Source: Cytophagaceae bacterium
GTDB lineage: Bacteria; Bacteroidota; Bacteroidia; Cytophagales; Spirosomataceae
Direction of reading: 5' to 3'
Assembly: GCA_005791165.1 (NCBI GenBank)
Contig: SXXW01000011.1
Location: 62,001 to 126,000, forward strand
Length of the DNA: 64,000 bases
Shown here one piece after another: positions 1 through 64,000 of this stretch. A program made the position numbers and the translations under genes. A model generated the notes under the pieces. That model made no database searches. It saw only the letters and a program-made list of their open reading frames with translations, and was not told the DNA's origin. Each line of letters opens with the position of its first letter. Position 1 is the first letter of the stretch.

Positions 1-1
1 A

Positions 2-907
2 TTTCCAAATAAAAATAAAAAGAAAGGGGACGGAGTTATAAAAACGTTAATAGATTCGTTCCGATATCCTAAAAGTGGCCCCGGTTTAATGTGGGAAACA
101 TGCGTTGAAAAAAGTAAGGCATTAGGGGTCGAAATTTTAATGAATAAGGGAGTAAAAAATATAGAATTAAAGGGAGATTTATGGAGTGTTCATACGTCTA
201 AAAATGAAGTTTTAGATGGTTTTTCTCATGTACTTTCTTCGGCTCCAATGAGGGAATTAATTCCATGTATTATCCCCTCTTTGCCTCAAAAATCGGTGAC
301 TGCTGCCTCTAAATTAGGATACCGTGATTTCCTTACCGTGGTTTTGATTTGTAAGGATGAAGATGCTTTCACGGATAATTGGATTTACATTCATGATCCA
401 AAAGTTAAAGTAGGCCGAGTGCAGAATTTTAAATCATGGAGTCCATATATGGTTCCTGATCCTTCTATGGCATGTTACGGACTTGAATATTTTTGCTTTG
501 AAGGGGATGGTTTGTGGACTAGCTCAAATGAAGATTTGATCGCTTTGGGTAAAAAAGAGATTTCACAAATAGGTTTGACGAATGAGAATTCGGTCATAGA
601 TGGGTATGTCGTACGCCAGCCAAAAGCCTATCCGGTATACGATCATGACTATAAAGAGCATTTGTTAGATATTAGGGAAGGTCTTGAATCTTATCCAGGT
701 TTGTATTTGGTGGGTAGAAATGGGATGCATAAATACAATAACCAAGATCATAGTATGATGACGGCGATGTTAGCCGCTAAAAATATTATCGCAGGCAGTC
801 AATTATACGACGTTTGGGACGTAAATGAGGATGCTGAATACCATGAAGGTGGTGACCGTGGAGCTGAATCAGGCATTGTAGGACGCGCAGTACCTGGAAA
901 AGTTTGA
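2..907 (+). CDS. NAD(P)/FAD-dependent oxidoreductase (protoporphyrinogen oxidase / UDP-galactopyranose mutase-like), 5'-truncated by window edge
   Basis: The frame is open upstream of the listed ATG to the window edge and reads ...SFRYPKSGPGLMWE; C-terminal GLYLVGRNGMHKYNNQDHSMMTAMLAAKNI resembles the FAD-binding end of amine-oxidase-like flavoproteins. Confidence 0.75.
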   Translation, partial: FPNKNKKKGDGVIKTLIDSFRYPKSGPGLMWETCVEKSKALGVEILMNKGVKNIELKGDLWSVHTSKNEVLDGFSHVLSSAPMRELIPCIIPSLPQKSVTAASKLGYRDFLTVVLICKDEDAFTDNWIYIHDPKVKVGRVQNFKSWSPYMVPDPSMACYGLEYFCFEGDGLWTSSNEDLIALGKKEISQIGLTNENSVIDGYVVRQPKAYPVYDHDYKEHLLDIREGLESYPGLYLVGRNGMHKYNNQDHSMMTAMLAAKNIIAGSQLYDVWDVNEDAEYHEGGDRGAESGIVGRAVPGKV

Positions 908-908
908 T

Positions 909-2168
909 TTAACTTTCGAATGAAATCTTAACTTTCGTGCTTCTAAATTGAATATACGCAATCCAGAAAAGTAAAATAGGCACGGAAATAGTGAGTTGTC
1001 TTGGCAATGCAGAAATCAGCGAAGACAAGGCTAAATAGGCTAAAATAAAGAGGGCCAAAAAGTTAATTTCAAGGGGACATTTTCTGAAATTCAACGCCCA
1101 CAAATACAGCGATAATATAAAAAAAGTGAGCAAAATCGCATTGGGTACGAATCGCAATAATCCTCTTTCCGTGTGAGAAAAACCTGTTTGCGGAAAGTTA
1201 AACCATAATCTTCCTTGGTTTGTGAACCAATTTCTTAAGTACTTTATTGGGTGTTTTTTGATATTTTCAATCCCCTTTTTTTTGTAAGCATCATCGCTCT
1301 CAACGCCTTTCAGGGTTAAAAAATAGGTAAAATCACTTAAATGGTTTTTATATAAAGTAGGGCCACCCACTTCTTGGCCATTAAATAATGTTTCTGGAAA
1401 CCAGTCGCCAAATTCATTTTCATACGGGGTGCTCATCCAATAAAGATTCATTCCCCCGCTATTCCCCCAGTAAAATACTCTACCGGTTAAATTATAGGTA
1501 TAGGCTAGATATGGCGTGACTATTGCAAAGGCAATACCTAGCGCAATGAGTAAACTTTTTATCTTAGGTTTCGCGATATTTTTGATTCGAAAAAATAGGA
1601 ATACCGAGGCCCAGAAAATAATCATGATTAATAAAATATAGCCGAAGATGAACTTTGTCAGAACGATTAGCCCTATCACGACACCTGATATATATAAATA
1701 ATTTTTATTGCCTTTCGTGTAATACGAGGTTATTGTCAACAACAAAGAACTCATTAAAAATGAGGTAAATGGCTCGGTCAAAATGGATGGAATTTCTTGG
1801 TATCCCAAATAGTACAAGCCCCAAGCTAAAGATGCTGTTAAGGCTACTTTGGTATTGGTATATGCTTTGATGGATTTAAATAAAAAAACGATACTCATGT
1901 ATTGCATGAGCGCATTCGCTAAAGGGATTGTGATTAATGGGAATTTAAAATATAAGAATGGCACTAAAAAAAGGGGGTATCCAGGACCATTCCAAAGAAA
2001 CACGAAATTTTTTGGGGAGTAGAATCCTTGTAAAAGATTTTGGGCATACATGATGTACCTGCTTTCATCACCCTCCATTTTATCGGAATGTAACTTCAAA
2101 ACCAATAAGATGAAAATGGCTAAAAACGGACTAAATACCAACCAAGGATTCCCAAATTTCAACTTCAT
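909..2168 (-). CDS. Polytopic membrane protein, GT39/ArnT-like glycosyltransferase (GT-C fold)
   Basis: Many hydrophobic segments; N-terminal acidic loop DKMEGDESRYIMYAQNLLQG and WNGPGYPLFLVPF are typical of GT39-like proteins. Confidence 0.6.
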   Translation of the reverse strand: MKLKFGNPWLVFSPFLAIFILLVLKLHSDKMEGDESRYIMYAQNLLQGFYSPKNFVFLWNGPGYPLFLVPFLYFKFPLITIPLANALMQYMSIVFLFKSIKAYTNTKVALTASLAWGLYYLGYQEIPSILTEPFTSFLMSSLLLTITSYYTKGNKNYLYISGVVIGLIVLTKFIFGYILLIMIIFWASVFLFFRIKNIAKPKIKSLLIALGIAFAIVTPYLAYTYNLTGRVFYWGNSGGMNLYWMSTPYENEFGDWFPETLFNGQEVGGPTLYKNHLSDFTYFLTLKGVESDDAYKKKGIENIKKHPIKYLRNWFTNQGRLWFNFPQTGFSHTERGLLRFVPNAILLTFFILSLYLWALNFRKCPLEINFLALFILAYLALSSLISALPRQLTISVPILLFWIAYIQFRSTKVKISFES

Positions 2169-2188
2169 TTTGTATTGCTTTTTATTAA

Positions 2189-3733
2189 TTATTTCAACTC
2201 AATCACCATATCAATTTCTACCGCAACATTATTTGGCAATACATTCACGCCGATAGCCGAACGGGTGTGCCGGCCACGTTCCCCAAATATTTCGACCATC
2301 AGATTCGAGAAACCATTCATAACGCTAGGCTGTTGGGTAAAATTAGATTCTGAATTCACAAATCCATTGACTTTTACAATTCTTTTCACCCGATTTAAAT
2401 CACCAATGTTTGCCTTTAGGGTTGATAGTAAATTAATGCCCACGAGTCTAGCCGCTGCTTGACCCTGCTCGACACTTAGCTCTTTTCCTAATTTGCCTAC
2501 TACTTGGCCCCCCTCTGGCTTGTCTGGAATATGCCCAGATAAATACACCATATTTCCTGAAATCACACATTTTATGTAATTAGCCATGGGAGTGGTGGGC
2601 GCTTTCAATCCTATTTTTAACGTTTTTATTTGTGCTTCTGCATCTATTTCTTTTTCAATGAAATGCAGGCTGACAGGTGCCTGCACCATAATGTCTTGGT
2701 GCGTATTTGTTAATTCACCTGTTTGATCGTTAAAGACATAGACTTCCACTTTGTGATCATCTTGACTAGCCACATATACAAAATGACCTGTCGGGTCAAA
2801 ATTAAAGTTTCTAGGTTTGCGCGCGACCGTCAGATGTTTAACTTTCTTTAAAAGGCCATCGGCTTGCACGGCGAAAATAGTTAACTCATTCGAGCTTATC
2901 CGATTAGAACTAATCAACCACTTTTCATTCGGAGAAAGGTGAATATCAGCGCTTCCTTTATCAGGTGATTTTGCCGTATCTGCATCCAATGTTTGAATTA
3001 AATTTAATTGATTGTTGCTCACTTTAAATACGTCGACCTGCCCCTTCAACTCGGTAATCAAATAGGCGTTGCTGCCAGCTTTATTGAAAATTAAATGGCG
3101 AGGACCTTGGCCTGCCGGCACGGTTGTTGCCGTAAATTTTTCTTCCAGCGTTCCATCCGCAAAAATTTTATGTTGGTATATTTTATCCGTACCCAAATCA
3201 TTTACAAACAAGTAATTTTGATCGGGCGAAAGGATCGCCATGTGAGCATGTGGTTGTTTTTGGCGGCTAGGGTGAATGCTTGATCCTGTATATTGAATGA
3301 GCTGACTAATGGGTGAAATGCGTCCCTCAAATGTTTTAAAAACACTTAAACTTCCTCCGGAATAATTGGCCGCATACAAAGTTTTGCTCGCCTCCCGGTA
3401 TAAAACATAACATGGGCCTGGACTAACGGTTAAGCTTGAACTTAATTTTTCAAATTGGCCCTTTGCATTTTTTACATAGGAACTAATGGCCGACTTCCCT
3501 CCGGCTTCTTCTGTGATCGAAAATAAATATTGACCATCCGCGGAAATTTGTTGGAAGGATGCTGCGGGGGCTTGCAAATCGTAGGCTTTTCTTGATTTGC
3601 CACTTTGAAGGCTGATGTCAAATACTTCAATGCCTGGATTTCCAGTCTGTGTGTAGGAGCCTACTACGAGTTGGTGTGTCAAAGAATCTGCTGGTGCAAA
3701 ACTTAATAAGCTAAGGGCGATCGTTAAAAACAT
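2189..3733 (-). CDS. Lactonase-family beta-propeller (YbhE/Pgl-like) fused to a C-terminal RidA/YjgF domain
   Basis: N-terminal HQLVVGSYTQTGNPGIEVF..., HPSRQKQPHAHMAILSPDQNYLFVNDLGTDKI and GQGPRHLIFN lactonase motifs; C-terminal MVYLSGHIPD...AARLVGINLLSTLKANIGDLNRVKRIVKVNGFVNS...RSAIGVNVLPNNVAVEIDMVIEL RidA motif in a single ORF. Confidence 0.85.
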   Translation of the reverse strand: MFLTIALSLLSFAPADSLTHQLVVGSYTQTGNPGIEVFDISLQSGKSRKAYDLQAPAASFQQISADGQYLFSITEEAGGKSAISSYVKNAKGQFEKLSSSLTVSPGPCYVLYREASKTLYAANYSGGSLSVFKTFEGRISPISQLIQYTGSSIHPSRQKQPHAHMAILSPDQNYLFVNDLGTDKIYQHKIFADGTLEEKFTATTVPAGQGPRHLIFNKAGSNAYLITELKGQVDVFKVSNNQLNLIQTLDADTAKSPDKGSADIHLSPNEKWLISSNRISSNELTIFAVQADGLLKKVKHLTVARKPRNFNFDPTGHFVYVASQDDHKVEVYVFNDQTGELTNTHQDIMVQAPVSLHFIEKEIDAEAQIKTLKIGLKAPTTPMANYIKCVISGNMVYLSGHIPDKPEGGQVVGKLGKELSVEQGQAAARLVGINLLSTLKANIGDLNRVKRIVKVNGFVNSESNFTQQPSVMNGFSNLMVEIFGERGRHTRSAIGVNVLPNNVAVEIDMVIELK

Positions 3734-3776
3734 TTTTATATAGGTTTAGATAGACCAAATTATTAAAATTTTTCAA

Positions 3777-6700
3777 TTAAACCCGTGGTGGGATCAACTT
3801 ATAAACCACGGGAGTTATTATGCGGGATAAAAGTGTGGACGAAATAAGTCCGCCAATCATCACAATGGCCAGTGGAGAAATCAATGGATTAGTCGAAATC
3901 GCGATCGGAATTAAACCGCCTATAGCGGTAAATGTCGTTAAGATAATGGGTAGAAATCGAACCTCTCCAGCTTCGCGAATGGCTTCTTCCATGGGCATTC
4001 CTTCTCTTCTTAATTGGTTCGTAAAGTCGACCAACAAAATGGTATTTTTTACCTCAATTCCGGCGAGGGCAATCATGCCGATCGTTGCAACAAACGACAT
4101 AGAATTTCCAGTAAAATAGAGCGCCAATAATGCCCCTACAATGCCTAATGGGATGACGGAAAGAACAATTAGCGTACTTTTAAATGTCCCAAATTCTAGG
4201 ATTAAAACCGCTATAAATGTAAAAATCGTGACTAAAATGATGGTGCCAAATCCCCCAAAGGAGTCATTTCTACTTTCCACTTCTCCCCCCATTTGGAAGC
4301 GATATCCCTGGGGTAAATTAATCTGTTTTAATGAGGACTCCACCTCGGTGATGACATCAGAATTTAGATATCCTTTTTTGACAAACGAGCCGACGGAAAC
4401 CGAGCGTGATTTATTGAAATGATTTATGCTTTGCGGGGATGTTTCTAATTTCAAATGGGCAACTTGTGACAAGGGGATAGCAGTTCCCTGAACATTATTG
4501 ACATATAAATCATCAAAAACGCGAAGATCGGGTTGATTTGAATGGGGTTTAGAAACCTGAATGGTAAACTCATTTCCATCGTCATCCGTCATTTTTCCTA
4601 AGTCAAAACCTGAAATAACCATCCGAACCATTCGATCGATACTGACGGTTGGGATACCCAGCATACTCGCTTTTTCTTTGTCAATTTCAACGCGAATATC
4701 TGATTTTAGATTTTTTAGTGGGTTATTGATGTAAATACTTGCCTTATTTTTAGCGAGTAAATTTTCGACCTTAATGGCTAATATTCGTAGGGTATCTATA
4801 TTTTTTCCTAAAATACGAACCTCAACTGGCGCGACGACAGGCGGTCCTTGCTCAAAGTTCTTCACCTCAACCTTCGCACCTGGATACGGGGTCCATTTGT
4901 TTCTAAGTTGGTCTATGATTTCAATTTTCCGATCGACCCCCGTCCCTTCTTTTAACTGCACAAATAAACCAGCATAGTCACTGCGCTCATTTAATGGTAT
5001 AACATTATAATAAATTCTTGGGTTACCTTTTCCCACGTTGGCCGATACATATTGAACTTCAGGGATCAACTTTAGCTCTTTTTCAATCTTTTTGCAAATG
5101 GAATCCGTATAGGCAATATTGGACTGCATGGGACTAAAAATATTCACTAAAAATTGAGGCTTTTCCGAGGACGGGAAAAGACTAAAACCTAGGATTGGGA
5201 ATAGCTGCAGGGAGGTAATAAAAATACCTAGCGCAATCAAAAGCGTGATGACCGGTTTTTTAATGGCGACGTCCAGCAATTTGGAATAACTCCCTGATAT
5301 GAGTTTTTTGATGACTCTTAAAAAAATGTTTCCATCTGGATGGCCCTCATGTTTTTTTAAGATTCTACTGGATAAAAATGGAACGACCGTTAGTGAAACT
5401 AATAGGGATGCCAAAATAGAGGAAATAACCGCCATTGGTAGACTTCTGATAAAATCTCCGGAGGAATCAGGGAGGAATACGAGGGGCATGAAGGCGACAA
5501 TTAATGTAATGGTGCAGCCTAAAACCGCCATGCCAATTTGGTTTGTGGCCTTTAAAGTAGCTTCTAACCTTGAATGGCCTTCACGCATCCAGCGTTCGAT
5601 ATTTTCAACAACCACTATACTGTCATCGACCAACAATCCTAAGGCGACCACAAAACCCACAATACTTAATTGGTTTAGGCTATAGCCCAATAAATTTAAC
5701 ATGATAATTCCAATCGCAAGGGATAGTGGAATGGAGATCATCACGACCAATGAAGCCCGCAATCCCAAAGGAAGAAGCGTTATTGCAACGAGGAATATGG
5801 CAATCATAAAGTCTTTAAACAAGCCACTTAAGCGTTCATTCACGTTGTATGCTTGATCAAAATGCACAACCAAATCGATGTTGGAAGGTAAGGTTTTTTT
5901 GAAATTATCAATGATGGGAAGGTATTCCTTTTGTGTATTGGCGATGTTTTCATTGCCCTTTAACGCGGCAGATACAAACACGCAACGGTTTCCATTGAGC
6001 CGAGTAACATGCTTGTTAGCTCCGTAGCTAAAATAGACGGAAGCCACATCTTTCAACAACACATTTTTTCCTTGATATGCGAAAACAACGGTATTTTTAA
6101 TTTCGTCAATGTTCCGATATTGCCCACTCGTTTTGATGTTAAACGATTTGTTATTTTCCACTAAATTCCCTCCTGGAATATTCGCTATCTCACTTTGAAT
6201 GGCTTGAAATACCCGCTCCGTCGAAATCATCATTTGTGCCATTTTTTCGATATTCAAATCTACTTTGACAAATTGATCAGGCAAACCAGCTATTTCGATT
6301 TTCTTTAGGCCTGTGACTTTTTCCAAATCTTCCTGCAATTGCTCAGAATAGATTTTTAATTTATCCTGTGATGCATTGTTTGACACGAGCGCCATTTGTA
6401 AAATGTTCGTACCTGTGGGAGTGACTTTTTGCAAGTCAATTTTCACGATATCTTTGGGCAACTCATCACTCAAACTGTTAATCTCTCGAACCAGCTCGCT
6501 ATATTTTTCATCCACATCCTCGCTATAATTGCAGTAAATAGCCATAATCACCACTCCGTCCGAGACTGTGGTATTGATGCGTTTTATATCTTCTAATTCA
6601 AACAATTTCTTCTCAATGGGCTTGACCACCATTTCTTCCAAATCTTCTGGACTTGTTCCAGGATAAACGACGATCAAAGGAAATTGCGGCGCATTCATTT

Positions 6701-6815
6701 CAGGATCTTCCGCGCGTGGCATCGTCAGGACCGTCGTGATACCTACCACCACAATCATTAAGAATATGATGAGGGTAAATTGATAATTTTTTACGGCGTA
6801 ATTTGATATTTTCAT
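3777..6815 (-). CDS. Efflux RND transporter permease subunit (HAE/AcrB-like)
   Basis: 1012 aa with RND motifs, e.g. VVALGLLVDDSIVVVENIERWMREG and TIGMIALAGIEVKNTILLVDF. Confidence 0.93.
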   Translation of the reverse strand: MKISNYAVKNYQFTLIIFLMIVVVGITTVLTMPRAEDPEMNAPQFPLIVVYPGTSPEDLEEMVVKPIEKKLFELEDIKRINTTVSDGVVIMAIYCNYSEDVDEKYSELVREINSLSDELPKDIVKIDLQKVTPTGTNILQMALVSNNASQDKLKIYSEQLQEDLEKVTGLKKIEIAGLPDQFVKVDLNIEKMAQMMISTERVFQAIQSEIANIPGGNLVENNKSFNIKTSGQYRNIDEIKNTVVFAYQGKNVLLKDVASVYFSYGANKHVTRLNGNRCVFVSAALKGNENIANTQKEYLPIIDNFKKTLPSNIDLVVHFDQAYNVNERLSGLFKDFMIAIFLVAITLLPLGLRASLVVMISIPLSLAIGIIMLNLLGYSLNQLSIVGFVVALGLLVDDSIVVVENIERWMREGHSRLEATLKATNQIGMAVLGCTITLIVAFMPLVFLPDSSGDFIRSLPMAVISSILASLLVSLTVVPFLSSRILKKHEGHPDGNIFLRVIKKLISGSYSKLLDVAIKKPVITLLIALGIFITSLQLFPILGFSLFPSSEKPQFLVNIFSPMQSNIAYTDSICKKIEKELKLIPEVQYVSANVGKGNPRIYYNVIPLNERSDYAGLFVQLKEGTGVDRKIEIIDQLRNKWTPYPGAKVEVKNFEQGPPVVAPVEVRILGKNIDTLRILAIKVENLLAKNKASIYINNPLKNLKSDIRVEIDKEKASMLGIPTVSIDRMVRMVISGFDLGKMTDDDGNEFTIQVSKPHSNQPDLRVFDDLYVNNVQGTAIPLSQVAHLKLETSPQSINHFNKSRSVSVGSFVKKGYLNSDVITEVESSLKQINLPQGYRFQMGGEVESRNDSFGGFGTIILVTIFTFIAVLILEFGTFKSTLIVLSVIPLGIVGALLALYFTGNSMSFVATIGMIALAGIEVKNTILLVDFTNQLRREGMPMEEAIREAGEVRFLPIILTTFTAIGGLIPIAISTNPLISPLAIVMIGGLISSTLLSRIITPVVYKLIPPRV

Positions 6816-6820
6816 GCTAC

Positions 6821-7876
6821 TTAGCGAATTATTTTAATGGCTGATCCGTCATTTAAATAGGCATTTCCACTGGTAATGATTCCTTTTACGTCCTCTAGAC
6901 CCTGAGTTACATATACTTTTCCATGTGCCATACCACTGATTTTTACTTGTATTTTTTCAGCTGTTTTTTCATCTTTTGTGATGAATATAAATCCTTCATT
7001 CTCATTCCCTTCTACCACTGCGTCAAATGGAATAACCCAAGCATTTGTTTTTTTCTTAGGCTGGATATTCGCTTTTCCAAAGATCCCTAAAGCAATCTTT
7101 TTGGCAGGGATTCCATTTGTTTTTAACGTAACCCATAAGGTGCCCGTAATGGGATCCACCCCTTCTGATTTTGCCCGAATCGTAGCAGAGAAATTTTGAT
7201 CTTTTTCGGTGTCAATGGTCACGGTGGCTTGATCGCCAATAGAAACGGACGCCCAGTCTTGGTCGCTTAGGCCAACTTTCAACACCCAATTATTTGTAGC
7301 GCCATTGACCATGAGGATGGGTGTTCCAGGGCCCACAACCTGGCCATCATTGGCTAATTTTTTTAATACATATCCAGATTTTAAGGCCCTGATTTCGGCA
7401 TAATTCTGATTGAATTTTAATACTGAGATTTGTTGCTTTGCCACATCCAAAGCCGTTTTGCTGTTTTGGAATTGTTCTAAGGTTGCCACACTGTCTTTGT
7501 ATAAATTGCCTGCACGCTTAAAATCGCGTTCAGCTTTTTCAACCCCAATCTGTGCTTGTTGGACTTGTGATTTGATTTCAGTCAAGTTTAGCGTGGCTAG
7601 CAATTGGCCCGCTTTGATCGCATCTCCTTCTTTAACCAAAATATTCTGAATAATACCCCCAATTTTAAATCCTAAATAGGTCTCATCTTCCGTCGTAAAA
7701 ATACCCGAAGCATGAATAGACTGACCCACCGCTTCTTGGTTTATTGGAATGATTTTGACCGGAATAATTTCGGAGTCATTTGTGCGTTCTTCCACTTTTT
7801 TCTTAGCACAGGCGGATAGGAAAAAGATCAAAACAAAGCTTGAAAAAAGGTATTTTATCAGATTCATATTAGTCAT
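6821..7876 (-). CDS. Efflux RND transporter periplasmic adaptor subunit (lipoprotein)
   Basis: Lipobox FLSACAKKK; biotinyl-lipoyl-like GDAIKAGQLLATLN; adjacent to RND permease. Confidence 0.9.
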   Translation of the reverse strand: MTNMNLIKYLFSSFVLIFFLSACAKKKVEERTNDSEIIPVKIIPINQEAVGQSIHASGIFTTEDETYLGFKIGGIIQNILVKEGDAIKAGQLLATLNLTEIKSQVQQAQIGVEKAERDFKRAGNLYKDSVATLEQFQNSKTALDVAKQQISVLKFNQNYAEIRALKSGYVLKKLANDGQVVGPGTPILMVNGATNNWVLKVGLSDQDWASVSIGDQATVTIDTEKDQNFSATIRAKSEGVDPITGTLWVTLKTNGIPAKKIALGIFGKANIQPKKKTNAWVIPFDAVVEGNENEGFIFITKDEKTAEKIQVKISGMAHGKVYVTQGLEDVKGIITSGNAYLNDGSAIKIIR

Positions 7877-9224
7877 TTTTTAAAGGATAGGTGGCCGCTT
7901 CACGTTCTACTTGGGCTGCGGCGATTAATATTTTAAATTGATTTATATTCAATAATAAATGGGCATTGGTCCATTGACTTCTCGCATCTAACGTTTCTAT
8001 ATACGTATTTACCCCTTCTTTATACCCTTTGTCTATCAGCTTTTGATAGGTATTCGCTACGTCGATTTGCTTCTGACTTGCTCGGAAAGCAACCCATGTT
8101 TGTGTTAGGTTTTGTTGTGCGATTTGAAGGGCGAGATTGACTTTCTTGCTAGTTAGGTCAAGTGATTTTTTAGCCATGTCAACATCCATCGCCGACTGCT
8201 TTATTTTGTTTAAATTTCGTTTGCCTGAAAAGATGGGGATGTCTACTTGCATGCCCAATAAATAGTATGCCGATTTCTGATTAAAATCCCAATTGGACGA
8301 TTGCGAACCTAAGTTTAAATAGCCGTTTAATTTAGGTAAATAAAAACCTTCATTCATTTTTACGACCGACTGCTGTAACGAAATGGCTTGTTTCAGCATG
8401 CTCAATTCTTCTCTTTGATCTACCTCTCCGACTAGCGATTTTTTCAAAATATCTAACGCTTCCTGCTCATTGTAATTGGTTTTAATCTCCGATAATAATT
8501 CTCGATTTAAAAGAAAATTGAAATACATTTTGGCAGATTCTGCTTGTTTTTCTGCTTCGGATAATTGGTAACCCAACTGTGCAATTTCATTTTCCGATCT
8601 AAGAATATAGGCGGGTAAACCTTTGCCATTGGCCAATAATTTCTCATTTATTTTTTTGCCCTCTTGGGCCAAAAGCAATCCATTTTGGTAGATCCCAATC
8701 GCCTTATGGGACATCAAATAATTTAAATAAGCGACTTTAATGTTTTTGGCTAACTCTCTTTTATATATCTGAATATCCGCCTTTTGAATGCCCAATGTTT
8801 GACTCTGGATTTCTTTGTTGATCGAGATGTCCCGATTGTAAATGGGCATGACAGTGGTCAATTTAACATCATAGAAATTTCGAGGAAAGAAGTTCGTTTC
8901 TACATTACTAATTTGAGGAAATGCAGTGCTTTTTGTCAACTGGTTTAACGTGGCATATACCGGATTAAGCATATCGCCTACCGGAAATGAAATGCTTCGA
9001 CCGCCTTCACCTGTTTGATATCCGCCTTGAAAAGCAAGCGTCGGCTGATATAGACTTTGGGCAGATTGTAAAGATAAAAGGGCCTTTTCCGCCGATATAG
9101 ATTTTTGTTGGAGTACGATATTTTGCTGAAAACCCATTTCGATGTATTCATCCAAAATGGATTTTTGGCCCATGACCCATGCAAATGGAAATAGCAAAAA
9201 CAATAAGGGTAACAGTAACTTCAT
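7869..9224 (-). CDS. TolC-family outer membrane efflux protein
   Basis: Signal peptide; coiled-coil hairpin repeats; position in RND operon; 8-bp overlap with the adaptor gene. Confidence 0.9.
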   Translation of the reverse strand: MKLLLPLLFLLFPFAWVMGQKSILDEYIEMGFQQNIVLQQKSISAEKALLSLQSAQSLYQPTLAFQGGYQTGEGGRSISFPVGDMLNPVYATLNQLTKSTAFPQISNVETNFFPRNFYDVKLTTVMPIYNRDISINKEIQSQTLGIQKADIQIYKRELAKNIKVAYLNYLMSHKAIGIYQNGLLLAQEGKKINEKLLANGKGLPAYILRSENEIAQLGYQLSEAEKQAESAKMYFNFLLNRELLSEIKTNYNEQEALDILKKSLVGEVDQREELSMLKQAISLQQSVVKMNEGFYLPKLNGYLNLGSQSSNWDFNQKSAYYLLGMQVDIPIFSGKRNLNKIKQSAMDVDMAKKSLDLTSKKVNLALQIAQQNLTQTWVAFRASQKQIDVANTYQKLIDKGYKEGVNTYIETLDARSQWTNAHLLLNINQFKILIAAAQVEREAATYPLKND

Positions 9225-9228
9225 TTTC

Positions 9229-9849
9229 TTAGGCTTTTTTCAGTGTATTAATCATCCAACGAATCGACTCATGCATGGATTGTACCACCTTGTCGGGTTC
9301 TACTAATCGCTCTAGTCGTTGGCGTATCGCTAACGAAACCAGACCATGGGCAACCGCCCATACGGCCATGGATATTGTGGCCACGTCGCCTGATTGAATT
9401 AATTTCTTATCCATGCATTCTTGAATAATTAGTTTTAAAGTTTCTAGGGCGATATCTCCGTTGGGCCAATAACCCACATTTTGCTCCCTAACCGTTTTCA
9501 TGGGAGCATTTTGAATGAACATTAAATCATAATATTCTGGATTTTCTAGACCAAAATTGATGTAATTTTCACCCAATAAATAAAGTCGGTCAATCGGATT
9601 TTCAATTTGAATCAGCGCCAAATTAGACGCGATCATTCGCTCGAATCCCATCTCACAGAGATGAAATAAGATTTCGTTTTTATCCTTAAAATAAATGTAA
9701 AGGGTAGTCGGGCTATACTCAATGAGATCTGCAATTTTCCGAATGGATACGTTTTCAAAACCCTCCTTGACAAATAACTGCATGGAAGCTTCCAAAATCA
9801 TTTTCCTGATTTCTTCCCTTTGCTTCTCCTTTCTTTCTAAAATCCCCAT
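9229..9849 (-). CDS. TetR/AcrR family transcriptional regulator
   Basis: N-terminal HTH: REEIRKMILEASMQLFVKEGFENVSIRKIADLIEYSPTTLYIYFKDKNEILF. Confidence 0.95.
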   Translation of the reverse strand: MGILERKEKQREEIRKMILEASMQLFVKEGFENVSIRKIADLIEYSPTTLYIYFKDKNEILFHLCEMGFERMIASNLALIQIENPIDRLYLLGENYINFGLENPEYYDLMFIQNAPMKTVREQNVGYWPNGDIALETLKLIIQECMDKKLIQSGDVATISMAVWAVAHGLVSLAIRQRLERLVEPDKVVQSMHESIRWMINTLKKA

Positions 9850-9866
9850 CGCTTTTATTTACATTG

Positions 9867-9889
9867 CAAAAATAATGAACAGTGTTAAT
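9867..9889 (-). promoter_or_regulatory. Candidate -7 box (TATTTTTG on minus strand, 9867-9874) abutting an imperfect palindrome ATGAACAgTGTTaAT (9875-9889): putative tetR-RND promoter/operator
   Basis: Minus-strand TATTTTTG matches the Bacteroidota -7 consensus TAnnTTTG about 18 bp upstream of the TetR start; the adjacent palindrome has one mismatched pair. Confidence 0.45.
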
Positions 9890-10064
9890 AAATTGCGTAA
9901 AATTAAAAAAAATTATATTTTCTTTTCGGCTACAAATGGAGATATTTTGCGCCTTTTTGATGATTAGGTACAAGAAATGACAGAGTAAATTCCTTTTTTT
10001 TATAAAATGCAGCGTAGAAGAAATTTTGATTCAATTCCGCTAAAATAGTAGATATAATAAACAA

Positions 10065-10385
10065 ATGATTAGTACAACTCAATCTCAATTGTGGGAATCA
10101 GGGCTATTTTTTAATCCCAATCCCGGGAAAATATATTTTTTGCCCACGCGAATAGATGATTCTAAAGCCTGGATTTTACCAGCTAATTTTTTTATTCATT
10201 CACAGGACTGGACCATTGTATTTGAAAATAAAGAAGTACGTATTTATCTCAATATGGAATTGGGCAGTAATATTTGCTTGTATAAGAAAATGAGTGGCTC
10301 TGAAATAAAAATTTTTGAAAAGGATTGGCTAGATTTTCAATCTTCTACTCAGGAGGCGTTTGATTTAAGAGGCTTCGACTTTTAA
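10065..10385 (+). CDS. Hypothetical protein (106 aa)
   Basis: Complete ORF with no overlapping alternative; no recognised family. Confidence 0.6.
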   Translation: MISTTQSQLWESGLFFNPNPGKIYFLPTRIDDSKAWILPANFFIHSQDWTIVFENKEVRIYLNMELGSNICLYKKMSGSEIKIFEKDWLDFQSSTQEAFDLRGFDF

Positions 10386-10501
10386 ATAAAACAGATTTTT
10401 TGACTTGATCAAGCTGTTTCAACTTAAACAGCGAGCCCTTAGTCTTTCTAGTGATGGGTTAAATTAAAAACCATTTTTATGTAATTTGTGTAAATTCAAG
10501 C

Positions 10502-10509
10502 TAAATTTG
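10502..10509 (+). promoter_or_regulatory. Candidate -7 box TAAATTTG for the DUF4038 gene
   Basis: Matches TAnnTTTG; supports translation start at ATG 10528 rather than TTG 10486. Confidence 0.4.
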
Positions 10510-10527
10510 CAAACCAAATCGATTTAC

Positions 10528-12177
10528 ATGATTCGCTTATTATTCGTTTTTGTTTTTATTTTAACGTGGTCCACAAGCACTTTTGGGCAGTTTCAAGTAA
10601 GCGAAAATCGTCGATTTATCACACGCGATGGCAAGCCATTTTTCTGGCTTGGAGATACAGCCTGGGAACTTTTTCATCGACTTTCCAAAGAAGATGCCAC
10701 CTATTATTTCAAGAAAAGAAGCGAGCAGGGATTCACCGTTATTCAAGCGGTGGCCTTAGCGGAATTAGATGGATTGCAAACACCTAATGCTAATGGAGAT
10801 TTGCCGCTCATCGATTTAGACCCCACAAAACCCAATGAAAAATATTTTGCTCACGTAGATACTCTGATCACTATTGCGGGCAAATTTGGTCTGACCATTG
10901 CAATGCTCCCAACTTGGGGAGACAAAGTGGATAAGTCGACCTGGGGAAAAGGGCCAGAAATTTTTAACGCAAAAAACGCAAATACCTATGGAAAATGGAT
11001 CGGCCAGCGCTTTGAAAAAAAGACCAATTTGATTTGGACAATGGGAGGCGATCGCAATCCAAAAAATGCCCAACAAATAGAAATTTGGAATGCTTTAGCT
11101 GAAGGAGTTACGGCTGGTGCCGGTGGACCCAATAAGGTGCTCATGAGTTTTCATCCGCAGCCCAATGCCCTAGGTTCTGCCGAATGGTTTCATCAAAGCG
11201 AATGGTTAGATTTCAATATGTTTCAAAATGGGCATTGTCGAGATCAAGAGCACTATTTAAAAGTATCAACGTTATATAACAAGGCTCCCTTTAAGCCGAT
11301 CATCGACGGTGAACCGATGTACGAAGATCACCCCGTTTGTTTTAACGCAAAGGACTTGGGAACATCAAGTGCCTATGACATCAGAAAATATGCCTATTTG
11401 GACTTATTTGCGGGTGCCTTTGGACATACCTATGGTTGTCATGATGTGTGGCAAATGTTTGATTCCACGCGTGTCGGAATTAATGGCCCCCATTTTCCTT
11501 GGAAAATTGCCTTAGATTTACCTGGTGCAAACCAAATGAAATTTGCCCGAGAATTAATGGAATCTAAATCCATGCTCGACCGAATTCCAGATCAATCCAT
11601 TTTAATTGAGTCCGACGAAACCCCCGGGGAGCGTATCCAAGCGACTCGTGGAAAAGACTATGTTTTTGTTTATTCATGCGTAGGGAAAAGATTCCGCCTA
11701 AAAATGGGCCAAATTCCCGGTGAAAAATCAACTTACTTTTGGGTGAATCCTAGGACGGGCGAAAAGTCAACCAAAAATAACATCAACAATACTGGAATTC
11801 AGACTTTCACGCCACCTTCTAAAGGATATGGCTTGGACTGGGTGATGGTCTTAGAATCTTTACCAGATCCAAAACCTGAAGTTAAACCTGAGCCTGCTGC
11901 TGCAGAGGTAAAGCCGAGCCAAGAGGCTAAAACTCCTGCGACTCCATTAGCACCGGCCAATGCCCCTGAGGTAAAAGCAGAAACCAAACCGCAATCCGCT
12001 GCAACAACTCCTTTGCAAGCGAGTCCCGCGACTACGCCCACCATAGTCCCTGAAGTAAAACCTCAGGTTTCGCCAACGAGCACTTTACAAGCAAGTCCAG
12101 CGACAGCGCCTACGGCTCCCACAGCAAATACAGCAACAGAAAATAGTTCAGCGACCACCGCTCAGCCTAACAAATAA
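10528..12177 (+). CDS. DUF4038 / apiosidase-like glycoside hydrolase with C-terminal Pro/Ala/Thr-rich tail
   Basis: Signal peptide MIRLLFVFVFILTWSTSTFGQ; FQVSENRRFITRDGKPFFWLGDTAWELFHRLSKEDATYYFKKRSEQGFTVIQAVAL is the hallmark of the DUF4038 (GH140-like) N-terminus. Confidence 0.88.
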   Translation: MIRLLFVFVFILTWSTSTFGQFQVSENRRFITRDGKPFFWLGDTAWELFHRLSKEDATYYFKKRSEQGFTVIQAVALAELDGLQTPNANGDLPLIDLDPTKPNEKYFAHVDTLITIAGKFGLTIAMLPTWGDKVDKSTWGKGPEIFNAKNANTYGKWIGQRFEKKTNLIWTMGGDRNPKNAQQIEIWNALAEGVTAGAGGPNKVLMSFHPQPNALGSAEWFHQSEWLDFNMFQNGHCRDQEHYLKVSTLYNKAPFKPIIDGEPMYEDHPVCFNAKDLGTSSAYDIRKYAYLDLFAGAFGHTYGCHDVWQMFDSTRVGINGPHFPWKIALDLPGANQMKFARELMESKSMLDRIPDQSILIESDETPGERIQATRGKDYVFVYSCVGKRFRLKMGQIPGEKSTYFWVNPRTGEKSTKNNINNTGIQTFTPPSKGYGLDWVMVLESLPDPKPEVKPEPAAAEVKPSQEAKTPATPLAPANAPEVKAETKPQSAATTPLQASPATTPTIVPEVKPQVSPTSTLQASPATAPTAPTANTATENSSATTAQPNK

Positions 12178-12261
12178 ATACGCCAAATTAAGAATTCGCC
12201 AAGCGCATTTATTTGTCATATTATTTATTAATTTGGCATCGCTAAACCTAATTATACACGT

Positions 12262-13074
12262 ATGTTAACCCAAGCTCAAATCGATTCCTATCATCAAGAT
12301 GGTTATGTCCAAATACCTGGTATGTTCAATCAAGCAGAAATTGACCTATTGTATGGCGTGGCGACGGACGATTCAGTGGTCAACAATTCATTTGACTTAA
12401 ATGATCAAAACGGAAAGAAAACAAAATTAACGCTTTGGTTTACTGCTGGCGACGATTCTTTCGGCTTAATGTCTCGTTGCGCCCGACTGGTTCAAGGGGT
12501 TCAAAGTCTTTTAGGTCCCGGCAAAGTATGCCATTTTCACTCTAAAGTGATGCAAAAAGAACCTCGCGTAGGAGGCGCTTGGGAGTGGCATCAAGATTAT
12601 GGATATTGGTACAAAAATGGTTTTTTATATCCCGAAGCCATGATTTCAGTGATGGTTGCTTTGACGGATGCTACGATCGAAAATGGCTGCCTGCAAGTTT
12701 TAAAAGGCACCCATAAAATGCAAAGAATTGAACATCATTTTGCGGGGGAGCAACAAGGCGCCGACATGGATTTTGTCCAAGAAGCAGAAAAGGTTTCAGA
12801 CCTTATTTACTGTGAATTAAAAGCGGGAGACGTTCTGTTTTTCCACCCCAATGTCCTTCATCGCTCCGAAGCAAATCTTTCGGAAACGGCCCGTTGGTCT
12901 GTCATTTCCGCCTACAACTTAGCCCACAATATTCCTTTCAGGGAAAAAAATACTTCTTGCATTACACCTGTGGCCATGGTGTCCGATGAAGCTTTGCTTG
13001 CCAGCGGGAAAAAAGAAGTTCATCAGGCCGATTTTCTATTGAAAGAAAAGGAAATTACTCTTCAAGTCAAATGA
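12262..13074 (+). CDS. Phytanoyl-CoA dioxygenase (PhyH) family protein
   Basis: HxD...H iron-site pattern: EWHQDYGYWYKNGFLYPEAMISVMVALTDATIENGCLQVLKGTH ... LFFHPNVLHRSEANLS. Confidence 0.9.
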   Translation: MLTQAQIDSYHQDGYVQIPGMFNQAEIDLLYGVATDDSVVNNSFDLNDQNGKKTKLTLWFTAGDDSFGLMSRCARLVQGVQSLLGPGKVCHFHSKVMQKEPRVGGAWEWHQDYGYWYKNGFLYPEAMISVMVALTDATIENGCLQVLKGTHKMQRIEHHFAGEQQGADMDFVQEAEKVSDLIYCELKAGDVLFFHPNVLHRSEANLSETARWSVISAYNLAHNIPFREKNTSCITPVAMVSDEALLASGKKEVHQADFLLKEKEITLQVK

Positions 13075-13973
13075 TGACGCAGCCATTTTCTAGACGCAAA
13101 TTTTTACTGATGTTGCCGGTAGGAGCCTCGCTTTTTTATGAAGGCCAAGAGCAAAGAGTGATTTCTAGCAATGGATATAATTGGATTACTTTTTACCAAA
13201 GAGCCGGGAAAGTATGGGGCCAAGATTGGGACGCATGTATCCAAGATTATGCTCATTCAGGGTTGAAGGCTTTGGAGCCATCCATCGGAAATGTAGCCGA
13301 TGTAAATAAGCTAATTCCCGCATTAAAAAAATACGATATTTCCCTGCCTTCCATTTATGTCGGCAGTATTTTGCATGAACCCAAGGAAGCGGATTTGTCG
13401 ATCCAACGAATCTTAGCGATTGCAGACCGATTAAAATCAGAAGGGACCAACATTATCGTGACGAATCCCAGTCCATTGAAAAATGGCGTGGCAAAAACGG
13501 ATGCAGAACTGGTATGTCAAGTGGAAAAACTGAATTTGCTGGGGAGTCAATTAAAACAAAAAGGGATCACCCTAGCGTATCATACACACGATGTTGAGTT
13601 TCGTGAAAACGCAAAAGAATTTCATTATGTTTTGCAACATACAAAACCCGAAAATCTGGCTTTTTGCATGGATGTACATTGGGTGTATCGAGGTTCCGGA
13701 AATTCCGAACAAACGGTTTTCGACATTTTGAAAACCTATGGAAACAGGATCGTTGCTTTGCATATTCGTCAGTCTGAAAATGGAATTTGGACCGAAACCT
13801 TTTCCGGAAAAGGGGACATCGATTATGTTCGCTTTGCCAAAGAATTAAAAAAGAAAAAAATTAAACCCCATTTAGTCATCGAGCAATGTCTTGAAGCTAA
13901 AACGGTTCAAACGATGGATGCCGCTCAGGCTCATGCCATCGATTTAAAAGTAGTCAAAGCATTATTTAATTAA
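13071..13973 (+). CDS. Sugar phosphate isomerase/epimerase (TIM barrel), possible Tat signal
   Basis: N-terminal FSRRKFLLMLPVGASL; LAYHTHDVEFRE, FCMDVHWVYRG and GKGDIDYVRFAKELKKKKIKPHLVIEQ match the AP-endonuclease-2-like isomerase family; ATGA overlap with upstream gene. Confidence 0.88.
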   Translation: MMTQPFSRRKFLLMLPVGASLFYEGQEQRVISSNGYNWITFYQRAGKVWGQDWDACIQDYAHSGLKALEPSIGNVADVNKLIPALKKYDISLPSIYVGSILHEPKEADLSIQRILAIADRLKSEGTNIIVTNPSPLKNGVAKTDAELVCQVEKLNLLGSQLKQKGITLAYHTHDVEFRENAKEFHYVLQHTKPENLAFCMDVHWVYRGSGNSEQTVFDILKTYGNRIVALHIRQSENGIWTETFSGKGDIDYVRFAKELKKKKIKPHLVIEQCLEAKTVQTMDAAQAHAIDLKVVKALFN

Positions 13974-13980
13974 AAAGATT

Positions 13981-15180
13981 ATGGCTAAAGTATGTATTTT
14001 GGGAGGAGGATTTATCGGCCGTTTTTATGCGGAATCCCTTTGCGGTAGACGAGGAAAAGATATTGTGACCGTGGTTTATGCACGTAAAAAAGAAACAGCG
14101 ATTCGCTTTGCGACAGATTATCAAGTCGCTCATTTTACCACCGAAATGGAGGAGGCCATCGCCCATGCGGAGACTGAATTTGTGGTGATTGCGTTACCTA
14201 ATTATTTACATGAGGAAGCCGTAATGCTTTGTGTGAAACACAAAAAAGCGGTGTTATGTACCAAGCCATTGGGTCGGACTGCAGCGGAGGCATTAAGGAT
14301 GACCTTGGCCTGCGAGGAAGCTGGGGTTTTTGCCGGATATTTAGAAGATCTTTGTTATACCCCGAAATTTTTAAAGTCGGTGAAAAGTGTGGAGGCGGGT
14401 TCCATAGGCCGAGTGCTTTGGGCGAAATCCAGGGAAACACATCCAGGTCCGCATTCCGATTGGTTTTGGGATATTGAAAAAGCAGGGGGCGGAGCTGTGT
14501 TGGATTTAGGTTGCCATTGCATTGAAATTGCAAGAAATTTTATAGGAAAAGATATTTTGCCTGTTGAAGTGATGTGCTGGGCCGACACCCAAGTGAAGCC
14601 GATTGACGCAGAAGACCATGCCATCGGTTTAGTTAAATATGAGAATGGTGCGATAGGCCAATTTGAAGTTTCTTGGACTTTTCGCGGAGGCATGGATTTA
14701 AGAGATGAGGTGATGGGAACCGAAGGGACCATTTGGGTCAACTCATTTTTACGGACGGGCTTTGAAATGTTTACTACCGGTGCGGGCACCGATTATGTGG
14801 CGGAAAAAGCGGAGTCGACAAGCGGTTGGCAATTTCCCGTAGGCGATGAAGCGCATGAATTAGGCTACCCAACGATGTTTAATGACATGTTTGATTCGTA
14901 TGAAAAAGGAGAGCAACCCCGTGAAACTTTTTACGATGGATACGTAGTCAACGCGATTGTAGATGCGGCCTATAAATCTGCTAAAACAAAATTGTGGGAG
15001 CCAGTTAATTTGCCAGTTTGGCGCGGTCAAACAGGCGTACAAAAACCGTCTGTGTACCAAGAATACGACGGGGAGCATTGGTTTATCAAGGATGAGATAT
15101 TACCCAACGGCGATAAAAAAGTGATTTTAAAGAATAAAAAAACGGGTGAAATTTCTGAAAAAGAAACCTGGAAAAACTAA
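13981..15180 (+). CDS. Gfo/Idh/MocA family oxidoreductase
   Basis: Rossmann start KVCILGGGFIGRFYAESL; ALPNYLHEEAVMLCVKHKKAVLCTKPLGRTAAEA; AGGGAVLDLGCHCIEIARNFIG. Confidence 0.93.
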   Translation: MAKVCILGGGFIGRFYAESLCGRRGKDIVTVVYARKKETAIRFATDYQVAHFTTEMEEAIAHAETEFVVIALPNYLHEEAVMLCVKHKKAVLCTKPLGRTAAEALRMTLACEEAGVFAGYLEDLCYTPKFLKSVKSVEAGSIGRVLWAKSRETHPGPHSDWFWDIEKAGGGAVLDLGCHCIEIARNFIGKDILPVEVMCWADTQVKPIDAEDHAIGLVKYENGAIGQFEVSWTFRGGMDLRDEVMGTEGTIWVNSFLRTGFEMFTTGAGTDYVAEKAESTSGWQFPVGDEAHELGYPTMFNDMFDSYEKGEQPRETFYDGYVVNAIVDAAYKSAKTKLWEPVNLPVWRGQTGVQKPSVYQEYDGEHWFIKDEILPNGDKKVILKNKKTGEISEKETWKN

Positions 15181-15182
15181 AG

Positions 15183-15217
15183 AAAATGGGTGAAGCTCAA
15201 TGCTTCGCCCATTTTTT
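15183..15217. terminator. Bidirectional intrinsic terminator between convergent genes
   Basis: aaaatgggtgaagc-tcaat-gcttcgcccatttttt: 14-bp stem with one G-T pair, T tract on one side and A tract on the other. Confidence 0.85.
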
Positions 15218-18206
15218 ATTTCTTAATGTAAGCGATTAAATCAGCCATAGCTTTCAGATTGATGTTGCCTTCTAAGCCATTAGGCATAGCTGAAACACGC
15301 ATATCTCGCTTCGATTTAATTCGGGTCTTTTCGATGTTTTGAACCGTTCCACCCATTAATTTTAATGCGATAGATTGATTGTTTTCTGAGGTGATAATTC
15401 CTGTTAATCGAGTTCCATCTGTCATTTCAAGTTCCCATTGGCCATATTTATCAGCAATGGAGTTGTTCGGATTGATGATTTCAGTAACGATGGATAATGC
15501 ATTTCTGCTTTTCAATGTCGATAAATTTGGTCCAAACTCGACCCCTTTTACGTCTTTAATGATGTGGCATGTGGTACAATTAGCCTCAAAAACTTTCTTT
15601 CCGTTTTCCGCATTTCCTGCCATTTCTGCCGCCGGCAAATAGTTTTGTAAAATAGCCTTTCGGTCTTCCGCGATGGCTAAAACTTTTCTTGCCAAAGCAC
15701 GCACTCCCTTGTCGTAATAATTCATTAACTCGACAAACTGTGGCCAGGCTAAATCAGTTTTTGGAATGTTATTTTTCTCAACTTCTTTGAGCAAGCTAGT
15801 GATGTATGTATCATTAAAAAGCATGTATTTAATCCATTCTTTTTTAGCCTTTGGTGCCATCGAAGAATACGCTCGATTGATCGCAATTAAATCGGCGGGC
15901 TTAATTATTTTAGGCAAAGAAGTGATGGCCGCTACCTGTAAATGCTCTGGATTTTTTTGACTTAACAGGTTGACTAGTTGGGCTTCCACCGCAGGTGTCT
16001 TAGCCAATGCCACCAGTTTTAACGAGCTTGCCTGTAATTCTTTGTTGGCAGATACACTCGCTTTTTTACTGCCTTCTGCAATAATGGCATTGTTTTTTGG
16101 TAAACCGCTGATCGCAAAAATTCGGATAATCGATCCCCTCAATTCATTGTTTTCTGTACTATAAAAAGTACGGGCCATTAAGTCTTTTTGTGCTTCCGAT
16201 AGGTGGAAGTCGGCGTCCGTCTCATTCACATACGCGGCAACTCCTTTTAAGATAGCCGCTTGCCACCAGTCATTTTTTGGATTGTTGTCAATGGCTAAAT
16301 TTAAAAATTCAGTATCTCCTTTCTTCACTAAGGTGGCCGCGAGATATTCTAAAAACTCAGATTTTCCTTCGCTGGCAGTAGGCCCCATCGCTTGTGTACT
16401 AAATTTCAATAAATCATATTCTGCCCCTTGAGAGGAGGCGATGGCTGCGATTCCTGTCCAATGATCATCGATGTCTTTGGTCAAAATCTTCGCTTTTAAT
16501 TCAGCCATTTTGGGTAAACTCAGATAGCTCGACGAACATATCCATTGAAATCTGACGCGAGCCGAAGGGTCATCAGCTAATTTAATCAGGGACTCATTTA
16601 TAGCTGAATTTCCTTTAAATCCTGGCTTTTGCATCATGCGATCTGCGAGTTGTAATGCATTTTCCCGAACACCTTCATAACCCGATTGTAATGCATTTTC
16701 AAGATCTTTGGGATTTAAAATTCCCAAGTCGTGTAGCAACCATAAGGCGGCGACAGTCCCATATTCCGCATCGGAACGGACTAAATCAGATAGCGCTGAA
16801 GCTACTTTTTTATCGCCACGTTGAAATAAAAGTCGTTGGGCTGTCTTTCTAAACCAACCATTTTCATGGCTCAGTAATTTGACTAATTCATCAGAAGATT
16901 TTTCACTCAAGCGTACCGATTTCATCCAATCCATCGGGACGCTTCCCTTCTTAGTCACGCGGTAGATTCGGCCTTTCGTAGAGCCGTTATATAATGCCCC
17001 ACTTTTATTTACCTCATCTGACATCCACTCTGGATGCTCAATCAATTGGCGATAATAATCAACCACATAAAGCGCACCATCAGGTCCAACATAAAAATTA
17101 ACTGGTCGGAACCATGGATCTTTTGACGCTAAGAATTCCTTTTTTTCTAAGAGTCTTTTGCCTGAAAAAGTAGCCCCTTTGGACTCAATAATGTCGGCAT
17201 GAACGAGGTTGTGCGTAGGCTCGCCGATGAATGTCACATTTTTAAAGTCCTTCCCAAAAGCCCCGCCGTCATACCAAGTCACACTGCAACTAGAAGACAC
17301 CACGCCGATGTCGGTAAGCAATTGGTGATTTGGGTTTTCTGAAATTGGATACACTTCACATGCATCCCCATGATCTGGTATTTTAGACATGGCTTCTGAA
17401 ATCACTAAATTTTTATTGGCATTTACATAGCGCGCGTCGATCACCTCATGAAAAAGATGGTCAGCATTATCGGTATAAAAACGTCTGCCCCACGGATCCG
17501 TCGTATGTCCATATTGAGTCTCCCCGGATAAGGATTCAATCTCAAATGAGCCTGGCTTAAAACGAACATTTCGGCCATTTCCATTTTGTGGTAATTTAGG
17601 GGCATTGGGATTGCCAGCGAACGTGATTTCTTTCCCTTTATCTCCAAAAATATTTTCATAAGAGAAGGAATTGATGGCTCCCGAATGACCTACATAAATC
17701 CAATTATCAATCCCAAATTTTGGGCTGTTCATATTGTGTTGCGGGTTTGACAAAGAGAATCCCGTCAAAATTACTTCGCGTTTATCCGCCTTATTATCTC
17801 CATCGGTATCTTCTAAATAAATGATGTTGGGGGAATCAGCGACTAAAATTCCCTTCTTCCATTTCATGATTCCCATGGGAAGCGTTAAGCTATCGGCAAA
17901 CAAAATGCTTTTGTCTGGGTAACCGTCTTGATTCGTATCTACCAACTTTTTAACGTGGCCTTTTTTGCTTAGATCTAATGGATAGCCCGACATTTCTAAT
18001 ACGAACCAATTGCCATCTTCGTCGATTTCCATCGCCACTGGATCTGCGATTAAGGGGTCAGCGGCCACTAATTCCACTTCAAACCCATCCATCACTTGAA
18101 TGGAATTCAAGGCTTTTTGATGCTCATCTGAGAGCTTAATCATGGGATGTTCTTTGCCCTGACAACTGATGATCAACAGGCTAATCGCTAAAATTAGATA
18201 TCTCAT
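15216..18206 (-). CDS. PVC-type dehydrogenase lipoprotein: beta-propeller, HEAT-like repeats and C-terminal cytochrome c heme-binding domain
   Basis: Lipobox LLIISCQGKE; DGFEVELVAADPLIADPVAMEIDEDGNWFVLEM...; CTTCH heme motif in GKKVFEANCTTCHIIKDVKGVEFGPNLS followed by DGTRLTGIITSENNQSIALKLMGGT. Confidence 0.88.
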   Translation of the reverse strand: MRYLILAISLLIISCQGKEHPMIKLSDEHQKALNSIQVMDGFEVELVAADPLIADPVAMEIDEDGNWFVLEMSGYPLDLSKKGHVKKLVDTNQDGYPDKSILFADSLTLPMGIMKWKKGILVADSPNIIYLEDTDGDNKADKREVILTGFSLSNPQHNMNSPKFGIDNWIYVGHSGAINSFSYENIFGDKGKEITFAGNPNAPKLPQNGNGRNVRFKPGSFEIESLSGETQYGHTTDPWGRRFYTDNADHLFHEVIDARYVNANKNLVISEAMSKIPDHGDACEVYPISENPNHQLLTDIGVVSSSCSVTWYDGGAFGKDFKNVTFIGEPTHNLVHADIIESKGATFSGKRLLEKKEFLASKDPWFRPVNFYVGPDGALYVVDYYRQLIEHPEWMSDEVNKSGALYNGSTKGRIYRVTKKGSVPMDWMKSVRLSEKSSDELVKLLSHENGWFRKTAQRLLFQRGDKKVASALSDLVRSDAEYGTVAALWLLHDLGILNPKDLENALQSGYEGVRENALQLADRMMQKPGFKGNSAINESLIKLADDPSARVRFQWICSSSYLSLPKMAELKAKILTKDIDDHWTGIAAIASSQGAEYDLLKFSTQAMGPTASEGKSEFLEYLAATLVKKGDTEFLNLAIDNNPKNDWWQAAILKGVAAYVNETDADFHLSEAQKDLMARTFYSTENNELRGSIIRIFAISGLPKNNAIIAEGSKKASVSANKELQASSLKLVALAKTPAVEAQLVNLLSQKNPEHLQVAAITSLPKIIKPADLIAINRAYSSMAPKAKKEWIKYMLFNDTYITSLLKEVEKNNIPKTDLAWPQFVELMNYYDKGVRALARKVLAIAEDRKAILQNYLPAAEMAGNAENGKKVFEANCTTCHIIKDVKGVEFGPNLSTLKSRNALSIVTEIINPNNSIADKYGQWELEMTDGTRLTGIITSENNQSIALKLMGGTVQNIEKTRIKSKRDMRVSAMPNGLEGNINLKAMADLIAYIKK

Positions 18207-18400
18207 TTTGAATGATTTTTACGAAATAAATGTATAAAAATTATTGAATTAATACATGATAACTCAAATTTTAATCTAATGTTTGTTATTCTTCTTTACC
18301 CAAATGTTTTTTTAATTTAGTAATTATTTAAGAGATATGTGGAATTTTGAACCTAGAAAAAGGGATTAAATATTCCTTCAAGTTTAAAATATTTTTTTTC

Positions 18401-18408
18401 TAACTTGC
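18401..18408 (+). promoter_or_regulatory. Candidate -7-like element TAACTTGC upstream of sialidase-like gene
   Basis: Variant of TAnnTTTG 19 bp before the ATG; a similar TACCTTGC lies before the 29066 start. Confidence 0.3.
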
Positions 18409-18427
18409 AATTAAACCTATTGAAACC

Positions 18428-19441
18428 ATGATCAAATTCATTCAAGCCTTTGCATTTTGCATTTTAGCCAATACGATTTTTGCACAAAAAATTACTTCAG
18501 AGTTTATCTACGAAAAGGCCCCATTCCCTTCTTGCCATGCATCCACCCTGGAAGAAACTCCACGGGGAATCATTGCTTCTTGGTTTGGAGGAACTGCAGA
18601 AAAAGATAAGGATGTAGGAATTTGGGTGAGTCGTTTGGAAAAAGGAAAATGGACGGCACCGGTGGAAGTGGCGAATGGAGTTCAAAATGAAACATTGCGT
18701 TACCCAACTTGGAATCCCGTATTATTTAAAATGCCGAAAGGAGATTTGATATTATTCTATAAAGTGGGCCCCACACCTTCTACTTGGTGGGGAATGTTAA
18801 AACGTTCGAAAGACAATGGATTAACTTGGTCTGCGGCAGAAAAATTACCGGATGGTATTTATGGGCCGATTAAAAATAAACCTGTCATGTTGAAAAATGG
18901 CACCTTACTATGTCCTACTTCCTCGGAAGATCAGGGCTGGCGGGTACATTTTGAGATGACAAAAGACGGTGGTCGTACTTGGTCCCGCACCGAAGCCATC
19001 AACGATGGAAAGGAATTTTCAGCGATACAACCCAGCGTTTTGTTTCTGCCTGATGGCCGCTTGCAATTGCTTTGTCGGAGTAAAAATGGGCTGATTTTAG
19101 AATCTTTTTCTAGTGACCAAGGAAAAACATGGTCGGCCTTAAAAGCAACTTCATTGCCAAACCCTAACTCGGGAACTGATGCGGTAACCTTAAAAGATGG
19201 TCGACATGTCCTTGTGTACAATCACGTAACAAAAGAATCCCAAGCATGGGGTGGGAAACGTTCGCCCCTAAATGTTGCTATTTCGAAAGATGGCCAGAAA
19301 TGGGATGAGATTTCCGTCTTAGAAAATGAGCCCAAAGCTGAGTTCTCTTATCCTGCCGTCATTCAAACAAAAGATGGTAAAATTCACATTACCTATACTT
19401 GGAAACGTGAGAAAATTAAACACGTGGTAATCCAATTATAA
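18428..19441 (+). CDS. Sialidase/BNR-repeat family protein (exo-alpha-sialidase-like), secreted
   Basis: Signal peptide; Asp-box motifs SKDNGLTWSA, TKDGGRTWSR, SSDQGKTWSA, SKDGQKWDE; ETPRGIIASWFGGTAEKDKDVGIWVSR. Confidence 0.88.
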   Translation: MIKFIQAFAFCILANTIFAQKITSEFIYEKAPFPSCHASTLEETPRGIIASWFGGTAEKDKDVGIWVSRLEKGKWTAPVEVANGVQNETLRYPTWNPVLFKMPKGDLILFYKVGPTPSTWWGMLKRSKDNGLTWSAAEKLPDGIYGPIKNKPVMLKNGTLLCPTSSEDQGWRVHFEMTKDGGRTWSRTEAINDGKEFSAIQPSVLFLPDGRLQLLCRSKNGLILESFSSDQGKTWSALKATSLPNPNSGTDAVTLKDGRHVLVYNHVTKESQAWGGKRSPLNVAISKDGQKWDEISVLENEPKAEFSYPAVIQTKDGKIHITYTWKREKIKHVVIQL

Positions 19442-19442
19442 T

Positions 19443-20945
19443 ATGAGCCTTCCCATCTTAGACCTCCTAATTATTGTCGCCTATTTAATCACGATGGTGG
19501 CGATCGGTTTTTACTTTTCGAGAAAAAATAAAAGTTCGGAGCAGTTTACCACGGCATCAGGATCTATCCCTGGATGGGCGCTTGGTCTCAGTTTTTATGC
19601 TACTTTTCTAAGTGCGATTACCTTTTTAGGAGATCCAGGAAAATCGTTTGGAAGCAATTGGAATCCCTTTGTTTTCAGTCTATCGATCCCATTTGCCGCC
19701 TTTGTGGCCACCCGTTATTTTGTACCCTTTTATCGAAATAGTGGCGAGATCAGTGCGTATACGCATTTAGAAAAACGTTTTGGTTCTTGGGCGCGGACTT
19801 ATGCCATGCTGTGTTTCATCATGACCCAATTGGCCCGAATGGGAACCATATTTTATGGAATTGCATTGACGTTGAATGCGCTGACAGGTTTAGACATGCG
19901 ATTGATTATCATCGTGTCTGGCTTTTGCATTATTTTTTATACGGTGCTTGGTGGAATGGAAGCGGTGATTTGGACGGAGGTGATTCAAGCAGTCATTAAG
20001 ACGATGGGGGCTTTGTTGATTTTAGGCATTATTTTATCTCAAGTTGGGATAAGCCAAGTGATTGAAACAGGGGTGGCGGAACATAAATTTGACCTAGGGG
20101 ATTTCTCGTTGGATTTTTCCACCAGTTCATTTTGGGTGGTATTGATGTATGGATTTTTTATCAATTTGACCAATTTTGGGATTGATCAAAATTACATTCA
20201 GCGATATCATACGGCTAAGAATACACAGGATGCGGCCAAAAGCGTGTGGCTATGTGCCATGTATTTTCTACCGGTTTCATTTTTGTTTTTCCTGATTGGC
20301 ACGGCGCTGTATGTTTTTTACGGCCAAAATCCAGCTTTAATATTTGAGTTAAAACAGCAAGTGGCGGCGGAAAAAGGGATCGCGATGGAGGCTTTAAAAG
20401 CGGCCGATTATGGAGACAAGGTGTTGCCTTTTTTCATGAAGACTCAAATACCTACAGGCTTTTTGGGCTTGTTGATGGCGGCATTATTGTCTGCTGCGAT
20501 GAGTACGATGAGTAGTGGGATGAACAGTTCGGCGACCGTCTTTTTGAATGATATTTACATGCGCTATGTGGATAAAGATGTGGCGCCCAAAAAGCAATTA
20601 AGGATTTTACATGTGGCTACGGCGGTGATGGGAGTGATGGGAATTACGTTTGGGATTAGCATGATTGGGGTAAAAAGTTTGTTAGACGTCTGGTGGAAAT
20701 TATCCGGTATTTTTGCTGGGGGGATGTTGGGGATTTTCTTGATGGGCTATTTGGCGAAGAACGTCGTCAACTGGCAAGCCAAGATTGCAGCGACCGTCGG
20801 TGTGATTATTATTGCCATGATTTCATTTAAAGATAATTTACCTGAGGCCTATCGTTTGCCATTGGATTCAAAGATGACGGTAGTTTTAGGGACATTAAGT
20901 ATTGTGGGAACCGGATTTATTTTATCAAAAATTTTTAAAAAATAA
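19443..20945 (+). CDS. Sodium:solute symporter (SSS family)
   Basis: 500 aa polytopic; GFYFSRKNKSSEQFTTASGSIPGWALGLSFYATFLSAITFLGDPG; LMAALLSAAMSTMSSGMNSSATVFLNDIY. Confidence 0.93.
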   Translation: MSLPILDLLIIVAYLITMVAIGFYFSRKNKSSEQFTTASGSIPGWALGLSFYATFLSAITFLGDPGKSFGSNWNPFVFSLSIPFAAFVATRYFVPFYRNSGEISAYTHLEKRFGSWARTYAMLCFIMTQLARMGTIFYGIALTLNALTGLDMRLIIIVSGFCIIFYTVLGGMEAVIWTEVIQAVIKTMGALLILGIILSQVGISQVIETGVAEHKFDLGDFSLDFSTSSFWVVLMYGFFINLTNFGIDQNYIQRYHTAKNTQDAAKSVWLCAMYFLPVSFLFFLIGTALYVFYGQNPALIFELKQQVAAEKGIAMEALKAADYGDKVLPFFMKTQIPTGFLGLLMAALLSAAMSTMSSGMNSSATVFLNDIYMRYVDKDVAPKKQLRILHVATAVMGVMGITFGISMIGVKSLLDVWWKLSGIFAGGMLGIFLMGYLAKNVVNWQAKIAATVGVIIIAMISFKDNLPEAYRLPLDSKMTVVLGTLSIVGTGFILSKIFKK

Positions 20946-20951
20946 TTGTTT

Positions 20952-21857
20952 ATGAGCCAATTACCCGAGGGATTTATCCCCGTGATGTTGACCCCTTTTA
21001 CGCCTACGGGCCAAGTTGATTTTAAAGGACTTGTGCGCTTAACTGATATGTATATTCAAAAAGGGGCGAAGGGATTATTTGCCAATTGCCTTTCGAGTGA
21101 AATGTATGAATTATCTGTGCAGGAGCGTTTGGATGTAGTGAAAACTGTGGTGGAAACGGCTGCTGGCCGTGTGCCTGTTGTGGCGACAGGGACTATCGAA
21201 GGAAGCATGGAACTGATGGCTGATTTTTCTAATCAATTACATGCATTGGGTGTTCAGGCGGTGATTGTCTTAAATAATATTTTAACCAAAGAACATGAAT
21301 CGGATGCTGTTTTTTTAGAACGAATGCATCAGTTTATGGATTTGACTCCCGGAGTTCCCTTGGGAATTTACGAATGTCCTGTTCCGTATAAGCGATTAAT
21401 TACGGTGGAGATTTTGGAAGATTTGTTGCCAACGGGCCGTTTGGTTTACCATAAGGATACGAGTTTAGATATCGAACAAGTGAGGGCTCGAGTGAAGGCC
21501 GGCGCTGGGTATAATTTTGGTTTATATGATGCGTATATGGGTCATGCGCTTTTATCCTTGCAAGCTGGTGCCAAAGGACTTTCGTGTATCCAAGGAAATT
21601 TATTTCCAGAATTAATTGTGTGGCTTTGCACGCATTTCAACGATCCGGGGAAATCGGCGCAGGTCGCTAAAGTCCAAGCATTTTTTGCAGACAACATGGA
21701 TGTGATGCACACATCTTATCCTACGGCTGCTAAATATGTGTTACAAAAAACGGGATTTGAAATTGACCTGTATACGCGCCGCGATGTGGGGGAATTGACC
21801 GATGCGATGAAAGCGGACTTGGACCTTTTGATTGAGGAGTCAAAAAAGGTTTTGTAA
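20952..21857 (+). CDS. Dihydrodipicolinate synthase / N-acetylneuraminate lyase family protein
   Basis: EGFIPVMLTPFTPTGQVDFKGLVRLTDMYIQKGAKGLFANCLSSE; Tyr in GIYECPVPYKR and Schiff-base Lys in YHKDTS. ATG at 20952 preferred over TTG 20946. Confidence 0.88.
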   Translation: MSQLPEGFIPVMLTPFTPTGQVDFKGLVRLTDMYIQKGAKGLFANCLSSEMYELSVQERLDVVKTVVETAAGRVPVVATGTIEGSMELMADFSNQLHALGVQAVIVLNNILTKEHESDAVFLERMHQFMDLTPGVPLGIYECPVPYKRLITVEILEDLLPTGRLVYHKDTSLDIEQVRARVKAGAGYNFGLYDAYMGHALLSLQAGAKGLSCIQGNLFPELIVWLCTHFNDPGKSAQVAKVQAFFADNMDVMHTSYPTAAKYVLQKTGFEIDLYTRRDVGELTDAMKADLDLLIEESKKVL

Positions 21858-21890
21858 AACTGTCCGTTTTTGAACCTAAATCAAAGCCAA

Positions 21891-24347
21891 TTAAAACTCG
21901 ACAATTAGTCCAAACGTAGGCGTAACAGAAGGCTTGTCATTATTCAACAATACAGGTATACCGTTGCTCCCGTTCGTTTGAATAGGTTTCCCATCTGTGG
22001 TGGCAAAACCCTTGTTGTCATCCGTTCTTTTAAATGCAAAATACGGAACGGCATCGGCTGCGGCGATGTACCAATTGGTCACATCCAAAAACACATCAAT
22101 GGTGATCGATTTTAAATTGTATTTCTTGTCGATACGCACATCGCTTGAATGGAAACTTCTTAATCTCCTCGTGTTTAATTGTGTATAGTCAAAAATTCCA
22201 CCGCCTTGAGTCATGAAATTAGCTTGGGAAGCAAGCGCATCAAATGGCGTATAGGGCGCACCACCTTGGTACCTGAATTTTAAACCTAACTCCCAATTGC
22301 TAGGAAATTTATATCCCCAGGTGAGGCTAAGTAAATGTCTATTATCCCAACTACTTGGCTTTAAAACGCCATCCAAACCACTATATAAACTGTTGTAATA
22401 CGTGTAAGAAAGTATTCCAAAGAATTTATCCGTCAGTTTCTTTTGAGCAAAAAATTCAAAACCATAGGCCTCTCCTTTTCCTGTGGTGGTCACGGGTTCA
22501 TTGCCAAGCACGTTGAAATCGCCACCTAAGTTGGCCAACGAAATCCCCTTGCTGATCGAAATAGGTACTTGGCTATAATTTTTCATAAATGCTTCAGCCG
22601 TAAATCGCAATCCATCGTTCACTAAATATTCAAGCCCCGCAACATAATGATCACTTGCTTGGTATTTGGCATTTTTATTGACCAATTTCCCGTTATTATC
22701 TGCAAAGCCTAAAATAGTGTAAGGGGCTAATTTATAATAGCGACCTATGGATCCATTTAAAGTCCATTTGTCGGATAAAACATAGCTTAAAGATAACCTT
22801 GGCGATAAAGTTTGAAGGGGATCACTTCCTTGGTCTGTAAAGGAATTCATGTCGGTTCTTAAACCCGCACTTAGGCCTAGTCGTGTATCAAAAAATACTT
22901 TACTTACTTGGCCAAAAGCGCCATATTTTGCAAATGATCCTAGTGGGCTTGTGAACGTATATTTTAATTCTGGTTGAATGATGGTTCCCGCGGTATTTGT
23001 TAATTTTTTACGAACAACCGTATTTGAAATATTGGTGTAATCAACTAATTGCGCCGACAATCCGTAACTAATTTTCCATCCATTTTGGCTGGTATTATAA
23101 TCGAATCGTAATTTGTTTTCAGTTTCTCTCGACTGAAGGGATAAGTTGACGAGATTAGGATCTTTAATTTGATTATCTTCATATTTTCTGATGTCATTAT
23201 CAAATGTATTTCGACTGATGGCCAAATTATAATAGCCATTTTCGGTTAGTCGCTTAAGGGTTATTCCCGTCGTGTAATTCCACTGGTTGATGAGTGGATT
23301 TGAATTATAGATATACAGTTTTTCAGGAGTCTCTTCTTTGATGGCAGAAAAACTGAATTCGTCAATCGCCCCCAAAGCCATAAATGAAATGGAGGTTTTA
23401 TTGTCAATTTGATGCGTAATCTTGGTTTGAAAATCCCAGAAATTAGGTCTTATGGGTATATCTAATGCCTGAAAAAGAAACTGCAAATAAGACCTTCTCG
23501 CGGATGCCAAAAAAGTTGTTTTCCCACTTTTTGATAAAGGCCCTTCCGAAGTTAAAACAAATTCTGTGGCGCTTAATCGGACATTTCCTTGAAATTTATT
23601 GGGACTCCCTGTTCTTTGACGAAACTGAAATACGGAACTTAGGGCATTATCATATCGCGCGTCAAATGCTGAAGAGTTCAATTTTACGTCTTCAATAAAG
23701 GAAACATTTAACATTCCTTGGGGCCCGCCGCTAGAACCCTGGGTTTGGAAGTGATTCAACACGGGAATTTCGATCCCATCTAAGTAATAAACGTTCTCAT
23801 TTGGGCCACCTCCTCGAATGATAATGTCATTTCTAAAACTACCCCCCTGAGCCCCTCCACCTACGCCAGGTAGTGCTTGTATCACTTTACTGATATCAAA
23901 ATCTCCGCCTGGGTTGCTTTTTATTTCCTCGGTGGTCAACCTTTGAACACTTAATGGAGATTCAAGCGTAGCCACTTTTGCTGTCTTTCGGCTTTGAGTG
24001 ACAATGACTTCATTTAACTCACTATTGGCCTGCTCCAATTCTATATTGAAAAAGTTTTCATTCCCTGCATTAACTACGATATTGAAAAGCGTTTGCTTTT
24101 TATAACCAATCATAGAAAAAACTAAATTATAAGATTTGAAGTTTATCCCAGTTATTCTGAATTTACCAAGGCTATCGGTTTGTCCTACTTTATTGGTGGA
24201 CTCTAAATTTATATTGACTCCCTCGATGGGCTTCTGAGTTAATTTATCAACTACTTTTCCTGAAATTCTCCCGTTGGACTGAGCCAAAGCAAAATTTATA
24301 GTTGTCAGTAATAGGAAAAAAATGAATTTGTATTGTAAATTTTTCAT
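21891..24347 (-). CDS. TonB-dependent receptor with N-terminal carboxypeptidase-regulatory-like domain
   Basis: GRISGKVVDKLTQKPIEGVNINLESTNKVGQTDSLGKFRI; plug GGDFDISKVIQALPGVGGGAQGGSFRNDIIIRGGGPNENVYYLDGIEI; beta-barrel C-terminus. Confidence 0.92.
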   Translation of the reverse strand: MKNLQYKFIFFLLLTTINFALAQSNGRISGKVVDKLTQKPIEGVNINLESTNKVGQTDSLGKFRITGINFKSYNLVFSMIGYKKQTLFNIVVNAGNENFFNIELEQANSELNEVIVTQSRKTAKVATLESPLSVQRLTTEEIKSNPGGDFDISKVIQALPGVGGGAQGGSFRNDIIIRGGGPNENVYYLDGIEIPVLNHFQTQGSSGGPQGMLNVSFIEDVKLNSSAFDARYDNALSSVFQFRQRTGSPNKFQGNVRLSATEFVLTSEGPLSKSGKTTFLASARRSYLQFLFQALDIPIRPNFWDFQTKITHQIDNKTSISFMALGAIDEFSFSAIKEETPEKLYIYNSNPLINQWNYTTGITLKRLTENGYYNLAISRNTFDNDIRKYEDNQIKDPNLVNLSLQSRETENKLRFDYNTSQNGWKISYGLSAQLVDYTNISNTVVRKKLTNTAGTIIQPELKYTFTSPLGSFAKYGAFGQVSKVFFDTRLGLSAGLRTDMNSFTDQGSDPLQTLSPRLSLSYVLSDKWTLNGSIGRYYKLAPYTILGFADNNGKLVNKNAKYQASDHYVAGLEYLVNDGLRFTAEAFMKNYSQVPISISKGISLANLGGDFNVLGNEPVTTTGKGEAYGFEFFAQKKLTDKFFGILSYTYYNSLYSGLDGVLKPSSWDNRHLLSLTWGYKFPSNWELGLKFRYQGGAPYTPFDALASQANFMTQGGGIFDYTQLNTRRLRSFHSSDVRIDKKYNLKSITIDVFLDVTNWYIAAADAVPYFAFKRTDDNKGFATTDGKPIQTNGSNGIPVLLNNDKPSVTPTFGLIVEF

Positions 24348-24507
24348 GTGTAAATAACATTTTAAACATCGGATTGTTTAAAAGTCTTTTTTGGTTGAAA
24401 TGCAGCAATTAATTTTTCACAAATGTAAGAATTAATGGATATTCAAAGATACTTCCTTGAATTCACAAAAAATCAATTAATTGATAAAAGCAATAGCTGG
24501 CATTTTT

Positions 24508-24528
24508 ATATCCTAAAGCTTAGGATAT
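24508..24528. repeat. Perfect inverted repeat atatcctaa-agc-ttaggatat
   Basis: 9-bp perfect arms, 3-nt loop, in the gap between two minus-strand TonB receptor genes. Confidence 0.8.
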
Positions 24529-24532
24529 AGCA

Positions 24533-26635
24533 TTAAAATTTAAAATGAATTTGACCCCATAAACTTCTTCCTACGCCATTGATTCCAGATCCATGCATGC
24601 GGTAATCGACATCACCAATATTTTGAGCTTGTAAGGAAATGCTAAAGTGAGAATTAAAAAGATAGTTGGCCTGCACATTGACGATTGCCCAACCCGGAGT
24701 TCCTAAAGGGTTCATTCGATTATCTGCCTTATCTCCGGCGCTTAATCGGTCTTGGCTCGCGGCAAATAAAAGCTCTGAATTTAAAAACAGATTTTTTCTA
24801 GCATAGCTGATGTTGACGCCTCCATGCAGTGGCGGAATTCTCCGCATAGGCTCATTTATTGTCACGCTTTGGCCATAAACATAGGAAATGTTGGCTTTTG
24901 CGGAAACGGAATTTGAAAGATCAAAACGACCACTCCATTCTCCCCCTCGTAAAAATGCTTTATCCACATTTCGTTTTTCGAATACGGGATAACCCTGAAT
25001 GAATTGACTCGTTTTTATTCGGGTGATTAAATTTTCCAATTCAGTTTGGAAAATGGTTAATTCCTGAAAAAACTTGGCTTTTGAAATTTTAATCCCAATC
25101 TCATAATTTTGAGAATACTCAGGTTTTAGGTCAAAAGCAGGTAGTTCATATCGAAAATCTACGATGCCTAGGCTACCTAAATCGTCCATGTTGGGCGCTC
25201 TAAATCCTGAACTTGTATTGGCATAGATGGAAATTCCTGGACTTATCGCCCGTGCTACACCCAATGAATACACGAGCGCACTGGATTTTACTTTAGTTAA
25301 TCCCAGCGTTGTGTCGGGTAGGCTAGCTACATTTTGGTGAAAGCGCAAACCGGATTCCACTTGCCATGCATTAAAGTCTAAATGATGAATGGAATAGATG
25401 GATTGATATTGATAACTCGCATCATTGGGGTAAAGTCCCCTTAGGGGTTTGTTCAAATTATTGGTCAAATTAATATCCTGACGTGTACTATTTACCTGGT
25501 CGTTGAAATAATCGATGCCACTATGTGCGGACCATATAGCAGAAAATTGGCTTTGAATATCGGCCAAAACTCCTAAGGTATTAATCTCATCTCTTTCAGT
25601 GCGAAGTGTCGTAGACCCATTTTTTTGAAGCTTTCTTTGCTCGATGCTGGTTTGTTGGGATACAGAGAGCTCGATTTTTTTAAACAATGGATTTTCATAT
25701 TGGCCAATAGCCTTTAAATAGCTTCTTTGGTATTTCTGCAAATCCATTTCATTGATTTTGAAATTTTCTAACTGGATTTTGTGGAAAACAGGTACTTGGG
25801 TTTGCTGCGTAGTTTGAATCAGACCTTCTAAAATCCATGTTTTTGATATTTGCTGGCGAATTTTACCGAAAAAATTCCATTCATTATAGCCTGTTGGCCG
25901 CTGCAAACCTAAACCACCCCCTCTTACCATATCGCCAAATTGCTTATTAGCACCTACAAAAACGATGCCGGTATTTTCTGAGGAATAAGTCATTTTTATT
26001 TGCTCACTCAACTCCATTCCTTGGGTGGCGACACGCGCCGACAACTGTCCGCCAAAGGTTTTTTGAGCCATAAATTCAGGCTGAAGTGTGAAGAAATTGA
26101 CTACACCGGTTAATGCATCCGATCCGTATTGCACCGAGCCGCTCCCTTTTAGCATTTCTACTTTGGAGATTATGGACGGGTCTATGGTATTCAAGTATTG
26201 ATTGGGTCCATAGCGAAAGGTGGAATTATTAAATCGAATTCCGTCGATAATGAGAAGGGTTTGATTTCCCATTAAGCCCCTGACAAATGCTGACCCACCC
26301 CCTAAATTTGTTTTTTGAATGAAGACTCCCGGGATATTTGAAAGCATATCAGGAGTGGCACGCGAGGCTAATTTCTCGATATCTTTTTGTGTGAAGACAC
26401 TTACGGAATAGGGAGTTTTTAAACTAGAAATCTGTTGGCGGCTCGCACTGACAACCACATTTGCTAGTGTGTCCGGATGATTATTCTGCCCAAAACTCAC
26501 AAAGGGGGTAATCCAACTAATTGATAAAATAAAGATGAGCCTTTGGGTGTGTCTTTTAGCTTTACTAAATTTTAAATTTAGTAAAGCTAAGGACGTACTA
26601 GTAAATTGAAATTGGCAAAAAAACTTAATCATCAT
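24533..26635 (-). CDS. TonB-dependent receptor
   Basis: NVVVSASRQQISSLKTPYSVSVFTQKDIEKLASRATPDMLSNIPGVFIQKTNLGGGSAFVRGLMGNQTLLIIDGIRFNN plug domain; C-terminal LSAGDKADNRMNPLGTPGWAIVNVQANYLFNSHFSISLQAQNIGDVDYRMHGSGINGVGRSLWGQIHFKF. Confidence 0.92.
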   Translation of the reverse strand: MMIKFFCQFQFTSTSLALLNLKFSKAKRHTQRLIFILSISWITPFVSFGQNNHPDTLANVVVSASRQQISSLKTPYSVSVFTQKDIEKLASRATPDMLSNIPGVFIQKTNLGGGSAFVRGLMGNQTLLIIDGIRFNNSTFRYGPNQYLNTIDPSIISKVEMLKGSGSVQYGSDALTGVVNFFTLQPEFMAQKTFGGQLSARVATQGMELSEQIKMTYSSENTGIVFVGANKQFGDMVRGGGLGLQRPTGYNEWNFFGKIRQQISKTWILEGLIQTTQQTQVPVFHKIQLENFKINEMDLQKYQRSYLKAIGQYENPLFKKIELSVSQQTSIEQRKLQKNGSTTLRTERDEINTLGVLADIQSQFSAIWSAHSGIDYFNDQVNSTRQDINLTNNLNKPLRGLYPNDASYQYQSIYSIHHLDFNAWQVESGLRFHQNVASLPDTTLGLTKVKSSALVYSLGVARAISPGISIYANTSSGFRAPNMDDLGSLGIVDFRYELPAFDLKPEYSQNYEIGIKISKAKFFQELTIFQTELENLITRIKTSQFIQGYPVFEKRNVDKAFLRGGEWSGRFDLSNSVSAKANISYVYGQSVTINEPMRRIPPLHGGVNISYARKNLFLNSELLFAASQDRLSAGDKADNRMNPLGTPGWAIVNVQANYLFNSHFSISLQAQNIGDVDYRMHGSGINGVGRSLWGQIHFKF
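26556..26590. repeat. Perfect 35-bp palindrome (two 17-bp arms, single central base)
   Basis: ttagctttactaaattt-t-aaatttagtaaagctaa; every pair checked; lies in the first codons of the TonB receptor ORF. Confidence 0.95.
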
Positions 26636-29066
26636 CCCCTTCAGTCGTGTTCAACAACGCAGCTCTTCTAGGTGCGGGCATTTCAGAATCTTCTCCCCTA
26701 ACAGCTTTCCAAATGACTTGGTTTAACTCTAAATCAGGTGCGGAATCTTCTTTTGAGAAATCAAATTTTTCACTCATACGGGAACTCGCATTTTCCTTTG
26801 TATTTTTCTCAAATAAATCGACCGCTGGCAAAATATGTTTAAAAACAGATAGGTCGGCTTTAGGTGAAAAACTTCTAAACATAGGAGTGGCAGAAGCGTC
26901 ATATTGACTCATCGGAGGCAGGCCTAAAATTAATTCCATCGTTCGTAACATCGAGGAGGTCGAATAAGGGGTATGGTCCACAAAACCTCTTTTTACAAAT
27001 CCTCCCGCTACATAAGCGGTTGTGCGGTGCGCGTCTACGTGATCGGAACCGTTTTGTGCGTCATCTTCGACAATAAAAATGGCCGTTTCTTTCCAAATAG
27101 GAGACTTGGAAAGGTGCTCGACAAACAATCCAATGGCATAGTCATTGTCGGCAACGTAAGCATAAGGCGTTTTTGCACCAATTTTCTGTCCTTCGGTATG
27201 GTCATTTGGGAAACGCAATGAATTAAAGTGCGGCACTTGACCTTTGACTAATAAGGAATCGAAGTCTTTTCGCCAACGGTTAAACCTTAACGTGTCCATA
27301 ATATTTTGGTCAAACGAAGGGAAATACGTGCAAAAATGTCCCGCGATAGATGGGATGTTGGGTTTAAAATCATCTGCAAATTCACCGTAAGTCCTATAAC
27401 TGACCCCTGCTCTCTTGCAGTAATCCCAGATAAAACCATTTTTAGGATTAGCGATTTCGCGATTTCCCTCGCCATCGTATTTTCCACCTCGGCCACCATA
27501 GGAAGTCGGCCATGTTTTTTCTAAATAATCAGTGGCATGTGCTGAAGTGGACCAATTGTGCCCATCAGAACTTACTTCACCATCCACATAAAAATTATCT
27601 AAAAGAACGAAATCCTTAACAAGTTTATGTTGGTTAGGCGTATATTTTTCCCCAAATAACAATAAGGTGGTATCTCCATTTCCTCCCTTTACGTCTGCTA
27701 AAACCTGATCGTAAGTCCTGTTTTCCTTCAGGATATAAAAAACATATTTGATTGGCGATTTTTCGCCTACTTTCATGGGAATTGGATTCCCCTTTTCCCC
27801 TTTTGCGTTCATTTCTCCCGCTTTGGTATAGGGCGTATTTTGATACACAGCTTTGGATAATATCGCCATATCTGCGGCAGAAGGCTCTGGGAAAATGGAC
27901 ATAGTCCCTTTCATTAATCCGCCGATGTATTCATTTCTAATGGCCCGATTATTATCTGATTTTTGATAAGTAACCGTTTGTGTTTTAACGACTGGGTTAG
28001 GTCCTTTTGGATTGGCAAAAGAGGAAAACCCTTTTCCATTAGCCACGTAAACAACGCCGTTAACGACTTTTACTTGGGTCGGATACCAGCCGACCGGAAT
28101 GAATCCTAAGGATTTTGATTTGCCTAAATCTTCTACTTCAAAAACGGCTAAGCAATTGTTATCGGCATTTGCGATGTATAATTTTTCCTCGTCCTCGGAA
28201 AGTGCGATGCCGTTCGTGGATGAGCCTTCTAATGAATTTGGAAATAAGGCAGCATTTAAAACTTCGATTTCTTTCCCTTTCTCTAGGTCAATAACCGAAA
28301 CAGAGTTGTCATTTGCGTTGGCAACAAAAAGAGTTTTCCCATTTTTTGTCAAAACCATTTCGTTCGGATGATCGCCTACTTGAATCGCTTTTTGGAATTG
28401 TTTAGTCTTTATGTCAAAGGGTAAAATTTGGCGTCCTCCCCAAACAGAAATATAGAGCACACCTTTAGATTTATCGAGTAAACAAGTATATCCCTCAGCA
28501 GGCAATGCGAAAGACTCCTGGACTTTTTGTTGGCGCGTATCGACTAAATAAAGTTTATTGTTGTCCTTAGTAACGACATACAGAATACCCGTTGCGTCAT
28601 CTAAATCCAACCCAGCGGGCGAGATATTGTCTTTTGGGATATTGCTAAGCGCAATATTTCCTTTGTCGACAAGCTTATCTTCTACGATTTCAAAATGTAA
28701 AATGACATTATCATTTCCCCCAGAGGCATATATAGTTTTGTTATCTGCAGCTATTTTAAGTCCATACCATGATTTTGGAATGACCTTACTGTCGACGATC
28801 TCCCCTTTTTTCACATTGAATAATTGGAGACTCTGAACGCTCTGTCCATTGTTGGTTGCCACCATATAGGATTTGTTGGGCGACACGACTAAGTTAAGAG
28901 GTAGATCACCTAAAGAGACTGATTTTCCGTGAGGAGAAAGCTTCCAACTGTTTGGCAAAGTGACTCTTTTGGAGGCTAATTGGCTTGTGAGGGACTTCGA
29001 TTGGCCCATTCCTAAAAATGGTAGTAAAAGACAAACGAATATTTTAATAGAGGTAGATAAATTCAT
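26625..29066 (-). CDS. Bifunctional YncE-like beta-propeller / alkaline phosphatase-like phosphoesterase, secreted
   Basis: Signal peptide MNLSTSIKIFVCLLLPFLGMGQ; repeated YVTN-like strands (KTLFVANANDNSVSVIDLEKGKEIEVL); phosphoesterase part IKYVFYILKENRTYDQVLADVKGGNGD...DGEVSSDGHNWSTSAHATDYLEKTWP...IFIVEDDAQNGSDHVDAHRTTAYV. Start moved to ATG 29066. Confidence 0.9.
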   Translation of the reverse strand: MNLSTSIKIFVCLLLPFLGMGQSKSLTSQLASKRVTLPNSWKLSPHGKSVSLGDLPLNLVVSPNKSYMVATNNGQSVQSLQLFNVKKGEIVDSKVIPKSWYGLKIAADNKTIYASGGNDNVILHFEIVEDKLVDKGNIALSNIPKDNISPAGLDLDDATGILYVVTKDNNKLYLVDTRQQKVQESFALPAEGYTCLLDKSKGVLYISVWGGRQILPFDIKTKQFQKAIQVGDHPNEMVLTKNGKTLFVANANDNSVSVIDLEKGKEIEVLNAALFPNSLEGSSTNGIALSEDEEKLYIANADNNCLAVFEVEDLGKSKSLGFIPVGWYPTQVKVVNGVVYVANGKGFSSFANPKGPNPVVKTQTVTYQKSDNNRAIRNEYIGGLMKGTMSIFPEPSAADMAILSKAVYQNTPYTKAGEMNAKGEKGNPIPMKVGEKSPIKYVFYILKENRTYDQVLADVKGGNGDTTLLLFGEKYTPNQHKLVKDFVLLDNFYVDGEVSSDGHNWSTSAHATDYLEKTWPTSYGGRGGKYDGEGNREIANPKNGFIWDYCKRAGVSYRTYGEFADDFKPNIPSIAGHFCTYFPSFDQNIMDTLRFNRWRKDFDSLLVKGQVPHFNSLRFPNDHTEGQKIGAKTPYAYVADNDYAIGLFVEHLSKSPIWKETAIFIVEDDAQNGSDHVDAHRTTAYVAGGFVKRGFVDHTPYSTSSMLRTMELILGLPPMSQYDASATPMFRSFSPKADLSVFKHILPAVDLFEKNTKENASSRMSEKFDFSKEDSAPDLELNQVIWKAVRGEDSEMPAPRRAALLNTTEGDDD

Positions 29067-29202
29067 TTTAATATGTTTAAGCTGCAAGGTAACAAAGAGA
29101 AAAAAAAGATTTGTTAACAAAGTGTAATTTCTTTACCATCCTTGTGAGAAGATATTTAAATTAGCCTGAAAAATAAGGCAAAAACAATTTAAATTTTATT
29201 CC

Positions 29203-29613
29203 ATGTCGATTAATTATCAGATTAACCCTACTATTTGTGTTCACGATTTGATTGATATTTTACATAAATCTACGTTGGGATTGAGAAGGCCGTTGGCAGA
29301 TTTAGAGGCGATGGAGAGCATGTTGGCGCATGCGAATTATTACATTGGTGCTTATGAAAATGGCCAATTGGTAGGACTGGCGCGTGCGATGACTGATTTT
29401 GTGTATACGACTTATTTAGCGGATTTGGCGGTAGATGAAAAATATCAACATCAGGGGATTGGAAAAGAATTAATTAAAATCTTGAAAATAAATATCCTGA
29501 GGGCTAAATTGATTTTATTAGCTGCGCCCGCAGCGGAGGCATATTATCCTAAAATTGGGATGCAAAATCATCCGCATTGCTATTTTATAGACCGAATCGA
29601 GGAGATTAATTGA
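29203..29613 (+). CDS. GNAT family N-acetyltransferase
   Basis: YLADLAVDEKYQHQGIGKELIKILK acetyl-CoA-binding motif A; LLAAPAAEAYYPKIGMQNH. Confidence 0.93.
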   Translation: MSINYQINPTICVHDLIDILHKSTLGLRRPLADLEAMESMLAHANYYIGAYENGQLVGLARAMTDFVYTTYLADLAVDEKYQHQGIGKELIKILKINILRAKLILLAAPAAEAYYPKIGMQNHPHCYFIDRIEEIN

Positions 29614-31354
29614 TAACAACGAGTCGTTTGGTGGAAATTCTTCCCTCTCGACTAATGTAGGAAATAAAATAATTGGCATTAGGCCAGTTGGTCACATCGA
29701 CCACCCTTTCACGTTCAACATCTATTGTATCCGTATAGAATACAAAGCCATTCATGTCATAAATTTTTATACTTCCTTGAATTAATCGAGGCCACCGAAG
29801 CGTAAATTGTTTGGTAGCAGGATTTGGTCCAATGGTGAAAACATCAGATTCTCCGTCCACCATTTGAATCGGAAATCCAGAAAACCCAAGAGCTCTCATG
29901 CCTAATTTATTTTTCAAATAAGGTCCTGGATACGGATACTCGGTAAGGCCTACGACAAAACTTGAATGAAAGCTAGGAATGTAACTAACAATATTGCCTT
30001 CATATTGTAAAGTAAAAGTGATGGCTATTTTTTTCCCGTTAATCACTTCGATCTTTTTGATATTTTTTGACATGGACTTCGTATTTATTTCGTCCCAAAA
30101 AAATTGATCAGCTAATGTTAATTTATGTGTCTTGTTTTTTAGGTCTACGACCATTGTGTCATTAGGAATTACAATATTTTGCCCTTCTTCAAAATCAATG
30201 AAAAGTTTATCTCGATCTTTTTCAGATAGAAAATAAGCTCTTTGGATTTTTGGACTATTAATTTCGGTGGGCCAATTCCGCTTGTAAATCTCTTTTGAGA
30301 TTATTCTAAATTGTTCATAAGCCGCTTGGCGATATCCATCATTACTGTAATGAAGTCGGTCAAAACCTTTAATTCCCACCGTTGCATAAACCTTTACATA
30401 AGGGTCATATGCTTGTTTTCTTTGATCCTCTCGAACATAAGCAGCTTCCGGATATGGGTATTCGTACACGTTGTTTTGTGAAACAAATAGAAATTGAGAG
30501 CTGGGAAAAAACTTTTTATATTTTTGTTTTAGGTTTTCAAATTTTACCCCCCATGTATATTTGGTACCTATGGAAGCCGCAGCTTCGGATTCTCCTTGTC
30601 GGTAAATAATGCCTTTCACATGGTTTAATGTCCCCGATTTTAAGGCCTTGTAATACATGATATTTCCCCCATCTGGAGATGAAATATTGCCATCTAGAAT
30701 GGAAAGCCAATCAATATTGGACCCTCCGGCAGCCGAATTTATAATGGAAATTGGGATTTTTTCGGACTCAAAAAGAAGTCTGCCCATCTCTGCAGCCCAA
30801 GGTCCAATCCTAGCTCCGCCCACGGGAAGTGACCATAAAGTATCTGCTAAATTATAAGGACCAAAATTTTCATTCCCCTGAACCGCTCCGAATGACCTTA
30901 GCCATTCGCCTTGATAAACTAAATTATCAATGGGCCCAATCCATGCATTCGATTGCCCAGTAACATAATATACATCCCCGGCCACTACATTTTTTCGCTT
31001 AACTACTAAGCTAGAATCTTTCCCTTTGAAGCCATATACTTCAAAATCATACTCTGCTAATTCTGCTGGGATTTGAAATTTAGTTGAAAATTTAGCCGAT
31101 GATCCGCTAAATGTTAAAGCCACTTTCTGGTATTTATTGTTGGCGCTATTTCGCAAAACTCGAACGGAAACGGCGGTAAATTCGGTAGATTTTGCTACAC
31201 CTTCCACCGTAATATCAGCCAAATTCGTAGACTCTCTAGGATATAATTGAAAATCTTGAGGTAATTTATTGAAAGTAAAAGAGCCAAAAGTCTGAGCCGA
31301 AGTTCTGCTAAATAAACATAAACTAAAAAATAAAAGTGAAATAATTTTTTGCAT
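29606..31354 (-). CDS. Sialate O-acetylesterase (SASA)-like secreted esterase with T9SS C-terminal sorting domain
   Basis: Signal peptide MQKIISLLFFSLCLFSRTSAQ; GDVYYVTGQSNAWIGPIDN (GQSN) catalytic block; C-terminal GPNPATKQFTLRWP...IKIYDMNGFVFYTDTID...YFISYISREGRISTKRLVVIN is T9SS type A-like. Confidence 0.82.
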   Translation of the reverse strand: MQKIISLLFFSLCLFSRTSAQTFGSFTFNKLPQDFQLYPRESTNLADITVEGVAKSTEFTAVSVRVLRNSANNKYQKVALTFSGSSAKFSTKFQIPAELAEYDFEVYGFKGKDSSLVVKRKNVVAGDVYYVTGQSNAWIGPIDNLVYQGEWLRSFGAVQGNENFGPYNLADTLWSLPVGGARIGPWAAEMGRLLFESEKIPISIINSAAGGSNIDWLSILDGNISSPDGGNIMYYKALKSGTLNHVKGIIYRQGESEAAASIGTKYTWGVKFENLKQKYKKFFPSSQFLFVSQNNVYEYPYPEAAYVREDQRKQAYDPYVKVYATVGIKGFDRLHYSNDGYRQAAYEQFRIISKEIYKRNWPTEINSPKIQRAYFLSEKDRDKLFIDFEEGQNIVIPNDTMVVDLKNKTHKLTLADQFFWDEINTKSMSKNIKKIEVINGKKIAITFTLQYEGNIVSYIPSFHSSFVVGLTEYPYPGPYLKNKLGMRALGFSGFPIQMVDGESDVFTIGPNPATKQFTLRWPRLIQGSIKIYDMNGFVFYTDTIDVERERVVDVTNWPNANYFISYISREGRISTKRLVVIN

Positions 31355-31469
31355 CTCAGGTAATAAGGCTTTGCTTTTAAGAGCCCACAATTTACAACAA
31401 ATCGCCAAATTATTTTGAAATAATACCCCTAAAAATAATTTTAGCAAATCTCATTTCAGTAAAATCCAT

Positions 31470-31477
31470 TAACTTTG
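31470..31477 (+). promoter_or_regulatory. Candidate -7 box TAACTTTG for the CofD-like operon
   Basis: Exact TAnnTTTG match 18 bp upstream of ATG 31496; implies the TTG 31475 start is not used. Confidence 0.5.
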
Positions 31478-31495
31478 AAACTTATCAAGTTTATT

Positions 31496-33196
31496 ATGAA
31501 CGTCGTTGTTTTTACAGGGGGTAATGGAAATGCTAATCTAATTAAGCACTTAAAAGATTTATCCTATGTGAATTTAAGCCTTTTAATCAACGGATATGAC
31601 GACGGTCTTTCCACGGGAGTTATTCGAAGTGCCAATCAAGGTATGCTTGGGCCCTCAGATTACCGTAAGAATTTCACCTATATTTTAGATGATTTCACCG
31701 ATTATAACCGAAATCTTAAAAAGCTTTTTGAACATCGATTAAGTGAGGAAGAAACGAGAGTTCTTTTGCATAATCCGGAAGAATTGATCAAAAATCTGAT
31801 TCAAGAAAAGTACACTTTAGATCGTCGCTCCGAAAATTTTATCACCCGATACTTTGAATCAGGTTCTCAAAAGCTTTTAAAATTCACCCATAATTTTTCT
31901 ATTCTGAATGGTTTTAGTGTAGGAAATATCATAATAGGTGGTATTTATGCGGAAACAAATGATTTCAATCTTGCGCTATATCTATTGACCACCCAATTTG
32001 AATTAACAGCAAAAATTATCAATATATCTACGGCCGATGATTCTAAATTAGTGGCCTTTGATGGGGACGGTAATTTTTTAGCTAATGAAGCGGATATTGT
32101 CAACTATGATGGAAATAAGCCCCTTTCAGATTTTTATTTATTGCCTTTAGATGAGCTTAATGCGCTCGATAAGCAAGGTAAATATGAAAAGGAAGAAATA
32201 GCTAGAATTTCAAAAATACCTTCCTTATCCAAAGAAGCAATAAAGGCCTTGAAAGAGGCTGATTTGATCATTTTTGGATCGGGAACACAGTTTTCTTCCC
32301 TGCTTCCCTCGTATCGAATTTGCAAAAACGCAATCCTAAAATCGAAGGCCCAAAAAGTATTAGTTGTCAATAATAATTATGACAGCGACATCAGAAATAT
32401 ACAATTTGACGAGTTTACACTAAAAATTCTAAATGAATTAGACCAATCGAATTGTGATTTTTTTGACTCCATCATTGTAGATACAAATTCAGTAATTAAG
32501 CCTAAACAATCGCTTCCCAACTTGACCACAGCTAATGTAGCAGATCCTTCAGGGAAACACGATGGGCAAAAGTTATGGACTTGGATCAATCGATCACTGG
32601 ATATTAAGTTGGGTGAAGTTCCTGTACTCATCTCTTTTGCTAAGAATACCGAAGAATTTATTAAAGATTATTACCACAATGAAATGGAAAGCCTTAATAG
32701 CGATCCCACAAGGATTATTAAATTCTATCAAGCAGGAGAAAAAGAGTCGACGTCCTACACGCTGCATTTAGATGCTTCCGGGAAAGTGTCACTTTATGAA
32801 ATAGATGCTTGGATTCGAATCATGCAACTAAACCAATTGGATGCTGTGATCGGGTCTAGGTTTGAGTCGAGGCGCCAACTAATCAACTCGTTTAAACACT
32901 CGATTGTCGAGTCTAATTTAATCTATTTATTTGCCCTGATTACCTCATATTGGGTTAGTATTGTATATTTTATTCGATTTTGGAGAATTATGCCTGATCC
33001 ACTCAGCGGGATTTATTTGATCAAATCCAAACATGATATCCCCTATAAAAACCTATCCTATTTCTTGAAAAAAATAAATAGAAAAAAGAATTTCGAATTT
33101 GTTTCCCTACCCATCAGTTACCGCACATTTAAAAAAGTTAAAATCTTAACCAAAATAAAAAATGTAATCGTCAACTTGCTTGGGCTCTATGTATAA
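31496..33196 (+). CDS. CofD/YvcK-like (2-phospho-L-lactate transferase family) domain with a C-terminal GT2-like domain
   Basis: N-terminal VVVFTGGNGNANLIKHL, LINGYDDGLSTGVIRSANQGMLGPSDYRKNFTYIL, ADLIIFGSGTQFSSLLPSYRICKNAILKSKAQKVLVVNNNYDSD match CofD/YvcK motifs; C-terminal HLDASGKVSLYEIDAWIRIMQLNQLDAVIGSRFESRR...PDPLSGIYLIKSK...EFVSLPISYRTFKKVKI resembles polyprenyl-phosphate GT2. Confidence 0.78.
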   Translation: MNVVVFTGGNGNANLIKHLKDLSYVNLSLLINGYDDGLSTGVIRSANQGMLGPSDYRKNFTYILDDFTDYNRNLKKLFEHRLSEEETRVLLHNPEELIKNLIQEKYTLDRRSENFITRYFESGSQKLLKFTHNFSILNGFSVGNIIIGGIYAETNDFNLALYLLTTQFELTAKIINISTADDSKLVAFDGDGNFLANEADIVNYDGNKPLSDFYLLPLDELNALDKQGKYEKEEIARISKIPSLSKEAIKALKEADLIIFGSGTQFSSLLPSYRICKNAILKSKAQKVLVVNNNYDSDIRNIQFDEFTLKILNELDQSNCDFFDSIIVDTNSVIKPKQSLPNLTTANVADPSGKHDGQKLWTWINRSLDIKLGEVPVLISFAKNTEEFIKDYYHNEMESLNSDPTRIIKFYQAGEKESTSYTLHLDASGKVSLYEIDAWIRIMQLNQLDAVIGSRFESRRQLINSFKHSIVESNLIYLFALITSYWVSIVYFIRFWRIMPDPLSGIYLIKSKHDIPYKNLSYFLKKINRKKNFEFVSLPISYRTFKKVKILTKIKNVIVNLLGLYV

Positions 33197-33800
33197 TCTA
33201 CTTTTTGATTTTGATGGAACTCTTTTTGACACTGATTCCGCTCACGAATTAGCTTTTCAAAAGACTTTTTCGAATTTTGAGTTAGGAGAATGTCCTCCTT
33301 ATGAATCATTGAAGGGAATTAAAACCAAAGACGTGTTTGCCAATTATTCCGATGATGAGGAAATGGTGAAAAAACTGGCTTCATATAAATCGCAAACCTA
33401 TCAGGCCGACCTAAATGCCATAAAAGCCTTGGTTGATTTTGACCTAATCCGGCATTTAAAAAGTATAGGAAATCGAGTATTTATTGTGACGGGAGGAAGT
33501 CGGCTCTCCATCGACCTATTGCTTAATGTGCATCAAATTGCTGGGTTTTTTGACGGGATTATTGCCGCCGACGATTATAAAAAATCCAAGCCAGATCCAG
33601 AACCTTTTTTAACGTGTATTTCAAAATTCAATATTTCAGGTACAATGCATGGAATCGAAGACTCAATACAAGGAATTGAAAGTTTAAAAAATGCAGGTAT
33701 ATTCGTTGTTGGAGTTCATAACCCCCTAATTGCCAAAAAATCAGATTTGTATTTTCCTGAAATAAATGAATATTTAAAATATTTAATTGCCCAAGGATGA
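33189..33800 (+). CDS. HAD-superfamily hydrolase (phosphoglycolate phosphatase-like)
   Basis: LLFDFDGTLFDTDSAHELAFQ motif I; FIVTGGSRLSI motif II; DYKKSKPDPEPFLTCISKF motif III; GIEDSIQGIESLKNAGIFVVGV motif IV. Overlaps end of upstream gene. Confidence 0.92.
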   Translation: MYNLLFDFDGTLFDTDSAHELAFQKTFSNFELGECPPYESLKGIKTKDVFANYSDDEEMVKKLASYKSQTYQADLNAIKALVDFDLIRHLKSIGNRVFIVTGGSRLSIDLLLNVHQIAGFFDGIIAADDYKKSKPDPEPFLTCISKFNISGTMHGIEDSIQGIESLKNAGIFVVGVHNPLIAKKSDLYFPEINEYLKYLIAQG

Positions 33801-34564
33801 AAAAAGTCATCGTAATTCCAGCCGCCGGTAAAGGAAGTCGCCTCCATAGCGATTTGCCCAAAATATTTACAGCCGTTTATCAGACTAAATCTATTTTTGA
33901 CCTGATTGTGGAGCAAGGTACTTCGCATGTCGACGAAATGATTTTACTCTTAAGTCCGGCTGGCAAGGAATATTTTGACCTTCATATCGCCTCTTCCGCA
34001 CCCAAAAATGTACATGTATGGGTGCAAGAATCTGCCACCGGAATGTTTGATGCCATGAACCAATTATTTGAATCGCTCTTACATCGCCAGGAAAATTTTC
34101 AAGTAATTTTGCAATGGGGAGACCAACCGTTTTGTGATGCTGAATTGCATCAAACCCTGTTTTTAGACCTGAATAAATTCGAAGTGTCTGTCCCACTTGT
34201 TTGGGTTTCTTCGCCCTATGTTCAGTTTAAATTAGGCTCCCCATTAGCCGTTTGGGAAAGTAGAGAAGGCGAAAAATGTGACGATTTTGGATTTAAAGAT
34301 ATGGGGATTTTTGCCTTTACCCGTGGGTCGATTGAAGTTGCATGGCCATTGTATAAAATCAATGCGCCCATTGGGAAAGTTACGGGCGAACGAAATTTTG
34401 TTAAATTTTTTGAAACCATTCAGCAGAAAACCGAGATTTTTTGGCGCCTAGATCAGCCGTATTATAAGTCCATTGGTATCAATACCCCAGAAGAACTTAA
34501 GGAAGCTAATTTATTTTTAAGCCAAAAAGAGCAAATCCAACAAGGTTCTAGCGATAAATCGTAA
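33797..34564 (+). CDS. Nucleotidyltransferase (NTP-transferase fold, IspD/GlmU-like)
   Basis: VIVIPAAGKGSRLHSDLPKIFTAV is the classic nucleotidyltransferase N-terminus; VILQWGDQPFCDAELHQ; ATGA overlap with HAD gene. Confidence 0.85.
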   Translation: MKKVIVIPAAGKGSRLHSDLPKIFTAVYQTKSIFDLIVEQGTSHVDEMILLLSPAGKEYFDLHIASSAPKNVHVWVQESATGMFDAMNQLFESLLHRQENFQVILQWGDQPFCDAELHQTLFLDLNKFEVSVPLVWVSSPYVQFKLGSPLAVWESREGEKCDDFGFKDMGIFAFTRGSIEVAWPLYKINAPIGKVTGERNFVKFFETIQQKTEIFWRLDQPYYKSIGINTPEELKEANLFLSQKEQIQQGSSDKS

Positions 34565-34569
34565 ATTTG
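34562..34569 (+). promoter_or_regulatory. Candidate internal -7 box TAAATTTG before the epimerase gene
   Basis: TAnnTTTG match overlapping the upstream stop codon, 17 bp before the ATG. Confidence 0.35.
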
Positions 34570-34586
34570 TCGATTAACATTTTATT

Positions 34587-35471
34587 ATGCATTATTTAGT
34601 TACCGGCGGCGCCGGATTTATTGGGACTCACTTGTCTAATTACTTGATTTCTTTAGGACATCAAGTGAGTATTTTAGATGACATGTCTTTTGGTGATCCC
34701 ACTAAAATTCATCCAAAAGCCAATTTGATCATTGGTAAAATTGAAGATAGCAGCCTTTGCCTAGAAGCGACTAAAGGTGTCGATGGTGTTTTTCACATGG
34801 CGGCCTTTTCTAGAAGTGGGCCATCTTTTGATATGCCCGAACAATGTCATGAAAGCAATGCTTTAGGGACTTTAAATATACTTCAAGCGTGTAAAAAAAA
34901 TGGAGTTAAGCGTATCGTATATTCGGGATCGTCAACCTTTTACGGCAATAAAATAGGGGTCCAAAAAGAAGGAGATCCAGGAGATTTCTTGAATTTTTAT
35001 GGACTTACTAAGCATGTGGGCGAATTGTATGTGCAGCAGTTTTATCGAAATTTCGGACTTGAATGTAATATTTTGAGATACTTTAATGTGTATGGATCGG
35101 GCCAACCAGCCACCGGGGCGTATGCATTAGTGCTCGGGATTTTTATAGATCGATTTAAAAGAGGAGAGAGACTTGAAATACATGGTTCCGGCGAGCAAAG
35201 ACGTGATTTTATTCATGTCTTAGATATCGTCAAAGCGAATGTTGCCGCTATGAATTCCGAGACTGTGGGTGAAATTTTTAACATCGGTTCGGGTGTCAAT
35301 TACTCCATAAAAGAATTAGCTAATTTCTTCCCTATTGAAAATTTCCATACCGAAAGGAGATCTGGAGATGCTGAAGTAACATTAGCCGATATATCAAAAG
35401 CGCAAAAATACTTAGATTGGAATCCTGAAATATCGCTTGAACAAGGAATAAGCCAACTCATCGAAGAATGA
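34587..35471 (+). CDS. NAD-dependent epimerase/dehydratase (extended SDR, nucleotide-sugar epimerase-like)
   Basis: YLVTGGAGFIGTHLSNYLISLGHQVSILDDMSFG; YSGSSTFYG; YGLTKHVGELYVQQF (YxxxK); RRDFIHVLDIVKANVAAM. Confidence 0.93.
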   Translation: MHYLVTGGAGFIGTHLSNYLISLGHQVSILDDMSFGDPTKIHPKANLIIGKIEDSSLCLEATKGVDGVFHMAAFSRSGPSFDMPEQCHESNALGTLNILQACKKNGVKRIVYSGSSTFYGNKIGVQKEGDPGDFLNFYGLTKHVGELYVQQFYRNFGLECNILRYFNVYGSGQPATGAYALVLGIFIDRFKRGERLEIHGSGEQRRDFIHVLDIVKANVAAMNSETVGEIFNIGSGVNYSIKELANFFPIENFHTERRSGDAEVTLADISKAQKYLDWNPEISLEQGISQLIEE

Positions 35472-36193
35472 AATCCATCAGCATCGTCACCGCAGCCTTT
35501 AACGAATGCCCCGGAATAATCCAGTTGGCAAACGAATGGCTTTCGTTTTTCGATCAGCATCCAGATATATCCGAAGGAGAAGTGATTATTTGTGATGACC
35601 ATAGCGATTTACACCAATACGAATCGTTAAAAGATTCCTTTATTGGCAACCAACGGGTGACCATTTTACGAAATGAGCAAAATGAAGGGCCAGGATTTGC
35701 ATTTCAAAAAGCCATTTCTAAGGCCAAATACGACTGGACTTTAATCACCGATTCGGATGGCCAATTTCCCATCAATAACGTGAATCAAATGCTTTTAGCA
35801 TTAGGCAACCAAGATGCGGATATCGTTTTTACGCACCGGAATCGAAAATATGACAATGAGTTTAATCGTTTTGGCCAAAAGGTTTCTAACCAACTTTGTA
35901 ACTCAATCTTTAATTCCCAACTTCAAGATTTTTCTTGTGCATTTAAATTAGTCAAAACCCCGTTGCTTCAATCGCTAAAATTAGATGCGAGGTACATGAA
36001 CTATTCATTAGACCATACGGGGAAATTATTAAACTCCTCAGCTCAATGGATAGAAACTCATGTGACTTGCCGAGTTGCTGAGGCCAGAAAAAGAAATATA
36101 TCTAGCGAACTAAAACGAGCTAAAAATAGATTTTTATACATAGCCTATTTATTCTTCACGCAATACCTACGAAAAAATAGAGTCATTTTTTAA
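35468..36193 (+). CDS. Glycosyltransferase family 2 (dolichyl/polyprenyl-phosphate transferase-like)
   Basis: ISIVTAAFNECPGIIQLANEWLSF; VIICDDHSD; DWTLITDSDGQFPINNVNQMLLAL; ATGA overlap with epimerase gene. Confidence 0.9.
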   Translation: MKSISIVTAAFNECPGIIQLANEWLSFFDQHPDISEGEVIICDDHSDLHQYESLKDSFIGNQRVTILRNEQNEGPGFAFQKAISKAKYDWTLITDSDGQFPINNVNQMLLALGNQDADIVFTHRNRKYDNEFNRFGQKVSNQLCNSIFNSQLQDFSCAFKLVKTPLLQSLKLDARYMNYSLDHTGKLLNSSAQWIETHVTCRVAEARKRNISSELKRAKNRFLYIAYLFFTQYLRKNRVIF

Positions 36194-36211
36194 TGATTCT
36201 GCGATAAAACC

Positions 36212-37561
36212 ATGTTCTCAAAAATCCCTTTATTTCTTAGCTTATTGGTGTGGGGATTTATGGCATTCCTATTAATTTCCCTATCTTTTTATAATCAACC
36301 CAGTATCACCGACGACTTTTGCTTCGGCTGGATGGGCAGGGAATATGGAATATTTCTGGGCGCCTACCATTATTATGCGGGTTGGAGCGGGCGTTATTTC
36401 GCAGATCTTCTACTTCATTTTAACCCCTTAGTTTTTAGTACTTCCTTTGAGCATTTTAAATGGGGAACGATCGCCTTAATTGTAATTGGTTTTGCTAACG
36501 GCTATTATTTTTTAAAAAATGTATTCCAAATTCAGCATAATAATCCTAACCTCTGGATTCTTTCACTTGTCAGCCAAGCCGTTTGTTGGTATACAATACC
36601 AGGCCTTTTTCAATTATTTTATTGGTTCTCAGGTCATTATTACTACTTGTCTTTTCATTTAGTTCTATTATTTGTCAACATATATTTCTATTGTTCTAAG
36701 CCCATATTAAGAGTCACTTTACTCTCTTGTATCATTTTTTGCTTGATTGGGTCAAGCGAAATTTCCATGATCATGTTCTCTGGAATTTTTTGGCCATGGC
36801 AATTGTATAAGGCTTGGAAACAGAAAAAAATCAAATTAGAGACCATTTTATTTTTTATCATTTGGGGAATTTCCATAGGCCTAGTTTTGCTTTCCCCAGG
36901 AAATAAAGTTCGCGCCCCTAAACATATTGATTACATCAAAGGGCTCACAGAGTCGATGTTGAATTTTGGTATGTTGCTCAAAATTTATGTTAAATCACCG
37001 CTGATTTGGGTTTTCAACTTGCTTTTGTTTTTTACTATTGATAAGCCAAAAAAACAATATATTCTGTCATATAAGGAAATTTTAGGTCTTTTACTCTTGT
37101 TCCTCTCGAGCTATTTTTTAGCTTTTGTTCCTATGGCATTAGCGCTAGGCGAAGACTTTATTCCTGATCGAATTCAAAGTTTAATCTTGATGTATTTGAT
37201 TTTTGGGTTTGGATATCTTATTGTTTGGGTTAAATATAAGGTAGGCCACTTGAATTCTTCAAGCCTGGCTATTTCTCAAATTTCATTGCTAGTTGTATTT
37301 ATAACGCTCCTATTATTTAATCAAAATTCAAAACAATTTTATGATGAATGGCGTTTCGACAAAGCTAAAAAATACGCCAATGAAAATGCACAAAGGTTTG
37401 ACCTGATACTTAAATCAAAGAGTCAACAAGTTGCAATTCCCCCCATCGAAAATAAAAACACCATGTTTTTTATGGAAGAATTATCCACTGATCCTAAGCA
37501 TCTTTGGTGTAAATGTATTGCTAACTATTATGGCAAAACAGAAGTACAATTACTTAAATAA
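36212..37561 (+). CDS. Polytopic membrane protein, GT-C/DUF6056-like
   Basis: About ten hydrophobic segments; N-terminal loop QPSITDDFCFGWMGREYGIFLGAYHYYAGWSGRYFADLLLHF. Confidence 0.6.
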   Translation: MFSKIPLFLSLLVWGFMAFLLISLSFYNQPSITDDFCFGWMGREYGIFLGAYHYYAGWSGRYFADLLLHFNPLVFSTSFEHFKWGTIALIVIGFANGYYFLKNVFQIQHNNPNLWILSLVSQAVCWYTIPGLFQLFYWFSGHYYYLSFHLVLLFVNIYFYCSKPILRVTLLSCIIFCLIGSSEISMIMFSGIFWPWQLYKAWKQKKIKLETILFFIIWGISIGLVLLSPGNKVRAPKHIDYIKGLTESMLNFGMLLKIYVKSPLIWVFNLLLFFTIDKPKKQYILSYKEILGLLLLFLSSYFLAFVPMALALGEDFIPDRIQSLILMYLIFGFGYLIVWVKYKVGHLNSSSLAISQISLLVVFITLLLFNQNSKQFYDEWRFDKAKKYANENAQRFDLILKSKSQQVAIPPIENKNTMFFMEELSTDPKHLWCKCIANYYGKTEVQLLK

Positions 37562-37591
37562 TTTTAAATTAAATCAATCAGCAAACAAAAA

Positions 37592-40500
37592 ATGAAATTA
37601 AAATCCTTCGGCGGATTATCGCTTATCCTATGGCTATTCGTTAGTCCGCTCTTCGCCCAAACAACGTATCCCGCTAACGATGTGGCCACCCCACGTTCAG
37701 GATACTACGCATTTACAAACGCAAAAATTTATAAAGACGCCAAAACCATCATCAATTCGGCGACTCTAATTATCAAACAAGGGAAAATCGAAGCTGTTGG
37801 CATTAATTTGCCTCTGCCAAAAGAAGCCATTGTCATCGACTGCAAAGGGAAATCCATTTATCCTTCTTTTATTGACATATATAGTGATTATGGGATGAAC
37901 CAAGTGCAGCCTTCCATGACTACTTATCGGTCGCCTTCGCAAATGCTTTCTAATACCAAGGGGCCTTATTCATGGAACCAAGCCTTAAAAACTGAAGTTT
38001 TGCATGTTAAAAACTTTTCCGTGAATGATGCGAGGGCTAAGGAATATAGAAAATTAGGATTTGGCTCAGTGCTCACGCACCAATTGGACGGCATTTCCCG
38101 CGGGGTTGGATTGTTAACTACCCTAGCTAAAGAAAAAGAAAATATGGTCATCCTAAAGGAAAAAGCATCCGCCCACTTTTCTTTCGACAAAGGCTCCTCG
38201 ACGCAAGATTATCCAAATTCTTTAATGGGTAGCATCGCTCTTTTACGGCAGCATTTTTTAGATGCTAGTTGGTATAAAACGAAACCAAGTCAAGAAGGAC
38301 TAAATCTTACCTTACAGGCATTCAACGAAAATGCGAACCTTCCGCAAATATTTGAAGTTTCCGATAAATGGTCTGTTTTTAGGGCCAATAAAATTGCTAG
38401 TGAATTTGTGGTTCAATACATCTTCAAAGCAGGCGGAAATGAATACCAACGCATTGATGAAGTTAAAGCGATTAAAGCTTCCTTCATTTTGCCTATCAAC
38501 TTCCCACAAGCGATGGATGTGGAAGATCCAAATGATGCTCGTTTTGTCAATGTTTCAGATCTAAAACATTGGGAGTTGGCGCCAACAAATCCAGCCGCTT
38601 TTGAAAAGGCTGGAATTCCATTTGCTTTGACTGCGAGTGGATTAAAGGATATCAGTCAGTTCATGCCTAACTTAAAAAAGGCTATTCAAAATGGACTCTC
38701 AGAAGAAAAAGCATTAGAGGCTTTAACCACAACACCGGCATCTTTGTTAGGAGTTTCAAGTGCAGTAGGCAGTTTGGAAGCAGGCAAATGGGCCAATTTC
38801 CTCATTACGACTGGTCCTATTTTTGCTGACAAAACAGTATTGGTTGAAAACTGGATTCAAGGATCAGCCTATGGGATTTCGACGGATTCCAAAATGGAAT
38901 TGGCTGGTAAGTATAAGTTCACACTAGGAAATCAAACTGCGCAATTATCCGTAACTGGGGAAACAGGGATTTATAAAGCTCAATTAATAGGGAAAGATAC
39001 CTTGGCCGTAGAATTTAGTCAAAAAGACCAATTGGTCAATTTGATTTATACGGCCAAAGCAGATCAAGGCAAAAAGACTCGACTATCCGGTGACTTCTTA
39101 GGAAATTCAATGTTAGGAACGGGTACTTTGGGGAACGGAGAATGGGTTTCTTGGCAAGCGACTCGCGAAGCTAATGCAGATACCGTGAGCAATAAAAAGC
39201 GTCCTGTAAAATCAGAAGAAGTAGGGTCAGTCGTGTTTCCATTTAATGGATATGGGCAAAAAACGATTCCAAAATCAGAAACTATTTTGATTAAAAATAC
39301 AACCGTTTGGACCAATGAGAAATCAGGGATTTTAAAAGAAACGGATGTACTGATTAAGAATGGTAAAATTGCCGCAATTGGAAAAGGGCTGAAAGACCCG
39401 ACGGCCCGTGTGGTGAATGGAGCCGGCAAACATGTTACCGCGGGTATCATTGACGAACATTCCCATGTGGCCGCATCGGGAGGAATTAATGAATGCTCTC
39501 AATCCGTTACGGCGGAAGTTCGAATTACCGATGTAATAGATCCGGAGGATGTGGATATGTATCGCCAATTGAGCGGCGGGGTGACTTCCAGTCATATCCT
39601 GCATGGTAGTTGTAATACGGTCGGCGGACAAACTCAATTATTGAAATTCCGTTGGGGCCAAACAGCCGAAGGCTTAAAGTTTGCTAATTGGGACCCATTC
39701 ATCAAGTTTGCTTTGGGGGAAAATGTGAAACGATCATATAACCCATCGAATCCGAGATTCCCTGATACAAGAATGGGGGTGGAGCAAGTTTTAACGGACG
39801 CTTTCACCCGTGCACGTGATTATGAAAAGCAAGGTCCTGGAAAGCGAATTGATTTGGAATTAGAGGCTTTAGTTGAAATATTAAATCATAAAAGATTTAT
39901 CACTTGCCATTCCTATGTACAAAGTGAAATTAATGCCATGATGAAAGTGGCAGATAAATTCGGTTTCACGGTGAATACATTTACCCATATTTTAGAAGGC
40001 TATAAAGTGGCGGATAAAATGAAAGCGCATGGGGCTAGTGCGTCAACGTTCTCAGACTGGTGGAATTATAAAATGGAGGTGGTTGACGCGATTCCTCAAA
40101 ATGCCTTTTTGATGCAAAAAAATGGAGTGAATGTGGCCATCAATTCAGATGATGCTGAAATGGCGCGTCATTTAAATCATGAAGCGGCTAAATCCATTAA
40201 ATATGCGGGAATGTCAGAGGAAGATGCCCTCAAAATGGTTACGTTGAACCCGGCAAAAATGCTCCATGTGGCTGATCGCGTGGGTAGCCTTAAAGAAGGA
40301 AAAGACGCGGATCTAGTTATTTGGTCTGATCATCCATTGAGTATTTACGCTAAATCTGAAAAGACGATTGTGGATGGCGCGGTTGTTTTTGATCGCGAAG
40401 TAGATGCAAAATTGCAAATTGACCTAAAGAAAGAAAAGCAAAGGTTAATTCAAAAAATGATCTTGGCTAAAAAAGGAGGTTCTGCCACTAGGCCTATGAC

Positions 40501-40600
40501 TCCATCATTCAGAGAGGAAAATATGTGCGAAGATGATCACGGACATGGCAAGAGTCTTTGGGATCGTATTTCCCAACGTATGATTTTAACAGAAAACTAA
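37592..40600 (+). CDS. Amidohydrolase family protein, two tandem amidohydrolase-like domains
   Basis: First domain KSIYPSFIDIYSDYG..., ALEALTTTPASLLGVSSAVGSLEAGKWANFLITTG; second domain KHVTAGIIDEHSHVAASGG..., NSDDAEMARHLNHEAAKSIKYAGMSEEDALKMVTLNPAKMLHVADRVGSLKEGKDADLVIWSDHPL. Confidence 0.92.
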   Translation: MKLKSFGGLSLILWLFVSPLFAQTTYPANDVATPRSGYYAFTNAKIYKDAKTIINSATLIIKQGKIEAVGINLPLPKEAIVIDCKGKSIYPSFIDIYSDYGMNQVQPSMTTYRSPSQMLSNTKGPYSWNQALKTEVLHVKNFSVNDARAKEYRKLGFGSVLTHQLDGISRGVGLLTTLAKEKENMVILKEKASAHFSFDKGSSTQDYPNSLMGSIALLRQHFLDASWYKTKPSQEGLNLTLQAFNENANLPQIFEVSDKWSVFRANKIASEFVVQYIFKAGGNEYQRIDEVKAIKASFILPINFPQAMDVEDPNDARFVNVSDLKHWELAPTNPAAFEKAGIPFALTASGLKDISQFMPNLKKAIQNGLSEEKALEALTTTPASLLGVSSAVGSLEAGKWANFLITTGPIFADKTVLVENWIQGSAYGISTDSKMELAGKYKFTLGNQTAQLSVTGETGIYKAQLIGKDTLAVEFSQKDQLVNLIYTAKADQGKKTRLSGDFLGNSMLGTGTLGNGEWVSWQATREANADTVSNKKRPVKSEEVGSVVFPFNGYGQKTIPKSETILIKNTTVWTNEKSGILKETDVLIKNGKIAAIGKGLKDPTARVVNGAGKHVTAGIIDEHSHVAASGGINECSQSVTAEVRITDVIDPEDVDMYRQLSGGVTSSHILHGSCNTVGGQTQLLKFRWGQTAEGLKFANWDPFIKFALGENVKRSYNPSNPRFPDTRMGVEQVLTDAFTRARDYEKQGPGKRIDLELEALVEILNHKRFITCHSYVQSEINAMMKVADKFGFTVNTFTHILEGYKVADKMKAHGASASTFSDWWNYKMEVVDAIPQNAFLMQKNGVNVAINSDDAEMARHLNHEAAKSIKYAGMSEEDALKMVTLNPAKMLHVADRVGSLKEGKDADLVIWSDHPLSIYAKSEKTIVDGAVVFDREVDAKLQIDLKKEKQRLIQKMILAKKGGSATRPMTPSFREENMCEDDHGHGKSLWDRISQRMILTEN

Positions 40601-40614
40601 CATTGACACATCAC

Positions 40615-41913
40615 ATGAAAAATATATTATATATCGCAATATGCTTGGTTGCATACCCCTTGTTTTCTCAAGAAACTATGCATCCATCGCCTGCTCAATC
40701 TAAGAAGATCGTGATTACGGGTGGAACTTTACATATAGGAAATGGCCAGGTTTCGACGGGCAATATCATTATTGAAAAAGGAAAATTGAAAATTGACATG
40801 AATGCACCTACTCTAACGGGAGATCTAGAGCACATTGATGCTACAGGAAAGCATATTTATCCGGGCATTATTGCGCCCAACACAAATCTAGGTTTAGTGG
40901 AAGTAAGTTCGACAAAATCGACGGTCGACAATGTAGAATTAGGTGATATTCACCCCAATATTCGCTCCATTGTAGCCTATAATACCGATAGTAAAGTAAT
41001 CAACACGTTGCGTTCAAATGGGATTTTATTAGCTCAAATTGTCCCAAGTGGCGGATTAATTCCAGGAACTTCTACGGTAGTCCAATTGGACGCTTGGAAT
41101 TGGGAAGATGCAGCCTATGCCTTAGATAATGGAGTTCATTTGACCATGCCCGCGTTAATTAATCGGCCTTCATTTATGAGCTATAGACGTAGAGATGCGG
41201 ATGTGGACCAAGTTAAATTAGGATTAGAGCGCATTGATATGGCAAGAAGTTTTTTCAAAGAAGCTCAGGCCTATTTAAATGAAAAAACGCATGCCGCCAC
41301 CAATTTAAAATATGAGGCCTGTAAGGGATTGTTTGATCGGTCTAAATCCTTGTATGTCAACTGTGACCTGGTGAAGGAGATGTTGGCCGCCATACATTTA
41401 GCCGCGGAATTTAATTTTAAATTAGTGATTGTTGGCGGTACAGATGCTTGGATGATTGGCGATATTTTGAAGGAAAATAAGGTCGCTGTCATTTTAGCTG
41501 AGCCACATAGTTTACCGGCAACGGACGATGATGCGGTAGACCAACCTTATAAAACGGGGGCGATGCTTCAAAAAGCGGGTGTATTATTTACGATTTGTCA
41601 AGATGGTTCTGATGGACACAGCCAACAACGTAACTTGGTTTTCCAAGCAGGAACCATGGTTGCTTATGGCTTGACAAAAGAGGAGGCATTGCAAGCGATT
41701 ACTTTGAACGCTGCCAAAATATTGGGCATTGATTCGCGTACGGGTAGTCTTGAAAATGGGAAGGATGCCAACCTTGTTATTTGTAATGGAGATATCTTAG
41801 ATATGAAGTCAAGTACGGTAACACATGCTTTTATTCAAGGAAGAGCTGTCAACTTAGATAATAAGCATAGCCAACTATTTGAACGATATAAGTATAAATA
41901 TTCCATTAAGTAA
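40615..41913 (+). CDS. Amidohydrolase family protein (imidazolonepropionase-like)
   Basis: Signal peptide MKNILYIAICLVAYPLFSQ; TKEEALQAITLNAAKILGIDSRTGSLENGKDANLVICNGDIL. ATG 40615 preferred over 40558. Confidence 0.9.
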   Translation: MKNILYIAICLVAYPLFSQETMHPSPAQSKKIVITGGTLHIGNGQVSTGNIIIEKGKLKIDMNAPTLTGDLEHIDATGKHIYPGIIAPNTNLGLVEVSSTKSTVDNVELGDIHPNIRSIVAYNTDSKVINTLRSNGILLAQIVPSGGLIPGTSTVVQLDAWNWEDAAYALDNGVHLTMPALINRPSFMSYRRRDADVDQVKLGLERIDMARSFFKEAQAYLNEKTHAATNLKYEACKGLFDRSKSLYVNCDLVKEMLAAIHLAAEFNFKLVIVGGTDAWMIGDILKENKVAVILAEPHSLPATDDDAVDQPYKTGAMLQKAGVLFTICQDGSDGHSQQRNLVFQAGTMVAYGLTKEEALQAITLNAAKILGIDSRTGSLENGKDANLVICNGDILDMKSSTVTHAFIQGRAVNLDNKHSQLFERYKYKYSIK

Positions 41914-41931
41914 AAGTGGTTTTTGAAAACG

Positions 41932-41964
41932 AAAGGAGTGGAATTTATTCTACTCCTTTTTTTT
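41932..41964 (+). terminator. Intrinsic terminator downstream of amidohydrolase genes
   Basis: aaaggagtggaa-ttta-ttctactccttt followed by T tract; 12-bp stem with one wobble. Confidence 0.85.
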
Positions 41965-42141
41965 GTTATTTTTTATATGTCACTAAAAGACATTTATAAA
42001 CTATAAGTCTAGTAAAATTCTTTAAAAGCGCTTTTGAAATCAGTATAGTTATTAATTTTAGAAATATTGTTTAGTTTGATTGGTAATTTGATAAACATAT
42101 TTGAAATAGAAATAGATTATTAACCTTAAACGCCTACCACT

Positions 42142-42348
42142 ATGAAAACAAAATTAAATTTCTCAGTACTTTTAATTAAATCTCGTCGCAATAAGCGATT
42201 GACCCAACGCGAAGTTGCTCAGGCCGTCGGGGTAAGTCAAAGCGCTTACAATTATTGGGAGTCTGGTAAACATTACCCAAACGTTCAAAAGATTTTTTCT
42301 TTAACTCGAGTCTTGAGTATACCGATTGAAGAAATGATTGGCGGTTGA
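42142..42348 (+). CDS. Small XRE-family helix-turn-helix transcriptional regulator
   Basis: LLIKSRRNKRLTQREVAQAVGVSQSAYNYWESGKHYPNVQKIFSLTRVLSIPIEEMIGG. Confidence 0.93.
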   Translation: MKTKLNFSVLLIKSRRNKRLTQREVAQAVGVSQSAYNYWESGKHYPNVQKIFSLTRVLSIPIEEMIGG

Positions 42349-42352
42349 CCAT

Positions 42353-42386
42353 AAAAATCCTTGGACTTAATCTCCAAGGATTTTTT
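42353..42386 (+). terminator. Intrinsic terminator downstream of HTH gene
   Basis: aaaaatccttgga-cttaatc-tccaaggattttttatt stem-loop with T tract immediately after the HTH stop. Confidence 0.85.
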
Positions 42387-42415
42387 ATTCGTGGACTTAA
42401 TATGATTACCTTTGA

Positions 42416-42979
42416 ATGATGATCATTTATCTAAAAAATTTAGCGAGTCTTATTTTCGTTTTTGGATTGCTCCTAAGTTGTGGCAGTGCTGAGAAATCAG
42501 TTCAAAAAAACAATTATTTTGCATGGTCGGCTTTCTTGAAGCAGCAAATTAATGGGTATGCCAAATCAAATCAAAGGGTTCATAAGACGGTCGTTCTTGA
42601 TGGGAAAAAGGAAGTAAAAATTGTCTCAAATGTAGATTGGGAAAAAGAATTTGCGCTATATCTAGAAGCGGATCTTAATAAGCCAGCCTATGAAAAGAGT
42701 TACGATAACCTTTCCGAGCCAGGATTTTATTGGTATTCTTTGAAAAAAGATGAAAGCTTACCAGTCAAAAAAATGATTATTCATTTAGATGCTGATGAAC
42801 GTCCCAGCAAGGTGGAAATTGAGATTTCTCAAAAAAACTTTTTATTTGAAACTCGGAAAAAGCTCTTTATGAATTTTTCAGAGGGACGCATTCAAACGTA
42901 TTATATTGAAGGAATGCAGCAGTTTTTTTTAGCAGAACCTACCAGCTATAAAATATTAGGCGTGCTAATCGCCAAATAA
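42416..42979 (+). CDS. Hypothetical lipoprotein (187 aa)
   Basis: Lipobox LLLSCGSAEKS; complete ORF; C-terminus overlaps the convergent CysM gene by 15 bp. Confidence 0.7.
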   Translation: MMIIYLKNLASLIFVFGLLLSCGSAEKSVQKNNYFAWSAFLKQQINGYAKSNQRVHKTVVLDGKKEVKIVSNVDWEKEFALYLEADLNKPAYEKSYDNLSEPGFYWYSLKKDESLPVKKMIIHLDADERPSKVEIEISQKNFLFETRKKLFMNFSEGRIQTYYIEGMQQFFLAEPTSYKILGVLIAK

Positions 42980-43840
42980 TCCACTGGATAAATAGCGATC
43001 CCCACGGTCACAGATAATACAAACAATTAGGCCTTCTTCTAATTCATTGGCTAGTCGAATACTGGCTGATACACCCCCGCCACTACTCATTCCCCCAAAA
43101 ACACCCTCAACTTTTGCTAGTTTTCGAGTCATTTCGGTGGCATCCTGCTCGGAAACATCCATAATTCGGTCTACTCGTGAAGGGTCATAAATTTTTGGTC
43201 GGTATTCGATGGGCCAACGCCTTATTCCAGGTATTTTAGAACCTTCAGTCGGTTGGCAACCCACGATTTGAATACCAGGGTTTTGTTCTTTTAAATACAT
43301 GGAAGTACCCATAATCGTGCCTGTAGTTCCCATGGAGCTAACAAAATGAGTAATTTTTCCCTGGGTATCTCGATAGATTTCAGGACCAGTGGTTCTATAA
43401 TGGGCCAAATAATTATCAGGATTCTCGAATTGATTCAGCAAAATATATTCGCCAGATTTTGATTTTTCTATCGCATAATCACGTGCTGATTCGATGGTTT
43501 CGGTTAAGGTTACTTTGGCACCAAAAGCCTCCATGGTCAGAACACGTTCTTTGGTCGAGTTGGATGGCATAGCCAATTCAATTTCGATTCCATATAAACG
43601 TGCAATCATGGCTAATGCGATGCCGGTGTTTCCTGATGTTGCTTCAATTAACTTAGTCCCCGCCTTGATTTCTCCTCGCTCTAATGCCCCTTGAATCATA
43701 CTTTTTGCCGCACGATCTTTCACAGAACCTCCAGGATTATCACCTTCTAATTTCCCAAAAATTTTAACTTTGGGATTATCATGCAAATGAGTAAGGGCCA
43801 CTAGCGGGGTATTGCCAACTAAATCTAACAAATTGCTCAT
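42965..43840 (-). CDS. cysM: Cysteine synthase (O-acetylserine sulfhydrylase, CysM-like)
   Basis: LVGNTPLVAL; GGSVKDRAAKSMIQGA; EATSGNTGIALAMIA; GTTGTIMGTSMYL; GGMSSGGGVSASIRLANE. Confidence 0.93.
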   Translation of the reverse strand: MSNLLDLVGNTPLVALTHLHDNPKVKIFGKLEGDNPGGSVKDRAAKSMIQGALERGEIKAGTKLIEATSGNTGIALAMIARLYGIEIELAMPSNSTKERVLTMEAFGAKVTLTETIESARDYAIEKSKSGEYILLNQFENPDNYLAHYRTTGPEIYRDTQGKITHFVSSMGTTGTIMGTSMYLKEQNPGIQIVGCQPTEGSKIPGIRRWPIEYRPKIYDPSRVDRIMDVSEQDATEMTRKLAKVEGVFGGMSSGGGVSASIRLANELEEGLIVCIICDRGDRYLSSGLFGD

Positions 43841-43841
43841 T

Positions 43842-44645
43842 TTAACCTTTGATTAATTTTGAGGTGGACTGATGATAAATTTTAGTTTGTGCAGGAACAC
43901 TATGGGTTAGCCAAACATTCCCACCGATAATGGATTCTTTTCCTACAACGGTTTCACCGCCTAAAATAGTGGCACCTGAATAGATAACTACTCCATTTTC
44001 GATGGTTGGGTGTCTTTTTGTTGACGCCATTTTCTTATCGACGGAAAGCGCACCTAACGTAACCCCTTGATAAATTTTTACTCGCTCACCGATTGTACAC
44101 GTCTCACCGATTACGATTCCTGTTCCATGGTCCATGAAAAAATAACGTCCTATTTTGGCCCCCGGATGAATATCGATTCCCGTTTTTGAATGGGCATATT
44201 CGGTTAAAATTCTGGGGATCAACGGGATGGATAGTTGGTGTAATCCGTGGGCCAACCGATAAAATGCCATGGCGTAAAACCCTGGATAAGTTCTAATTAC
44301 TTCGTAATCTGTGCTTGCAGCGGGGTCACCTTGTACCATGGCCTCCACATCGGTCAATAATAATGCGTGGATTTCCGGTATTTTACTAAAGTATTCTTGG
44401 GCTAATTTTTCCGGAGATTCTTTTAACTCCCCTTTCATAGAATGTAAAATACTTTCTAATCCAGTTTCTAAACTTTCAAATACAGCTTTTAATTCTGTTT
44501 TTGTTTTGAAATGTATTCTGGATTGCTCAGGAAATAGCGTTAAGACAATTTTTGTAAATAACTTTTTAATTTCAGATGTAGCCGGAAATGCACGCGTATG
44601 CATGTGCTTTTCTAAGATGTTTGTTATAAAAGATTCAGGCAGCAT
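43842..44645 (-). CDS. cysE: Serine O-acetyltransferase
   Basis: GIDIHPGAKIGRYFFMDHGTGIVIGETCTIGERVKIYQGVTLGALS...KRHPTIENGVVIYSGATILGG left-handed beta-helix; 1 bp from cysM. Confidence 0.93.
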   Translation of the reverse strand: MLPESFITNILEKHMHTRAFPATSEIKKLFTKIVLTLFPEQSRIHFKTKTELKAVFESLETGLESILHSMKGELKESPEKLAQEYFSKIPEIHALLLTDVEAMVQGDPAASTDYEVIRTYPGFYAMAFYRLAHGLHQLSIPLIPRILTEYAHSKTGIDIHPGAKIGRYFFMDHGTGIVIGETCTIGERVKIYQGVTLGALSVDKKMASTKRHPTIENGVVIYSGATILGGETVVGKESIIGGNVWLTHSVPAQTKIYHQSTSKLIKG

Positions 44646-44649
44646 AGAA

Positions 44650-45690
44650 TTATGTATTAAAATTGAAATTAACTAGATCATGGGCTAAAACCGAATTTAC
44701 TTGCAAATTTGTGTCTAACGTATGAATTTCTAGTCTATTTATCTGTGAGTCATCCCGCTTTATTAAGCCATGAAGATAGGCCTTATCGTAGTAATTTAGC
44801 GTTATAGCCGCCACTTCCGTAAAATCATTTATTTCTAAACACTCCACGGCTCTTTGAAAATGCTGCCCACCTAAACGTTTCCTTATCTTTTCTAAAGCCT
44901 TCAATAAATCAGCTTTGGGATATTGTGCGTACACTTGGACTAAATGGGGTAGTCGGTATTTTGCGTCGATATCCAAAAATAAGCAAGGGGATTCACGTAA
45001 ACGGACATAAAACGATTCTGTCATAAACACCTTTCCTATATTCCTACTTTCATCTTCCACCCAAATCGGCTTTTTAAAATCCATTTGTTGTAATTCATGA
45101 CACAAAAGATTTTCAAAGTGCTCACTGCTGGGTTGCTCCTCCAACCCTAAATGCCCAAAGGCCGAACCTCGATGATGTGCGAGGCCCTCCAAATCAATGA
45201 CTTGAATGCCCCTTTTCTTCATCTCAATCAAGATTTCCGTTTTGCCACTACCGGTTTTTCCTCCTAGAACGATTAAAGGGATCTTCTTTTCTAATTCAGC
45301 TAAAACGTTTTTTCGGTAGGCTTTATAGCCGCCAACTAACACTTTTACTTCTAATCCGGCGGTTTCAAAAAGCCAGGCCATGCTGCCAGAACGCATGCCG
45401 CCACGCCAACAATGAACCAATAGGACCCCGTCTTTGGCTATTTTTTTTGCCTTTTTTACCCATTGGGCCAACTGTGGTCCAACGATTTCCAAACCTAATT
45501 CTATCGCTTGTTCTTTTCCAACTTGCTTGTAGGTGGTTCCTACTTGCGCGCGTTCCTCATTGGTGAATATGGGAAAAGATATGGCACCCGGAATATGCGC
45601 TCGTTCAAATTCAGCCGGAGACCGAACATCGATGAGCGGATATTGATTGGCTTCAGCCAAAAACGATATGACATCTAATTTTTCTGGCAT
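44650..45690 (-). CDS. mnmH: tRNA 2-selenouridine synthase (MnmH/SelU)
   Basis: Rhodanese LIDVRSPAEFERAHIPGAISFPIFTNEERAQVGTTYKQVGKEQAIELG; VHCWRGGMRSGSMAWL active-site Cys; VGGYKAYR; Walker A VLGGKTGSGKTEIL. Confidence 0.95.
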   Translation of the reverse strand: MPEKLDVISFLAEANQYPLIDVRSPAEFERAHIPGAISFPIFTNEERAQVGTTYKQVGKEQAIELGLEIVGPQLAQWVKKAKKIAKDGVLLVHCWRGGMRSGSMAWLFETAGLEVKVLVGGYKAYRKNVLAELEKKIPLIVLGGKTGSGKTEILIEMKKRGIQVIDLEGLAHHRGSAFGHLGLEEQPSSEHFENLLCHELQQMDFKKPIWVEDESRNIGKVFMTESFYVRLRESPCLFLDIDAKYRLPHLVQVYAQYPKADLLKALEKIRKRLGGQHFQRAVECLEINDFTEVAAITLNYYDKAYLHGLIKRDDSQINRLEIHTLDTNLQVNSVLAHDLVNFNFNT

Positions 45691-45692
45691 AT

Positions 45693-47243
45693 TTAATCCA
45701 AATTGATCGCATACATCTCAAAAAGAAGGGGATCAAATGTGTCTAGTAATTGTTGAATGAAAGCCGGATGCTCCATGTAATAATTTAAAAAATTCTCATG
45801 CCTTTCCTGCCATTCACCTTCCGGAAATAACGCAGTTTTCAATTGGCTTAATTGGCGAATCGAGGTTTCATGATTTCTTTCTTCTGCTCTTTTCAACTTC
45901 TTCCCCAGCCGCTCAAGGCCATTTTCTACCCGCTTAAACTCAGCTTTTGCACTAGCCTCTAAAGTTGAATCTATTGATTTTACTCGTTTCGCCAATTCGT
46001 TAAAAATCGGACTTAACAAGTTTAATTCAGATTGACAGTTCAACACATGTGCACTTTGGCTCGCTACAAATTTTCGTTTTACTTCGAAATCTTCTAAAAA
46101 CAAATCGGTTAGTCCAATGCCTAATTTGCTTATTTTTTGTTGGTGTTTTTCACTTAAGATTACAGCAAAATTTCGAGGCAATACAATCGGGTAAGGCACT
46201 TGGTGTAAATCAAAAATCCCTTTTAATTGGAGCCAATACCCAACTTCTGCCGGACCACCAATATAAGCCAAATTAGGCAAAATCATTTCTTGGTATAAGG
46301 GTCTTAAAACGACGTTAGGGCTAAATCTTTCAGGAAATTCCGCCACTTCTGCGCGTAACTCTTTTTCAGAAAAAGTAGTGCTGGTGTTTAATAATTGATA
46401 AATATCACCTCTTTTTTCAATTCGCTCACGTAGCCCATCCATTAAATAAAATAAATTAATTTCTCTGGCATTAATCTGAGTTTTGTACCCCATTTCGATT
46501 AATGATTTGGTTGCATTTTCCACAGGTGCAAGATGCGAGTGGTCAAATAAATCAGCCAATACAATGGGCGCAAAAATGGATTTCAATCTTGCAACATCTG
46601 CATCAAGACATATTAGACCCTGGTCGCCAAACAATTCATTCATGTAATGGCGTACCGCTTGGCTTAAATTTTTTGTTTGTGAATAGGCATCTTGAAAGGC
46701 AGATATTGTGAAAGGAATCTCTTTCAAAAATGGCTCAAATTCAGATAAAGAAAATCGGCCAACAGCACCTTTTTGTGAAGTGGCGATTTCGAATTTTTTT
46801 CCTAACCAATGGAAGTGATTTATTTCATCCCAATCATGATCTTCCGTCGCCATCCAATAGACCGGAATAAAATTGGCCTTCGGGTATTTTGCTTTTAATT
46901 TTTTGGCAAGATTGATTGTTGACACGATTTTATAAATCACATAAAGCGGCCCCGTAAAAATATTTAATTGGTGCCCAGTGGTAACCGTATACGTATTTTC
47001 ATCTAATATAGAATCAATCTCCACTTCAAGGCCAAGGTCATTATATTGCCCTTTAATCACCTCGTGTAATATGACTCTATTTGATTGACTAAATGATTTT
47101 TTTTCAGCTATTTGTCTTTCAAAACTTTCCAAATGAGGAGTATTTCCATAAAAGGTAGCTAATGCAGGAAACTCCGCTAAGTAATCAATTAGCAGTTTTG
47201 AGGATGATTGTAGACTTTCAATGGGGTAACTTTTGACTTGCAT
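45693..47243 (-). CDS. bshC: Bacillithiol biosynthesis cysteine-adding enzyme BshC
   Basis: VTTGHQLNIFTGPLYVIYKIVSTINLAKKLKAKYPKANFIPVYWMATEDHDWDEINHFHWLGKKFEI; PNVVLRPLYQEMILPNLAYIGGPAEVGYWLQLKGIFD. Confidence 0.95.
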   Translation of the reverse strand: MQVKSYPIESLQSSSKLLIDYLAEFPALATFYGNTPHLESFERQIAEKKSFSQSNRVILHEVIKGQYNDLGLEVEIDSILDENTYTVTTGHQLNIFTGPLYVIYKIVSTINLAKKLKAKYPKANFIPVYWMATEDHDWDEINHFHWLGKKFEIATSQKGAVGRFSLSEFEPFLKEIPFTISAFQDAYSQTKNLSQAVRHYMNELFGDQGLICLDADVARLKSIFAPIVLADLFDHSHLAPVENATKSLIEMGYKTQINAREINLFYLMDGLRERIEKRGDIYQLLNTSTTFSEKELRAEVAEFPERFSPNVVLRPLYQEMILPNLAYIGGPAEVGYWLQLKGIFDLHQVPYPIVLPRNFAVILSEKHQQKISKLGIGLTDLFLEDFEVKRKFVASQSAHVLNCQSELNLLSPIFNELAKRVKSIDSTLEASAKAEFKRVENGLERLGKKLKRAEERNHETSIRQLSQLKTALFPEGEWQERHENFLNYYMEHPAFIQQLLDTFDPLLFEMYAINLD

Positions 47244-47350
47244 GGAACAATGAATATCTTGGGTATAATTTTTAGTGCCAATTTATTTTACAAAAATATC
47301 TTACGAAATTAAATATATTTAACCGATTTTTGTGGTTCGAACCCCTAGTA

Positions 47351-48385
47351 ATGAGATTTTTAATACTTCTTTTTATTTTCTTTATGTCATTTGTTGGCCT
47401 AGCTCAGCAAACACCTCAATTTGGCTTATATATGATGAACAGATATCTATATAATCCTGCCTTTACTGGATATGAGGATTATTGGGATATAAAAACGGGA
47501 TATCGCCAGCAATGGACCGGATTTAACACTAATATGTCTAGTTTTTATGCCACAGCTAATATGGCATTTGATAAAACGGATCGTACCTCTTCAGGCAAAA
47601 CGCCTTTTATGTCAAAAACGATAAGGAGGACTTTTTCGCCCACTAGAATACGAAAAAAGACCTATCGAGCTAATTTTCATCAAGGCTTAGGTCTGCAGGC
47701 AATGACCGATAATTTTGGTCCTCTGTCAAGCATTTCATTAGGGGCTTCCTATGGATATCACTTATCATTAGGTGGAGAGGAGAAATTGGCGGTCGGCGCT
47801 ACGGTCGGCGTATACCAACGAAGCCTTAGCATAGGAGGTTTTACGGTAAAAGATGAAGGAGATCCTTATATGACCCAGTCAAGATTGAATGGGATTCAAC
47901 CCCTAGTCAATGTAGGAATCCTATATTACAATCGTAAATTTCACATTGGCTTGTCGGCCAATCAAATTGTGATGGACAACTATAGTTTAACTCGAACAAA
48001 TATTGCCGAAAATGATACGGTTCGAATACTATGGCTAGGCCAAACAAACCCAAATTTATTTTTCCAATTTGGAAGGGATATAAAAGTGGGACGCTATTGG
48101 ACTTTTTCACCTTCCATTTTGGCTAAATACATGAAAAATGCTGCGTTTGGCGTGGAAGGAAACTTCAAAGTAAATTTTGACGATTTAGTCTGGATGGGTG
48201 CCTCATATAGACATAATGAAGCAATAGGGGCCATGTTTGGCGTGCATTTAAATCAAAGTTTGAATATGACCTATCTCTATGAAAACCATAGTTTAGGGTT
48301 GGCTCGAACCTCATTAGGCTCTCATGAAATAATGATTGCCATTAAAATGAAGAATAAAGTATATTCCACCAATCCAAGGTGGTAA
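47351..48385 (+). CDS. PorP/SprF family type IX secretion-associated membrane protein
   Basis: QQTPQFGLYMMNRYLYNPAFTGYEDYWDIKTGYRQQWTGFN is the hallmark N-terminus; ATG 47351 with signal peptide. Confidence 0.92.
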   Translation: MRFLILLFIFFMSFVGLAQQTPQFGLYMMNRYLYNPAFTGYEDYWDIKTGYRQQWTGFNTNMSSFYATANMAFDKTDRTSSGKTPFMSKTIRRTFSPTRIRKKTYRANFHQGLGLQAMTDNFGPLSSISLGASYGYHLSLGGEEKLAVGATVGVYQRSLSIGGFTVKDEGDPYMTQSRLNGIQPLVNVGILYYNRKFHIGLSANQIVMDNYSLTRTNIAENDTVRILWLGQTNPNLFFQFGRDIKVGRYWTFSPSILAKYMKNAAFGVEGNFKVNFDDLVWMGASYRHNEAIGAMFGVHLNQSLNMTYLYENHSLGLARTSLGSHEIMIAIKMKNKVYSTNPRW

Positions 48386-48847
48386 CTATTTCGAATTAGG
48401 TAAATACTTTTTATAAACATCCATCGGGATAGGACTATTTATTTTCTCAGGATTTGCCGTTGGTTTTTCCCATGTTAAATAACCCTTGACCCAAGCGAAA
48501 GCTAAACCTAGCGCTAGTATTCCCACAAAAATAAACATTTCCACTAAGGCATAGATTGGCCAATTTGAGTCTGCTATGGCTAATTGCTTGTTGCCAAAAA
48601 CCACCGCCCAAGGAAACAGAAATATTAATTCCACTTCAAATAGAACGAACAAAAGCGCGATCACATAAAACCTTGGGTTGAAGCGAATATTGGCATTCCC
48701 CATAGGCTCTTCCCCCGATTCATAGGTGCTTAGCTTTTCTACATTTGGTCTAAATGGTCTTAATGAACGCGATATAAATAATATTAAGGCGATAAATAAA
48801 ATGCCTGCTGCCAAAAAAGCGAATACATATGCAAATTGCTCGATCAT
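48386..48847 (-). CDS. nuoA: NADH-quinone oxidoreductase subunit A
   Basis: STYESGEEPMGNANIRFNPRFYVIALLFVLFEVELIFLFPWAVVF. Confidence 0.93.
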   Translation of the reverse strand: MIEQFAYVFAFLAAGILFIALILFISRSLRPFRPNVEKLSTYESGEEPMGNANIRFNPRFYVIALLFVLFEVELIFLFPWAVVFGNKQLAIADSNWPIYALVEMFIFVGILALGLAFAWVKGYLTWEKPTANPEKINSPIPMDVYKKYLPNSK

Positions 48848-49461
48848 TTTTTGAATTTCAAATAGCCCTTGATTATCGTATAAGTAGTAATTCCTAAAAA
48901 AAACAAGATGATGTATTGAACATAATTAATAATCCATGGAAAATGTTGTCCCATGTAATATCCTCCGGCGACTAATATCCCAACCCACATGGCTGCTCCA
49001 AAAACATTTAAAAACAAAAAGCTATACCAAGACATTTTGCTTATTCCAGCTAGAATGGGGGTGAATGTTCGTACAACAGGTAAAAATCGGCTGAGGACTA
49101 AAGCCCCAAAACCATATTTTTCAAAAAAATCTCTCGTAGATTCTAAATGTTTTTTCTTGAAAAAGAAGCTATCAGGCCTCCCTTGAAGAGAGTTTCCGAA
49201 AAATCGTCCGAGTAGATAACCACATAATGATCCGATGACAGAGGCAAGAAATATACTGAGTAAGATCGTCGACAAAGGCTCTTTTAAAACGCCTGTTCCC
49301 CCGAAAACACCGGTTAGGAAGAGTAAATAATCACCTGGTAGAAAAAAAGCGAAAAATAGACCATTCTCCGCAAAGACAATTAAGGTAATGACCAGCAAAC
49401 CCGACCGGATGATGGTTTCCGAATCGGTCAATTGATGCCATAAAAGGTTTATTTCATCCAT
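48844..49461 (-). CDS. DedA family membrane protein
   Basis: FFAFFLPGDYLLFLTGVFGG; GFGALVLSRFLPVVRTFTPILAGISKMSWYSFLFLNVFGAAMWV. Confidence 0.93.
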   Translation of the reverse strand: MDEINLLWHQLTDSETIIRSGLLVITLIVFAENGLFFAFFLPGDYLLFLTGVFGGTGVLKEPLSTILLSIFLASVIGSLCGYLLGRFFGNSLQGRPDSFFFKKKHLESTRDFFEKYGFGALVLSRFLPVVRTFTPILAGISKMSWYSFLFLNVFGAAMWVGILVAGGYYMGQHFPWIINYVQYIILFFLGITTYTIIKGYLKFKK

Positions 49462-49577
49462 AAATAGGCGGGAGATTCCTTAAATTAATCTTGCATTAAA
49501 GCGATTTTGTCTCAATCTACTATTTTTTCAAAGCATAAATATCCATTTAATTTTCGAAATTTCTGTACATTTAGGGA

Positions 49578-49961
49578 ATGAAAAATGTAGCGGTCTCTTT
49601 TCTTTTTGTTTTATTTATTTTTGGCAGTCTTCTGCCTAAAGTAGGATTGGAACAATCATTTAAGGCAAACGAACTATTAAAACATTTTCAAGAGCATCAG
49701 AAGATAGAAAAATCTAATTTCAATTTTGTCGATTTTCTTTGGCTACATTACGCAGCTGATTCTAAACATAGCAAAACAAGTAAGCATCCTAGTCTTCCTT
49801 CCATCGATTTTAACGGGATTATCGGCTATATTATTCCAGGTTTATTCTTTGTATGTATTTGGCCTGTTTTAATTTTGATGTCTCGCAGAAAAGATCTCCA
49901 ACAAATAAATCTTTATCATTTTTCCTTATCCCGCGTTTTGATCGCGCCTCCTAGGGCTTAA
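49578..49961 (+). CDS. Small hypothetical membrane/secreted protein preceding metal-efflux RND gene
   Basis: 127 aa with N-terminal signal and C-terminal TM segment; same strand, 38 bp upstream of the RND gene. Confidence 0.6.
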   Translation: MKNVAVSFLFVLFIFGSLLPKVGLEQSFKANELLKHFQEHQKIEKSNFNFVDFLWLHYAADSKHSKTSKHPSLPSIDFNGIIGYIIPGLFFVCIWPVLILMSRRKDLQQINLYHFSLSRVLIAPPRA

Positions 49962-49999
49962 AAATAGCAGAAGCATTTTTTAAGTAAACATAAAGACAT

Positions 50000-52900
50000 A
50001 TGATCAATTCAATAATTTCATTTAGTATCCGCAATAAATTAGTTGTGGGAATTTTCGTCATCGGTTTAATTGCTTGGGGAAGTTATTCTTTAAGCCAATT
50101 GCCCATCGACGCTTTGCCTGATATTACATCGAACCAGGTTCAAGTAATCACTCAGTCGCCAGCTTTAGCGGCGGCAGAAGTTGAAAAATTTGTTACCTAT
50201 CCCTTAGAAATTTCATTAAGAACGATTCCCAATGTGCGCGATATCCGTTCCGTATCTAGGATGGGACTGTCTATTATTACGGTCGTCTTTGAGGATGAGG
50301 TGGCGATGGAAGTGGCGCGCCAACAAGTTTCTGAGAAGTTGAAGGGCGCCGAGCCTTACTTATTAAAAGGTGCTGGAGTACCTGAAATGGCACCTATTAC
50401 CACTGGCCTCGGAGAATTTTATCAATATACCTTGGAAGTTGACCCCGCTTTTGAAAACCAATATTCACTCGCTGATTTAAGAACATACCAAGACTGGATC
50501 GTCAAACGTCAGTTGCTTGGAATTAAAGGCGTTGTGGAGGTAAGTTCTTTTGGTGGAAATTTAAAGCAATATGAAGTAGCCATTAATCCCGAACGAATTA
50601 GTGCAGCCCATGTGTCCATTAATCAGATTTTTACTGCCTTGGAAAACAATAATTCCAACTCGGGAGGCAGTTATTTAGAAAAAGGTACCGATGTTTATTT
50701 CATTAGATCAGAGGGAATGCTAAACTCTTTAGAGGATATTGAAAATACAATTGTCGTTCAAAGGGGAACCGGTGGATTACCTATTTTAATCAAGGACGTT
50801 GCAACGGTTCAGTTTGGAAAGGCCGTTCGATACGGAGCCATGACTAGAAATGGAAAGGGAGAAGTGGTAGGAGCCGTGATGCTTTTGTTGAAAGGGGCAA
50901 ATGCCAACAATGTCGTAAAAGATGTGAAGTTAAGATTGGAAACGATCCAAAAAACAATGCCCCAAGGGATCAAAATTGTACCCTTTTTAGATCGAAGTGT
51001 CTTAATAGGAAAATCCATTTCGACCGTTGAAAAGAATTTAATGGAAGGAGGATTGATCGTCGTTTTTATCTTGGTTTTACTTCTTGGAAATTTTAGAGCA
51101 GGCTTAATTGTCGCTTCCGTGATTCCGTTGTGCCTTCTTTTTGCATTTGCGATGATGCATATTTTTGGCGTTTCTGCTAATTTGATGAGCCTTGGAGCGA
51201 TTGATTTTGGCTTAATTGTAGATGGCGCTGTCATCATTGTCGAATCCATTATACATCGATTGCATCTCCATCGAAAGGGAGAAGTATTGAGTCAGCATGC
51301 CATGGATGAGGAAGTAACTGTTTCTTCGCAAGCCATTTTTCAGTCGGCGGCTTTTGGTGTCATCATCATCTTAATTGTTTATTTACCTATTATGGCCCTA
51401 GGGGGCATTGAAGGTAAAATGTTTAGGCCTATGGCACAAACAGTTAGTTTTGCCATTTTTGGTGCTTTGCTGCTTTCATTGACGTATGTTCCCATGATGT
51501 CGGCCTTGTTTTTAAATAAAAAGATAAGTCACCAATTGACCATTGCGGATCGAATCATGAATTTTATGTACCGCGGCTATAAACCGATTGTTGACTGGGC
51601 TTTGCAGTCGAGAAGATGGGTCATCATAAGTTCAGGTATTTTATTTATTGGCAGTATTTGGCTCTTTACAACGTTGGGAGGCGAGTTTATCCCAGAATTA
51701 AATGAAGGGGATTTTGCAGTGGAGGCTATTTTGCCTACAAATGCCAGTTTATCCCAAAGTATTCATGTGAATACAGAGGCACAAAAATTGTTAATGAAAA
51801 AGTTTCCAAACGAAATTAAACAAGTAGTTTCTCGCATTGGAGCTTCTGAAATTCCGACGGATCCTATGGGAATTAACTCCTGTGATATTCTAATTATTTT
51901 AAAAGAACCATCTGAATGGAAAGCGGCAAAGACACCCCAAGAGCTGGAAGAAAAAATGGACCGAGCCTTAGATGTTTTTCCTGAGGTTAATTTTGAATTT
52001 ACCCAACCAATTCAAATGCGTTTTAATGAGTTGATAGCGGGTGTCAAATCGGATATTGCCATTAAAATATTTGGAGAAGATTTAGATGAACTATTTTCTC
52101 ACGCAACAGATGCGGCTAGGTATATTAGGAAAATAGAAGGTGTCGGGGATATTAAAGTCCAACAAATTGACGGAATTCCTCAGCTCGTGGTTAAATATAA
52201 CCGTAACAAAATGGCACAATATGGCCTTCAAATTCAGGACGTAAATCGAATGATCAAAATGACCTTTGCCGGTGAGACCGCAGGGATTGTGATGGAAGGT
52301 GAAAAACGTTTTGATCTTGTGGTCAGAATGGATTCAGCTCATCGGACGGATATTCAAAATTTACGGGAGCTTTATGTAGATCTACCGAATGGCTCCCATA
52401 TTCCATTGCAAGAACTGGCCGAAGTTGACTATGAAAATGCGCCTGTTGAAATAGCGCGGGACAATACACACCGCCGAATTACCATTGGGATTAATGTGCG
52501 AAATCGAGATGTGGAAAGCGTGGTCGCCGATATTCAAAAGGTGATGAAAAATAAGGTGGTTTTGCCAGCGGGCTATTATGTGACTTATGGAGGTACTTTC
52601 GAAAATTTAGTCGCTGCGAAATCCCGACTTTCTTTAGTGGTTCCTATCGCACTAGCCCTTATTTTTATCTTACTCTTTTTTACCTTTCAATCCTTTGTGG
52701 AAGCCTCCATTATTTATTTGGCCATTCCGCTGTCTGCGATTGGAGGAATTTGGGCACTTTGGATTCGTGATATGCCATTTTCTGTTTCTGCTGGTATCGG
52801 GTTTATCGCACTCTTTGGGGTAGCAGTTCTAAATGGAATCGTATTGCTATCATTCTTTAAGACACTCGCAAATGAAGGCTTAAGTGTAAAAGAGCGATTG

Positions 52901-54319
52901 GCCAAAGGCCTAGAATTACGTTTCCGACCCGTGATTATGACGGCTTCCGTTGCCTCTTTAGGCTTTCTGCCGATGGCCCTCAGTCAATCGCCAGGCGCAG
53001 AAGTTCAAAGGCCATTAGCCACTGTTGTGATAGGAGGTTTAATTACCGCTACCTTTTTGACATTGGTGGTCATCCCTGTGGTATATTCTATTATTATGAC
53101 TAGAAAAGAACGAAAATTGAAGGAAAAATCGATAGGCCTCATTGCATTATTACTTTGCTTTAGTTTCAGTATGGTGGCTCAAAACCCAACCAAATTGAGC
53201 CTTCAAAACTGCCTTGATCATGCCCAGAAAAACAATAAATTAATTAATACTGGGAGATTAGAGGTGCAAGCCGCTGAAGCTTTTATCGGCACTGGTCGGG
53301 AACTTCCTAAGGGATCAGTTGACTTTCAATATGGAAAAACACAGACGTATTTTAGTCAAGATTATACCATCATAGCGAACCAAAATATTCCATGGCCTAG
53401 TTTATTGAAGGCACAAGTGAAAGCGCTCAGTTCTCAAAAAATGGTGGCTGAAAAAAGACTCAAAATCACCCAAAACTTAGTCGCATCGTCCGTAAAATGG
53501 TATTATTATTTGTTGATGGTCCAACAAAAAAACCATGAGTTTCTTCAAAAGCAGGATAGTCTTTATTCGCAAATGAGAAAAGCGGCGGCATTAAAATTTA
53601 AAGAAGGGGAAACGAATCGATTGGAATTGGTCGCTGCGGAATCACGGTTGCGCGAGTTTCAGCAGAAGCGAATCGCATTGGAATCTGACATGAAAATCAG
53701 CCTTCAAAATTTGGCGTATTGGACTAATTATCCTCAGGAATTTGAAATCAGTGCTGTTGAAAAGCTAAATCGGGAGGCGAAGTTTTTGACTAAAGAGATT
53801 TCAAATAATCCTCAAGTCCAATGGATCGACCAGCAAATTGACGCTAGTAAATTACAGGTACAGGTTGAACGTCAAAAATTAAAACCCGATTTACGATTTG
53901 GACTAGTATCTCAAAGCATTGAAAATTTTGGAGGTCAAAATTATGTGCAAGCGGGTGTCGGGATTCCCATTTTTACCAAAGGGCAAAAGGCGAGAGTTAC
54001 CGCTTCAGAGAAACAAGTTCAGGTATTTGAAAGTCAAAAAGATCAAAATTTAGATCAATTATCTAGGGAGTATACGTCCTATTTAGCACAACTAATTAAG
54101 TATTCAAATTCCCTTACTTATTTCCTGGATACGGCTTTGCCTCAGGCAAATTGGCTGGAATCTGCGACACTTAAAAGCTATAAAGCAGGTGAAATAGAGT
54201 ATGTAGAAATGTTGCAAAATGCCCAACAAGCATGGCAAATAAGAGAACAATATTTACAAGAGATTTTGGCTTACAACCAAACAGTCATTCAAATCGAAAC
54301 AATTTTAGGCAATGAATAA
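50000..54319 (+). CDS. CusA/CzcA family heavy-metal efflux RND transporter fused to C-terminal TolC-like domain
   Basis: HME signature DFGLIVDGAVIIVESIIHRL; residues after about 1030 (QNPTKLSLQNCLDHAQKNNKLINTGRLEVQAAEAF...LAYNQTVIQIETILG) are TolC-like. Confidence 0.95.
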   Translation: MINSIISFSIRNKLVVGIFVIGLIAWGSYSLSQLPIDALPDITSNQVQVITQSPALAAAEVEKFVTYPLEISLRTIPNVRDIRSVSRMGLSIITVVFEDEVAMEVARQQVSEKLKGAEPYLLKGAGVPEMAPITTGLGEFYQYTLEVDPAFENQYSLADLRTYQDWIVKRQLLGIKGVVEVSSFGGNLKQYEVAINPERISAAHVSINQIFTALENNNSNSGGSYLEKGTDVYFIRSEGMLNSLEDIENTIVVQRGTGGLPILIKDVATVQFGKAVRYGAMTRNGKGEVVGAVMLLLKGANANNVVKDVKLRLETIQKTMPQGIKIVPFLDRSVLIGKSISTVEKNLMEGGLIVVFILVLLLGNFRAGLIVASVIPLCLLFAFAMMHIFGVSANLMSLGAIDFGLIVDGAVIIVESIIHRLHLHRKGEVLSQHAMDEEVTVSSQAIFQSAAFGVIIILIVYLPIMALGGIEGKMFRPMAQTVSFAIFGALLLSLTYVPMMSALFLNKKISHQLTIADRIMNFMYRGYKPIVDWALQSRRWVIISSGILFIGSIWLFTTLGGEFIPELNEGDFAVEAILPTNASLSQSIHVNTEAQKLLMKKFPNEIKQVVSRIGASEIPTDPMGINSCDILIILKEPSEWKAAKTPQELEEKMDRALDVFPEVNFEFTQPIQMRFNELIAGVKSDIAIKIFGEDLDELFSHATDAARYIRKIEGVGDIKVQQIDGIPQLVVKYNRNKMAQYGLQIQDVNRMIKMTFAGETAGIVMEGEKRFDLVVRMDSAHRTDIQNLRELYVDLPNGSHIPLQELAEVDYENAPVEIARDNTHRRITIGINVRNRDVESVVADIQKVMKNKVVLPAGYYVTYGGTFENLVAAKSRLSLVVPIALALIFILLFFTFQSFVEASIIYLAIPLSAIGGIWALWIRDMPFSVSAGIGFIALFGVAVLNGIVLLSFFKTLANEGLSVKERLAKGLELRFRPVIMTASVASLGFLPMALSQSPGAEVQRPLATVVIGGLITATFLTLVVIPVVYSIIMTRKERKLKEKSIGLIALLLCFSFSMVAQNPTKLSLQNCLDHAQKNNKLINTGRLEVQAAEAFIGTGRELPKGSVDFQYGKTQTYFSQDYTIIANQNIPWPSLLKAQVKALSSQKMVAEKRLKITQNLVASSVKWYYYLLMVQQKNHEFLQKQDSLYSQMRKAAALKFKEGETNRLELVAAESRLREFQQKRIALESDMKISLQNLAYWTNYPQEFEISAVEKLNREAKFLTKEISNNPQVQWIDQQIDASKLQVQVERQKLKPDLRFGLVSQSIENFGGQNYVQAGVGIPIFTKGQKARVTASEKQVQVFESQKDQNLDQLSREYTSYLAQLIKYSNSLTYFLDTALPQANWLESATLKSYKAGEIEYVEMLQNAQQAWQIREQYLQEILAYNQTVIQIETILGNE

Positions 54320-55439
54320 GCATATAAAAATAATAGTATTGGGGCTCATCATATTAGCTTCTTGTGATTCTAAGAAAATTGAATCTACCAATCAACCTGA
54401 CGCCGCAGCTGCACAGGAAATAAAATTGACCGCTGAGCAAAAACAAAATGCAGGAATTAATCTAGGAGAAATTGTCCAACATGAAATGGGGGAAGAAGTT
54501 AAATGTGCGGGGTTAATTGACGTCCCCCCAGTTTCTATCGCCTCTGTTTCATTACCTATTGCCGGATATGTAAAGTCGACATTTGAGCTTTTACCTGGTA
54601 AAAAGGTGACAAAGGGTCAAGTATTGGCGACCATTAATAGTTTAGATTACATTCAAATGCAGCAAGAATACTTGCAGGCTTTGAGTGCGCTGGGCTTGTC
54701 AAATGTAGAGAAATCACGCCAACAAGTTTTAAGTAATGAGGAGGTAGGTTCTAAGAAAAAATTCCAACAAGCGGAGGCTGATCAGGTTAATTTGCAAACT
54801 CAAGTCAAGTCATTGAGCTTGAAACTTGAGATGATAGGATGTGATTTGAAAGCTTTAGCTAAGGGTAATATGAATGCGGTATTAGCCGTCAAATCACCCA
54901 TCGATGGCTACATTGAAGAACAATATTTGGCGATTGGTAAATATGTAACCCCCGCGGATATCTTGGTAAAAATAGTAGGTACGCTGGATAAGCATGTGGA
55001 AGTAAAAGTATTTGAAAAAGATTTATCAAAATTGAAATTAGGCCAGACTATTCTAGTGGAATCTGAAGGCTTACGCGTAAAAGCAAAAATATTTTTGATT
55101 GGCCAGCAAGTTAATTTGGAGACAAGGACTACTTCGGTTCATGGTCATTTCGAGAAAATAGCCGATGAAAAATTATTTACAGTGGGCCAATTTGTGAGTG
55201 CAAAAATCACAGTGGGGTCAAAAACTGTGTCCGCTGTTCCACAGGCTGCGGTTGCTCGAGTAGGTAAAGCTGGATTTATTTACATAGAAAGTTCAGCTGG
55301 AACCATGAAACAAATTCCGGTGGAAATCTTAAGTTCAACTAAAGATCTGGTGGGTATTAAGCCGCTCGTTAATTTGCCCGAGGGTAAATTAGTTATTAGT
55401 GGCGCGTCTGCTTTAGAAGCGATATTTGCGAAAGACTAA
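54312..55439 (+). CDS. Efflux RND transporter periplasmic adaptor (CusB/CzcB-like lipoprotein)
   Basis: Lipobox ILASCDSKK; LLPGKKVTKGQVLATINSLDYIQMQQEYLQA; 8-bp overlap with RND gene. Confidence 0.92.
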   Translation: MNKHIKIIVLGLIILASCDSKKIESTNQPDAAAAQEIKLTAEQKQNAGINLGEIVQHEMGEEVKCAGLIDVPPVSIASVSLPIAGYVKSTFELLPGKKVTKGQVLATINSLDYIQMQQEYLQALSALGLSNVEKSRQQVLSNEEVGSKKKFQQAEADQVNLQTQVKSLSLKLEMIGCDLKALAKGNMNAVLAVKSPIDGYIEEQYLAIGKYVTPADILVKIVGTLDKHVEVKVFEKDLSKLKLGQTILVESEGLRVKAKIFLIGQQVNLETRTTSVHGHFEKIADEKLFTVGQFVSAKITVGSKTVSAVPQAAVARVGKAGFIYIESSAGTMKQIPVEILSSTKDLVGIKPLVNLPEGKLVISGASALEAIFAKD

Positions 55440-56245
55440 GGGATAAATCCTTCCCATTTAACGAAGTTGGCCCATGCATCTGCTGGGCTGACTTCGTTTT
55501 TAAATAAGCCAAAAATAGTCGACCCTGACCCACTCATAGCAGCATAAAATGCTCCAAGGTCGTACATGTCTTGTTTTATTTCAGCGAGCAATGGATATTC
55601 TAAAAATAACGTATTCTCAAAATCATTTTTTACCGTGTTTTTCCAAGTGGGTATAGGTGACTTTAATAATTCTGGAAGGAACCCTGGAGCGGGATTGGGC
55701 TGAATTCCAGCGTACGCTTTTTGGGTTGATATACCAAAATTAGGGTATAAAATGATCGCGTATAAACCACTAAGATTCGTTTGAATGGGAGCCAAATCAT
55801 CTCCTTTTCCTGTCCCAAATTGTGCTTGTTTAAAAAGAAAAAAGGCACAATCACTGCCTAATTTTTGCGCATAAGGAATCAGGTCCTGATTTGTTAATGG
55901 CAACTCAAATAAATCCCTTAAGCCCATTAAGGTAAACGCGGCATCTGAAGAACCGCCCCCTAATCCTGCGCCCATCGGGATGATTTTATGCAGGTGTATA
56001 TGAACATTTGGGATTTTAAAGTCCTCAGATAACGCCATGAAGGCTTTATAGCACAAATTATCTTGTATTTCGCCTGAAATTGGTAAGCCGCTTGAGCTAA
56101 ATTTAAAAACTGTAGCAGGGGTAATTTCTAAAATGTCAGACCATGGGATATGAAAAAAACACGTTTCTAACTCATGAAAACCATCCACTCTTTTTTTCGT
56201 AATGAATAAACCCAAATTTATTTTAGCGTTTGGAAATAGAACCAT
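55436..56245 (-). CDS. ispE: 4-(cytidine 5'-diphospho)-2-C-methyl-D-erythritol kinase
   Basis: FPNAKINLGLFITKKRVDGFHELET; KIIPMGAGLGGGSSDAAFTLMGL; AAMSGSGSTIFGLF. Confidence 0.96.
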   Translation of the reverse strand: MVLFPNAKINLGLFITKKRVDGFHELETCFFHIPWSDILEITPATVFKFSSSGLPISGEIQDNLCYKAFMALSEDFKIPNVHIHLHKIIPMGAGLGGGSSDAAFTLMGLRDLFELPLTNQDLIPYAQKLGSDCAFFLFKQAQFGTGKGDDLAPIQTNLSGLYAIILYPNFGISTQKAYAGIQPNPAPGFLPELLKSPIPTWKNTVKNDFENTLFLEYPLLAEIKQDMYDLGAFYAAMSGSGSTIFGLFKNEVSPADAWANFVKWEGFIP

Positions 56246-56246
56246 A

Positions 56247-57239
56247 TTAGTCTTCTAAAATATTTGAAATAGGAGTTAATTTGATCAAAATGCTGATGCA
56301 AAAAAACAGGAAAGCCAGTTTGATGAAAATGGGTTTTGCATCCTCATGAATTTCAGTGCTTACTTGTAAGCTGCGAGATTTTTCTAAAAAATCAATTTCT
56401 TTAAAGATGGCGCTTAGTGTTTTTGAATCAGTCGCTCTGTAAAATTGGCCATTCGATTTTTCGGCGATTAAGCGTAAAGTGGATTCATCCACAGGATCCA
56501 GTGACGGTTTATTACTTCCCACTGCGATGGTATATACTTTAATCCCAAATGATTTAGCTAAACTAGCTGCAGAAATGGGATCTAAATTACCTGTGGTATT
56601 ATTCCCATCGCTGATGACGATAGCGACTTTTTTGGGATTTTTTTCTTCTCTAATTTGGTTAATGGACATGCCTAATGCATCCCCTAATGCCGTGCCCTCC
56701 TCTTTTATTTGCCTTGATTCTAATAAGGAGAGTGCCTTAGTTATATAGGTTAAATCACTCGTTAATGGGCTAGCCAAATAGGGTGATCCTGCGAATGCGA
56801 CTAGGGATATTTGATCTTGGGTTCTATTTTTGGCGAATAAAATAGCCAGTTTTTTAGCTACTTCAAGTCGTGATGGAGAAACATCTTGGGTCAGCATGGA
56901 ACTTGACAAGTCGATTGCCATGACCATATCGACTCCCCCACGCTTAATTTCCGTTTGTATGATTTTTTTATACGGGCTTGCGATGGCGAGAATAACGCAC
57001 AATACGCAAAGGGATTCTATGGTTTTTGGAATGAAACTAATGAGTCGGACCCATTTGTTTTGTTCCATAGGAGCAGAAAATGATAAAGATATCCTTGATT
57101 TTTTTCTCCTATTCATCAAGGAGGAAATGAGGATGATGACCAATGGCAAGGGGATCAAATATAGAAAAAATGGGTTTTCCCAATCATATGCGAAGATTGT
57201 TTTTAGTTTCAACCAAGAATAATTTAGGTCAAATTTCAT
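56247..57239 (-). CDS. VWA domain-containing protein (BatA-like)
   Basis: VDMVMAIDLSSSMLTQDVSPSRLEVAKKLAILFAKNRTQDQISLVAFAGSPYLASPLTSDL (MIDAS DxSxS). Confidence 0.9.
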   Translation of the reverse strand: MKFDLNYSWLKLKTIFAYDWENPFFLYLIPLPLVIILISSLMNRRKKSRISLSFSAPMEQNKWVRLISFIPKTIESLCVLCVILAIASPYKKIIQTEIKRGGVDMVMAIDLSSSMLTQDVSPSRLEVAKKLAILFAKNRTQDQISLVAFAGSPYLASPLTSDLTYITKALSLLESRQIKEEGTALGDALGMSINQIREEKNPKKVAIVISDGNNTTGNLDPISAASLAKSFGIKVYTIAVGSNKPSLDPVDESTLRLIAEKSNGQFYRATDSKTLSAIFKEIDFLEKSRSLQVSTEIHEDAKPIFIKLAFLFFCISILIKLTPISNILED

Positions 57240-58096
57240 TTTTTCTTGCGCTCAAGTTTGATTTTTCTACGTTCAGTTTGGTAGGCGGCATTGGCAATTT
57301 CTACCATGATGTTCACGGATTCCATCGTTTTTTCTGAAAAGTTTCCGCCATAAATAGCTGAATCAATGGCTTTTAGAGCTTTTGCAAGTCGTTTATCTTT
57401 TAAATTATCGACCATCTCGGTAGTCGTGAACGTTGAAAAGGGAGTTTTCGTTAACTTCTCAATATATATTTTCCATACTAAAGTTGCATTCTCAAGCCTT
57501 TGAATGCCTTTGGGATCTTGAGAAATAGATCTTGATTGCCTTTGAAATGCGCGCCTAAATTCTCTGTTTTTTCGCCACAATTTATAATATCGATAGGCCC
57601 TGCTAATATTGGCGCCAAATACCCAATAGATAATTCCAGAAATTAAAAGAATTTCTATCCCTCCTATAAATACGTTTTTAATATTTGTTTTCGGTTGTAA
57701 TAAAGGTATTTCAACATTACTGATCATCGAATCTACATTGATCAATTCTGGGTGCGGCACTAATCTCTTCAGAAATATGGTGTCGACTTTAGGATAAATT
57801 TTGGTGCAATCTGATGCATTGATTACGTAAATGGGCAAACTAAGGGTTTGGAAATCAGCGATATCAAAAAACTTAAATGTATAGATGGCCGAATCTAAAC
57901 TCCCTTTTTCAGATGTTTGAGTTGAATAATATTCTTTTTTAATAGGTTCAAAATGGCCAATTTTTGTATTGTTTCCAGGGAAAAATAGTTCTTGATTTTT
58001 TGAATGAAGTACTTTTAGAACATAGTGAACTGGTTGGCCAATTTTTGCTGAATCCTCAATAAATGAACCATATATTTGAATGGGTTTCTCCTGCAT
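57236..58096 (-). CDS. Membrane protein of Bat-type operon (BatD/DUF4381-like)
   Basis: Single TM segment, lies between DUF58 and BatA genes with overlapping starts and stops. Confidence 0.6.
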   Translation of the reverse strand: MQEKPIQIYGSFIEDSAKIGQPVHYVLKVLHSKNQELFFPGNNTKIGHFEPIKKEYYSTQTSEKGSLDSAIYTFKFFDIADFQTLSLPIYVINASDCTKIYPKVDTIFLKRLVPHPELINVDSMISNVEIPLLQPKTNIKNVFIGGIEILLISGIIYWVFGANISRAYRYYKLWRKNREFRRAFQRQSRSISQDPKGIQRLENATLVWKIYIEKLTKTPFSTFTTTEMVDNLKDKRLAKALKAIDSAIYGGNFSEKTMESVNIMVEIANAAYQTERRKIKLERKKK

Positions 58097-58962
58097 TATT
58101 TTCTAATTCGGAAAAGTTTAATCAGACTAGGTACAAAATCACCTCCTGCTTTTAATTGAATATAATTAGCTTGCCACTGCTTACAAAGGTCGTTTAGATC
58201 TTGAGCCTTCGTATGAATTTCTTGGGTTAATAAAGTTTTAAAGGACTTTGATGATGTATTTACCCATGTTGTCTTTCTTTTCTCAGGATCATAAATCGGG
58301 ATAATTCCCATAGCGGGCAATTTTAATTCGATATCAGAGTTAATCTGAATGATGACTAAATCATGCTTTTTTGACATGGCGCGCAATAAGTCGTGGTAAT
58401 CAACGTCAATAAAATCAGATATAACAAAGACTAGGCTTTTTCTTTTTAAAACTTGAAGTGTGAATTTCAACGCTTGTTTTAAATCTGTTCCGGTATTTTC
58501 TGTTTTTAATTTGAATAATTCATTGATGACTTGATAGCCGTGTTTTTTACCTGCGCCCGGGGCTATAAATTTTTCATTTTTATCTGAGTAACAACACAAG
58601 CCAATATTTCCAGCTTCTTGCATCGCAGAAAATGTTAAGACCCCTGCCACTTCTTTAAGTGTTTTTAATTTTGACTCGTCGCCGCTTCTAATGTTTTGAG
58701 ATGAGCTGACATCCAACAAGAAAAAAACCGTTTGTTCTTTTTCTTCTTTAAACAACTTAATAAATGTCCCGTGTCCCTTTGCCGTTGAATTCCAATCGAT
58801 ATGCCGAACATCGTCACCATATTGATATTGCCTTAAATCACTAAATTCTAAGCCAGATCCCTTGAATACAGATGAGAAATTTCCATGCATTTGTGTATTG
58901 ATCGCTTTTCTGATGCGAATGTCCAACTGTACAATATGGGAAAGAAATGCACGGATATCCAT
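58096..58962 (-). CDS. DUF58 domain-containing protein
   Basis: FKGSGLEFSDLRQYQYGDDVRHIDWNSTAKGHGTFIKLFKEEKEQTVFFLLDVSSS. Confidence 0.93.
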   Translation of the reverse strand: MDIRAFLSHIVQLDIRIRKAINTQMHGNFSSVFKGSGLEFSDLRQYQYGDDVRHIDWNSTAKGHGTFIKLFKEEKEQTVFFLLDVSSSQNIRSGDESKLKTLKEVAGVLTFSAMQEAGNIGLCCYSDKNEKFIAPGAGKKHGYQVINELFKLKTENTGTDLKQALKFTLQVLKRKSLVFVISDFIDVDYHDLLRAMSKKHDLVIIQINSDIELKLPAMGIIPIYDPEKRKTTWVNTSSKSFKTLLTQEIHTKAQDLNDLCKQWQANYIQLKAGGDFVPSLIKLFRIRK

Positions 58963-59057
58963 TTCTAAATGAGTGATTTATGAGGTATATGCTTGCTAAA
59001 TTACCTATTTTTTGAGCAATCTTAGCGAAATCCCATAAAAGCTTTCTAATTTGTACG

Positions 59058-59065
59058 TAAATTTG
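59058..59065 (+). promoter_or_regulatory. Candidate -7 box TAAATTTG immediately before DUF4296 start
   Basis: TAnnTTTG match only 4 bp before the ATG at 59070. Confidence 0.35.
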
Positions 59066-59069
59066 GTTC

Positions 59070-59411
59070 ATGAAATACCTTTTTGTTGTCCTTGGTTTAG
59101 TTGTTTTTTCTTGTCAAAATGATCGGAATCGAAATCGCATAGATCAAGAAAAAATGGCCGAAATTTTGGTGGATATTCACTTAGATGAAGTTACAATTAG
59201 TAGGATGGAAATTGTGAGTCCAGACACTAATTTGTTGCTTTATCATCAATTGGAAAAGGCAACTTTGAAAAAACATGCCATAGATTCAGCCTCCTTTGTA
59301 AAGAGTTTTGATTCGTATGTTAGGGAGCCTAAAGATTTTATCGAATTATATGAACGGGTCAATGAAATCATGAAGGATCGAAAAAAATTAAATGAAAGTT
59401 CCCACCGATGA
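59070..59411 (+). CDS. DUF4296 domain-containing lipoprotein
   Basis: Lipobox VVFSCQNDRNRNRIDQEKMAEILVDIHLDEVTI. Confidence 0.85.
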   Translation: MKYLFVVLGLVVFSCQNDRNRNRIDQEKMAEILVDIHLDEVTISRMEIVSPDTNLLLYHQLEKATLKKHAIDSASFVKSFDSYVREPKDFIELYERVNEIMKDRKKLNESSHR

Positions 59412-60292
59412 AGCTAATTATCAGCATTTTAGTTTTATTAAGTCACATTTCGCTTATGGCACAAAAGCCAACTATTCAAGGTCATAGGGGTTGTCGGGGT
59501 GAGTTTCCTGAAAACACATTACCTGCTTTTCAGCATGCGTTGGAAATGGGGATTACAGTTCTTGAAATGGACGTTTGTATATCTGCGGATGGCCAAGTGC
59601 TTGTGTCGCATGAGCCCTATATGAATTCATTGTATGCCATTAAACCAGATGGAACTCCCGTTTTGAAATCGGAAGAAAAGGGGCTTAATGTATATAAAAT
59701 GAGTTATAATGAGGTGAGGAAATTTGATGTAGGCTCACGTGGAAATCCACTATTTTCAGAACAGAGAAAAGTATTTGCCTATAAACCCTTGCTTGAGGAA
59801 GTATTTCAATTAGCCGAAGATTTTAGAAAAAAAACAGGCAAAAAAATTTATTATAACATAGAAATCAAATCAGATCCGAAGGAATATGGGGTGTCCCAAC
59901 CGCATACCGTGGACGAGTTTTCGGAAAAAGTATGGGCCGTTATGGCCAAATATGTCCGTTCAGAATTCATCATTTTACAAAGTTTTGATTTTAATGTATT
60001 AAAATACTGGAATAAATCGATCCAATCGGGACATTTCCCCCGTGTAAATTTATCGGCCTTAGTGACAAGGAAAGGGCCTGAAAGTACATGTTCAGATTTA
60101 GGATTTACACCTACTATTTATAGCCCAAACTTCACTTCATTGACGAAGGATATCGTAAACGACTGCCATTTAAAAGGTATGAAAGTAATTCCTTGGACTG
60201 TTAATGAACCTATGGATGTGAAGGCGATGATACAATTAGGCGTAGATGAGATCATAACAGATTACCCCAGCCGCACGCTAAAAAATCTCTGA
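59408..60292 (+). CDS. Glycerophosphodiester phosphodiesterase family protein
   Basis: IQGHRGCRGEFPENTLPAFQHALEMGITVLEMDVCISADGQVLVSHEPYMN; PWTVNEPMDVKAMIQLGVDEIITDYP. Confidence 0.95.
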   Translation: MKLIISILVLLSHISLMAQKPTIQGHRGCRGEFPENTLPAFQHALEMGITVLEMDVCISADGQVLVSHEPYMNSLYAIKPDGTPVLKSEEKGLNVYKMSYNEVRKFDVGSRGNPLFSEQRKVFAYKPLLEEVFQLAEDFRKKTGKKIYYNIEIKSDPKEYGVSQPHTVDEFSEKVWAVMAKYVRSEFIILQSFDFNVLKYWNKSIQSGHFPRVNLSALVTRKGPESTCSDLGFTPTIYSPNFTSLTKDIVNDCHLKGMKVIPWTVNEPMDVKAMIQLGVDEIITDYPSRTLKNL

Positions 60293-60293
60293 A

Positions 60294-61814
60294 ATGTCCT
60301 TATTTAATGAGACTCTATTGTGGTTGATGAAAAGGAGAATGCCTCGAATAGAGGAACATTTCAAAAATCCATTAGCGCTCCAACATTCGAGTCTGGATGA
60401 ACTGATATTTTCGGGTCGAAATACGGAGTGGGGGAAGAAATATGGGTATTCGGAAATAGGAAATTACGAACAATTTAAGGCAAAAGTCCCTATATCAACT
60501 TACGAAGAGATCTTTCCCTACATTGATCGAATGATGCATGGAGAGCAAAATGTACTTTGGTCAAGTCCCATATCATGGTTTTCGAAGTCCTCGGGAACGA
60601 CAAATGCGCGTAGTAAATTTATCCCAGTTTCAAAGGAATCATTGGAAAACTGCCACATGATGGGCGGGAAAGATATGATCACGTTGTTGATCAACAACAA
60701 GCCAGAGACCAAAATTTTTGAAGGGAAAGGCTTATCCATTGGCGGAAGTTTATCAAATAATCCATTGAATTCAAGCCTTCTTCTAGGGGATGTTTCAGCG
60801 GTAGTGATGAAAAATTTACCTATTTGGGCTCAAATTATTCGCACTCCATCGCTAGATGTGGCGCTGATGGATGATTGGGATCAAAAAATTGAAAAAATGG
60901 CGATTGAAACGTCTAAGGAAAATGTGACCAGCATTTTGGGTGTACCCACTTGGACTTTGGTGCTCATTGAAAAAATATTGGAGATAACGGGTAAAAAATC
61001 AATTTTAGAGGTGTGGCCCAATTTTGAATTTTTAGTACATGGAGCCGTGGCTTTTGGGCCTTACCGAGAGATGTTTCGGAATTTAGTTTTTCCTAGTTCA
61101 GAGGTTCGATTTTTAGAAATTTACAATGCATCAGAAGGATTTTTTGCTATTCAAGACGATTTGAGTTTGCCTGATGAGATGTTACTGATGCTTGATTATG
61201 GCATTTTTTATGAATTTATTCCCATCGGTGCGCATGGGGAAGAGGTAGATCGGGTAGTTTCACTGGACCAAGTCGTTCTTGGGGTAAATTATGCCGTTTT
61301 GATTACAACGAATTCGGGACTTTGGAGATATAAAATTGGCGATACCATTAAATTCACCTCTATTATACCATATCGGATTAAAATTTCAGGACGAACCAAG
61401 CATTTTATCAATGCATTTGGCGAAGAGTTGATCATAGAAAATGCTGAAAAAGCAATCTCCGTTGCGTGCATTCAGACAAATTCTAAAATAACGGATTATA
61501 CGGCGGCACCTGCTTATATGGAAGGAGGTAAAAAGGGTAGTCATGAATGGGTCGTAGAGTTTTCAAAAGCCCCAAAAGATTTACGTACCTTTGTGGAAAT
61601 TTTGGACCGTACGCTTCGTGAAGTAAACTCAGATTATGACGCTAAGCGTTCGTATGATTTAGTTTTAGAACTCCCACAGGTACTCGTTGCCCCTAAAGGA
61701 ACATTTTATGCTTGGATGAGAGCTAGAGGAAAATTAGGTGGCCAACATAAGGTTCCAAGATTAAGTAACAATAGAGAATTTTTAGACGGCGTAAAGGCCC
61801 ATTTTCAAAATTAA
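60294..61814 (+). CDS. GH3 auxin-responsive promoter family protein (acyl-adenylate/amidosynthetase-like)
   Basis: FSGRNTEWGKKYGYSEIGNYEQFKAKVPISTYEEIFPYIDRMMHGEQNVLWSSPISWFSKSSGTTNARSKFIPVS; LEIYNASEGFFAIQDD. Confidence 0.92.
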   Translation: MSLFNETLLWLMKRRMPRIEEHFKNPLALQHSSLDELIFSGRNTEWGKKYGYSEIGNYEQFKAKVPISTYEEIFPYIDRMMHGEQNVLWSSPISWFSKSSGTTNARSKFIPVSKESLENCHMMGGKDMITLLINNKPETKIFEGKGLSIGGSLSNNPLNSSLLLGDVSAVVMKNLPIWAQIIRTPSLDVALMDDWDQKIEKMAIETSKENVTSILGVPTWTLVLIEKILEITGKKSILEVWPNFEFLVHGAVAFGPYREMFRNLVFPSSEVRFLEIYNASEGFFAIQDDLSLPDEMLLMLDYGIFYEFIPIGAHGEEVDRVVSLDQVVLGVNYAVLITTNSGLWRYKIGDTIKFTSIIPYRIKISGRTKHFINAFGEELIIENAEKAISVACIQTNSKITDYTAAPAYMEGGKKGSHEWVVEFSKAPKDLRTFVEILDRTLREVNSDYDAKRSYDLVLELPQVLVAPKGTFYAWMRARGKLGGQHKVPRLSNNREFLDGVKAHFQN

Positions 61815-61820
61815 AATCTT

Positions 61821-62273
61821 ATGGCATTAAAATTAACTATTGAAAACGGCATAAAAGATGCCATGCGCGCTAAAGATGCGGATCGTTTGCGTGCTTTGAG
61901 GGCAATAAAATCGATGATTTTATTGGAGGAGACATCAGGCTCAAATACAGGGGAGATATCTACGGATGCGGAAATGAAAATTTTAATGAAAGCTGCCAAA
62001 CAGCGTAAAGACTCATTAGAAGTTTATATCGCCCAAAATCGCCCAGATTTAGCTGAAAAAGAACAGGTTGAACTTACTATAATTGAGGAGTTTTTGCCCA
62101 AACAATTGTCGGATTCGGAGTTAACGGAACGTATCTCTGCTATTATCGCTCAATTGGGAGCTACCAGTCCAGCAGATATGGGTAAGGTAATGGGCGTAGC
62201 TTCTAAGGAATTAGCTGGATTGGCAGAGGGAAGAGCCATTTCTAGTAAAGTGGGTGAATTGTTGAAAAAATAA
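61821..62273 (+). CDS. GatB/YqeY domain-containing protein
   Basis: IKDAMRAKDADRLRALRAIKSMILLEET; LIEEFLPKQLSDSEL-type motif TIIEEFLPKQLSDSELTERISAIIAQLGATSPADMGKVMGV. Confidence 0.95.
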   Translation: MALKLTIENGIKDAMRAKDADRLRALRAIKSMILLEETSGSNTGEISTDAEMKILMKAAKQRKDSLEVYIAQNRPDLAEKEQVELTIIEEFLPKQLSDSELTERISAIIAQLGATSPADMGKVMGVASKELAGLAEGRAISSKVGELLKK

Positions 62274-63328
62274 TGGTGGAAAAGGAATTATTGCCTACGT
62301 TGAAAGCGATTAGAAATTTAACTTTAGAGGAGTTGAAGCAGGATATGCTGCTACGAAAAGAGCCGGGTTTTCGGGCTAAACAGGTTTATGAATGGATTTG
62401 GAAAAAATCGGTTCGTTCATTTGACCAAATGGTTAATATTCCGAAAGAAACCAGGAGCTGGTTGGCCGACAACTATTCCCTACATTGTGTGGAAACGGCT
62501 GAATTCCAAATCAGTGCTGACCGAACTATAAAATCGAGTTTTTCATTGCATGACGGAAACCTGATCGAAGGCGTTTTAATTCCTACTCGTGAAAGAATGA
62601 CCGCATGTGTATCATCTCAAGTGGGATGTTCTCTTACGTGCAGTTTTTGTGCTACGGGTTACATGGATCGAAAAAGGAATTTGGAGGCCTTTGAAATATA
62701 TGATCAGGTCGTATTGATTCGAGACCAAGCTCAAGAAAAATACGGCATTCCATTAACAAATATTGTTTATATGGGGATGGGAGAGCCCCTTTTGAACTAT
62801 TCTAATGTGTTGAAGTCTGTTGAAATGATTACTTCCCCAGATGGATTAGGTATGGCTTCTCGGCGAATCACGGTGTCAACAGCCGGAATAGCTAAAATGA
62901 TTAAGAAATTGGGCGATGACCAAGTGAAGTTTAACCTCGCTTTATCGCTTCATGCGGCCAATGACACAAAAAGAAATCAGATTATGCCCATCAATGAGTC
63001 CAATACTTTGGAGGCTTTGTCAGAGGCTTTGCGTTATTTTTATGACAAAACGGAAAATGAAATAACGTTAGAATACATCATGTTTAATAAATTTAATGAC
63101 TCGGTGGATGATGCGCGCGAACTCTATGAGTTTGCTCGGAAATTGCCATGTAAGATTAATATTATTGAATACAATCCTATTGCCCAGGCAGATTTTGTGA
63201 ATGCGGAGGCAGATGCACTGGCTAAATTTGTGGCCTTTTTGGAAAGTAAAAAAATGATTGTTAATGTGCGTCGTTCACGTGGCAAAGATATTGACGCCGC
63301 CTGTGGGCAGTTGGCCGGCAAAAAATAA
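62273..63328 (+). CDS. rlmN: 23S rRNA (adenine(2503)-C(2))-methyltransferase RlmN
   Basis: Radical SAM CSLTCSFCATG; FRAKQVYEWIWKKSVRSFDQMVNIPKETR; NIVYMGMGEPLLNY; NVRRSRGKDIDAACGQLA. Confidence 0.97.
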   Translation: MVEKELLPTLKAIRNLTLEELKQDMLLRKEPGFRAKQVYEWIWKKSVRSFDQMVNIPKETRSWLADNYSLHCVETAEFQISADRTIKSSFSLHDGNLIEGVLIPTRERMTACVSSQVGCSLTCSFCATGYMDRKRNLEAFEIYDQVVLIRDQAQEKYGIPLTNIVYMGMGEPLLNYSNVLKSVEMITSPDGLGMASRRITVSTAGIAKMIKKLGDDQVKFNLALSLHAANDTKRNQIMPINESNTLEALSEALRYFYDKTENEITLEYIMFNKFNDSVDDARELYEFARKLPCKINIIEYNPIAQADFVNAEADALAKFVAFLESKKMIVNVRRSRGKDIDAACGQLAGKK

Positions 63329-63331
63329 ACC

Positions 63332-63910
63332 ATGGCAAATACCTTATTTCCTATTTTTTTGAAATTAGACCAATTGAACACGCTGGTCGTTGGCGGGGGA
63401 AATGTTGCCCTAGAAAAAGTTTCTGCTATTTTACGAAATTCTCCTGAAGCTCGTGTTACGATGGTGGCCACATTTTTTCGGGAAGATACCTTGGAATATA
63501 TCGAAAAGTTTCCTTTGGTCAGTTATGAAATTCGCGAATTTTTAGAGGGGGATTTAGATGGCAGGGACTTAGTTATTTGTGCGACAGACAATGTTCCGTT
63601 GCATCAAAAAATTAAAGCTATAGCCGCAGAACGACATCTACTTTGCAATGTAGCTGATACGCCACATCTTTGTGATTTTTACCTTGGATCGATTGTTCAA
63701 AAAGGGGATTTGAAAATTGCGATATCGACCAACGGCAAATCACCTACTTTGGCAAAGCGCATCAGGGCATTTTTGGAAGATGTCATTCCCTTAGACATTC
63801 AGGAAACGATGGATGGGTTAGAAGCCTATCGAAATTCGCTTAAAGGAGATTTTGAAGCTAAAATCAAAGCGTTAAATGAGCTCACTAAGGGCTTGACTTT
63901 CAAGAAATAA
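63332..63910 (+). CDS. Precorrin-2 dehydrogenase / sirohydrochlorin ferrochelatase (siroheme synthase N-terminal domain)
   Basis: LFPIFLKLDQLNTLVVGGGNVALEKVSAIL; LVICATDNVPLHQKIKAIAAERHLLCNVADTPHLCDFYLGSIVQKGDLKIAISTNGKSPTLAKRIRAFLE. Confidence 0.95.
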   Translation: MANTLFPIFLKLDQLNTLVVGGGNVALEKVSAILRNSPEARVTMVATFFREDTLEYIEKFPLVSYEIREFLEGDLDGRDLVICATDNVPLHQKIKAIAAERHLLCNVADTPHLCDFYLGSIVQKGDLKIAISTNGKSPTLAKRIRAFLEDVIPLDIQETMDGLEAYRNSLKGDFEAKIKALNELTKGLTFKK

Positions 63911-63922
63911 GTATTTCCAATC

Positions 63923-64000
63923 TTACCAAACCATGGGGATTTCAATTAATAGCGCTTTTGTATTAGAGGAGGCAGCTTTAATTTGAATATGTTCAGTTTC
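63923..64000 (-). CDS. C-terminal end of an unidentified protein, truncated by window edge
   Basis: Minus-strand frame open to window edge: ...ETEHIQIKAASSNTKALLIEIPMVW*; too short to assign, faintly like a pirin/cupin C-terminus. Confidence 0.4.
   Translation of the reverse strand, partial: ETEHIQIKAASSNTKALLIEIPMVW

Follow-up and report, generated by a model that had tools for sequence, protein, structure and literature searches.

A CofD domain joined to the C-terminal half of a lipid-linked sugar transferase in a freshwater bacterium, and its relatives in apparent DNA-glycosylation gene sets of giant phages

The locus and its five-gene cassette

We analysed a 64,000-nucleotide stretch of DNA from a freshwater bacterium (the window), in which one protein combines a CofD domain with the second half of a lipid-linked sugar transferase. 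The fusion gene is one unbroken frame on the + strand, with its ATG at 31496 and its stop at 33196, giving 566 aa. It is the first gene of a cassette, followed in order by genes for a HAD protein, a GlmU-like nucleotidyltransferase, a GalE-like epimerase and a polyprenyl-phosphate-type GT2 (Table 1). The cassette GT2 gave weak matches to the NCBIfam PgfS, AglJ and ArnC models and aligned with a DPM-like family at 99% (hhalign).

Table 1. Coordinates of the fusion gene, its domains and motifs, and the other cassette genes (positions in the window)
Feature	Position	Strand	Basis
CofD-pseudoGT (presumed) fusion protein, 566 aa	31496..33196	+	ORF and translation; full-length orthologues, 91-98% and 51-61% identity
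CofD-fold domain, residues 1 to about 368	31496..32599	+	Pfam PF01933, AlphaFold, Foldseek
GYDDGLSTGVIR motif, residues 33-44; D35 = GlmR D40, D36 = D41	31592..31627	+	Alignment; GlmR catalytic Asp from PMC10128056
GPSDYRKN motif, residues 52-59, nearly invariant in subfamily; RKN in place of YvcK RNV/RN	31649..31672	+	Alignment
GSGTQFSSLLPSY motif, residues 261-273; S272 at GlmR N198 position	32276..32314	+	Alignment
GT2-like domain, probably degenerate, residues about 372-566 (~195 aa), donor-binding half absent	32609..33193	+	No Pfam match; hhalign to polyprenyl-P GT2 family
LDASG, residues 425-429, DxD remnant, second Asp replaced by Ser	32768..32782	+	D426, S428, G429 and K430 invariant, six orthologues
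GSRFESRRQL, residues 453-462; R455 aligns with GtrB R122	32852..32881	+	Alignment; GtrB roles from PMC4728340
Strongly hydrophobic stretch, residues 475-493, likely membrane/interface helix	32918..32974	+	Kyte-Doolittle maximum 1.6-2.0 there, 6/6 orthologues
DPLSGIYL, residues 501-508, resembles DPVSGFFA of dolichyl-P-mannose synthase 5mlz by motif only	32996..33019	+	Invariant; motif comparison
HAD protein, beta-phosphoglucomutase-like, 8-bp overlap with fusion gene	33189..33800	+	Pfam HAD_2 E 1.8e-27; best PDB relatives beta-phosphoglucomutases
GlmU/IspD-like nucleotidyltransferase, 4-bp overlap with HAD gene	33797..34564	+	Family profile best PDB match GlmU, E 6e-21
GalE-like NAD-dependent 4-epimerase	34587..35471	+	galE E 1.3e-45; UDP-glucose 4-epimerase 4zrm E 1.7e-47
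Polyprenyl-phosphate-type GT2, DxD region DSDGQ, 4-bp overlap with epimerase gene	35468..36193	+	Pfam PF00535 E 2.1e-18

The fusion gene is present in 12 of the 37 genomes of the genus, the window's own included. Full-length orthologues within the genus are 91-98% and 60-61% identical, and one further orthologue (51% identity) lies in a more distant Bacteroidota genome; outside the closest orthologues the fusion is conserved at 51-61% identity. M1 is kept in every orthologue. An assembly artefact as the source of the fusion is ruled out, since the same fusion occurs in several genomes of three divergent lineages. No viral example of the fusion came up when viruses were scanned with the alignment of the whole fusion protein.

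All five cassette genes are syntenic in those relatives within the genus that have enough sequence. In a distant genome (L021) all five are present in rearranged order at 47-65% identity. Three congeners lack exactly these five genes, and in them the upstream esterase and downstream DUF6056 genes are adjacent. This empty site delimits the five-gene unit better than any annotation.

Within this one genus the block is cleanly present or absent between an esterase-like gene (29606-31447) and the DUF6056 gene (36212-37561). DUF6056 was considered as part of the unit and rejected, because it remains in genomes without the five genes. Two other congeners have a reorganised region in which an amidohydrolase pair lies beside different genes and DUF6056 is not there. 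Elsewhere in the window, a putative oxidoreductase fragment lies at its start (89-907), and a beta-propeller-like gene (2189-3733) has a relative a few kb upstream of the cassette in another record (L026).

The first-pass annotation knew of no characterised enzyme with this architecture, and a search of the open-access literature (subscription papers lay outside it) likewise found no description of a CofD-GT2 fusion. We regard the fusion protein as real and undescribed, and the combination of its parts and the CofD subfamily as new to us. The superfamily, mutase, nucleotidyltransferase, epimerase and GT2 each belong to known kinds.

The CofD domain and its phage relatives

Pfam CofD (PF01933) matches residues 3-333 with E 3.8e-26 and 92.4 bits, against a gathering cut-off of 30. 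The full-length AlphaFold model, for which 18 sequences were used, has high confidence over residues 1-370 (pLDDT blocks mostly 80-95) and fails for residues 373-558. In a Foldseek search the modelled CofD part resembled the YvcK structure 2hzb (TM 0.79, E 2.9e-15) more closely than FbiA/CofD (TM 0.48-0.59), and the model thus predicts a CofD superfamily fold in residues 1-370. The CofD/YvcK-type N-terminal domain claimed by the first-pass annotation stands on both counts, and the motifs it quoted, DDGLSTGVIR among them, are present.

The domain lies some way from the known families. Its best NCBIfam models, CofD_related/YvcK and GAK CofD, both score far under their cut-offs, with TIGR01826 (GlmR/YvcK) at 89.9 bits against 196. 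Its sequence matches in the PDB are YvcK structures only, with none to CofD structures, and no F420 gene was recognised in the cassette that would place it in CofD/FbiA proper. In a tree in which one YvcK row forms a long branch, the fusion, phage and one cyanobacterial plasmid CofD sequences are split from YvcK by a branch with support 100/99. Only one of 398 sampled Bacteroidota genomes has PF01933 above the cut-off, and that one is the window's own; ordinary YvcK identity was rejected, since Bacteroidota are generally without this family.

Purified GlmR converts UTP and GlcNAc-1-P to UDP-GlcNAc, and the D40A/D41A/N198A changes lower its activity about 100-fold (PMC10128056). The catalytic Asp residues of GlmR are reported to be needed in B. 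subtilis, and the activity is held to be important in vivo (PMC13046274). In the CofD/FbiA reaction the beta-phosphate of an NDP compound is attacked, NMP leaves and a phospho-moiety is transferred, with two Asp and one divalent metal ion taking part (PMC7253369). The first-pass annotation had suggested transfer of a phosphoryl-linked moiety to a glycan or lipid; the closest relatives of known function point to two alternative reactions, uridyltransfer as in GlmR and transfer of a phospho-moiety as in CofD/FbiA.

The GlmR catalytic residues are kept in part. D35 is invariant in all 19 aligned sequences, and D36 is kept in the bacterial fusion proteins and is Asn in most phages. The full GlmR catalytic set is not present, N198 being replaced by Ser in the fusion protein (S272) and by Thr in the phages.

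B. subtilis GlmR binds UDP-sugars, with Tyr265 and Arg301 as binding residues (PMC5482804), and switches partners (PMC7525490, PMC5482804). The CofD domain might likewise be a non-catalytic NDP-sugar sensor or scaffold that regulates or gathers the cassette enzymes, as proposed for UDP-GlcNAc-bound GlmR with YvcJ and GlmS; its fusion to different partners (a pseudo-GT here, a PMM-like HAD in the phages described below) is what would be expected of a docking module. We consider this unlikely, because D35 and the glycine loops around it rank among the least variable positions in ten phage and three bacterial lineages, and because the known regulatory site for UDP-sugars lacks conservation, Tyr265 not being conserved and Arg301 appearing to correspond to Lys354 in a region where the mapping is weak.

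A tblastn search of phages picked up a contig of 462 kb that encodes a relative of the CofD domain at 32% identity; there it is part of a CofD-HAD fusion, with a nucleotidyltransferase nearby. A profile scan of viral contigs with a CofD-only alignment gave 12 loci, whose CofD-HAD proteins form ten distinct lineages with a median pairwise identity of 33%, two pairs being identical. At all of these loci CofD is fused to a HAD domain whose profile matches phosphomannomutases (PMM, E 5e-14), and none of the phage CofD proteins carries a GT2-like tail. The phage nucleotidyltransferase gene adjoins CofD-HAD, or in LR756500.1 lies a few genes away. When its profile was run over the window's genome, the cassette nucleotidyltransferase ranked first, with 74 bits against 42 for the next. 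The occurrence of CofD, HAD and nucleotidyltransferase together in both the bacterial cassette and the phages points to a recurrent sugar-activation set.

The CofD partner is thus a HAD phosphomutase-like protein of one or the other of two cap classes, beta-phosphoglucomutase-like in the bacteria and PMM-like in the phages, and in the phages CofD and HAD share one polypeptide. Both features would suit a CofD domain that precedes the mutase and, by phosphotransfer, makes or primes a sugar phosphate (e.g. a sugar 1,6-bisphosphate for HAD-type mutases). However, we know of no CofD homologue that carries out such a priming phosphotransfer, and the HAD proteins may be phosphatases instead; we judge this order of events quite unlikely.

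A T4-type DNA beta-glucosyltransferase-like gene is present in 10 of the 12 phage records, mostly next to or a few genes from CofD-HAD, so the CofD-HAD set probably feeds a sugar transferase in phages. Nine of the records also hold a thymidylate synthase/dCMP hydroxymethylase-family gene, and with both kinds of gene present the phage sets look like base glycosylation sets. From their gene content, the giant-phage sets with CofD relatives appear to put sugars on DNA. Their gene content predicts a phage-made activated sugar for DNA glycosylation, which is possibly a better lead than the bacterial fusion. A search for papers on CofD in a phage glycosylation set found none in the open-access literature, subscription papers again lying outside it.

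Several neighbourhoods deserve mention in their own right. In the IMG/VR contigs (L029-L040) and LR756500.1 (L024), with CofD-HAD at about 8001-9900, the genes comprise the hydroxymethylase-family, glucosyltransferase-like, CofD-HAD and nucleotidyltransferase genes. In IMGVR_UViG_3300032007_000006 (352 kb, L036) CofD-HAD and the nucleotidyltransferase are in reversed order, and no T4-type glucosyltransferase or thymidylate synthase-family gene was found in the record; the sugar acceptor of this phage may differ from that of the others. The Acaryochloris marina plasmid pREC4 carries a stand-alone CofD (9983-11080 of L025) in the same clade as the fusion. It adjoins a gene annotated as a nucleotide-binding protein (11101-12174), with kinase-like, PP2C and vWA genes near and no HAD or nucleotidyltransferase seen nearby.

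The GT2-like tail

The tail gave no match in Pfam (Glycos_transf_2 included), NCBIfam or PHROGs, and a PDB profile search with the tail family returned chance matches only, so the GT2 reading is invisible to ordinary annotation. A model of the tail alone was poor (pLDDT 46, pTM 0.37), and a fold search with that unreliable model gave no PDB match. We compared the six-sequence tail family with a 22-sequence dolichyl/polyprenyl-phosphate GT2 family gathered from the order. The hhalign match had a probability of 82% (E 1e-5), or 88% (E 4e-6) with both sides trimmed. Its score of 42.0 compares with a mean of 14.0 (sd 2.25) and a maximum of 23 over 300 column shuffles; reversed profiles gave 0.2%, and CofD and nucleotidyltransferase profiles less than 2%. 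The cassette's own GT2 was rejected as the origin of the tail (hhalign 2%).

The match spans the DxD strand to 'PISYR' (residues about 417-545), and nothing in the tail corresponds to the N-terminal half of a GT2 (YNE, VDDGS, N-G loop). The DxD is D426-A-S428 in the tail, and neither D426 nor S428 varies among the six aligned orthologues. The GT2-derived C-terminal part reported by the first-pass annotation is therefore recovered by profile-profile comparison for the second half only, and its further observations, LDASG in place of DxD and a shortened segment before it, are borne out. On sequence grounds the tail appears homologous to the second half of the GT2 core, and is probably a decayed GT2 without GT activity.

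The first-pass annotation had left the choice between a pseudo-GT and a divergent enzyme. GSRF, SRRQL, DPLSGIYL and YRTFK are strongly conserved among the tail orthologues, as they would be in a divergent but active glycosyltransferase that made the protein truly bifunctional. Such activity is nevertheless highly improbable: the whole donor-binding half is gone, the second DxD Asp is lost where GtrB holds its metal by D94 and D96 (PMC4728340), and the cassette has a separate GT2. We favour the pseudo-GT.

What remains of the tail is the part that would face the acceptor. R455 occupies the place of R122 in GtrB, a residue that binds the acceptor phosphate (PMC4728340), and the tail has an invariant Asp in its DPLSG motif, like DPM synthase, and a conserved hydrophobic stretch. 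With the donor half gone, and given the CofD/FbiA chemistry in which NMP leaves an NDP compound (PMC7253369), the two halves could form a composite phosphoglycosyl transferase in which the CofD half binds the NDP-sugar made by the cassette and the GT2 half presents polyprenyl phosphate; sugar-1-phosphate would be moved by CofD-type chemistry, yielding polyprenyl-PP-sugar and NMP. This is unlikely. The phage relatives do without such a tail for their CofD function, R543 sits two residues off the position of GtrB R200, the CofD-domain fold is nearer GlmR than CofD, and the cassette GT2 is already available for loading polyprenyl phosphate. Distinctly improbable is the wider proposal that CofD phosphotransfer joined to the acceptor half of a DPM-type GT2 makes a phosphoglycosyl transferase on a fold not known for that reaction, with the phage subfamily making an activated sugar or transferring a phospho-sugar for DNA glycosylation.

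A proposed sugar-activation role and comparison with known systems

The operon content supports the role in sugar or glycan metabolism that had been suggested for the fusion. Our preferred reading, to which we give a probability of about 0.45, is that the CofD domain works at the sugar-1-phosphate/NDP-sugar step, where it would either form or spend NDP-sugar. This placement follows from the GlmR and CofD/FbiA reactions and from the retention of D35 throughout and of D36 in the fusions. We infer the reaction, the order of steps and the role of the tail as follows. The cassette would make an unusual nucleotide sugar and hand it to a lipid-linked glycan route. The HAD protein would make a sugar-1-phosphate in a beta-phosphoglucomutase-like step, the GlmU-like nucleotidyltransferase would then make the NDP-sugar, the GalE-like enzyme would epimerise it, and the cassette GT2 would load the sugar on polyprenyl phosphate. 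The CofD domain would act as a metal-dependent transferase of the GlmR/CofD type, forming the NDP-sugar or moving its phospho-sugar. The tail, keeping the acceptor/membrane side of a GT2, may dock the CofD domain to the membrane, to the polyprenyl acceptor or to the cassette GT2.

Against this explanation stand the Ser/Thr at the N198 position, the Asn at the D36 position in most phages, the lack of conservation of Tyr265 and a tail fold that could not be modelled. The intact GlmU-like nucleotidyltransferase in the cassette also counts against it, because a second NDP-sugar-forming enzyme would be redundant.

The bacterial and phage settings share one logic of sugar phosphate, HAD phosphomutase-like step, nucleotidyl transfer and sugar transfer, with CofD as the constant fourth element. 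With the five-gene unit and the phage relatives in hand, the emphasis shifts from an odd fusion to a recurrent CofD, HAD and nucleotidyltransferase sugar set. The role of the CofD fold outside F420 synthesis is still argued, between regulator and accessory uridyltransferase. The present subfamily retains the first catalytic Asp, occurs together with a HAD phosphomutase-like protein and a GlmU-like nucleotidyltransferase, and is fused to one or another sugar enzyme. It is independent genomic evidence for the CofD fold in sugar activation, and the cassette and phage sets are small systems in which that role can be tested. From the phage sets we would expect certain huge phages to produce an activated sugar of their own for modifying DNA; if true, this would bear on how phages resist restriction and CRISPR nucleases.

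GlmR/YvcK (2hzb, 2o2z, 2ppv, 2q7x) shares with the fusion the CofD fold (TM 0.79 to 2hzb), D40/D41 as D35/D36 and a UDP-sugar context. The fusion differs in its separate clade (100/99), in RKN rather than RN(V), in Ser for N198 and in the lack of conservation of B. subtilis Y265; its gene is not beside yvcJ/whiA and is fused to a GT2 remnant. The NCBIfam GAK-system CofD-like protein (TIGR04357) is likewise CofD-related, but the fusion scores 53 bits against its cut-off of 340. CofD/FbiA with CofC/FbiD, of coenzyme F420 synthesis, also sets a CofD-fold protein beside a MobA-type nucleotidyltransferase. However, the fold likeness is distant (TM 0.48-0.59) with no sequence match to CofD structures, no F420 genes were seen in the cassette, and the fusion's partner is GlmU-like. 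The tail corresponds to the second half of polyprenyl-phosphate GT2 enzymes (DPM synthase, 5mlz; GtrB, 5eke), beginning at the DxD strand and ending at the C-terminal PI-Y motif, but is without the first half, which holds the donor site, and has D-A-S for DxD. The pentose-activation genes of RB69 and Thanatos are described as encoding an NTP-transferase plus phosphotransferase protein, with a SIS isomerase in RB69 and no CofD domain reported (PMC6024577, PMC12838424); as phage-encoded sugar activation for base glycosylation, they are comparable to the phage CofD-HAD and nucleotidyltransferase sets.

Follow-up and report, generated by a model that had tools for sequence, protein, structure and literature searches.

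A five-gene cassette from a freshwater bacterium encodes a CofD-family protein together with a HAD hydrolase, a nucleotidyltransferase (NTase), an extended SDR and a GT2 glycosyltransferase, and the first three of these, {CofD, HAD, NTase}, are found together again in large phages, as a recurring triad. The CofD domain of the cassette belongs to a third CofD subfamily, which is neither F420 CofD nor YvcK/GlmR. The CofD family is known from F420 synthesis and, as YvcK/GlmR, from UDP-GlcNAc homeostasis; no description of the triad, or of a CofD–glycan or CofD–phage system, was found in the literature searched, and since coverage of that literature was partial the novelty of the system is provisional.

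Gene content and boundaries of the cassette

The cassette was studied within a window of 64,000 nucleotides, the whole stretch of DNA analysed, in which the relevant features are as follows.

29606-31447, minus strand: secreted SASA-type esterase with a Por sorting tail, divergent from the cassette and separated from it by a 48-bp gap (31448-31495)
31496-33196, plus strand: gene 1, CofD-family protein of 566 aa (PF01933) with a C-terminal domain of no assigned type
31502-32494, plus strand: CofD domain of gene 1, residues 3-333 (PF01933, E 3.8e-26), third CofD subfamily
31598-31600 and 31658-31660, plus strand: codons of gene 1 residues D35 and D55, which align with FbiA D45/D57
32513-33193, plus strand: C-terminal domain of gene 1, residues 340-566, with a hydrophobic segment at residues 475-493
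33189-33800, plus strand: gene 2, HAD hydrolase, beta-phosphoglucomutase/phosphatase-like (HAD_2, E 1.8e-27)
33797-34564, plus strand: gene 3, GlmU/IspD-like NTase by profile and fold
34587-35471, plus strand: gene 4, extended SDR of the GalE-like NDP-sugar epimerase/dehydratase family (Epimerase PF01370, E 5.5e-55)
35468-36193, plus strand: gene 5, GT2 (Glycos_transf_2 PF00535, E 2.1e-18)
36212-37561, plus strand: DUF6056 polytopic membrane protein (E 4e-14), a neighbour outside the cassette

The six co-directional open reading frames with short overlaps that a sequence-only reading had proposed all lie on the plus strand exactly where it placed them. Since all six are conserved in relatives at 38-98% identity and in unchanged order, they are not chance reading frames; homologues of gene 1 are 51-98% identical to the window protein.

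The same reading had assigned the six genes to one operon. Genes 1-5 do behave as a conserved unit, and among same-genus relatives the block is syntenic with its gene content conserved, as the proposal of an operon required, but the DUF6056 membrane gene does not belong to that unit and drops out of the system. In five genomes of the genus (G012, G041, G057, G070, G090) the esterase gene adjoins the DUF6056 gene directly, the latter encoding a protein of 41-44% identity, and what is missing is exactly CofD, HAD, NTase, SDR and GT2. Two genomes of another Bacteroidota lineage (L010 and L050) carry exactly the same five genes without DUF6056, in an arrangement where HAD-NTase is divergent from SDR-GT2-CofD. 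The empty sites and the gene content of L010 and L050 thus delimit a five-gene cassette beside which DUF6056 is a resident neighbour. In G133 and G138 all six genes are gone, and the divergent SASA-type esterase gene adjoins an amidohydrolase gene.

Gene 1 occurs in 12 of 201 sampled genomes of the family (its own genome included), all 12 belonging to one genus. Outside the genus it is found in the two genomes of the other Bacteroidota lineage, and wider Bacteroidota sampling at the levels of phylum, class and order returned no further carriers. This patchy distribution fits either horizontal gain or repeated loss.

Several local features accompany these comparisons. The SASA-type esterase stays in place whether or not a genome carries the cassette, and in one same-genus genome (L003:16097-17166) most of the two amidohydrolase genes that follow the block has gone, leaving a 147-aa remnant before the next conserved gene. 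In UBA2664 the cassette has as neighbours (L010:7076-10222) another SDR gene and a gene for a 696-aa protein that matches PMT_2 only weakly (E 0.0069) and may stand in for a membrane glycosyltransferase there. Several same-genus MAGs of 2-3 Mb (L003, L005, L009) are titled Spirosoma fluviale, a species label that looks doubtful; Spirosoma genomes are usually much larger.

The CofD domain and the C-terminal domain of gene 1

A tree was computed from cassette, phage and Acaryochloris CofD proteins together with F420 CofD proteins from annotated cof operons, YvcK and E. coli YbhK. Cassette CofD, phage CofD-HAD and Acaryochloris CofD form one clade (99/99), apart from YvcK and also from the F420 CofD proteins, which separate at 100/100; the tree contains long branches, and the exact sister group of this third clade is uncertain. 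The catalytic metal of FbiA is bound by D45 and D57 (PMC7253369), equivalent to D35 and D55 in gene 1, and aspartate occupies both positions throughout the four groups of sequences that were compared. The catalytic site of GlmR consists of D40/D41/N198 (PMC10128056); both aspartates are present in the cassette, in which the N198 position is Ser, and the D41 position is Asn in most phage CofD proteins. The cyanobacterial member of the clade is a stand-alone CofD (37.5% identity to phage CofD) encoded on pREC4, a conjugative plasmid of Acaryochloris marina (L035:14983-16080), where no recognised NTase or HAD gene adjoins it.

Gene 1 had been read as a CofD-GT fusion, of which the CofD part stands (PF01933, E 3.8e-26) and the GT part finds no profile support. 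Pfam searches with six homologues identified no GT family in the C-terminal region (approximately residues 340-566), nor was there a GT among the PDB profile-search matches of this region. Comparison with the gene 5 GT2 by hhalign (E 0.025) did not confirm a GT, and E values against profiles including ArnC and YfdH were 0.047-0.6. The domain contains one strongly hydrophobic segment (residues 475-493), and the order of its motifs (LDASGK - GSRF - DPLSGIYL - PISYR) may recall polyprenyl-phosphate glycosyltransferases, a resemblance at motif level only. Proteins 1 and 3 yielded poor AlphaFold models, built from shallow alignments (mean pLDDT 52.7 and 61.0, respectively), and the Foldseek matches of these models serve as supporting information only.

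Genes 2-5

The HAD protein retains all four HAD motifs in the alignment, and its profile match is PGMB-YQAB, a family containing phosphosugar mutases. Gene 3 is GlmU/IspD-like both in profile search and in fold search (the latter with the poor model, mean pLDDT 61.0); its NTP_transf_3 and IspD matches (6.5e-6 and 1.3e-4) lie below curated cut-offs, family searches gave no match to CofC, and the NTase catalytic motifs are kept (AAGKGSR, WGD, PYV, GINTPEEL). Three genuine CofC proteins split from the cassette NTase at 100/100 in the corresponding tree. The YxxxK motif of the SDR is conserved. The PDB profile matches of gene 5 are the polyprenyl-phosphate sugar transferases ArnC, sll0501 and DPMS, its hhalign comparison with ArnC/YfdH reached a probability of 97.5% (E 8.4e-12), and an acidic DxD-type motif, DSDGQ, is invariant in its alignment; by this resemblance gene 5 is predicted to be a GT2 similar to polyprenyl-phosphate sugar transferases. 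The cassette shares this enzyme type with the ArnC, GtrB/YfdH and DPMS systems but has no flippase gene. Those systems are not known to contain a CofD-HAD-NTase triad. The suggestion that the conserved genes operate in a cell-surface or lipid-linked glycan setting is supported.

A CofD-HAD-NTase triad in large phages

Two separate searches of annotated phage records, one using the CofD of the window as query and the other its NTase, led to LR756500, a 462-kb uncultured phage and the sole record among 50,697 that the NTase matched. The two matches lie about 2 kb apart, and the phage CofD, 33% identical to that of the window, carries a fused PMM-like HAD domain. When viral sequences were scanned with bacterial queries only, nothing matched, and single phage proteins as queries returned the same phage only; a mixed alignment of bacterial, phage and cyanobacterial sequences recovered 12 IMG/VR loci, or 10 when near-duplicates are counted once. 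The phage loci as a set (L034, L036-L048) comprise LR756500 and IMG/VR contigs of up to 429 kb.

Each of the 10 distinct viral loci encodes a full CofD-HAD fusion and an NTase with the WGD...PYV signature of the cassette enzyme, the NTase gene adjoining CofD-HAD in nine and lying about 1.2 kb away in one. A homologue of the T4 beta-glucosyltransferase (BGT) is present in 8/10 and a thymidylate-synthase homologue in 7/10, with thymidylate-kinase-like and guanylate-kinase-like genes in six and four loci, respectively. By gene content these are probable DNA-hypermodification cassettes. Their proximity to BGT and thymidylate-synthase homologues is shared with the T4 glucosyl-hmC and RB69-type arabinosylation loci, which differ in that the accessible part of the literature on T4/RB69-type pyrimidine hypermodification contains no mention that we found of CofD or CofD-HAD; likewise, the literature searched, in its partial coverage, yielded nothing connecting CofD to DNA modification in phages. 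A candidate counterpart in phages, RB69 ORF53_52c, was rejected; its description, as far as it was accessible, gives a GT-A-like domain at the N terminus and does not mention CofD. Neither the phage CofD-HAD nor the phage NTase has a family in PHROGs. Matches to YvcK, whose gene normally lies on the chromosome, also came from a 2.9-Mb Listeria entry labelled a plasmid and from several short Listeria phage entries; these are probably mis-filed records or host DNA.

The catalytic motifs of the phage HAD domains are conserved. As these domains are PMM-like and that of the window is beta-phosphoglucomutase/HAD_2-like, the two are analogous rather than orthologous, suggesting that HAD was either recruited repeatedly or swapped; either history argues for a phosphate-handling step within the pathway. 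Cassette and phage NTases match in BLASTP (E 5e-12) and share the WGD, PYV, G..D and N..E positions; in the NTase tree each forms a clade apart from CofC, and the two clades may or may not join.

Proposed mechanism and alternative explanations

We infer all catalytic steps that follow, and put them forward tentatively, as a plausible scheme that falls short of a probable one. The NTase would make NDP-X from an NTP and a small phosphorylated X-P, where X may be a sugar, an alditol or a hydroxy acid. The CofD domain, with a divalent metal held by D35 and D55, would then transfer P-X as a hydroxyl on a glycan or on a lipid-linked sugar attacks the distal phosphate, giving acceptor-P-X and a released NMP. 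The HAD enzyme would trim, removing or moving a phosphate before or after the CofD step, while the SDR would make the cognate NDP-sugar and the ArnC-like GT2 would load the sugar onto a polyprenyl carrier, thus supplying the lipid-linked sugar. The outcome would be a phospho-linked substituent on a surface glycan; in phages, the target of this triad would be glycosylated DNA bases.

We favour this CofC/CofD-type reading because the block is present or absent as a whole with its flanks kept and the same five genes recur rearranged elsewhere, because CofD and NTase occur together in 10/10 viral loci with HAD fused to CofD, and because the FbiA metal-binding Asp pair and the NTase catalytic motifs are preserved. 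It also draws on the layout of F420 operons, in which the CofD gene is followed directly by that of its NTase partner CofC, and on the likeness of the GT2 to polyprenyl-phosphate transferases. The analogy with CofC/CofD drawn from the sequence alone has gained weight from the phages, where both genes are found together again and a HAD is fused to the CofD. Against a transfer reaction it may be said that the nearby glycosyltransferases (GT2, or the phage BGT homologue) might just as well be the users of a special NDP-sugar that the triad produces, that the tree does not show cassette and phage NTases to be sisters, and that the HAD subfamilies differ. Extended to both settings, the scheme would make CofD-HAD-NTase an undescribed group-transfer module, a third functional branch of the CofD family, placing a phosphate-linked substituent on surface glycans in Bacteroidota and on glycosylated DNA bases in large phages, a generalisation that is possible and somewhat more speculative than the scheme itself.

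In the main rival, an unusual NDP-sugar is the joint product of the HAD protein (acting as a mutase or a phosphatase), the NTase and CofD, and is used by the adjacent glycosyltransferase, GT2 in bacteria and the T4 BGT homologue in phages, with CofD as a nucleotide-sugar forming or modifying enzyme. We regard it as a serious possibility, only somewhat less convincing than transfer. A glycosyltransferase stands beside the triad in 8/10 phage loci and in every bacterial cassette, and the HAD domains match families that contain phosphosugar mutases (PGMB-YQAB in the window, PMM in the phages). There is precedent in GlmR, which forms UDP-GlcNAc from UTP and GlcNAc-1P (PMC10128056), and in RB69-type phages, which carry NTase modules proposed to make a special donor (PMC6024577, PMC13390438). 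However, the NTase alone should suffice for donor synthesis, making a second nucleotidyltransferase redundant, and the GlmR site is altered, N198 to Ser in the cassette and D41 to Asn in most phages.

It is improbable that the CofD domain is instead a non-catalytic, YvcK-like regulatory sensor of NDP-sugars that steers a sugar pathway. YvcK-family structures are its best PDB matches and the nearest solved ones, and YvcK binds UDP-sugars and acts partly through protein contacts (PMC7525490). Yet the domain falls in a separate clade (99/99), its metal Asp pair is invariant, CofD is fused to HAD in phages, and the rapZ/whiA-type genes that flank Listeria yvcK are absent beside cassette CofD. As a protein, cassette CofD shares D40/D41 with GlmR; it scores 89.9 bits against TIGR01826 (the YvcK family), where the cut-off is 196, and differs from YvcK/GlmR in the Ser at N198, the added C-terminal domain and its neighbours.

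Similarly doubtful is the notion of two distinct functions, one for genes 1-3 and another for genes 4-5, linked only by a shared place in a surface-glycan island. In L010 and L050, HAD-NTase and SDR-GT2-CofD are indeed transcribed separately, and the phages have neither SDR nor GT2; on the other hand, two Bacteroidota lineages keep all five genes together despite rearrangement, five genomes lack all of them, and in L010 and L050 CofD is grouped with SDR-GT2 rather than with HAD-NTase.

Finally, a role in a coenzyme F420 (or F420-like deazaflavin) pathway, suggested by a CofD-family domain next to a nucleotidyltransferase, as in CofC/CofD (FbiD/FbiA), with which the cassette also shares the metal-binding Asp pair, is very unlikely, as a search of the genome (84% complete) for CofE (PF01996, E <= 0.01; controls positive in three archaea) found no match, gene 1 is its sole CofD-family protein above cut-off, CofD and the GlmU/IspD-like NTase both split from their F420 counterparts at 100/100, and HAD, SDR and GT2 take the place of deazaflavin genes as partners. 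The earlier reading away from F420 is supported: searches of this genome for cofE and CofD revealed no such pathway.

Implications

What is provisionally new here is a CofC/CofD-like logic in a new setting and with new partners. The five-gene set probably decorates a cell-surface sugar. A third CofD branch with two recurring partners, common to a bacterial surface-glycan cassette and to apparent phage DNA-hypermodification loci, points to a transfer chemistry, nucleotide-activated and so far uncharacterised, for which the cassette and phage sets offer small, testable sets of enzymes. The triad may also serve as a marker by which to predict phage DNA modifications that are not yet known.
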